A stretch of 32,356 nt of DNA, taken from contig RDXB01000066.1 in NCBI GenBank assembly GCA_004292515.1, forward strand, positions 1 through 32,356. Reading direction: 5' to 3'. The translations under genes and the position numbers were made by a program. This document shows, one piece after another, positions 1 to 32,356 of the stretch (positions within the stretch are counted from its first letter, which is position 1; every line of letters begins with the position of its first letter). This DNA comes from Oscillatoriales cyanobacterium (lineage in GTDB: Bacteria; Cyanobacteriota; Cyanobacteriia; CACIAM-69d). A model generated the notes under the pieces. It was given only the letters and a program-made list of their open reading frames with translations. It was not told the DNA's origin and made no database searches.

Positions 1-2
1 GA

Positions 3-86
3 GGTAAGCGTAAATCCAGTTCGCTGGTAGCAGCCGATGAAGCGTCAACCCGTGGTCTAGTCGAGCAGCTTCGGTTGTTCGGTTAG
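3..86 (+). CDS. Possible C-terminal tail of a gene entering from the left edge
   Basis: An open frame runs from the window edge to a TAG stop at 84-86. Its 27 visible residues begin GKRKSSSLVAADEAS and end EQLRLFG, with a basic start and an amphipathic end. This could be the last codons of an upstream plus-strand gene, but it is too short to assign to a family and could be chance. The stretch from 87 to 304 after it holds nothing I can support. Confidence 0.25.
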   Translation, partial: GKRKSSSLVAADEASTRGLVEQLRLFG

Positions 87-304
87 GGCCGGAATCCCCA
101 CGCCTTTAGGCTGGGAAGGATGTCAAGAATCTACAAAATTCATGGGTCGAGACCTAACCACTGACGGGGGAATGGTGGCGATGTTCTGGATGGGAGTCGA
201 GACCCACGACCGGGGCCAAATTCACTAGCAATCTGTGCCAGTTTAGGCAAAGTTGCGCCAAGATGAAGCGTCTGGCTTCCCCCTCTGTCCGGTGGACTGG
301 AATC

Positions 305-1102
305 ATGTCGGAGTCTTCTGTGGCAGCTCAAGCCTTTTACTCAAGCGATCGCTGCACCCTCTACCAGGGTAATTGTCTAGACATTTTGCCCACCTTGCCC
401 GCCAGCAGTGTGGATCTGATTTTTGCCGATCCACCCTACAACCTCTCTAACGACGGATTTACCTGCCACGGAGGGCGCGCCGTCAGCGTCAACAAAGGCG
501 ACTGGGACCGTAGCCAAGGGATTCAGCAAGACTTTGAATTTCACAAAGCATGGATTCAAGAATGCCGCCGCCTGCTGAAACCCAACGGCACGATTTGGAT
601 CTCCGGCACCTACCACAACATCTACGCCTGTGGGTTTGCGCTGCAATGGCTGGACTTCCACATCCTGAACGATATCTGTTGGTATAAACCCAATGCCAGC
701 CCGAACTTATCCTGTCGATTTTTTACGGCCAGTCACGAAACCTTGCTCTGGGCCCGCAAGAGCAAAAAGGGCAAGCACACTTTTAATTACGAGGCCATGA
801 AAACGGGTGATTTTCCACGGGATGGGCTGAAGATTCCGGGACGACAGATGCGGAGCGTTTGGTCAATTCCCACACCGCCGGCCTCAGAAAAAAATCAGGG
901 CAAACATCCCACCCAAAAGCCGCTGGATTTGCTCGATCGCCTCCTGTTAGCCAGCACCAATCCCGGCGATGTGGTGCTCGATCCCTTTGCGGGCAGCGGC
1001 ACGACGGGCTTGGCGGCCCTGCGCCACGATCGCACCTTCATTGGCATTGACAAAGAACCCGATTATTTGCAACTGACGATCGCCCGTTTATCTCAGATCT
1101 AG
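305..1102 (+). CDS. Beta-class site-specific DNA methyltransferase (N6-adenine or N4-cytosine type)
   Basis: About 265 residues. The catalytic motif IV (DPPY, residues 42-45, in DLIFADPPYNLS) comes first and the AdoMet-binding motif I (DPFAGSGT, residues 226-233) is near the C-terminus. This is the beta-class order seen in HinfI/CcrM-like enzymes. The segment GKHPTQKPLDLL just before motif I is also typical of the family. DPPY favours adenine-N6 methylation, but some N4-cytosine enzymes also carry it. No restriction endonuclease lies beside it, so within this window it looks like a solitary methyltransferase. An in-frame ATG at 263 would add 14 residues. I prefer 305 because the family core starts soon after it and the extra residues look unconserved. 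The target site cannot be read from sequence. A 15-bp-period duplication covers its stop codon. Confidence 0.9.
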   Translation: MSESSVAAQAFYSSDRCTLYQGNCLDILPTLPASSVDLIFADPPYNLSNDGFTCHGGRAVSVNKGDWDRSQGIQQDFEFHKAWIQECRRLLKPNGTIWISGTYHNIYACGFALQWLDFHILNDICWYKPNASPNLSCRFFTASHETLLWARKSKKGKHTFNYEAMKTGDFPRDGLKIPGRQMRSVWSIPTPPASEKNQGKHPTQKPLDLLDRLLLASTNPGDVVLDPFAGSGTTGLAALRHDRTFIGIDKEPDYLQLTIARLSQI

Positions 1103-1126
1103 GCATTGATTCTCTAGGCATTGATT
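1098..1126. repeat. Short tandem duplication over the methyltransferase stop codon
   Basis: TCTAGGCATTGATT occurs at 1098-1111 and again at 1113-1126, a period of 15 bp. The first copy contains the TAG stop of the methyltransferase gene. It is a perfect 14-bp repeat and looks like a slippage duplication. Confidence 0.8.
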
Positions 1127-1257
1127 CAGGGACTCAACCGTTGAAGATGGCCTGCCCGGAAAGGCTCGATCGGCAAAAGTGGCCCACCACTCCGGCTGTA
1201 AGATAATGGCCAAGCAACCAGGGCAATGAAGGGCCAATCAAGGGTTAATCAATCGCG

Positions 1258-1986
1258 ATGAATAAACTGATCAAAGGTTTGCGCCAGTTCCAGCAAGACT
1301 ATTTCGCCTCGCACCAGCGGCTGTTTGAAGAGCTTTCCCACGGTCAAAAACCGCGCGTATTGTTTGTTTCTTGTTCCGATTCCCGCGTTGACCCTGAGTT
1401 GATTACCCAATCGGAACCCGGCGAGATCTTTGTGATTCGCAATGCGGGCAACATCATGCCGCCCTACGGCGCGGCCAATGGGGGCGAAGGGGCCACGCTG
1501 GAATATGCGATCGAAGCTCTCGGGGTCAGCGACATCGTGGTTTGTGGCCATTCCCACTGCGGGGCCATGAAAGGCCTGTTAAAGGTCAAGGAACTGCAAG
1601 ATACGATGCCTCTGGTGAGTCGTTGGCTAGAACACGCGGAAGCAACGCGCCAAGTGGTGCTCAAAAACTACACGCCTTGTTCAGGGGAAGATTTGATCGA
1701 AATTGCGGTGGCGGAAAATGTCCTGACCCAAATCGATAATCTCCGCACCTATCCCTGTGTGCGGGCCAAGCTGAACCAAGGCCGACTGAAGCTACACGCT
1801 TGGGTTTATGAAATCGAAACCGGGCGGGTCTATGCCTACGATCCGATCGCCCAGGAATATGTGGAACCGGAGCGCGCTTGGGATACGCCGATGCCGGCCT
1901 TGACCTTGCCCCAGCGCCAAGCCCAGGCCTGTAGTTGGTTGCCGCCGGAACAGTCGGAGCGGATTTACCGTGGAGCCAAGGTCTAG
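1258..1986 (+). CDS. ccaA: Beta-carbonic anhydrase, carboxysomal CcaA/IcfA type
   Basis: A 242-residue beta-class carbonic anhydrase that interconverts CO2 and bicarbonate. The zinc site is visible: Cys39 and the Asp41-Arg43 dyad in CSDSR, then His98 and Cys101 in GHSHCG. After the catalytic core the protein continues with a C-terminal extension ending WLPPEQSERIYRG, which closely resembles the end of carboxysomal IcfA of Synechococcus elongatus as I recall it (WLAPEQ...RIYRG). The role is therefore probably to supply CO2 to Rubisco inside beta-carboxysomes. The linker before the end is shorter than in S. elongatus. It starts at an ATG and stands alone on the plus strand. It converges on cobI, whose stop is only about 20 bp away. 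No other carboxysome gene is in the window. Confidence 0.93.
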   Translation: MNKLIKGLRQFQQDYFASHQRLFEELSHGQKPRVLFVSCSDSRVDPELITQSEPGEIFVIRNAGNIMPPYGAANGGEGATLEYAIEALGVSDIVVCGHSHCGAMKGLLKVKELQDTMPLVSRWLEHAEATRQVVLKNYTPCSGEDLIEIAVAENVLTQIDNLRTYPCVRAKLNQGRLKLHAWVYEIETGRVYAYDPIAQEYVEPERAWDTPMPALTLPQRQAQACSWLPPEQSERIYRGAKV

Positions 1987-2007
1987 CCAGCGCGCCCGGG
2001 CCGTTCC

Positions 2008-2751
2008 TTAGGCCTCCTGGCGATCGCGGGGATTGTTGGCGCTGGGAATCACAATCAGCGACCAGTAGGGCACATGGGCCGGGTCGATCGCGCCGATCGG
2101 GCGGATTTGTTGGGTGGGCAGGGTGGCCCGTTCAACGTAGCGGGCGCGTTCCAGCAGGCCCAATTCTGTCAGGATCGATCGCACCTTGGCAAAGTGTCGC
2201 CCCAGCTTGATGATCACGGCTGCGTCGCTGTGGGCCAGTCGATCGCGCAGGGTGGACCGATCGAGCGTGGCCGGGGCGATTGTCAGTACGTCTTGGCGGT
2301 AGGTGAGGGGCAATCCGGCCACGGCCGCCGCTGCCAGGGTTGAGGAAATACCCGGAACCACTTCTGTGGGAAACCGATCGGCCAGGCGATCGAGCAAGTA
2401 CATAAATGATCCGTAGAGCATCGGTTCGCCCTCGCAAAGCACCACCACATCGCGCCCCCCTTGCAGGTGCGAGGCAATTTCGGCGGCCCCGCGATCGTAG
2501 CTCGGTTGGGCCGACTGGCGCGGGCTAAAGGGCAAAATGATCGGCACTTCCAGTTGCTCGGGGCGCAAAAAATCCGCCACGATCGCCCGGGCCACCGATT
2601 CCCCATCGGCCGCTGCCGGATAGGCTACCACGGACGCAGCAGTTAGCAGGCGGTGGGCCTTGAGGGTCAGCAATTCGGGATCGCCTGGCCCCACGCCAAT
2701 TCCGTAGAGCTTGCCCGTTGAGGGTTGGTCGAGGGCGGGGCGATCGCTCAT
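2008..2751 (-). CDS. cobI: Precorrin-2 C20-methyltransferase
   Basis: About 247 residues of the tetrapyrrole (corrin/porphyrin) methylase fold. It transfers methyl from S-adenosylmethionine to C20 of precorrin-2 in cobalamin synthesis. The N-terminal glycine-rich motif reads GIGVGPGDPELLTLKA, and LCEGEPMLYGSFMYL, characteristic of the C20 enzyme, is near the middle. The frame stays open upstream to 3015, but that stretch overlaps cobH. The ATG at 2751 overlaps the cobH stop as ATGA, which implies translational coupling and fixes the start. An oxygen-sensitive CbiL-type cobalt-precorrin enzyme is the alternative name; the two cannot be separated by eye. Confidence 0.9.
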   Translation of the reverse strand: MSDRPALDQPSTGKLYGIGVGPGDPELLTLKAHRLLTAASVVAYPAAADGESVARAIVADFLRPEQLEVPIILPFSPRQSAQPSYDRGAAEIASHLQGGRDVVVLCEGEPMLYGSFMYLLDRLADRFPTEVVPGISSTLAAAAVAGLPLTYRQDVLTIAPATLDRSTLRDRLAHSDAAVIIKLGRHFAKVRSILTELGLLERARYVERATLPTQQIRPIGAIDPAHVPYWSLIVIPSANNPRDRQEA

Positions 2752-3380
2752 GCTTCCAACTCCCGAGCCAAGGCATTCACGGCCGCAGCGGCGATCGCAC
2801 TGCCTCCCCGTCGGCCTTGCAGAGCAATGAACGGCACGCCACGCGATCGGGCAATCAATTCCGCCTTCGACTCCGCCGCCCCCACAAAGCCCACCGGACA
2901 GCCCACAATCAACGCCGGTTTGGGCCAACCCGCATCCAACAATTCCAGCAAATGAAACAGGGCCGTCGGTGCATTGCCGATCGCCACCACCGACCTGGCC
3001 AAGTGCGATCGCCACAGTTCCACCGCCGCCGCCGATCGGGTGTTGCCGATTTGTTGAGCCAGTTCCGGCACGCCCGGATCATTCAGGGTGCAAATCACCG
3101 AATTCTCAGCGGGCAAGCGGCGGCGAATAATCCCCTGAGCGACCATAGGCACATCACACAAAATTCCAGCTCCTGCCTGCAAGGCCGCCCGCCCAATCTC
3201 CGCCGCACCGGCCGAGGCCGCCAGATCCATCACCAGATCTGGCATCCCGCAGGCATGAACCATCCGCACGGCCACCGGTTGTAGGTCGGCGGGCAAGCGA
3301 TCGAGATCGGTTTCAGCCCGAATCGTGGCGAAGGACTGCCGGTAAATATGATCCCCATTGCGGAGATAGTCTAATTCCAT
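2748..3380 (-). CDS. cobH: Precorrin-8X methylmutase
   Basis: About 210 residues. It moves the C11 methyl group of precorrin-8X to C12, giving hydrogenobyrinic acid (or the cobalt form, CbiC). Family marks include RMVHACGMPDLV with the catalytic histidine, LNDPGVPELAQ, and the C-terminal VGFVGAAESKAEL and GRRGGSAIAAAAVNAL. The ATG at 3380 gives a normal N-terminus (MELDYLRNGDHIYRQSF). An in-frame GTG at 3404 would add eight residues. It is 89 bp after ilvD and overlaps cobI by 4 bp, so the order is ilvD-cobH-cobI. Its start lies in a perfect 17-bp tandem duplication that creates a second ATG in another frame, described separately. Confidence 0.92.
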   Translation of the reverse strand: MELDYLRNGDHIYRQSFATIRAETDLDRLPADLQPVAVRMVHACGMPDLVMDLAASAGAAEIGRAALQAGAGILCDVPMVAQGIIRRRLPAENSVICTLNDPGVPELAQQIGNTRSAAAVELWRSHLARSVVAIGNAPTALFHLLELLDAGWPKPALIVGCPVGFVGAAESKAELIARSRGVPFIALQGRRGGSAIAAAAVNALARELEA

Positions 3381-3397
3381 GCGCCACCCAATTCCAT
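3371..3397 (-). promoter_or_regulatory. Eight-codon upstream ORF overlapping the cobH start
   Basis: The duplicated ATG at 3397-3395 opens a frame coding MELGGAWN and stops with TAG at 3373-3371. That is seven bases past the first base of cobH's ATG (3380). Ribosomes starting at the upstream copy would finish inside cobH. It could act as a leader or decoy, or be a harmless by-product of slippage. The sequence is seen directly; any regulatory effect is inference. Confidence 0.35.
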
Positions 3398-3407
3398 GCG
3401 CCACCCA
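3374..3407. repeat. Perfect 17-bp tandem duplication at the cobH start
   Basis: ATTCCATGCGCCACCCA occurs twice head to tail, at 3374-3390 and 3391-3407, with no mismatch. On the minus strand each copy contains GCGCATGGAAT, so the cobH start codon and its immediate upstream bases are doubled. Confidence 0.95.
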
Positions 3408-3430
3408 CCTGATGGATGATCAACCATTCA

Positions 3431-3461
3431 GGGGCGATCAAGATCCAAGCTCGATCGCCCC
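3431..3461. other. Stem-loop between ilvD and cobH
   Basis: GGGGCGATC at 3431-3439 pairs with GATCGCCCC at 3453-3461 (9 bp, 13-nt loop). It lies in the 89-bp ilvD-cobH gap. No U-tract follows on the minus strand, so it may be an mRNA processing or partial termination structure rather than a full terminator. The arms are HIP1-like. Confidence 0.4.
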
Positions 3462-3469
3462 CCAACGCC

Positions 3470-5155
3470 CTAGAGCAGGTTTAAATCCGTAACCGCGCCT
3501 AGGCTACTAGAGGACACGAGCTTGGCATATTTGGCCAAAGTGCCCCGCTTGTAGCGCGGTTCCGGTGCTTGCCAGTGGGCCCGCCGGGTCGCTAGTTCCT
3601 CGTCAGACACATTCAGTTGCAACTGGCGGTTCGGTGCATCGATCGTGATGCTGTCCCCCTCTTGGACAAGGGCGATCGTCCCGCCCACGGCCGCTTCGGG
3701 GGCCACGTGACCCACCACCATGCCGTAAGTCCCGCCCGAGAAACGGCCATCGGTGATCAGCCCCACCGAGTCGCCCAGGCCCGCGCCAATGATCGCCGCC
3801 GTCGGAGCCAGCATCTCCCGCATCCCAGGGCCGCCCTTGGGCCCTTCGTAGCGGATCACAACCACATCGCCGGGGTTGATTTGGTTGGCTAAAATCGCCT
3901 TCAGGCAATCCTCTTCCGACTCAAACACCCGCGCCGGGCCGGTGATCACCGGGTTTTTCACGCCGCTGATTTTGGCCACGGAGCCTTCGCTGGCCAAGTT
4001 GCCCTTCAGGATCGCCAAGTGGCCCTGTTGGTAAACCGGCTTGTCGAAGGGCCGGATTACGTCTTGGTCGGCGCGCGGCTCGTCGGGGATGTCGGCCAGG
4101 GTTTCAGCGATCGTCTTGCCGGTAATCGTCAGGCAGTCGCCATGCAACAACCCGCGATTCAACAGCATTTTCATCACTTGGGGAATGCCGCCGGCCTTGT
4201 GCAGATCGGTGGCTACATAGCGGCCGCTGGGTTTCAGGTCACAGAACACGGGCACGCGGGCGCGGATCTCTTCAAAATCATCGAGGGTGAGGGGCACGCC
4301 GATCGTGTTGGCGATCGCCAGCAGGTGCAATACCGAGTTGGTGGAACCGCCCACGGCCATGATCACCGAGATCGCATTTTCAAAGGCTGGGCGGGTCAGG
4401 ATTTGCTTGGGGGTGCGGCGGGCTTTGATTGCTTCGGCCAACACGCGGGCCGACTCGGCAGCACTGGCGGCCTTCTCGCCATCCTCGGCGGCCATCGTGG
4501 AAGAGTAGGGCAAGCTCATGCCCATGGCCTCGTAGGCGCTGGACATGGTGTTGGCGGTGAACATGCCGCCGCAAGACCCCACGCCGGGACAGGCATTGTT
4601 TTCGACGGCCATCAGGCGGGCTTCGTCGATTTTGCCCGCGCTGAACTGACCGACTGCTTCAAAGGCGCTGACGACGGTTAGATCTTCGCCATTCAAGTGG
4701 CCGGGCTTGATCGTGCCGCCGTAGACAAAGATGGCGGGGATGTCTAGCCGGGCCATGGCGATCATGGCTCCGGGCATATTTTTATCGCAACCCCCGATCG
4801 CCAGGATGCCGTCCAGACTTTGGCCGTTACAGACGGTTTCGATCGAGTCGGCGATCACATCGCGCGACACCAGGGAATATTTCATCCCTTCAGTGCCCAT
4901 CGAAATCCCATCACTGATCGTGATCGTGCCAAAAATTTGGGGCATCACACCCGCTGCCCGGGCGGCGGCCATGGCGCTGTCGGCCAGGGTGGCAATGCCC
5001 ATATTGCAAGGGGTGATGGTGCTGTAGGCGCTGGCGATGCCGACGATCGGTTTGCTGAAGTCGTTGTCGCCAAAGCCCACGGCCCGGAGCATGGCGCGGT
5101 TGGGTGCTCGCTGAACGCCGCCGGTGACTTGTTGGCTGCGGAAGTTGTCGGACAT
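3470..5155 (-). CDS. ilvD: Dihydroxy-acid dehydratase
   Basis: 561 residues, the usual length. It dehydrates 2,3-dihydroxy-isovalerate and 2,3-dihydroxy-3-methylvalerate to the 2-oxo acids of valine and isoleucine synthesis. Three cysteines placed as iron-sulfur ligands are visible: Cys50 (PCNMGIATL), Cys123 (GGCDKNMPG) and Cys195 ([14 protein letters not shown]). Their spacing agrees with the [2Fe-2S] plant/cyanobacterial type. The C-terminal domain contains [12 protein letters not shown] and DGRFSGG. I chose the ATG at 5155 (MSDNFRSQ) over the upstream start at 5200 because it gives the family length. It is the first gene of the likely ilvD-cobH-cobI transcript; ilvD has no known link to cobalamin synthesis. 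Confidence 0.97.
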
Positions 5156-5269
5156 GGGGTTGCTCTCTCTAGCCGATCCAAAAAAGCGATCTTTTAGCAA
5201 CCTTTCATTGTTGCACTGAGGCTGGCGGATCGGCCTGCCGGCCCCTGGATTGCCCGGAGCTGATTTCTC

Positions 5270-5293
5270 AAGTTCCTCAGTAAGTTCCTCAGT
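5270..5293. repeat. Perfect 12-bp tandem duplication
   Basis: AAGTTCCTCAGT is repeated head to tail at 5270-5281 and 5282-5293, just upstream of ilvD and immediately before the end of the SGNH hydrolase gene. Confidence 0.85.
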
Positions 5294-5299
5294 CAGGGT

Positions 5300-6499
5300 T
5301 TAGGGGTTAGTGTCGTCGTCGGTGGTGCGGCCGGCGGCGGGGGTGCTGGGTCGGGGGCTGGGGCTAGTCGTGCTCGATCGCCCATCGCGGGCACTGTCGC
5401 TGGCCGGGCGCGGCTTACTGGCCGGCGTGGAGCTGCTGGTTTTGGGGGTTGGGGTGGCCTTGCCGGTCTCCGGCAGCGCTTTGGGGCGCGGGGTCGTCGA
5501 TTGACGATCATCGGCGGAGAGACTGGCCGCGCTCGATCGCAACAGTTGCAAGTAGGAGTCGAGGGCCGCCCGCCAAACCAGGTAGCCCCGATCGCTCAGA
5601 TGCAGGCCATCGGTGGTGAGGTCAGGATGCAAAATGCCGGTGTTATCGCTAAACATGGCAAACAGGTTAAGATAATCAACCCGTTCATCACGCGCCACTT
5701 GGGCTAGGCGATTATTGATGCGCTTGAGCTTGGCCGTTTGGGCCCGCTCTAGGCGCGCGCGCCCTTCCCAGGTAGACAGCCGCCCCCGGTGAGGCAGCAG
5801 GGATTGCAACACAATGCGCGATCGGGGATGGGCCGATCGCAACTCACGCACGATGGCCCGCTGATTCTCAACGATCGTGTCTTCACCCACCCCTTGCAGC
5901 AAGTCGTTGATCCCGATCGCCACAAAAATTGCTTCGGGCTGGAGCTGGGAAATATCGCTGAGGCGGCGCAGCAAACCGCGCGTCGTTTCACCAGAAACGC
6001 CCTGATTCAGCCAAGCCGCCTGATTCGGCAGCAACCGCACAGGAAACGCCAAGCTCAACGAGTCCCCCGTCAGCACCGCCAATCTTGTTGGCCGTCGTTG
6101 CGCCATGGCGGCCGCTTCCTGTCGCCGCCGCCTCACCGAGCCTTCGTAGCTGTCGGGGGCCGGGGGCAAAGAGCGCGTGGGGCGGGACACCGTAGCCGCC
6201 ACCGCTTGGGACGGGGCCCGCTCGGCCGTTTCTTTCATTTGCTGCACCTGGCTCGCCACTTGAGCGATCGCCTTACTAGCAGCCCGATCGAGTCCCGTCA
6301 CGATCGTAATTAGGGCGATCGCCAAGAGGCCATTTCCCCACAGCGACCACCGCACCCACCAGGGAGCCAAGGGCCGCGATGGCGAGAAACCAGAGCGTCG
6401 AGACCGGCCGCTCCGGAGCTTAAAAATATCTGTTCGGCGAGTGCGCGATCGAGAAAACACGACAGGCCCTGAAACGCTACAGCGGCGTGATTTCCCCAA
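5300..6499 (-). CDS. Membrane-anchored SGNH/GDSL-family hydrolase
   Basis: Up to 399 residues. A basic N-terminus is followed by one hydrophobic helix (about residues 54-70, WGNGLLAIALITIVTG), a linker, an SGNH esterase/lipase domain (about 138-320) and a Ser/Thr/Pro-rich tail (about 321-399). The four SGNH blocks are visible: GDS with Ser147, Gly in NQGVSGETT, Asn198 in GIND, and Asp297/His300 in DGLHLSD. The topology suggests an inner-membrane anchor with the catalytic domain outside the cytoplasm. The substrate is unknown; acyl esters of lipids or cell-wall polysaccharides are typical for the family. The frame opens with TTG at 6499, and no ATG gives a complete N-terminus, so the start is uncertain. 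It follows amt in the same direction but a likely terminator separates them. Confidence 0.8.
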   Translation of the reverse strand: MGKSRRCSVSGPVVFSRSRTRRTDIFKLRSGRSRRSGFSPSRPLAPWWVRWSLWGNGLLAIALITIVTGLDRAASKAIAQVASQVQQMKETAERAPSQAVAATVSRPTRSLPPAPDSYEGSVRRRRQEAAAMAQRRPTRLAVLTGDSLSLAFPVRLLPNQAAWLNQGVSGETTRGLLRRLSDISQLQPEAIFVAIGINDLLQGVGEDTIVENQRAIVRELRSAHPRSRIVLQSLLPHRGRLSTWEGRARLERAQTAKLKRINNRLAQVARDERVDYLNLFAMFSDNTGILHPDLTTDGLHLSDRGYLVWRAALDSYLQLLRSSAASLSADDRQSTTPRPKALPETGKATPTPKTSSSTPASKPRPASDSARDGRSSTTSPSPRPSTPAAGRTTDDDTNP

Positions 6500-6593
6500 A
6501 CTCGACCCGCCTGCATGGCATTTGCATCGGCTCGAGCATCAAGCCATAAAGACTCTAGCGAACTTTGGCCGGAAAAAAAACACTCTCAAAATA

Positions 6594-6619
6594 CAAATGG
6601 GGGCGATCACCCCCATTTG
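6594..6619 (-). terminator. Probable terminator of amt
   Basis: CAAATGGGGG at 6594-6603 pairs perfectly with CCCCCATTTG at 6610-6619 around a 6-nt loop. On the minus strand the hairpin is followed by TATTTTGAG and, slightly further, an eight-T run (6573-6580). It lies about 90 bp after the amt stop and before the SGNH gene. Confidence 0.55.
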
Positions 6620-6710
6620 TCAAATTAGTGACCCTGATACTGAAGCTCTCCGGGTGATCATCGGTCGGTGATCGCCCCTAGCAGCCCAGCCAGCATCCCT
6701 AGCACGGCCC

Positions 6711-8240
6711 TTACTCAGCCCCACCCAGACCCGGCTCGCTCGTGGGGCCGATCGTCGTATTGTCCTTCAAGAAGCCCGTGTAAGCTTCCATACCATGCTC
6801 GCCGATGTCGAGACCCATGGCCTCTTCCTCCGGCGACACCCGAATACCCCCAAAGGCATTCAGCACAGACCAGAAAATCGTTGAGAGCAACACGGTCACC
6901 CCACCAACGATCGCCACACCCAGCAGTTGAATCCCCAACTGGGTGAAACCACCGCCATAGAACAGGCCCAAGCCCGCCACATCAGCGCCGGTCGCATCCT
7001 TTCCAATGCTGAACAGGCCCACCGCGATCGTGCCCCAAACGCCACAGACCAAGTGCACCGAAGTCGCACCTACCGGGTCGTCAATTTTTAGCACCGAGTC
7101 AAAGAAGCCAACCGCCAGCACCACCAAGATGCCCGCGATCCCACCGATCAACACCGCACCGGGGTAGTCCACCACGTTGCAGCCCGCCGTAACGGCCACC
7201 AAACCAGCCAAGATGCCGTTGATCACCATCGATAGATCCGGCTTGCCCGACAACCACCAAGATGTGGCCGTGGCCGTCAAACCACCCGCTGCGCCGGCCA
7301 AGTTGGTCGTCACCGCAATGTAGGGAACTGCCGCATTCACCGCCAAGGTCGAACCGGGGTTAAACCCAAACCAGCCGATCCACAAGATCAAGCAACCCAG
7401 CGTGGCGATGCTCATGTTGTGGCCCGGAATGGCGCGGGGCTTGCCGTTTTCGTACTTGCCCATCCGGGGACCGAGAATGGCAGCACCCATCAGCGCTGCC
7501 CAGCCACCCACGGAGTGCACCGCCGTCGAACCGGCAAAGTCACGGAAGCCCATGTTAAACAGCCAACCGCCCGTGCCGCTCCAGATCCAACGACCCGTGA
7601 TCGCGTAGGCAACCCCCACCAACAGCAGACTAAAAATCAAGAAGTCTACAAACTTGATCCGCTCAGCCACTGCCCCGGAAACGATCGTTGCCGCCGTGCC
7701 CGCAAAGGCCACCTGGAACATGAAGTGCAATGAGACGGGCAAACCAGTGGCTTCGATGCCGTAGGCCTTGGGATCGCCGGTCAGGAAGAAGCCCGTGGTG
7801 CCAATGATGTTGTTGCCTTGGGCAAACATGAAGCCGTAGCCCAATGCCCAAAAGGCCAAGGTTGCCAGTGCAAATACGATCAGGTTCTTGGTTAGAACGT
7901 TGACGGCGTTTTTCTGACGACAGAAACCGGTTTCCAACATGCAGAACCCGGCGTTCATGAAGATGACCAGGATGGTAGCGACCATGACCCAGGCCATGTT
8001 CAGCAGTCCTTGTACATCCTCGGGTTTGAGGGGTTCTGCGGCATTGGCTGCGAGGCCCCAAGCGCCGACGATGATGGCGGCTAGCGGAACGCAGACCAGC
8101 CAAGTAAGGGGAACGCGGCCAAATACAGCGCGGTAGAACGATCGGCCGGCGTTTAGAAGCTGGTCGATGGAGCGATCGGTGCCTTCAGCAAGGGGAGTTG
8201 TGCGCCCCCTGCGACGACCCGAGAACTTAAGCCTAGCCAT
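6711..8240 (-). CDS. amt: Ammonium transporter (Amt family)
   Basis: 509 residues. It is an inner-membrane channel that takes up ammonium. A basic N-terminal extension of about 40 residues leads into a signal-like hydrophobic stretch ending AANAAEP, then about eleven membrane helices begin with [20 protein letters not shown]. The two pore histidines lie in [16 protein letters not shown] and [12 protein letters not shown], as expected for Amt/MEP/Rh. [11 protein letters not shown] is a family signature. The C-terminal tail ([12 protein letters not shown]-like, here [19 protein letters not shown]) is the cytosolic region contacted by GlnB/GlnK PII proteins in relatives. The N-terminal extension is longer than in many homologues, so the true start could lie inside it. 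Upstream I found no clean NtcA box. Confidence 0.96.
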
Positions 8241-8346
8241 AGACTGATGGTTCCTAAACGGGTTGATGGATGATGGTTAAGGCTGGATTGAGGAAATCTC
8301 TTATAACTCTGATAAGGAGATTGAGTTTCCATGGGCCAGCGGGGGT

Positions 8347-8359
8347 GAGAGTAACTCTC
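8347..8359. other. Small interrupted palindrome upstream of amt
   Basis: GAGAGT-A-ACTCTC lies about 110 bp upstream of the amt start. It could be an operator half or chance. It does not match GTA-N8-TAC for NtcA. Confidence 0.2.
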
Positions 8360-8630
8360 AAGTTGATGAGCCAATCGCCCGAGTCACCCGGTGAGTCTTC
8401 CGAGTGATCCAACCAACGTCAGGAACTGTTATTGGCGGATCAGGCTCAACAACGGGATCGAAGGGGTCGATGCCAGATTCGAGACGGGGGGTCGCCGGAG
8501 GCTGCCCTGCAAGAGGAGGGACAGGGTGGCGATCGAGCGATCGACGAACGCTTGCCTTTAGCATTGCCTTAGACACAGGCAATTGCAGCAAGTTTGTCTG
8601 ATAACGTTCTGTATCTAGCGATACTGACAA
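8358..8630 (-). CDS. Uncertain small Asp/Pro-rich ORF in the amt upstream region
   Basis: An open frame of up to 90 residues (TTG start) or 68 residues from an internal ATG near 8564. It is rich in Pro and Asp (DPFDPVVEPDPPITVPD) with basic ends. It points the same way as amt. There is no convincing ribosome site and no family I recognise. The whole stretch 8241-8895 otherwise contains only conflicting short frames on both strands, so this is a weak candidate. Confidence 0.25.
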   Translation of the reverse strand: MSVSLDTERYQTNLLQLPVSKAMLKASVRRSLDRHPVPPLAGQPPATPRLESGIDPFDPVVEPDPPITVPDVGWITRKTHRVTRAIGSST

Positions 8631-8895
8631 CTAGTAGGTCTAGACGCGCTCCAGTCACCAATGAGGGAACTACCCTGACTGCGGGTCTCGCTGATGCGGT
8701 GCAGATCCTGGTTTCTGGGCCAAGCCCGATCGCCGCGATCGCGTCTAGGACGGACAATGAAGAACGGGCGCGATGCCAGGGCTGGGCGGCTGGCTAGGCT
8801 TGCTCGATGGATCACCCATGGATTGCCAGAGTGCTGGTCATGTCCCCTAATTTGCGTTTCCAATGCAGCCACTAAGTGCACGATGAGGGTCTCCC

Positions 8896-9798
8896 ATGGA
8901 AGTTAGCGAATTGCTCGAGCGTTATGCGGCTGGCGAGCGCGATTTCGATCGAGTTGATTTATCGGCTGCCGATCTCAGAGGTGCAGAACTCGCTGACGTG
9001 TCGTTGCAGGGGGCAGATTTGTCGGGGGCCAAGCTCTCGGAATCAAATTTGCAAGGAGCCAATTTACGTGAGGCGCGCATGGTTGGCGTGCTGGCCGAGC
9101 GCGCACGGTGGCGTGGCATTAACCTGCGGGAAGTCAAGTTTCGTGATGGGGTGCTGCGAGGGGCTGACCTCATCAATGCCAATTGCATCGGAGCAGACTT
9201 GAGCAGTTGTGATTTTGGCGATCATGCCAACTTGTCGGGTTGCTCGATGCGGGCGGCAAAGCTGGTGGCCTGCAACTTGGTGGAGGCCATTCTAGTGGAG
9301 TCTAATTTGAGCGAAGTGGATCTTCACGAAGCCAAACTCGAAGGGGCTAACTTGCGAGAAGCCACATTGCACCATGCCAAGGCTACGGAAGCAAACTTTA
9401 CGCGCGCCAATCTGACCCGGGCCAATTTAACCAAGGCGAATTTTTCGGACGCGGTGCTGACGGGGGCCATGTTGCTGGAGGCTTACGCGAGCAGCACGGT
9501 GTTCTTGGCGGCGGATTTGTCCAGTTGCGATCTGCGCCGGGCCAAGGCGATGGGCGCTGATTTCACAGCGGCAAAGCTGATCAAGGGCAATTTGCGCGAA
9601 ACCAACTTGAGTTGGGCCACGCTGCGCCAAGCGGATTTGAGTGATGCCAACCTATTCCAGGCACGGTTGCAGTGGACGAACCTGAGTGGTTCGGTGTTGC
9701 GCGGGGCGGTGCTGATTGATGCGGATCTCTCGCAGTCCAATACGCGGGCGGTGGTCTGGACGGGGGCGATCGGCCCCGATGGGCAGGCACGCCAATAG
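8896..9798 (+). CDS. Pentapeptide-repeat protein
   Basis: 300 residues, almost entirely tandem A(D/N)LXX pentapeptides. Examples are ADLRGAELADVSLQGADLSG near the start and ANLTRANLTKANFSDAVLTG in the middle. Such proteins fold as a right-handed quadrilateral beta-helix. A short non-repeat cap (MEVSELLERYAAGERDF) precedes the repeats. No signal peptide or membrane segment is visible, so it is probably cytoplasmic. Function is unknown in most cyanobacterial members; DNA-gyrase mimicry is known only for some and cannot be assumed here. ATG at 8896 follows GAGGGT by a short gap. It stands alone after a 650-bp gene-poor stretch. Confidence 0.9.
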   Translation: MEVSELLERYAAGERDFDRVDLSAADLRGAELADVSLQGADLSGAKLSESNLQGANLREARMVGVLAERARWRGINLREVKFRDGVLRGADLINANCIGADLSSCDFGDHANLSGCSMRAAKLVACNLVEAILVESNLSEVDLHEAKLEGANLREATLHHAKATEANFTRANLTRANLTKANFSDAVLTGAMLLEAYASSTVFLAADLSSCDLRRAKAMGADFTAAKLIKGNLRETNLSWATLRQADLSDANLFQARLQWTNLSGSVLRGAVLIDADLSQSNTRAVVWTGAIGPDGQARQ

Positions 9799-9860
9799 GG
9801 CGATCTGCAAGCTGCTGTTAGCGGCTACCCGATGGAAAGTGACGACCCCATCGCAGCAAA

Positions 9861-9894
9861 AGGGCGATCGCTGCTGGGTTGGCGCGATCGCCCT
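9861..9894. terminator. HIP1-containing hairpin after the pentapeptide gene
   Basis: AGGGCGATCGC at 9861-9871 pairs perfectly with GCGATCGCCCT at 9884-9894 (11 bp, 12-nt loop). Each arm contains a full HIP1 octamer. Four A's precede it, so on the minus strand it is followed by TTTT. It may end the PEP-CTERM transcript, or both convergent transcripts. Apart from this hairpin I see nothing in 9799-10135. Confidence 0.5.
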
Positions 9895-10135
9895 CAGTCA
9901 AAAGTAATAGTTGTATGTCAAGTCGGGATCGGGGCAGTTCCTAGAGCCGAGTCGGCCATCACCTTCTGTTCGATCCCGATAATCCGTGGCGTAAGTTTCT
10001 AGCCTGCGAGCGGTGACACTGGTTCAGGCGGCCTATAAGACAGCAAGACCAACGGATCAGACCAACCGGCCGGGGCTAATCCCGACCGGACGTTAATCTG
10101 ACATTATCCGTTGCTGCGTGTTGCTGCGATCAGTC

Positions 10136-10825
10136 CTAGTCAGCGGCGCGCTGGCGCTTGCGGGCAGCAATCCCAACACCGGCACCCACCGCCAATAGAC
10201 CCAGCATACTCACCGGCTCGGGGGTCGCAGCCACGGCGGTCAGGCTGACATTGTCGATGTAAGCACCGTAGGTATCACGGGTGCCCAGGTAGTTGAACTG
10301 CAAGCGAGTCAAGTCCGAAACTGCCTTCACCAACAGCGAGCCGCTGTTGAGCCAGTTGGTTTGACCACCGCCATTACCGGCATCAAACACCTGGCTGAAC
10401 TCAGAGCCAAACAGCACTTTGAAAGCATTTTGGTCTTGGCCGCCCCTCCAGTTCTCTGAAATATTGGGACGAGCAGAGTAGGCAAACGAGAGGCGATAGA
10501 GCTGACCTGCTTTGGTGACGATGTCTTGGAACAGACCCAGTTCTGTAGCACTGGGGTCGTAGTAGTGGCTGTCGAGTTCCACCAAGTTGTTACCGTCGTA
10601 GGCCTTGCCTGCTACACCGGCTTGCACTTCGATTTTGCCGCCGCTAGTGGCTGACCAGCCTTCGATCGTGGAGAAGGTTCTCCAGTCACCGTTCAGCGGT
10701 GTGCCAGGGGTCGATTCAAAGCTGCCATTTTGAACCAGGTTGGCGGCTTGGGCGGGCTGGGTAGCGATTAGGGCCGGAACCAGTGCGACGGCCAGGGTGC
10801 TAGCGATGTATTGAAAGGGCTTCAT
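10136..10825 (-). CDS. Secreted PEP-CTERM protein with a galactose-binding-like domain
   Basis: 229 residues. A signal peptide (MKPFQYIASTLAVALVPALIATQPAQA, cut after AQA near residue 27) is followed by a beta-sandwich domain beginning NLVQNGSFES, with AYDGNNLVELDSHYYD and a closing YGAYIDNVSL. This resembles carbohydrate-binding/DUF642-like modules. The end is a complete PEP-CTERM sorting signal: PEP in ATPEPVSMLG, a hydrophobic helix, and the basic tail ARKRQR. In relatives exosortase recognises this tail and the protein goes to the outer surface or extracellular polymer. No exosortase gene is in the window. Function beyond surface location is unknown. Confidence 0.9.
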   Translation of the reverse strand: MKPFQYIASTLAVALVPALIATQPAQAANLVQNGSFESTPGTPLNGDWRTFSTIEGWSATSGGKIEVQAGVAGKAYDGNNLVELDSHYYDPSATELGLFQDIVTKAGQLYRLSFAYSARPNISENWRGGQDQNAFKVLFGSEFSQVFDAGNGGGQTNWLNSGSLLVKAVSDLTRLQFNYLGTRDTYGAYIDNVSLTAVAATPEPVSMLGLLAVGAGVGIAARKRQRAAD

Positions 10826-11070
10826 GGTTGTGATGTCTCTCGAATTCTGTAGAGGTGGCTGAGAGGTCTAGCACCCGGCTGCAAGTTCTTAACTCTGATC
10901 CTAGGCCGGGTTTCGGTCGCTGGATTTAAAGATTCGATGAGGGAGTGACAAAGAGTTGATGAAGCCGATCGAGGCACTGGGAGTGCAATTCAAATTCGGT
11001 GTAAGGCGATCGCTCCAGTTGGGTGAAGGGGTCGGGGGATCAGGGCAATTGAGATTTTGCGTAAGTCCTA

Positions 11071-11121
11071 ACAAAAATAAAAAGGGCTTGCGTTGATGAT
11101 TAAAACCATCGATGCAAGCCC
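11071..11121 (-). terminator. Strong rho-independent terminator of the 134-residue membrane protein gene
   Basis: GGGCTTGCGTTGATG at 11084-11098 pairs with CATCGATGCAAGCCC at 11107-11121 (13 of 15 pairs, 8-nt loop). On the minus strand it is followed by TTTTTATTTTTG. It lies about 55 bp after the stop of the upstream minus-strand gene. The frame that crosses it (10901-11143) is not a gene. The rest of 10826-11070 shows no feature. Confidence 0.85.
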
Positions 11122-11176
11122 CAAAAATGCCGAAAAATAGCAACTCAAATTGTGCTGGCTGCCAGCGATTTAATCG

Positions 11177-11581
11177 CTAGTTTTTGGGCTTGAGTTGTTC
11201 GGATGACATGCCATAGTTGGATTCGATGTCGATCGCTGCCGAACCGCCTTTGACCATCAGCGCAAACATTGATCCCATTTGCAGCCACAGGAAAATCGCC
11301 GTGGGAATCGTGGCGATCGCCGCTACCCCGTAAGCCAGCAATGTGTAAAACCCAAGCACTTTTAAGCTTTCACCCATGCACAAAAAAGCAAACAGGGTCA
11401 GCCCAGAATAGGCAATGCGCATTTGGGGCTTTTTGTATTCCACCGTGGGTTGGGTGCGGCGATTTTCGTACCAGCGGTTGACCTGAAATTCCAACATGTT
11501 CTTGAAAATTTGGCCGAACGCTAGGGCGAAAAACAACATCACCAGAACGAATTGGGTGCTGTGGGGACTGCTGTAAATCAT
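11177..11581 (-). CDS. Conserved-looking small membrane protein of unknown function
   Basis: 134 residues from ATG 11581 (MIYSSPHSTQFVLVMLFF). The longer frame to 11653 has no support. Three hydrophobic stretches are visible: VLVMLFFALAFGQIF, IAYSGLTLFAFLCMG, and a long LGFYTLLAYGVAAIATIPTA region that may cross twice. A basic segment (NRWYENRRTQ) separates the first two. The C-terminus (SSEQLKPKN) is polar. I do not recognise the family. It has its own strong terminator and a divergent neighbour, so it is a single-gene unit, and the regular composition suggests a real gene. Confidence 0.7.
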   Translation of the reverse strand: MIYSSPHSTQFVLVMLFFALAFGQIFKNMLEFQVNRWYENRRTQPTVEYKKPQMRIAYSGLTLFAFLCMGESLKVLGFYTLLAYGVAAIATIPTAIFLWLQMGSMFALMVKGGSAAIDIESNYGMSSEQLKPKN

Positions 11582-11799
11582 GGGAGGGGTGGGAAGGGGT
11601 AGATAATCAGCGGCGATCGCTGGGGATCGGTTTTTGTAACAGATTTGCAACAAATTGATGATGCCATCCTACCGCATTCGGCTAAGTCGCCGGTTCGATC
11701 GCCCAGGCAACCGCTAAAATTCAGCCAATTCGCTCGTGACTGGGCACTACTCACTTCATCTCTTGACGACTCCTTTTGAATATTTGCAGGATGCCACCC

Positions 11800-12828
11800 A
11801 TGCGCCCATCCATTGGTCAGTTTCCGCGTCATTGCTGGTTTGGGTTGTGGGGGGTGAGTTTGGTGGTATTGGGATGGGCAGCGGCGATCGCCCCGGTGAG
11901 TCAGGCGGCCCGGCCGGGAGCTTTGTTGGATGTGAACTCCCAAACGGGCGATGATGCGGCGGGCCAAGCGGGTCAGGGCCCCTTTCGGACGATCGCCAGT
12001 GCCCTGGAGGCGGCCCAAGATGCGCCGGGCACAACGGTGCGGCTGGCTCCGGGTCTGTATAGTGCCGAGTCGGGCGAGCGATTCCCGTTGCGGGTGCCCG
12101 ATGGGGTGACGCTGGTGGGCGATCCGAGCAATCAAGGTCGCAGTGTGACGATTCGTGGGGCCGGGGGCTTCAGCAGCCGCAGCTTTTCCCAGCAATCAGT
12201 GGCGATCGTGCTGACGGGGGGCGGTACGGTGATGGGCGTGACGGTTTCCAACCCGATGCAGCGGGGGACGGGCATTTGGGTGGAAAGCGACGGAGCCTCA
12301 CCTGTGATTCGCAACAACACCCTCAGCGGTAGCCACCGGGACGGCATGTTTGTGACTGGGCGGGCGGCTCCGCAGGTGCTGAACAATTGGTTCCAAGACA
12401 ATGGCGGCAACGGCCTGTCGATCGCCCGGGATGCTTCGGGCCTCATCCGCGAGAACCGATTCCAGTCCACGGGCTTTGGGATCACGATCGGTGGCACGGC
12501 TAGTCCGGTGGTTGAGGGCAATGAAGTGGTGCAAAACCGGGATGGAGTGGTGGTGTCTGGCAGTGCCCAGCCACTGCTGCGGCGCAATGCGATCGAGCGG
12601 AACACCAATGACGGTCTAGTCGTGATCGATCGGGCCCAACCGGACTTGGGCACGGCCTTTAGTCCCGGCGAAAACCGGATTACTAGCAATGGTCGCTACG
12701 CCATTTTCAATGCCACCAAGGGCAGCCCGATTTCGGCGGTGGGCAACAGCTTAGATGGCTCACGGGTGATGGGGTCGGTGTTGCTGTCGGCCGGTTCGAT
12801 CGCCCCGATCGCCCGCTGGCAACCCTAG
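11800..12828 (+). CDS. Secreted right-handed beta-helix (DUF1565-type) protein
   Basis: About 342 residues. A signal peptide (hydrophobic FGLWGVSLVVLGWAAAIA, cut near SQAA) leads into a DUF1565-like start (GPFRTIASALEAAQ, VRLAPGLYSAESGERFPL) and then parallel beta-helix rungs of about 22 residues (for example SPVIRNNTLSGSHRDGMFV and APQVLNNWFQDNGGNGLSI). Such proteins are exported and often associate with polysaccharide; no catalytic residues are obvious. I chose ATG 11800 because GCAGG lies nine bases upstream; ATG 11791 is the alternative. The gene is divergent from the small membrane protein. Confidence 0.85.
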   Translation: MRPSIGQFPRHCWFGLWGVSLVVLGWAAAIAPVSQAARPGALLDVNSQTGDDAAGQAGQGPFRTIASALEAAQDAPGTTVRLAPGLYSAESGERFPLRVPDGVTLVGDPSNQGRSVTIRGAGGFSSRSFSQQSVAIVLTGGGTVMGVTVSNPMQRGTGIWVESDGASPVIRNNTLSGSHRDGMFVTGRAAPQVLNNWFQDNGGNGLSIARDASGLIRENRFQSTGFGITIGGTASPVVEGNEVVQNRDGVVVSGSAQPLLRRNAIERNTNDGLVVIDRAQPDLGTAFSPGENRITSNGRYAIFNATKGSPISAVGNSLDGSRVMGSVLLSAGSIAPIARWQP

Positions 12829-12837
12829 CTCCAAACC

Positions 12838-12873
12838 CGCAATTAGACCTGTAGTTAGACCCGCAATTAGACC
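12838..12873. repeat. Three tandem 12-mers after the beta-helix gene
   Basis: CGCAATTAGACC (12838-12849), TGTAGTTAGACC (12850-12861) and CGCAATTAGACC (12862-12873) follow one another directly. Copies 1 and 3 are identical; copy 2 differs at three positions. Confidence 0.8.
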
Positions 12874-12888
12874 CGTGATCGTTGGGGA

Positions 12889-12908
12889 CAAGGGGTTTCA
12901 AGCCCTTG
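12889..12908. repeat. Divergent copy of the CAAGGGGCTT palindrome family
   Basis: CAAGGGGTTTCAAGCCCTTG is related to the perfect palindrome at 24906. It lies between the beta-helix and PNPOx-like genes. Confidence 0.6.
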
Positions 12909-12969
12909 CTTGCAATGCCTGTCTACGGTGCTTGTCTATGATCGGCTGGGATCTCGCCACGTCCCTTGA

Positions 12970-13578
12970 ATGGAACCAAAGATGACGAATACTGAAATTG
13001 CGCTGGCTCCTTGGCGATCGCCCCTAGCTCGGGCGCTGCATCGCAATCGGTCGCTGATTTATGCGCGGTATTTACAGTTAGCGACGGTGCGATCGGATGG
13101 CAGCCCGGCGATTCGGACGGTGGTGTTTCGTGGGTTTCGCGATCGCACCAATCAGCTCTGCATCATCACCGATCGCCGCAGCGAAAAAATTCCCCAACTG
13201 CAAGCCCATCCCCGCGCCGAAGCTTGTTGGTACTTTCCCAACAGTCGCGAACAGTTTCGGATTGCGGGATCGATCACCCTGGCCACGGCGGAATCAGGGG
13301 ATGCGGCCGACCAAGCCGAGCGATCGCGACTGTGGCAAAACCTGTCCGATCCGGCCCGGCTGCAATGGGCCTGGCCGGAACCGGGGGCAACCCGTAGCAA
13401 TGATCCAACGGCCTTTACACCGCCACCCCCAGACCCGATCGCCCCGCCGGCCAGCTTTGTGGTGTTGTGGTTGAATCCCGATTGGGTCGATTGGTTAGAA
13501 CTACGGGGCAATCCCCAAACCCGCACCCGGTTCGATCGCACCGCCGCCGACTGGCAAACCCTGGATCTCAACCCCTAG
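12970..13578 (+). CDS. PNPOx-like FMN-binding protein (Alr4036 family)
   Basis: 202 residues with a pyridoxamine-5'-phosphate-oxidase-like split barrel. The N-terminal half has LATVRSDGSPAIRTVVFRGF and IITDRRSEKIPQL, matching the FMN-binding strands. EACWYFPNSREQFRIAG follows, and the end is VVLWLNPDWVDWLELRGNPQTR. The layout matches the cyanobacterial/plant Alr4036 group rather than true PdxH, whose C-terminal signature is absent. It probably binds flavin; the reaction is not established. ATG at 12970; a second in-frame ATG is four codons later (MTNTEIAL). Confidence 0.85.
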   Translation: MEPKMTNTEIALAPWRSPLARALHRNRSLIYARYLQLATVRSDGSPAIRTVVFRGFRDRTNQLCIITDRRSEKIPQLQAHPRAEACWYFPNSREQFRIAGSITLATAESGDAADQAERSRLWQNLSDPARLQWAWPEPGATRSNDPTAFTPPPPDPIAPPASFVVLWLNPDWVDWLELRGNPQTRTRFDRTAADWQTLDLNP

Positions 13579-13630
13579 CCCCGATCGCGCCGCGCGATCG
13601 CACAAGTCCCGGGCGATCGCACCCAACAGG

Positions 13631-14626
13631 CTAAAGCAAATCGATCGGGCGACCCGTTTGGGCCGATCGTGCCGCCGCATCAGCCACCCGCAAGGTATAC
13701 AAACTGTCTTCAGGCCGCACGTATAGGGGCGTACCGTTGAGCAAGTAGGCCAGCACCGCATGGGTGTCGCGCGCAAACAAACCGCGTCGATCGCCCACCT
13801 CCAGCGGAACCGTTTGATCGCCTTGGATCAACCGGCCCTGATCGCCCTCGTAAACCAACGTGCCCCGATCGCCCCGCACCTCCAAGATGCGCTCGGCCCC
13901 GTGAAACCGATCGCCCTTGCCATAGTGAACCGTGGCCACCACCCCGCTGCTAAAAATCAACCGCGCCTCGCACCAACAGGCTTGATACTCATCCATCTCC
14001 GCCGGCCAATAGCGGGCCACAGCACTGACCTGGCGCACCGTCTCCAGCACATCCACCAACCGATGCAACCGCGACAGGGCTCCCACCAACGGAAACCCAA
14101 ATAGCGATCGGTTATAAGTCCACTTGCCCGGCAGGGGTTGGTAGGGCGAAATGGTGCTGTAGCGAGCAGTCATCACTTCGCCCACCTTTGGCAACCAAGT
14201 TCGCAGGGATTGGTGAACCCCACCCAACAGCTCGATATGCTCCACATGCAATAGGCGATCGCGCGATCGGGCCAGCTCGATCAAATCGGCCGCCTGATTA
14301 GGGTCGATCGCCAAGGGATATTCCGCGATCACATGCTTATCAGCTTCCAGCGCTGCCCGTACAATGTCACCCCGTTCCGCATTCGTGGTAGCCACAATCA
14401 CCAGATCCAAATCCGAGTGACTCACCAGGGCCTGCCAAGACTCCAAGGCGATCGCCCCAAAAGACTCCGCAAATGCCTGCACCTTCTCGGGAGTGCGGCC
14501 CGCCACGGCCACCAACTTCCCCGCCTGAAAATCTCCCTGCTCTTCTGCGGAAAGAGCCTTGGCCCGCAACTTTGCCACAAAGCCCGTGCCGACCAACCCC
14601 ACCCGAACCGGAGTCTCCAACACCAT
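13631..14626 (-). CDS. bvdR: Biliverdin reductase (Gfo/Idh/MocA fold)
   Basis: 331 residues. It reduces biliverdin IXalpha to bilirubin with NAD(P)H. A Rossmann start (VRVGLVGTGFVAKLRA) is followed by KHVIAEYPLA and the diagnostic HVEHIELLGGVHQ (about residues 127-139). Further on come WTYNRSLFGFPLVGALSR and DRRGLFARDTHAVLAYLLNG. These agree with Synechocystis BvdR as I recall it, and so does the length (about 328). The frame is open for 72 more codons upstream, but ATG 14626 (MVLETPVRV) gives the family N-terminus. In cyanobacteria the enzyme is linked to phycobilisome function. No phycobilin gene is adjacent. Other Gfo/Idh oxidoreductases are less likely. Confidence 0.88.
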   Translation of the reverse strand: MVLETPVRVGLVGTGFVAKLRAKALSAEEQGDFQAGKLVAVAGRTPEKVQAFAESFGAIALESWQALVSHSDLDLVIVATTNAERGDIVRAALEADKHVIAEYPLAIDPNQAADLIELARSRDRLLHVEHIELLGGVHQSLRTWLPKVGEVMTARYSTISPYQPLPGKWTYNRSLFGFPLVGALSRLHRLVDVLETVRQVSAVARYWPAEMDEYQACWCEARLIFSSGVVATVHYGKGDRFHGAERILEVRGDRGTLVYEGDQGRLIQGDQTVPLEVGDRRGLFARDTHAVLAYLLNGTPLYVRPEDSLYTLRVADAAARSAQTGRPIDLL

Positions 14627-14932
14627 GACCACGCATCCCAACCACGCAACAGCCAAACGATCGCCCGCCGGGTGATCAACCCAACAAGCCACTGGGGAAT
14701 CGCTCAACACGCTCCAGTCGGCGACAACCGGGCCGCAGCCCGAGCCAACCAGCGGCAGCCACACGAATCCCCATCGCCATCTCGATCTTACCCCCTTGGT
14801 TTCCGCCAGCCGCGTTCCCCGATCGCGATCGCCCAGGGACACTAGGCAGCGATCGCCCCCAAGGAATCACGGTTTTTATAAAAATTTCTTATTTTTAAAC
14901 AAAGCTTTGGCTAGGGTTGTAAATCGAACCAT

Positions 14933-14950
14933 AGTGTTTCATAAAACACT
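14933..14950. other. Small inverted repeat in an AT-rich intergenic block
   Basis: AGTGTTT-CATA-AAACACT. It sits at the start of an AT-rich block (about 14870-15080) that contrasts with the GC-rich surroundings. It is about 32 bp upstream of a -35-like box. Confidence 0.4.
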
Positions 14951-14981
14951 GAAATCCTTTGTAGGTCAAGAGATTCAGCCA

Positions 14982-15010
14982 TTGAGTACTAGTGAAATAC
15001 TGCCTATAAA
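14982..15010 (+). promoter_or_regulatory. Sigma-70-type promoter upstream of the ferredoxin region
   Basis: TTGAGT (14982-14987), a 17-bp spacer and TATAAA (15005-15010). Transcription would begin near 15017. It could serve the 62-codon frame at 15071 or, with a leader of about 400 nt, the ferredoxin gene. The region 14627-14870 upstream holds nothing I can support. Confidence 0.55.
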
Positions 15011-15070
15011 TCCCTGAATTTTTGGAAAAATACACGATAAGTATAAGTAATTAGAATCAAATTAAAGGAA

Positions 15071-15708
<638 letters not shown>

Positions 15709-15748
15709 GTTCTTTTGCTCGGCCCTCGGGTTGAGCGATTTGAGTGAT

Positions 15749-15785
15749 CAAGGGGGAGCCGGCCTCGGGGCTGACTCCCCCTTTG
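15749..15785 (+). terminator. Terminator of the ferredoxin gene
   Basis: CAAGGGGGAG at 15749-15758 pairs with CTCCCCCTTTG at 15775-15785, with an inner GCC/GGC extension. It lies 40 bp after the stop. The trailing T-run is short (TTTG). Confidence 0.65.
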
Positions 15786-15925
15786 TCGTGGATGGGTGTG
15801 TGGTCTGGGGCGATCGAGCTGCACCGTCGAGGGCATTGACAAGGCCCTGTCGTGGAATTTGCCAAACTGAGGGTGAGGATCTGGTGATTCAAGAGGCCTA
15901 TTTTGCGTAGCCCACTAGCCCCCCA

Positions 15926-15946
15926 GCCCAGGCTGGTAGCCTGGGC
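15926..15946. other. Stem-loop between converging petF and hli
   Basis: GCCCAGGC, loop TGGTA, GCCTGGGC: a perfect 8-bp stem. It may help stop convergent transcription. The rest of 15786-15965 shows nothing else. Confidence 0.5.
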
Positions 15947-15965
15947 CACCGGCCCACAAACGGCC

Positions 15966-15992
15966 AAAAAAAATGGGAGTTATGCACTCCCA
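15966..15992 (-). terminator. Strong terminator of the hli gene
   Basis: On the minus strand TGGGAGT, loop GCATA, ACTCCCA is followed by eight T's (the A-run at 15966-15973). It lies about 95 bp after the hli stop. Confidence 0.85.
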
Positions 15993-16085
15993 CTCACCTG
16001 ACTTTAGAGACCTTAGAGACTAGAGAGACTGGTATCCGAATCACGACAGTCGCTACCACAGGGGTAAATTCTTTGAGCGCACCGG

Positions 16086-16238
16086 TTAGCGCAAGCCCCA
16101 GAAATGCAGCACCCCTTGGCGGGACAGCGCTTCTGTGAACATGGCTGCAAAAATCCCGAACATCGCGAGGCGACCATTCCAGACTTCTGCGGTAGCGGTA
16201 AAGCCCCAAGGGTGAGGCAGACGACTGTTGGCTTTCAT
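16086..16238 (-). CDS. High-light-inducible protein (Hli/SCP, one-helix CAB-like)
   Basis: 50 residues. A single thylakoid membrane helix carries the chlorophyll-binding motif: Glu18, Asn21 and Arg23 in AEVWNGRLAMFGIF. WGFTATAE before it is also typical. Such proteins bind chlorophyll and carotenoid and protect photosystem assembly under high light. ATG 16238 is set by AGGAG eight bases upstream. An upstream frame to 16271 lacks support, and a longer overlapping frame (15994-16245) is a shadow. An RpaB-type HLR1 box lies directly upstream, and a strong terminator follows, so it is a stand-alone light-stress gene. Confidence 0.93.
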   Translation of the reverse strand: MKANSRLPHPWGFTATAEVWNGRLAMFGIFAAMFTEALSRQGVLHFWGLR

Positions 16239-16251
16239 CGACCAACTCCTA

Positions 16252-16269
16252 TTTGTAAAATAATGTAAC
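16252..16269 (-). promoter_or_regulatory. HLR1 box (RpaB site) upstream of hli
   Basis: Read on the minus strand, GTTACATT-AT-TTTACAAA matches the HLR1 consensus (G/T)TTACA(T/A)(T/A)NN(G/T)TTACA(T/A)(T/A) at every position. It ends just before the AGGAG ribosome site. A plausible TTGCGC -35 and TACATT -10 (17-bp spacing) would place the box over the -10 and start site, fitting repression by RpaB in low light. The match is seen; binding is inferred. Confidence 0.8.
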
Positions 16270-16318
16270 AAAGTCTTGTCGATCGCGCAACTACGCTTTC
16301 TAGTGCTGCCCCGCTAGA

Positions 16319-16410
16319 GTGCATAGGAGCAAGCCCACCGATCAACGACGATGCATCCTGGTTTCCCATGCCGCACAACCGATGCCGCATTTAGACATTC
16401 CCGATCGGTT
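16319..16410. repeat. Intergenic repeat, copy 1
   Basis: Starts GTGCATAGGAGCAAGCCCACC and ends CCCGATCGGTT. The same order of blocks recurs at 16543-16636. The region between hli and argC has no gene; it is made of these repeats. Confidence 0.8.
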
Positions 16411-16542
16411 TGACCGCCCCATTGCAGCGGTGTGTAGGGCACAAACCCCATGCCCGTAAACCACTAGCCGCCACTGTAAGCACCCCACTCAATGGCCGTC
16501 TCTCTTGGGTTAGCCCCGCTCCGTTGACGCGGTACCTGTAGG

Positions 16543-16636
16543 GTGCATGGGAGCAAGCCCACCTATCAACAACGATGCATCCTCATATCCCATGCACCGC
16601 AACCCATGACGCATTTACGACAACTCCTGATCGGTT
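16543..16636. repeat. Intergenic repeat, copy 2
   Basis: Starts GTGCATGGGAGCAAGCCCACC and ends TGATCGGTT. Shares GATCAAC/TATCAAC, CGATGCATCCT, TCCCATGC and GCATTTA blocks with copy 1 with only small indels. Confidence 0.8.
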
Positions 16637-16655
16637 GGGCGGCGCTCAATTTTCG

Positions 16656-16711
16656 GTGCATGGGAGCACAAATCAATCGCTTCATAACCATTAGGGCGAA
16701 CTCCCATGCAC
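16656..16711. repeat. Inverted repeat element related to the flanking copies
   Basis: GTGCATGGGAG at 16656-16666 is perfectly inverted as CTCCCATGCAC at 16701-16711, with a 34-nt interior. The arm is the same word that opens repeat copy 2. It is followed by CCTACGGG, and another GGTGCATGGGGA at about 16734. Confidence 0.75.
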
Positions 16712-16767
16712 CCTACGGGCATTGCGTGGGCAAGGTGCATGGGGACGCGAATTCCCGGAATAACGGT

Positions 16768-17829
16768 TTAGGGATAAAACGCCAGTTGGGGTAAGCCTAG
16801 GGTTTCATCCAAGCCCAACATCAGGTTCATGCATTGCACCGCCTGGCCCGACTGACCCTTCATGAGGTTGTCGATCGCCGACAGCACAATCACCCGATCG
16901 GTGCGTGGGTCAACTTCCACGCCCAAGTAGCAAAGGTTCGTGCCCAGGGCCCACTTGGTTTGGGGATAAACACCGCTGGGCAACACCTTCACCCAAGGGC
17001 TGTTGCGATAGAACGCGCCATAGATCGTCAGCAAATCTTCCCGCACCAGCCCCGGATCGCGCAGGGTGGCATAGACCGTCGAAAGAATGCCGCGTGGCAT
17101 GGGGATCAGGTGGGGCGTAAACTGCACCCGCACTTCATGGCCCGACAAGTCCGTGCAAATTTGCTCGATTTCCGGCGTGTGGCGGTGGCGACCGACCCCA
17201 TAGGCCGAGAAGGAGCCGCCCGCTTCTGCCAACAACATATTGGTTTTGGCTTGGCGACCGCCGCCGGACGTACCGGATTTGGCATCAATGATCGCCGTTT
17301 CGGGAATCACGATCCCTTGTTTCAACAGGGGCAGCAAGGCCAACAAACTGGCGGTGGGATAGCAGCCGGGACAGCCGATCAAGTTGGCTTCGGCGATCGC
17401 CTCCCGGTTCAGTTCCGGCAACCCATAAACGGCCATCGCCGCCACTTCCTGGTCACTGCGGCTTTTGCCATACCAGTCTTCGTAGGTTTTTAGATCCCGA
17501 AACCGATAATCGGCGGAGAGATCCAAGACTTTGCAACCGCGATCGACCAATTGGGGAGCCAAGTCACAGGCCAACCCATTGGGCAACCCCAAAAACACGA
17601 CCCGACACCGCTGGGCGATCGCATCCAGGTCGATCGGCTCCACCTTCAGGGGCATTCGATGGGCCAGGTGGGGATAAATTTGCCCGTAGCTTTGGCCGGC
17701 GCTCCCTTCGCCACCCAGGTAGGTCAGTTCCACATGGGGGTGATCCAGCAAAATCCGCACCAGTTGTACGCCGCCATAGCCCGACGCGCCAATAATGCCG
17801 ACTGGGACTTTTTCCTGATTGCTCGTCAT
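16768..17829 (-). CDS. argC: N-acetyl-gamma-glutamyl-phosphate reductase
   Basis: 353 residues. It reduces N-acetylglutamyl phosphate to the semialdehyde with NADPH in arginine synthesis. The NADP motif is [15 protein letters not shown] near the N-terminus. The active-site cysteine is Cys156 in [20 protein letters not shown] and [10 protein letters not shown] follow, with [15 protein letters not shown] later, all as in the family. The frame remains open upstream to 18093, but ATG 17829 ([14 protein letters not shown]) gives the usual length. It is divergent from ribBA across about 500 bp with no obvious regulatory site. Confidence 0.97.
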
Positions 17830-18328
17830 GCCTAGTGATTCCCTACGCTGTGTGTGGTTGCGATGCGAATTGGGTGGGCGCGGTTGCTCCTGAGACGGGT
17901 CGCCAAGGGGTAGCCCATGGGACAAGCGCGGCTTGTTGCCATGCATTCTAGTACCGATTGCCCGTCGATCCAGATTCCGGGCGATCGAGTTCGATCGCGC
18001 CTCCCCCGCTGGCATTGGGGCCGGCCGGGGCGATCGAAACTCGGGTGACGGGGCCAAGCAAAATACCCAGCAAAATTGCCGCAAGCGATACAATGAGAGC
18101 TAGACATTAAGAACTGTTACTAATTCGTCGATCGATTGCTGCTTGCTGGATTCCGGCGATCGGGGCCATTGTGTTGCTCGCTCGTTGGCCCCTGTGTGCT
18201 CCGCGCTGTCGTTGCCCCCGTGCCAGCCTAATCGACCTCCGCTGGTGCTTCAATCCGAGACCCCGGCTGATTTTGCACCCGACAATTTTCCTCACTGTTT
18301 CGTCGCCTCGTTACTGGCCCCGCCTCTG

Positions 18329-20005
18329 ATGATCCAAGCTGCCGTCCCCACTGCTTCCGAGTTTGCCTTTGATTCGATTCCCGTCATCCTCAAGGAGTTG
18401 CGGGACGGGCGGCCCGTGGTGATTGTGGATGACGAAAACCGCGAAAACGAAGGGGATATTATTTACGCCGCTGAGGCTGTCACCGCCGATGCGATTAACT
18501 TCATGGCCACGGAGGCGCGGGGGTTGATTTGTTTGGCCATGACGGGCGATCGGCTCGATGCGCTGGAGTTGCCGTTGATGGTGACCAACAACACCGACAG
18601 CAACCAAACGGCCTTCACGGTCAGCATTGATGCCTCGCCGGCCTTGGGCGTGAGTACGGGCATTTCGGCGGACGATCGAGCGAAGACGATCCAAGTGGCG
18701 ATCGACCCGGCCACCCGGCCCGAAGATTTGCGCCGGCCGGGCCATATTTTTCCGTTGCGCGCTCGGGAAGGTGGCGTGCTGAAACGGGCGGGCCACACGG
18801 AAGCGGCGGTGGATTTGGCTCGGTTGGCGGGTCTCTATCCGGCCGGGGCAATCTGCGAAATCCAAAATCCCGACGGCTCCATGGCCCGGCTGCCGGAGCT
18901 GATTGACTATGCGCGCCATCATGATTTGAAAATCGCCACGATCGCTGATCTGATTGCCTATCGGTTGCAGCACGAGCGCTTCGTGATGCGGGAAACCGTG
19001 ACCCACCTACCCACGGAATTTGGCCAGTTTGAAATCTACGGCTATCGGAATGGGATTGATGGGTCTGATCACGTGGCGATCGTCAAGGGCGACCCGGCCA
19101 CCTTCCGCGATCGCCCCGTGCTGGTGCGGGTGCATTCGGAATGTCTGACGGGCGATGCGCTGGGATCCTTGCGCTGTGACTGTCGATCGCAACTGATCGC
19201 AGCCTTGAAAATGATCGAACAGGTGAGCGAAGGAGTCGTGGTTTATCTGCGCCAAGAGGGCCGTGGCATTGGTCTGATCAACAAGCTCAAGGCCTATTCC
19301 CTGCAAGATTTGGGACTGGACACGGTGGAGGCTAATGAGCGACTGGGTTTCCCGGCCGATCTGCGTGATTACGGCGTGGGCGCGCAGATGCTCAACGATT
19401 TGGGCGTGAACCAAGTGCGGCTAATCACCAACAATCCGCGCAAAATCGCTGGGATTCGCGGCTATGGCTTGGAAGTGGTCGATCGCGTACCCCTGCTGAT
19501 CGAAGCCAACTCCTTCAACACGCGCTATCTCAGCACCAAGGCCAGCAAACTCGGCCATATGTTGCTGCAAACCTATCTGGTAACGATCGCCCTCCATTGG
19601 CGCGATCGCCCCACCACCACCGAGGCCTACCATCGCCTGGAAACCTTACGTCAACTAGCCACAGACCAAAACCTGCTGATCCGCGAGGAGGCCCGCCCCG
19701 TGGCCGTGGCCCTGTTTGGCAATCCAGGCCTAGTGGTGCATTTGGGCTTCGATCAACCCAACCTAGCGATCAATGGTTGGTATCGCGAGCCGGGTCACCC
19801 CTATCTGGAGGCGATCGCCCAGATTTTGGATCAAATCGCCAAGTGGGACTACCTAAAACGCCTGGAATTCCTAGTGGGCGAAGGTAGCGACCCCATGGCC
19901 CACTTGCAAATGAAGCTCGATCGCCAATCCTGCAAACTAGGCAGCGATCGCCCCTCCACCATCTGCCAAGACGTGGAAAGCCAATGGATCTACAGCTTTT
20001 ACTAA
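18329..20005 (+). CDS. ribBA: Bifunctional riboflavin enzyme: DHBP synthase / GTP cyclohydrolase II
   Basis: 558 residues. The N-terminal half (about 15-215) is 3,4-dihydroxy-2-butanone-4-phosphate synthase, with [10 protein letters not shown] at 34-43 and the [12 protein letters not shown] and [16 protein letters not shown] blocks. The next domain (about 225-400) is GTP cyclohydrolase II, with zinc ligands Cys272, Cys283 and Cys285 and the RQEGRGIGL block (309-317). A further 150-residue C-terminal extension follows, as in cyanobacterial RibBA; its role is not known. Together they make the two precursors of riboflavin. The frame is open upstream to 18143, but ATG 18329 ([12 protein letters not shown]) fits the family. 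I see no FMN riboswitch in 17830-18328. Confidence 0.96.
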
Positions 20006-20040
20006 TAGCATTACTAGCGAAATAAGCTGGGCTGGTAGCC

Positions 20041-20123
20041 GGTAGATTGGGTTGAGCTTGCGAAACCCAACATGATCAATGCGAACTTCGCTGGTGTTGG
20101 GTTTCGTGCCTCAACCCAACCTA
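20041..20123. repeat. Long imperfect inverted repeat between convergent genes
   Basis: GGTAGATTGGGTTGAG plus GCGAAACCCAACA (20041-20071) is mirrored by TGTTGGGTTTCG plus CTCAACCCAACCTAC (20095-20123). The stem is about 27 paired bases with a small bulge. Its place between the ends of ribBA and the CNNM/CorC gene suits a bidirectional terminator, and its sequence resembles a mobile intergenic repeat. Confidence 0.75.
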
Positions 20124-20229
20124 CTGACCTAGCCTTTGATTCCTGCCTGTGAAGCCAATAACTTAAGCCAGTGATGCTACTAGGGTTGCCGGGGAGTTGC
20201 TCGCTGGCCAGCCAAGGCCAACTGCATTC

Positions 20230-21555
20230 CTAGGATGCCGGGGGCGAGGACGGTGCAGGACTAATCTTGGAGACCAAAATTTTGTCTACCCGGTTGCCAT
20301 CCATATCCACCACCTCAAACCGGAAGCCACCCCAGCGGAAAGTGTCCGCCGCCTTGGGGATGTGACCTAACGAGGCAATCACGAATCCTGCCACGGTTTG
20401 GTAGCGTCCTTCCCGCTCACCAGGTAGCTCATCCATATCTAGTTCGTCACGCATCCGTTCGATCGCCAACATCCCATCCACCAACCAAGAACCATCCTCC
20501 CGCTGCACCACCTTGGGCGTGTCTTCTTCATCAACATTAGTGAGATCACCCACGATCGCCTCGAGCATATCGTTGATCGTCACCAGCCCTTGCACCACGC
20601 CATATTCATCCACCACCAGGGCAATATGCAGCCCCGTTTCGCGAAACATCTCCAAAATCCGCAACGTGCCGGTGGTTTCGGGCACAATCAACGGCTGGCG
20701 CAGGCAATCCGTTAAATTCAGGGTCTGATTTCTCAGGGTTTGGGCCAGTAGGTCATTGACCTGAATGAACCCCACCACCTCATCCAAACTGTCGCGACAA
20801 ACGGGGAAGCGCTGGTGATGGCTATTGATGATCTGTTCGATCGTCTCGTGCAACGGCGCATCTAAATCTAGCCACACCACTTCCCGCCGGGAGGTCATCA
20901 CGGAGCTGACGGGGCGATCGCCCAGCGCCAACACCCGCTCCACAATTTCCTGCTCGGCCTCTTCGACGGCTCCGGCTTCTGTGCCCTGTTGTAGCAGCAA
21001 CTTGATTTCTTCTTCAGTGACTTGTGGTTCGTCTGAAGCCGTGGCCCCGAGCGATCGCACAATCAAATCCGTTGAATGGCTCAGTAAATAGACGATCGGG
21101 GCTGTAATCCGCGACAGCCACCGCATCGGCAAGGCCACATTGGCCGCAATTTGTTCTGGATTACCCAGCGCCAACCGCTTGGGCACCAGCTCACCCACCA
21201 CCAACGATAGGTAGGTGATGCCCGCCACGGTGATCACCACCGACAAAGCCCCGCTCATGGGGGCCAAGGGGGGCACGGCCGCCAGGATCGGCCGCAACTC
21301 TGCGGACAGGGCCGCCCCCCCGAAAGTCCCCGTCAGGATGCCGATCAGGGTGATGCCAATTTGGATCGTCGATAAAAACTGGTTCGGCGACTCGGCGAGG
21401 GCCAGGGCGGCGCGGGCTGAGCGATCGCCCCGTTCCGCTCGATTTTGCAGGCGAGTTTTGCGCGACGAGACGATCGCCATTTCCGACATTGAGAAAATCC
21501 CGTTTGCAACCGTCAAGGCCACAACGATCGCCAATTCGGTAAGGGCAGAACTCAT
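20230..21555 (-). CDS. CNNM/CorC-family membrane protein with CBS pair (hemolysin-like)
   Basis: 441 residues. An N-terminal DUF21/CNNM membrane domain (about 1-190, starting LAIVVALTVANGIFSMSEMAIVSSR with SPNQFLSTIQIGITLIGILTGTFGG) has about four helices. Two CBS motifs follow (about 205-330, with VMTSRREVVWLD and LHIALVVDEYGVVQGLVTINDMLEAIVGD), then a CorC_HlyC domain (about 345-430, DGSWLVDGMLAIERM...YQTVAGFVIASLGHIP). Relatives export or handle magnesium and cobalt; the old name hemolysin is misleading. ATG 21555 (MSSALTEL) is chosen over the frame start at 21600. It is probably a single gene. Confidence 0.93.
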   Translation of the reverse strand: MSSALTELAIVVALTVANGIFSMSEMAIVSSRKTRLQNRAERGDRSARAALALAESPNQFLSTIQIGITLIGILTGTFGGAALSAELRPILAAVPPLAPMSGALSVVITVAGITYLSLVVGELVPKRLALGNPEQIAANVALPMRWLSRITAPIVYLLSHSTDLIVRSLGATASDEPQVTEEEIKLLLQQGTEAGAVEEAEQEIVERVLALGDRPVSSVMTSRREVVWLDLDAPLHETIEQIINSHHQRFPVCRDSLDEVVGFIQVNDLLAQTLRNQTLNLTDCLRQPLIVPETTGTLRILEMFRETGLHIALVVDEYGVVQGLVTINDMLEAIVGDLTNVDEEDTPKVVQREDGSWLVDGMLAIERMRDELDMDELPGEREGRYQTVAGFVIASLGHIPKAADTFRWGGFRFEVVDMDGNRVDKILVSKISPAPSSPPAS

Positions 21556-21775
21556 ACGGGACGAGACAACAACATCGGTAATGGCTTGCCAACCGGGCAA
21601 GGGGATTGCGATCGCCCAGAAGGGGCAAATTTACACCGTAATCCTACTACTTCTCACCCCGTCTTGCCCTGATGGTCACTCGGGAGTTACTGCGTCCTTG
21701 GGGCCACAAGCTGAGGGCTAGGCGATCGCAGCGGCCCAGGCCAGCGGGGGCGGTCGTTTCTTCGATCAATCGTAG

Positions 21776-21831
21776 GGTGCGTAGGGCAACGCTCCCTTGA
21801 TTCCCGACGCTCCCCTCATGCCCTACGCACC
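21776..21831. repeat. Perfect 13-bp inverted repeat element
   Basis: GGTGCGTAGGGCA at 21776-21788 and TGCCCTACGCACC at 21819-21831 with a 30-nt interior. It is the left part of a larger repeat block upstream of the CNNM/CorC gene. Confidence 0.85.
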
Positions 21832-21858
21832 GATGCAATGTCGCGGCCCAACGGACTC

Positions 21859-21904
21859 GTGGGGATGGTCGTCGATCGCGTGGCGGTTGCGGTGCGTGGG
21901 AGAT
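21859..21904. repeat. 46-bp direct repeat, copy 1
   Basis: Begins GTGGGGATGGTCGTCGATCG and ends GCGTGGGAGAT. It recurs 117 bp downstream with one mismatch. No gene is supported between 21556 and 22065. Confidence 0.9.
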
Positions 21905-21975
21905 GACCGGGCAATTGTCGTTGATGCGATCGCGTGCGCCCACACACCCTACGAAATCATCGACCCAAGGAATTT

Positions 21976-22021
21976 GTGGGGATGGTCGTCGATCGCGTGG
22001 CGGTTGCGGTGCGTAGGAGAT
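21976..22021. repeat. 46-bp direct repeat, copy 2
   Basis: 45 of 46 bases match copy 1, the only change being G to A in GCGTAGGAGAT. The period of 117 bp is a multiple of three, which creates repeated spurious reading frames on both strands. Confidence 0.9.
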
Positions 22022-22065
22022 CAGCAGGAGATTGTTGTTGCAAAGGTGACGTGCTCCCACATGCC

Positions 22066-23022
22066 CTACTGGCCGGATTCATGGCGCTCGTAGGCGGTGA
22101 CGATCCGTTGGACGAGGGGGTGACGCACAACGTCGGCACGGGTTAGTTCACAAAAAGCGATGCCCTCAACGTTTTTGAGGATGCGCTGGGCGATCGCCAT
22201 GCCCGAAGTTTGATGATCCGGCAAGTCGGTTTGAGTAATGTCCCCGGTAACGACCATGCGCGATCGAAACCCCAGCCGCGTCAACACCATTTTCATTTGG
22301 GCCGGGGTGGTGTTTTGGGCCTCATCCAAAATCACAAAGGCATTATTCAGAGTACGACCGCGCATATAGGCTAAGGGAGCCACTTCCACGATCCCCCGCT
22401 CCATCAGGTTGGCCACCTTTTCCGGGTCGATCAGCTCGTACAGTGCGTCGTAGAGGGGGCGCAGGTACGGATCAATCTTTTGTTGCAGATCGCCGGGGAG
22501 GAAGCCCAGGCGCTCACCGGCTTCCACGGCGGGGCGAGTCAGGATCAGCCGTTCAAACTCCCCCGCGAGCAAGGCCTGCACCGCAATCAGGGCCGCCAGA
22601 AAGGTTTTGCCCGTGCCCGCCGGGCCGGTACAAAAAACGAGGTCATGATTGCGGATCGCTTTGATGTAGCGCTGTTGGCGGAAGGTTTTGGCGCGGATGT
22701 TGTCGCCGCGTCGGGTGCGGGCGATCGAGTCTTGGTGCAAATCCGCCAGTTCGCCGAGCCGGTCGGTTTCGATCGCCTTTTTGGCCGTCAGCACATCGGC
22801 TTCATCAATCCGCTGCCCAACACTCCAATAAATCTCAAGGGACTTGACGACTTTTTGGCAGAGGGCGATCGCCTGTTCGGGCCCCGTGATCACCAGCTCT
22901 TGGCCGCGCATCACCAAGGTTGTGCCCGTGTGTTTTGCCAGGGCCTTGAGGGTTTCCTCGCGGTGGCCCGCCAAGGTGACGGCGCTGGTGCTGTTGCCCA
23001 GGTCGATCGACAGGGGAGCCAC
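22066..23022 (-). CDS. phoH: PhoH-family ATPase
   Basis: 318 residues. An N-terminal RNA-binding-like segment (about 1-110) precedes a P-loop ATPase/helicase-like domain with Walker A GPAGTGKT (133-140) and Walker B VILDEAQN (230-237). RPAVEAGERLGFLPGDL between them is a PhoH signature, and VTGDITQTDLP is sensor-like. PhoH proteins are linked to RNA metabolism, though the bacterial role is poorly defined. The start is GTG 23022, two bases after the KH-gene stop, so the genes are almost certainly co-transcribed and coupled. The order rpsP-KH-phoH fits an RNA/ribosome maturation unit. Confidence 0.94.
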   Translation of the reverse strand: MAPLSIDLGNSTSAVTLAGHREETLKALAKHTGTTLVMRGQELVITGPEQAIALCQKVVKSLEIYWSVGQRIDEADVLTAKKAIETDRLGELADLHQDSIARTRRGDNIRAKTFRQQRYIKAIRNHDLVFCTGPAGTGKTFLAALIAVQALLAGEFERLILTRPAVEAGERLGFLPGDLQQKIDPYLRPLYDALYELIDPEKVANLMERGIVEVAPLAYMRGRTLNNAFVILDEAQNTTPAQMKMVLTRLGFRSRMVVTGDITQTDLPDHQTSGMAIAQRILKNVEGIAFCELTRADVVRHPLVQRIVTAYERHESGQ

Positions 23023-23024
23023 CG

Positions 23025-23408
23025 CTACCGTCCTCGATGGGGTCGATCGGGGCGGGGTCGCCGGCGATCGCCACCACGATCGCCTCGGCCCCGGCCGCCT
23101 TCATCACCACTGCCATCGCCTAGGCTGTAGCCGCCGTAAACATCCAGAAATGCCGCTCGACCTTCATTGTGAGCAGCCAAATCCAGCAAAGCGCGAATCG
23201 ATTGAATCGTTTTGCCGCTGCGACCAAACACCCGTCCCCGATCGTCGGGGTCAAAGGCCACACGCAGCCACACGTTATTGCCCGTATGCTCGCAGTCAAT
23301 TCGCAGGGCATCGGGTGTTTCTAGCAGCGGCTCAATTAGGTATTGAATCAAGCCTGAGTAATCGATCGAGGCGGCAGTTGCAGGTGTCAAGCTTACACTC
23401 CGGCTCAT
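23025..23408 (-). CDS. KH-domain RNA-binding protein (KhpA/YlqC-like) with Arg/Gly-rich tail
   Basis: 127 residues from ATG 23408. A single KH domain of the bacterial YlqC/KhpA type spans about 15-98, with the GXXG loop as Gly62-Arg-Ser-Gly65 (VFGRSGKTIQSIRALL). It binds RNA. After it comes a tail of about 30 residues made mostly of Gly, Arg, Asp and Pro (GDEGGRGRGDRGGD and RRRPRPDRPHRGR), resembling RGG boxes; most KhpA proteins end near residue 80. It lies between rpsP (247 bp away) and phoH (2 bp away). Confidence 0.9.
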   Translation of the reverse strand: MSRSVSLTPATAASIDYSGLIQYLIEPLLETPDALRIDCEHTGNNVWLRVAFDPDDRGRVFGRSGKTIQSIRALLDLAAHNEGRAAFLDVYGGYSLGDGSGDEGGRGRGDRGGDRRRPRPDRPHRGR

Positions 23409-23537
23409 CAAGGTTCATCAAGCATCAAAGCGTAAACACGCGGGGGCTGATGGGCGAAGGGTTGAGGGCGATGGGTCGATTTGTGGGGCGATCGCCCGGT
23501 TCTGACCAAAACCCTTGCCAAACAGAGTCACCCGTGA

Positions 23538-23572
23538 AATGACCAACAGTAAATGACCAACAATGACCAACA
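23538..23572. repeat. Three near-tandem copies of AATGACCAACA
   Basis: Copies at 23538-23548, 23552-23562 and 23562-23572 (the last two share one base). They lie in the rpsP-KH gap (23409-23655), which otherwise shows nothing. Confidence 0.8.
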
Positions 23573-23655
23573 GCGGGCGGAGAGTCCTGGGCTAGGAGCT
23601 AGGTGGTCGGGAAGGGAGAGGAATCTCGACAAACCCAGCAATACCCACCGGGCAC

Positions 23656-23913
23656 TTAGGCCTTGGCAGCCTTCAGTTGCTCAAAGATGTTGGCTTTTTC
23701 GAAGATGTGGCGCACGGTGTCCGTGGGTTGTGCACCGGACTTCAGACGCTCCAGGATGCGCGGCACTTCCAAACGGGTTTCATCCGTGCGGGGGTTATAG
23801 AAACCCAGCTCTTCCAGGGCGCGGCCGTCGCGGCGCGAGGTGCTTTGCATCACCACAATGCGATAGCTGGCTTCGCGTTTTTTGCCAAAGCGCTTCAGGC
23901 GAATCTTAATCAT
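23656..23913 (-). CDS. rpsP: 30S ribosomal protein S16
   Basis: 85 residues, normal size. It begins [20 protein letters not shown], the S16 signature, followed by [20 protein letters not shown]. It binds 16S rRNA in the small-subunit body. ATG 23913 is chosen over the open frame to 23967 because it is the exact family start. It is the first gene of rpsP-KH-phoH and is divergent from chlM. Confidence 0.98.
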
Positions 23914-24022
23914 GGGGGCTTTGCGACCGAATCGAGTAACGACTGTCGAGTGAACGACAAAAGACAAAGTCTAATTTTACGCTGTGGGGTCGGGTTGGGG
24001 CTAGGGGGTACGCGGAGATTTT

Positions 24023-24051
24023 TTGGGCGATCGCGGCTGGGTCTTTATAAT
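24023..24051 (+). promoter_or_regulatory. Likely chlM promoter
   Basis: TTGGGC (24023-24028), 17-bp spacer, TATAAT (24046-24051, perfect -10). The expected start is near 24058, giving a leader of about 100 nt to the chlM ATG. Confidence 0.7.
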
Positions 24052-24080
24052 CAAATGCGGCATGGGCAAATGCGGCACGG
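24051..24080. repeat. 15-bp tandem duplication at the chlM transcription start
   Basis: CAAATGCGGCATGGG (24051-24065) and CAAATGCGGCACGGG (24066-24080), 14 of 15 identical, starting right after the -10 box core. Confidence 0.85.
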
Positions 24081-24155
24081 GCTGCACCCTCGACGGGTGT
24101 TGCGTTGTCGTTGCCATCCCCTTCAATCCAACTTTTGAGATCGATCGAAACCGCT

Positions 24156-24860
24156 ATGAGCAGCGCCACCCGCACCCCCAGCAACGATAAAGCGATTGTC
24201 AAAGACTATTTCAATACCACCGGGTTCGATCGCTGGCGGCGCATCTATGGCGACGGCGACGTGAACAAGGTGCAGCGCGACATTCGCACGGGCCACCAAC
24301 GGACGGTGGACATGGTGGTCTATTGGCTGAAGTTGGCGGGCAACCTGGCGGGCCAAACGATTTGTGATGCGGGCTGTGGCGTGGGTTCCCTGAGTGTGCC
24401 GTTGGCGGAGTTGGGGGCGATCGTCTCGGGTAGCGATATTTCTGAAGCAATGATCGGGGAGGCGAAGGAGCGGGCCGCCAAGCTGAACCTGGGCGATCGC
24501 CTCAGCTTTGAAGTGCAGGATCTTGAGGCGATCGAGGGCAGCTACGACACGGTGATTTGTCTGGATGTGCTGATTCACTATCCCGATCAAGAGATCGAAA
24601 AAATGATCGGACACCTGGCCAGTCGCGCTAAGTCGAAGCTGATCCTCAGCTTTGCGCCCAAGAGCGGCATCTATGTCTTGCTCAAAAAAATCGGTGAGCT
24701 GTTCCCCGGCCCCAGCAAAACCACCCGCGCCTATCTGCATCCGGTGCGCGATGTGGTGCGGATCTTGCGGAACAACGGCTTTGAAGTGAAGACCCGCGAG
24801 TTCATTGGGTCGCAGTTCTACTTTGCCCAAATCCTGGAAGCGGTGCGCGTGGCGGACTAG
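24156..24860 (+). CDS. chlM: Magnesium-protoporphyrin IX methyltransferase
   Basis: 234 residues, close to the Synechocystis enzyme (about 230). It methylates the C13 propionate of Mg-protoporphyrin IX with AdoMet, an early step of chlorophyll synthesis. Class I methyltransferase motif I is DAGCGVGSLSVPLAELGA, followed by GSDISEAMI. Features typical of ChlM are KDYFNTTGFDRWRRIYG and QRDIRTGHQRTVD near the N-terminus and LIHYPDQE in the middle. ATG 24156 (MSSATRT) is chosen; the upstream frame to 24105 has no support. A good promoter lies about 105 bp upstream. Confidence 0.95.
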   Translation: MSSATRTPSNDKAIVKDYFNTTGFDRWRRIYGDGDVNKVQRDIRTGHQRTVDMVVYWLKLAGNLAGQTICDAGCGVGSLSVPLAELGAIVSGSDISEAMIGEAKERAAKLNLGDRLSFEVQDLEAIEGSYDTVICLDVLIHYPDQEIEKMIGHLASRAKSKLILSFAPKSGIYVLLKKIGELFPGPSKTTRAYLHPVRDVVRILRNNGFEVKTREFIGSQFYFAQILEAVRVAD

Positions 24861-24905
24861 GGGTGATCGCCCGTCATGATCCAGTCGTGATGTGATCGCT
24901 GGGGG

Positions 24906-24925
24906 CAAGGGGCTTAAGCCCCTTG
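24906..24925. repeat. Perfect 20-bp palindrome, type copy of a dispersed family
   Basis: CAAGGGGCTTAAGCCCCTTG is its own reverse complement. It lies between the converging chlM and ABC ATPase genes and is followed by GTCTGG then CAAGGGTTTTAG. It could also act as a terminator on both strands. Confidence 0.9.
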
Positions 24926-24938
24926 TCTGGCAAGGGTT

Positions 24939-26168
24939 TTAGGGATATAGAGCCGCGCCCGTAGCCGGATCGAACAGGTAGAAGCGATCGCCCGGAATCG
25001 ATAGCCACAGCTCATCATCGGGGCCAATGGCCCGATCGGACGGTAAACGCACTTGCAGCGCCTTGGTTGGGCCGTCATCGAGGGTGCGAACCAGGGCGCG
25101 ATCGACTGGCTCCACCAGGGCGTAGGTTTCCGAGCCGAGGGCTTCGATTTGTAACACCCGCATTTGCAAATTCTTGGGTGCAGGTAGGCCCTCGCTCAGG
25201 TGTTCTGGCCGAATCCCCAGCCAAAGGGCGCGCCCATCATAGGTTTCGAGAATCTTGTCCCAAATTTCCGGCAGGGTCATCCGAAATTCGCCATTGGTCA
25301 GCAGGGCCGGCCGCTTCACCCACACGGGCAAAAAATTCATGGTGGGCGAGCCGATAAACTCCGCCACAAACCGGTTGGCGGGCTGCCGGTAAAGATCCAG
25401 TGGCGCGGCGATCTGTTGAATTTGCCCGCCATTGAGCACCGCGATGCGATCGCCCATGGTCATGGCTTCCACCTGGTCGTGGGTGACATAGACCGTGGTG
25501 GTTTTTAGTTGGCGTTGTAGTCGCACAATTTGCGATCGGGTTTCGGTGCGTAGCTTGGCATCCAGGTTGCTCAACGGCTCATCCATCAAAAACACCTGGG
25601 GATTGCGGGCGATCGCCCGGCCCAGGGCCACCCGCTGTTTTTGACCGCCGGACAATTCCTTGGGCAGGCGATCGAGCAGTCCGTCAATTTGCAGCAGTTC
25701 CGCCACCCGCTGGACTTGGCCGGCGATCGCCCGTTCCTGCTCCGACTCGTAGCGCCAGGCCTTGGGCAACCGTCTCGTCAGGGCCACCGCCAAGGGATCT
25801 AGTTTGCGCCAGCCCTCGGCCGGTGGGGGATTCAGCCGCCGCAGCCCAAAAGCGATGTTGTCATAGACGCTCAGGTGTGGATAGAGCGCGTAGCTTTGGA
25901 AGACCATGGCCACGTCGCGGGCCTTGGGGGGGAGCTGATCCACGCGCCGATCGCCCACCCAAATTTCACCGCCGGTAATTGCTTCTAGGCCGGCAATCGA
26001 TCGCAGCAGGGTGCTTTTGCCGCAGCCGGAGGGCCCCACCAGCACCAAAAATTCGCCATCCTCGATCGTCAAGCCAATCCGCCGCAACACGGCCGTTGGA
26101 CTGCTACCGGGTGCGCGATCGCGGGGCGGATAGCTTTTGTAAACATTGTCCAGAACGACACGAGCCAC
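24939..26168 (-). CDS. ABC transporter ATPase, UgpC/MalK/MsmX type
   Basis: 409 residues. Walker A GPSGCGKST is at 45-53, the Q-loop in VFQSYALYPHLS near 89-100, signature LSGGQKQR at 172-179, Walker B VFLMDEP at 192-198, and the switch His230 in YVTHDQ. A C-terminal OB/TOBE domain follows from about 260 (GSPTMNF, LGIRPEHL). It powers import of sugars or polyols such as glucosylglycerol, trehalose or maltose. An insert of about 35 residues (about 113-147) lies between Q-loop and signature. No permease or binding protein is nearby, so it may serve several remote transporters. The start is a GTG at 26168. Confidence 0.9.
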   Translation of the reverse strand: MARVVLDNVYKSYPPRDRAPGSSPTAVLRRIGLTIEDGEFLVLVGPSGCGKSTLLRSIAGLEAITGGEIWVGDRRVDQLPPKARDVAMVFQSYALYPHLSVYDNIAFGLRRLNPPPAEGWRKLDPLAVALTRRLPKAWRYESEQERAIAGQVQRVAELLQIDGLLDRLPKELSGGQKQRVALGRAIARNPQVFLMDEPLSNLDAKLRTETRSQIVRLQRQLKTTTVYVTHDQVEAMTMGDRIAVLNGGQIQQIAAPLDLYRQPANRFVAEFIGSPTMNFLPVWVKRPALLTNGEFRMTLPEIWDKILETYDGRALWLGIRPEHLSEGLPAPKNLQMRVLQIEALGSETYALVEPVDRALVRTLDDGPTKALQVRLPSDRAIGPDDELWLSIPGDRFYLFDPATGAALYP

Positions 26169-26193
26169 GGCAATTCAAGATCTTGTGCGGGTT

Positions 26194-26213
26194 TCGACCA
26201 TTATCGACCATTA
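26194..26213. repeat. Perfect 10-bp tandem duplication
   Basis: TCGACCATTA at 26194-26203 and 26204-26213, about 25 bp upstream of the ABC ATPase start. Confidence 0.8.
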
Positions 26214-26276
26214 GTTAGGAAGGCGATCGAGCTTGCGATCGGCGCGATCGCTTGGATCGGCATGATCGTGAGGTAG

Positions 26277-26296
26277 CAAGGGGCTTCAGCCCCTTG
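26277..26296. repeat. Palindrome family copy
   Basis: CAAGGGGCTTCAGCCCCTTG differs from the perfect palindrome at 24906 by one base. Like that copy it is followed by GTCT. It lies about 30 bp after the PD-(D/E)XK-like gene. Confidence 0.85.
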
Positions 26297-26324
26297 TCTA
26301 TGATGGTTGGATCGGCAGGCGGAC

Positions 26325-26969
26325 TCAAGACGGACTGAGTTGAGTAGCCACCTGGCTCGATCGGGCTTCGGTCAAAATCAATTGAAAAATCCCTAAAATC
26401 GTAGCGATTTCCTTGAGGTAATACTGATCGCGATCGACAAAGGCTTCGCGATCGCGTAGTTTTAAAAATCGCCAATCCGTGCCCGTAGTCACCACCCCAT
26501 AAACCCAAGGCAAGGGCTGATGTTTGCGCTCATTAAACAGCCAAGCTGCACACATCATCGCCAAACATTGACCGATGCCCGAAACCGCATTGTCTTTTTT
26601 GGCTTCCACGATCGCGATCGCCGGAGCTGTGATTTCAAGCTGCTCAGGATTCAGACTCAGTAAATAGTCGCACTGACCATCTAATTCTTGAGCTGCATCC
26701 ACCGTAAAAGTCGTCCTCGAAAATAACCCAATTTCCGGATCGATCGCGGCTTTCACTTCACCCAAAATTGGCGCAATGATCCATTCTGATCGTGCCTTTT
26801 CTGTGTTGATCAGAACCGCCATCGGCGCAAAAGTTTGCAGATCTCGCTCTAGGTAAATGCTGGGTTGAATCGAAGGAATCGTTACCTTAGAAAAGAGGGA
26901 TTCTTGTTCAATCAGGTGGATGCCTAGTTTGTCCTTCAGGTTGCTGATTGAAAAGTTGCTGCAGCCCAT
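26325..26969 (-). CDS. PD-(D/E)XK nuclease-like protein of unknown function
   Basis: 214 residues. The middle contains a candidate nuclease core: Asp101 in ELDGQCDYLLS, about 20 residues later Glu122-x-Lys124 in IAIVEAKKDN, then Gln134 in GIGQCLAMMCAAWLFN. That order (D, then E-x-K, then Q in a helix) is the PD-(D/E)XK pattern. Similar short proteins of unknown role are common in cyanobacteria. No methyltransferase, helicase or toxin partner is adjacent. ATG 26969 is chosen; a GTG three codons earlier is possible. Its codon use is less GC-rich than the neighbours (for example ATT, AAA, TTT), which may hint at different origin. Confidence 0.7.
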   Translation of the reverse strand: MGCSNFSISNLKDKLGIHLIEQESLFSKVTIPSIQPSIYLERDLQTFAPMAVLINTEKARSEWIIAPILGEVKAAIDPEIGLFSRTTFTVDAAQELDGQCDYLLSLNPEQLEITAPAIAIVEAKKDNAVSGIGQCLAMMCAAWLFNERKHQPLPWVYGVVTTGTDWRFLKLRDREAFVDRDQYYLKEIATILGIFQLILTEARSSQVATQLSPS

Positions 26970-27073
26970 GATTGTCACTCCCGAGTCGTCTCAAGACCAT
27001 CCGAAATTTGGTGGCCGTGGGGGTCAAAATGGCGCAAAATCAAACAGCGGTTGTCGGTTGTGGGTAGGTCGGT

Positions 27074-28792
27074 ATGCAGCCCGTTGATTACACCACGTTG
27101 GTGGCAAGTTTAAAGGAATTGCGGCGGGACTGGCTGCCCGCGCGACTGGAGCAAGTGTTTCAGCGCGATCGCTTCACGGTCTATCTCTGCTTGCGGACGA
27201 TCGAGCGGCGTGGCTGGCTGGGCATTTCCTGGCATCCCCAGGCGGCCCGATTGTGGGCGGGCGGCGCGCCTCCCAAGGAACCCGACACGTTCACCTTTAG
27301 CCAGCAGTTGTTGCACCAGCTCAAGGGCTTGGCCCTGGTGAACTTCGCGGAAGTTGCGCCCTGGGAACGGGTGGTGGATTTGCAGTTTGCCCAGCGGCCG
27401 GGCGACCCGCCCCTGTGGCATCTGTACGTGGAAATCATGGGCAAGTACAGCAACGCGATCCTGACTACGGCGGATGGCACGATCGTCACGGCGGCCCACC
27501 AGGTCAGCGCCCAACAGTCGCGGGTGCGGCCGATTCAAACGGGCGATCGCTACAGCTTGCCGCCCAAGCTGACGGAGGCCACCCCCAACCCCGAGGAACC
27601 CTTCGATCGCTGGTGGGAGCGGGTGTCGCTAATTCCCGGCGGTCTATCTGAGCAACTGCTGAAAACCCATCGGGGCTTGAGTTCGCCCTTGGTGCGATCG
27701 CTGTTGGTTGCGGCCGAGTTGCCGCCAACGGCCCAGATTCCCGACTTGGATCAACCGGCCCAGCAGCGCTTATTCGTGGCTTGGCAACGGTGGCTAAAAA
27801 CCCTAGAAACGGGAGATTTTGCACCGGGTTGGACGGAAGCGGGCTATAGCGTTTTGGGTTGGCAAGAACAGCGATCAGCCGATTCAGTGCAACAGTTACT
27901 CGATCGCTACTATGGCGATCGGCTTAATCAAGAAACCTTCCAGCGCCTCTGGCAACAATTGCGGCAAAAGGTGGCGAACTTAGCCAATAAACTCCGCAAG
28001 AAAGTGGCGGAGTTTGTCGATCGCCTAGCCCAATCGGCCGATGCAGATTTGATGCGATCGCGCGCCGATTTATTGATGGCCCATTTGCACGAGTGGCAAC
28101 CGGGGATGAGTGCGATCAAGCTGCGGGATTTTGCAACGGGTGAACCGGTCAAAATTCCTCTCGATCCGGCTAAAACCGGTGTGCAAAATGCCCAACAACT
28201 TTATAAGAAATATCAAAAGCTCGATCGATCTCGCAGTGCGATCGAGCCATTATTAACCGCAGCGCGCGAGGAATTAGCCTATTTAGAACAGGTGGAAGAA
28301 GCGCTCAGTGAGTTCGATCGCTACAGCGGCCCCGACGACCTGAGCGCCCTCGAAGAAATCCGCGATGAACTGGTGCAAGAGCGCTATCTCGATGATCCAG
28401 GCTATCGGCGCGCCGCTAGTGATCCGGGCGAAGGATTCCGTAAGTTCAACAGTCCTAGCGGCTACGAAATTTGGATTGGCCGCAACAATGCCCAAAATGA
28501 TCGGCTCTCGTTTCGCCTAGCGACGGCCTACGATTTGTGGTTCCATGCCCAGGAAATTCCCGGCAGCCATCTGCTGTTGCGAATGCCGCCGGGAGCTGTG
28601 CCCGATCGTGCCGATTTGCAATATGCCGCTGATTTGGCCGCCCGCTACAGCCGTGCCCGCCAAGCCGACCAAGTGCCGGTGATTTATACAGAACCACGCC
28701 ACCTCTACAAACCCAAGGGAGCCAAGCCGGGGCTAGTGGTTTACAAACAAGAACGGGTGATTTGGGGCGAACCGAATCGATCGACTTCCTAA
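27074..28792 (+). CDS. rqcH: RqcH/NFACT-family ribosome quality-control protein
   Basis: 572 residues. An NFACT-N domain (starting MQPVDYTTLVASLKELR) leads to a helix-hairpin-helix region and a long coiled-coil (about 270-430, with KVANLANKLRKKVAEFVDRL and EELAYLEQVEEAL). An NFACT-R domain (about 455-560) has SGYEIWIGRNNAQNDRLSFR, DLWFHAQEIPGSHLLLR and a closing YKPKGAKPGLVVY. Relatives bind 50S subunits blocked by peptidyl-tRNA and add C-terminal alanine tails. At the place of the functional Asp-Arg pair of Bacillus RqcH, this protein reads Glu98-Arg99 (PWERVVDLQF). The old annotation is fibronectin-binding protein. Confidence 0.92.
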   Translation: MQPVDYTTLVASLKELRRDWLPARLEQVFQRDRFTVYLCLRTIERRGWLGISWHPQAARLWAGGAPPKEPDTFTFSQQLLHQLKGLALVNFAEVAPWERVVDLQFAQRPGDPPLWHLYVEIMGKYSNAILTTADGTIVTAAHQVSAQQSRVRPIQTGDRYSLPPKLTEATPNPEEPFDRWWERVSLIPGGLSEQLLKTHRGLSSPLVRSLLVAAELPPTAQIPDLDQPAQQRLFVAWQRWLKTLETGDFAPGWTEAGYSVLGWQEQRSADSVQQLLDRYYGDRLNQETFQRLWQQLRQKVANLANKLRKKVAEFVDRLAQSADADLMRSRADLLMAHLHEWQPGMSAIKLRDFATGEPVKIPLDPAKTGVQNAQQLYKKYQKLDRSRSAIEPLLTAAREELAYLEQVEEALSEFDRYSGPDDLSALEEIRDELVQERYLDDPGYRRAASDPGEGFRKFNSPSGYEIWIGRNNAQNDRLSFRLATAYDLWFHAQEIPGSHLLLRMPPGAVPDRADLQYAADLAARYSRARQADQVPVIYTEPRHLYKPKGAKPGLVVYKQERVIWGEPNRSTS

Positions 28793-28870
28793 ACACCCGA
28801 ATTTCAGACCAGAAATCTCCAATCCCTAGGGCCTGCCCTCAAATTCCCAGAACCCTGATTCTGTCCTAGA

Positions 28871-29073
28871 CAAGGGGCTTAGGGTCTGTCGTCATTTCCT
28901 GGGGTCAAGCTGAAACGGTTGATTTCCCATGCCCCAATGGTCGTAACAAGGGGCTTAAGCCCCTGCCCTAAGCCCCTTGCCCCTCACGATCCGCTAACGG
29001 CAGCATCAGGGTCTCAGGGATTTGATGACAGCCCCTAAGCCCCTTGCTACGACAACTGGGGCATAGAAAATCA
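28871..29073. repeat. Large nested inverted-repeat element built from the CAAGGGGCTT family
   Basis: Outer arm 28871-28894 (CAAGGGGCTTAGGGTCTGTC...) is inverted at 29023-29046 with two mismatches. A second pair, 28920-28957 and 29036-29073, is inverted with 33 of 38 matches. Inside, CAAGGGGCTTAAGCCCCT (28947-28964) is followed by TAAGCCCCTTG (28969-28979). The element fills most of the 327-bp gap between rqcH and the converging GNAT-like gene. There is no gene in 28793-29119. Confidence 0.88.
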
Positions 29074-29119
29074 GCTATTTTAGCCTCAATTGATCGAATT
29101 CGATGACATGTTCTAGACC

Positions 29120-30241
29120 CTAAATCGCTTTTTCATAGATGCGATAGGTTTTGTAGATTTTGCCACCGGCCGCTTCAATCAATCGGCGCGATCGGGAATT
29201 GTCTTCATAGACCCAACCCAACTCCGAAGTTCGGTAGGGTTTGCCCTTCTTTTGACAGGCCAATAAACCCAGATAAATCAGTGCTAGGGGCACGAGTTTG
29301 CGTTGATATTCCGGTAGGGCACAAATGGCCACCACTCGTCCCCGATCGATCTGGCGGCGATACCACAAAAACTTCAAGGTTCCCCAAAAATCGAGTTTGC
29401 CATTCACCTGTTTGAGTGGGATGTTGTAGTCTGGCAAGCCCATAAAAAAGCCCACGGCTTTCTCCCCCACTTCCGCAATCAACACCACATCGGGATCGAC
29501 CAACTGCTGGAGCGATCGGGCTTCTTCCACAAACTCTGCTTCGGTGCGCGGTGTTGAACTCCAATTGGCTGCAAAGGCTTCTGTAAAGAGCCGATACAAA
29601 ATGGCGGCATCCCGTTCAAAGGCTTCCCCTTTGGTGTTGATCGAACGGAAAGTTACTCCCGACTTGCCAGCAATTTTGTAGGCTTTTTCAAACTCAGATG
29701 GCAAGGGGCGATCGAGGGGATATTCATAGGCATAGGCATCTTTAGCCTTGCTGAATCCCGCCTGCTCCACCAGTTGGGGATAGTGGGGCAAGTTGTAGGG
29801 CATCATCACCATTGGCGGTGAGTTAAATCCATCCACTAACATCAGGCAATTGTTGTGGGTTGAAAGGTCGATCGGCCCGCGAATTTTCGTCATGCCCTGT
29901 TGCTTTAGCCAGTTGATCGCCGTCGCAAACAAGGCTTCCGAAACCGCCGGATCATTAACCGTTTCAAAATAGCCAAACAGCCCGATCGCCTCCCCTTCTT
30001 TGTCCACCAAGCGCTGATTGACCGTGGCCACAATCCGCCCAACCGGTTCTGGATTTAAGGCCACGAAAGCTTGCAATGTGCCATAGGTGCGGAAGGTATT
30101 TTCGGCTGACAGTTGCCGCGCGATGCTGCTGCGTAGGGGGGGAACCCAGTGAGGATCGCCCTGGTAAACCCGCGCGGGCACATCGAGGAATAGTTCCAGG
30201 TCGGCAGGTTGCTGAACGGGGCGAATCTCAAGGGCGCACAT
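29120..30241 (-). CDS. GNAT-like acyltransferase of unknown substrate
   Basis: 373 residues from ATG 30241 (MCALEIRPVQQPADLELFL). The start resembles the YghO-like group: DVPARVYQGDPHWVPPLR, then VGRIVATVNQRL and GLFGYFETVND. The middle has RGPIDLSTHNNCLMLVDGFNSPP and an MMPYNLPHY segment. The second half looks like a GNAT fold, with VVLIAEVGEKAVGFFMGLPD, RGRVVAICALPEYQRKLVPLALI and ELGWVYEDNSRSRRLIEAAGG. It should use an acyl-CoA donor. The acceptor is not known. The upstream frame to 30313 is unlikely. It converges on rqcH over the repeat element, and cofG ends 100 bp upstream of it in the same direction. Confidence 0.8.
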   Translation of the reverse strand: MCALEIRPVQQPADLELFLDVPARVYQGDPHWVPPLRSSIARQLSAENTFRTYGTLQAFVALNPEPVGRIVATVNQRLVDKEGEAIGLFGYFETVNDPAVSEALFATAINWLKQQGMTKIRGPIDLSTHNNCLMLVDGFNSPPMVMMPYNLPHYPQLVEQAGFSKAKDAYAYEYPLDRPLPSEFEKAYKIAGKSGVTFRSINTKGEAFERDAAILYRLFTEAFAANWSSTPRTEAEFVEEARSLQQLVDPDVVLIAEVGEKAVGFFMGLPDYNIPLKQVNGKLDFWGTLKFLWYRRQIDRGRVVAICALPEYQRKLVPLALIYLGLLACQKKGKPYRTSELGWVYEDNSRSRRLIEAAGGKIYKTYRIYEKAI

Positions 30242-30340
30242 AGGGCAACAGGGGTGAATGGGTAGACGATCTCGCAGGGGGCAATGGCTGAACGTACCAA
30301 CAATTGAACACACCCGGCCGGCGGATCGCCAGGGTTCATT

Positions 30341-31486
30341 CTACGGCTGGGCTGTGGGTGGTGGGCAGTGATCGGGCTGTTGTAGGTAATCGCGCCACCG
30401 CTGCACAAGCGATCGCACTGGCTCCACCAACCAATCATCAAAGGCCGGATAGATCGGTAAGCGCGCTTGCAAACACCCGCCCGCCGCTGCCACCCAGTCA
30501 GCCAACTGCGCCAAGTTCGGGTGACCATAGTCGGGGTTGACATGATCGATCGGGCAAATGCCGCCTAAATCGCTAGCCCCCAAGACGATCGCCTGTTGAA
30601 TCGTCTCAGCCTGATTCAACAAATTCGGGGGCACTTGGATCACCACCGACTCCGGCAACAGCTCCCGCGCGATCGCCACCACATCTATTAATGTGTCGAT
30701 CGTGCAAGGCTCCCCTACCCAAGCTTGCTGGCTGCCGGGGCTGTGGGGTTGGATGATCACTTCTTGGATATGGCCATAGCGGCGCTGGATCTGGGCGATC
30801 GCCCGCAGGGTTTCGAGGCGATCGGCCGCCGTTTCACCAATGCCGATTAATAGACCGGTGGTGAAGGGAATCCGCAACTCCCCCGCTTGCCGCAACTGAG
30901 CCAGTCGCTGCTCGGGATCTTTGCTGGGGGCATGGCGATGCACCGTTTGTTGCAACCCGGGGGACAACTGCTCCAACATCAGCCCCATCGAAACATTGAG
31001 CCGGCCAAGTTGCGCCATTTCCGCCCGATCGAGTGGCCCAGCATTGGTGTGAGGCAAAAAGCCCGCCAACAAGGCCAACTGGCATAGGGATTCAATCCGA
31101 TGGAACCAAGCCGATCGCCGGGGGCTGCGGGGATGAACTTCACCGCTGAGGATCAAAACCTCAATGGGGATCTGGATCAGCCGACTACCCCCATTGCTTG
31201 GGGAGAGCCGGGGAGGGGCGATCTCGCCCTCCGCCAGACCCATTGAATCGTAAACAGTTGAATCGTAAACATCTGTAACGTCAGGGGTGAGCGATCGCAG
31301 TAATGTTGCCGCCGAGTCCAGACCCAACCAGCGATCGGCTCCCGGGTCTCGTCGGAAATTGCAGTAGGTGCAGCGATTGAAGCATTCGTACGTGGGCACC
31401 ACCGTGTAGGCGGGACTGTAGGTGACAATTGCCGGCCCAGCAAGGGCTTGCGGTCTCTGGTCTGAGGCTGGCTGAGTAGATTTCAT
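30341..31486 (-). CDS. cofG: FO synthase subunit 1 (CofG), radical SAM enzyme
   Basis: 381 residues. The radical-SAM [4Fe-4S] motif CxxxCxxC is Cys35-Cys39-Cys42 (ECFNRCTYCNFRRDPG). With CofH it makes 7,8-didemethyl-8-hydroxy-5-deazariboflavin, the chromophore of some cyanobacterial DNA photolyases and the core of F420. Further family marks are LILSGEVHP, LPHTNAGPL, SMGLMLEQLS and GGICPIDHVNPDYGHP. ATG 31486 (MKSTQPAS) is chosen; upstream frames reach 31618 but overlap the psbA promoter side. Compared with the usual compact form there is an insert of about 40 residues (about 70-108) before IEVLILSGEVHP, and it contains the five-residue repeat VYDST-VYDSM. CofH is not in the window. Confidence 0.93.
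   Translation of the reverse strand: MKSTQPASDQRPQALAGPAIVTYSPAYTVVPTYECFNRCTYCNFRRDPGADRWLGLDSAATLLRSLTPDVTDVYDSTVYDSMGLAEGEIAPPRLSPSNGGSRLIQIPIEVLILSGEVHPRSPRRSAWFHRIESLCQLALLAGFLPHTNAGPLDRAEMAQLGRLNVSMGLMLEQLSPGLQQTVHRHAPSKDPEQRLAQLRQAGELRIPFTTGLLIGIGETAADRLETLRAIAQIQRRYGHIQEVIIQPHSPGSQQAWVGEPCTIDTLIDVVAIARELLPESVVIQVPPNLLNQAETIQQAIVLGASDLGGICPIDHVNPDYGHPNLAQLADWVAAAGGCLQARLPIYPAFDDWLVEPVRSLVQRWRDYLQQPDHCPPPTAQP
31243..31271. repeat. 15-bp in-frame duplication inside cofG
   Basis: TTGAATCGTAAACA at 31243-31256 and 31258-31271, period 15 bp. It encodes VYDST then VYDSM, so the frame is kept. Confidence 0.85.
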
Positions 31487-31550
31487 CGGTAATCTCGTCC
31501 TGTCAATCCCTTGAGGAAATCTCATCTTTCGTAAATTTCGGAAAAAGGCC

Positions 31551-31579
31551 TTTACAAAACTAAATAAGTCGCTTAATCT
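31551..31579 (+). promoter_or_regulatory. psbA promoter with HLR1 half-site
   Basis: TTTACA (31551-31556), 17-bp spacer, TAATCT (31574-31579). The start is expected near 31586, with a leader of about 74 nt. TTTACAAA at the -35 equals one HLR1 half-site; the second half is degenerate (TAAATAAG). Light control through RpaB is plausible but weaker than at hli. Confidence 0.65.
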
Positions 31580-31659
31580 TGTTTCAAGCGAGAAAAGCAA
31601 CCCAACCGGGAAGCCCAACGAGCCTTATCTCATTCATTCACGAAGCATTTATTCCAACC

Positions 31660-32356
31660 ATGACTGCTACCCTCCAACAGCGCCAAAGCGCTTCGGTGTG
31701 GACCCAGTTCTGCGAGTGGGTTACGAGCACCAACAACCGCCTGTATGTGGGCTGGTTTGGCGTTCTGATGATCCCCACCCTGCTGGCTGCCACCATCTGC
31801 TACATTGTCGCCTTCATCGCGGCTCCCCCTGTTGACATCGACGGTATCCGCGAGCCTGTTGCTGGCTCGCTGATGTACGGCAACAACATCATCTCTGGTG
31901 CTGTTATCCCTTCGTCGAACGCTATCGGCTTGCACTTCTACCCCATCTGGGAAGCTGCTTCCTTGGATGAGTGGCTGTACAACGGTGGTCCCTACCAATT
32001 GGTGGTGTTCCACTTCCTGATCGGCGTGTTCTGCTACATGGGCCGCGAATGGGAACTCAGCTACCGTCTCGGTATGCGCCCTTGGATCTGCGTCGCCTAC
32101 AGTGCCCCTGTGGCTGCTGCTAGCGCCGTCTTCCTGATCTACCCGATCGGTCAAGGTTCGTTCTCCGACGGTATGCCCCTGGGCATCTCGGGCACCTTCA
32201 ACTTCATGTTGGTGTTCCAAGCTGAACACAACATCTTGATGCACCCCTTCCACATGCTGGGCGTTGCTGGTGTGTTCGGTGGCTCGCTGTTCTCGGCAAT
32301 GCACGGCTCCTTGGTGACCAGCTCCTTGGTTAAGGAAACGACCGAAGTCGAGTCGC
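31660..32356 (+). CDS. psbA: Photosystem II D1 protein, 5' part (runs off the window)
   Basis: The first 232 codons of D1, the reaction-centre subunit carrying the water-oxidising site and QB. It starts [20 protein letters not shown]. Landmark residues are in place: TyrZ Tyr161, manganese ligand Asp170, Glu189, His190, P680 ligand His198 and non-heme iron ligand His215. Residue 130 is Glu (MGREWELS), as in the high-light D1:2 form of Synechococcus elongatus, not Gln as in D1:1. Four membrane helices are included; the last part is beyond the edge. The minus-strand frame 31630-32304 is a shadow. It is divergent from cofG, 173 bp apart. Confidence 0.99.

Follow-up and report, generated by a model that had tools for sequence, protein, structure and literature searches.

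A MITE nested in the central palindrome of an older, oppositely oriented copy between rqcH and a GNAT-like gene of an Oscillatoriales cyanobacterium, and its probable IS5-family derivation

The contig of an Oscillatoriales cyanobacterium analysed here (RDXB01000066.1, positions 1 to 32,356; the window) contains two genes that, from our reading of it, we take to be rqcH and a GNAT-like gene. The gap between their convergent 3' ends is filled by a nested inverted-repeat structure (Table 1). A first-pass annotation of the same DNA had placed this structure at 28871-29073 and had described two overlapping pairs of inverted arms enclosing further copies of one word. The structure exists and both pairs were recovered, as were direct repeats of the word CAAGGGGCTTA / TAAGCCCCTTG, but the coordinates were too narrow, the true extent being 28829-29113 with TA directly on either side. 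Inverted arms were found at 28871-28899 / 29018-29046 (29 nt, 86% complementary), 28909-28957 / 29036-29084 (49 nt, 82%) and 28871-28884 / 28966-28979 (14 nt, 100%). Folding of the RNA, proposed at the time as a check, gave a structure well beyond chance for 28840-29100 (z = -6.7; 0 of 200 shuffles equally stable). No ORF of at least 60 aa extends into the element. A match to an Rfam microRNA hairpin was set aside as chance (47.5 bits, gathering score 150).

Table 1. Positions of the two genes and of the parts of the nested element in the window
Feature	Position	Strand	Basis
rqcH	27074-28792	+	ORF list
GNAT-like gene	29120-30313	-	ORF list
Left TA, target duplication of outer MITE	28827-28828	.	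analogy with the TA pairs beside other E copies
Outer, older E-type MITE, split by inner copy	28829-29113	-	joined flanks, E profile
Outer MITE B arm, partly deleted; terminal repeat GGGCCTGCCCTCA	28829-28870	-	
Left half of outer central palindrome, CAAGGGGCTTA	28871-28881	.	
Inner E-type MITE, 154 bp; ends GGGTCTGTCGTCA / TGATGACAGCCCC	28882-29035	+	E profile; TA on both sides
Inner MITE A arm	28882-28946	+	
Inner MITE central core: two half-palindromes and an 11-nt interruption at 28958-28968	28947-28979	.	
Inner MITE B arm	28980-29035	+	
Right half of outer palindrome, TAAGCCCCTTG; TA in it duplicates the TA at 28880-28881	29036-29046	.	
Outer MITE A arm, diverged terminal repeat	29047-29113	-	E profile 6-76 at 29108-29036, 39.5 bits
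Right TA, target duplication of outer MITE	29114-29115	.	

The window element consists of a 154-bp MITE that entered the central TA of an older MITE and lies in the orientation opposite to it. A profile of the family, referred to as E, was built from 66 other copies with the window locus excluded, and the inner copy matched it over positions 1-142 at 132.3 bits. Removal of the inner copy and one TA in silico resulted in the flanks joining as a second E of opposite orientation, in which the central palindrome of the family (P, CAAGGGGCTTAAGCCCCTTG) was restored. The rejoined copy matched profile positions 6-142 on the minus strand at 72.7 bits (E = 1.3e-23), its halves scoring 39.5 and 17.1 bits singly. 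The 11-nt interruption in the core of the inner copy is perhaps the remnant of a third-level insertion, since other copies have arms truncated right beside P. Two more fragments of E and P were observed in the window, at 24875-24928 and 26262-26310 (36.6 and 27.8 bits with the E profile), the P being exact at 24906-24925 and carrying one mismatch at 26277-26296.

The family unit is about 142 bp long, a class defined from pairs of end matches of which many of those listed are chance pairings of weak matches. It has GGGNNTGTCRTCA at both ends, no ORF and two different arms, A of about 65 nt and B of about 57 nt, around the central 20-bp P. Copies outside any P (e.g. L135, L142, L144, L146 and L234) have TA on both sides. 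The 66 collected copies were restricted to E of 139-145 bp in which P could be recognised, copies of other lengths and truncated ones being excluded, and in this set TA was found on both sides in 48 and was missing on at least one side in 18. Half of a P adjoined 37 copies on both sides, 14 on one side and 15 on neither, the nested share of 37/66 being biased because most source loci had been picked with the half-P pattern. TA was present on both sides in 10 of the 15 copies that had no half-P; a pyrimidine preceded the TA at all 10 of these sites and a purine followed it at 9, a YTAR pattern that the centre of P, CT-TA-AG, fits as well. E has the features expected of a MITE, being short and non-coding with terminal inverted repeats, a target-site duplication (with exceptions at two syntenic insertions), multiple dispersed copies, and filled and empty sites. 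Among the fetched loci, nine distinct contexts had the same 76-nt stretch of A arm and half-P without any difference, and five had the same 68-nt stretch of B arm and half-P, which suggests that E spread fairly recently. Some elements with an E end, at L213, L214, L223 and L266, carried an interior with GTAGGGGCGGG...CCCCGCC, a GTAG-headed palindrome, where P was expected.

The host genome (G000) is a draft of 3.98 Mb in 111 contigs. Its GNAT protein is 84% identical to that of Limnothrix sp. CACIAM 69d, and we infer that the host belongs to the genus of that strain; G001 is in the same genus as the host. A search of G000 with 28840-29100 as query returned 159 matches, among which many are a second match to the inverted arms of one copy. 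The 24-base word CAAGGGGCTTAGGGNYTGTCRTCA, in which half-P is joined to the terminus, was found 97 + 75 = 172 times in G000 at up to three mismatches, compared to 0 for a reversed control. At up to two mismatches it was present in 5 of 30 genomes including the host (G000 136, G001 63, G002 16, G004 5, G003 1), and a related 21-base pattern was present at up to one mismatch in 15 of the 388 genomes of the class, G000 included (G000 134, G001 62, G002 14, G084 10, G004 4 and 1 or 2 in each of the other ten). P alone, at up to one mismatch, was counted 357 times in G000, 317 in G001, 135 in G002 and 46 in G004, and 0 times in G003, G005 and the control; in three of the four G004 loci seen it stood without recognisable arms. 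The E profile gave 66 matches, 16 of them full length, in 394 kb of G000 (three contigs), 21 matches in the corresponding 240 kb of G001, where half-P adjoined 4 of 12 termini, and 3 matches in G002:C11 (145 kb), none with a recognisable terminus. It gave no match in 650,795 bases from 79 GNAT-gene loci of other genomes or in one block-shuffled contig, and 28829-29113 had no match in the plasmid and phage collections. In IMG/VR, exact P was seen in five stretches (L351-L355) of four viral contigs, in which a motif scan gave no E end. In more distant cyanobacteria of the class, L274 (G084) and L273 (G232) hold a different short element without P and with similar ends, TAGGGGCTGTCATCAATT ... GATGAC..GCCCTA, the G084 element being judged from the one G084 locus viewed.

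Filled and empty sites were compared between G001 and G002, which have long syntenic blocks in common that are mostly about 94% identical. Near 221.8 kb of G001:C24, a single E, preceded by CAAAGGGCTTA and followed by TAAGCCTCTTG, interrupts a P within a MITE of another family, C, and the counterpart of this P near 104.4 kb of G002:C11 is unfilled, CAAAGGTCTTAAGCCTCTTG. At G001:C85 37768 a P is again split by E where G002:C3 345700 has the exact P; the flanks at this site, CAAGGGGCTGA and CAAGTCCCTTG, have GA and CA pairs and the TA duplication is not intact. A third E, outside P, is present at G001:C24 178786 with CA instead of TA at its flanks and is absent from G002. The orthologous loci L203/L223 and L204/L212 have an element at the same place in both species with differing interiors, neither site being empty. 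The rqcH and GNAT genes are on separate contigs in G001 and G002, with another neighbour past each 3' end where viewed, and on that account no empty site was obtainable at the rqcH-GNAT junction. As the two genes are adjacent in the host but divided between contigs in G001 and G002, and a MITE lies where they meet, a repeat-mediated rearrangement at this junction is possible.

An element with a transposase was found in an E-like array of the sister-genus genome G004, where it occupies the middle of a P, between CAAGGGGCTTA and TAAGCCCCTTG. This element, L257, spans 862 bp (959-1820), has GGGGGTGTCGTCATTT and GGGGCTGTCGTCAAAA at its ends and contains two overlapping frames that match the NCBIfam model NF033580 for IS5 family transposases (139.9 and 135.4 bits, cut-off 110) as well as PF13340 and PF01609, the transposase thus being of the IS5-type DDE kind. 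The IS5 family includes IS427- and IS1031-like subgroups. As in that family, L257 has inverted ends and a TA duplication, and the ends of E match those of L257, which on these sequence grounds is likely the autonomous partner of E. Unlike an IS5-family IS, E has no ORF, and it has only about 15 terminal bases in common with L257 and a separate palindromic core. A degenerate relative with TA on both sides was found in G005 (L260), a genome without P. PF13340 had no match in the draft contigs of G000 or G001, so the mover may have been lost there or be missing from the drafts. Through DDE_3 (PF13358, as in IS630) and DDE_Tnp_1 (PF01609), 16 transposase loci were found in G000-G002; a few single sites in them resembled an E or C end, but no pair of such ends brackets the gene, and these loci were set aside. 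A possible 909-bp element with E ends at L157 was discarded on account of its weak match at the right end (2 mismatches).

We consider it very probable that the structure in the window arose by insertion of E, an IS5-family-derived MITE of about 142 bp, exactly at the central TA of the P of an older, oppositely oriented E. From the shared ends and TA we infer that an IS5-type transposase, either that of L257 or a lost relative, would move E in trans. The first-pass annotation had called the element MITE-like and possibly mobile, which agrees with the many copies in the host, the related copies in its relatives, the filled and unfilled P at two syntenic sites and the likely transposase-bearing partner in the sister genus; a lack of copies or empty sites elsewhere, which it had said would make this a merely local structure, did not arise. 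Its proposed history, a palindrome that was inserted and then duplicated in inverted orientation, was a worse account of the locus, where the arms are nested because a complete MITE entered the centre of an older one.

On a rival account, the nested arms would have been built with no transposition, by replication slippage or by recombination between CAAGGGGCTTA halves, leading to local inverted and tandem duplication. The half-P words are direct repeats able to pair. At G000:C88, 29045-29419, a unit of B arm and half-P, about 68 bp long, occurs four times in direct succession and represents tandem growth besides insertion. Two B units occur at each of C35, C46, C47 and C82, although same-orientation nesting would produce these as well, and many E copies have one arm truncated adjacent to P. 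The truncated arms and the four-unit array therefore indicate that slippage or recombination acts too. As the origin of the nested element, duplication without transposition is nevertheless improbable in our judgement, as complete E copies also stand away from palindromes, 10 of 15 such copies being flanked by TA on either side, the two syntenic P sites differ by a single clean E insertion, and the two nested MITEs at the window locus, with their diverged arms and opposite orientation, are unlike a fresh local duplication.

The preference of E for P was estimated in the 394-kb sample of G000, in which half-P adjoins 21 of 53 recognisable E termini. At up to three mismatches this sample contains 46 P, with 4 falling in crude ORFs; of its 10,191 TA, 3016 are intergenic. 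About 1.5% of the intergenic TA, those in P, thus took roughly 40% of the termini, a rough share as both ends of an element were counted and old or tandem copies were included. The transposase would favour P for its palindromic form and its YTAR centre (CT-TA-AG), and it may choose this target by sequence or as a cruciform. Insertion into P would fill one P and deliver a new one. As each insertion would consume and supply one P, nesting could go on, and the copies apparently nest since they carry the favoured landing site. Dolls within dolls would in this manner form at harmless places, and the window copy probably has no role in the cell other than to provide a strong hairpin between converging genes.

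P might also be a repetitive extragenic palindrome of a REP/BIME system, spread by a REP-associated tyrosine (Y1) transposase, as it is short, very abundant (357 copies in G000) and arranged in inverted pairs and clusters. The consensus A arm of E has CGTC four bases before P, and CGTC-tagged REPs are a class described in the part of PMC3733652 available to us. The tags expected at the end of the hairpin are infrequent, however: of 41 copies in the 394-kb sample, 3 have GTAG and 9 have CGTC within 10 nt of P. Matches to PF01797 (Y1) numbered 0 in G004 despite its 46 P, 1 in G000, 5 in G001 and 1 in G002. None of the seven Y1 loci in these four genomes has P, and no Y1 gene is flanked by the palindromes; one half-P was seen at the edge of L357 and one E-end-like site at L360. 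E has, moreover, the terminal inverted repeats and TA duplication of DDE elements. A REP/RAYT origin of P is unlikely on these counts, and we would assign the REP/BIME explanation as a whole very little weight.

Whatever its origin, the nested hairpin could mainly be kept as a putative bidirectional terminator or mRNA 3'-end stabiliser, considering its strong fold and its position between the converging ends of rqcH and GNAT. Based on crude ORF calls in the 394-kb sample, P lies between converging genes in 15 cases, tandem genes in 22 and diverging genes in 5, with 4 in ORFs, the corresponding intergenic bases being 12.8 kb converging, 43.8 kb tandem and 22.9 kb diverging. Gaps between converging genes hence hold 15 of the 42 intergenic P while making up 16% of the intergenic bases, an enrichment of P. 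The depletion of P upstream of genes would be expected as well from selection against harmful insertions or from promoter avoidance. No terminator-like site with a T run, as in an intrinsic terminator, was found in 28700-29250, and presence or absence differs between related species. We regard retention for such a function as unlikely.

E is one of several kinds of element with P as their centre. Family C has the end AGGATGTCTGAAAAG, and the same CTNAG was found on both sides in 5 of its 13 listed copies; its partner is likely L251, an IS5-family element whose second frame is below the NF033580 cut-off. Kind D is represented by two copies only, near 68.4 kb of G002:C11 (missing in G001) and near 133.2 kb of G001:C24 (missing in G002). 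Insertions with ends near TAGACCTCTTG / GGAGGTCTA were also observed at G001:C24 131107-131355 and 194243-194412, both missing in G002. Their ends resemble those, 18 bp long, of a G000 IS (L246), and they are possibly a further MITE family without P. We tentatively suggest, while leaning slightly against it, a self-renewing economy of landing pads, in which one 20-bp palindrome would be the common centre of at least three MITE kinds that differ in their ends (E, C and D), every copy would bring the pad with it, insertion of E would use one pad and supply one, and recombination at the pad would swap arms between families.

In the open literature, no account was found of a bacterial MITE that carries its own landing palindrome, and the string AAGGGGCTTAAGCCCC was found in no paper. 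Jiang and Wessler reportedly refer to nested MITEs of maize and rice in the title of a 2001 paper, hosts and transposases there being unrelated to those of E. The accessible part of the Limnothrix genome paper makes no mention of such a repeat (PMC6256058). A close likeness is with IS that target REP palindromes, for which ISPsy8, ISPa11, ISPpu9/10, ISRm22 and ISRm19 are given in the portion of PMC1525189 at hand. According to that portion, these mobile elements also enter a plentiful extragenic palindrome at one set position, ISRm22 and ISPsy8 doing so at the axis of the palindrome or hairpin, where the joined flanks restore the palindrome. They are, however, autonomous IS in REPs, whereas with E the inserted unit is mostly a small MITE that bears its own target, so that targets would be renewed and copies nest, and the partner of E is an IS5-family element with TA duplication. 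In Coxiella burnetii, IS1111 lands in the GTAG palindrome of QMITE2, as stated in the available part of a review (PMC10969869). A MITE palindrome thus serves as an IS landing site there, while with E it is MITEs of the same family that land in each other. The M1/M2 repeats of pithoviruses are TA-inserting and MITE-like according to the part of PMC10664404 available, and are likewise short, clustering and palindromic with a putative TA duplication; a fixed 20-bp central landing palindrome is not described in that part, and hosts and transposases are unrelated. Targeting of REP palindromes by IS is accordingly already known, and the design of a target-carrying, self-nesting MITE looks like a novel form of it.

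E accounts for many of the hundreds of P copies in Limnothrix-type genomes, and these copies could confuse assembly and terminator annotation. The family makes the target choice of an IS5-family transposase, by sequence or by cruciform, directly testable. It offers a clean example from nature in which a bacterial MITE bears a target favoured by its own family, so that nesting can replace damage to genes. If the landing-pad economy is true, the pad rather than any single MITE would be the unit that persists.
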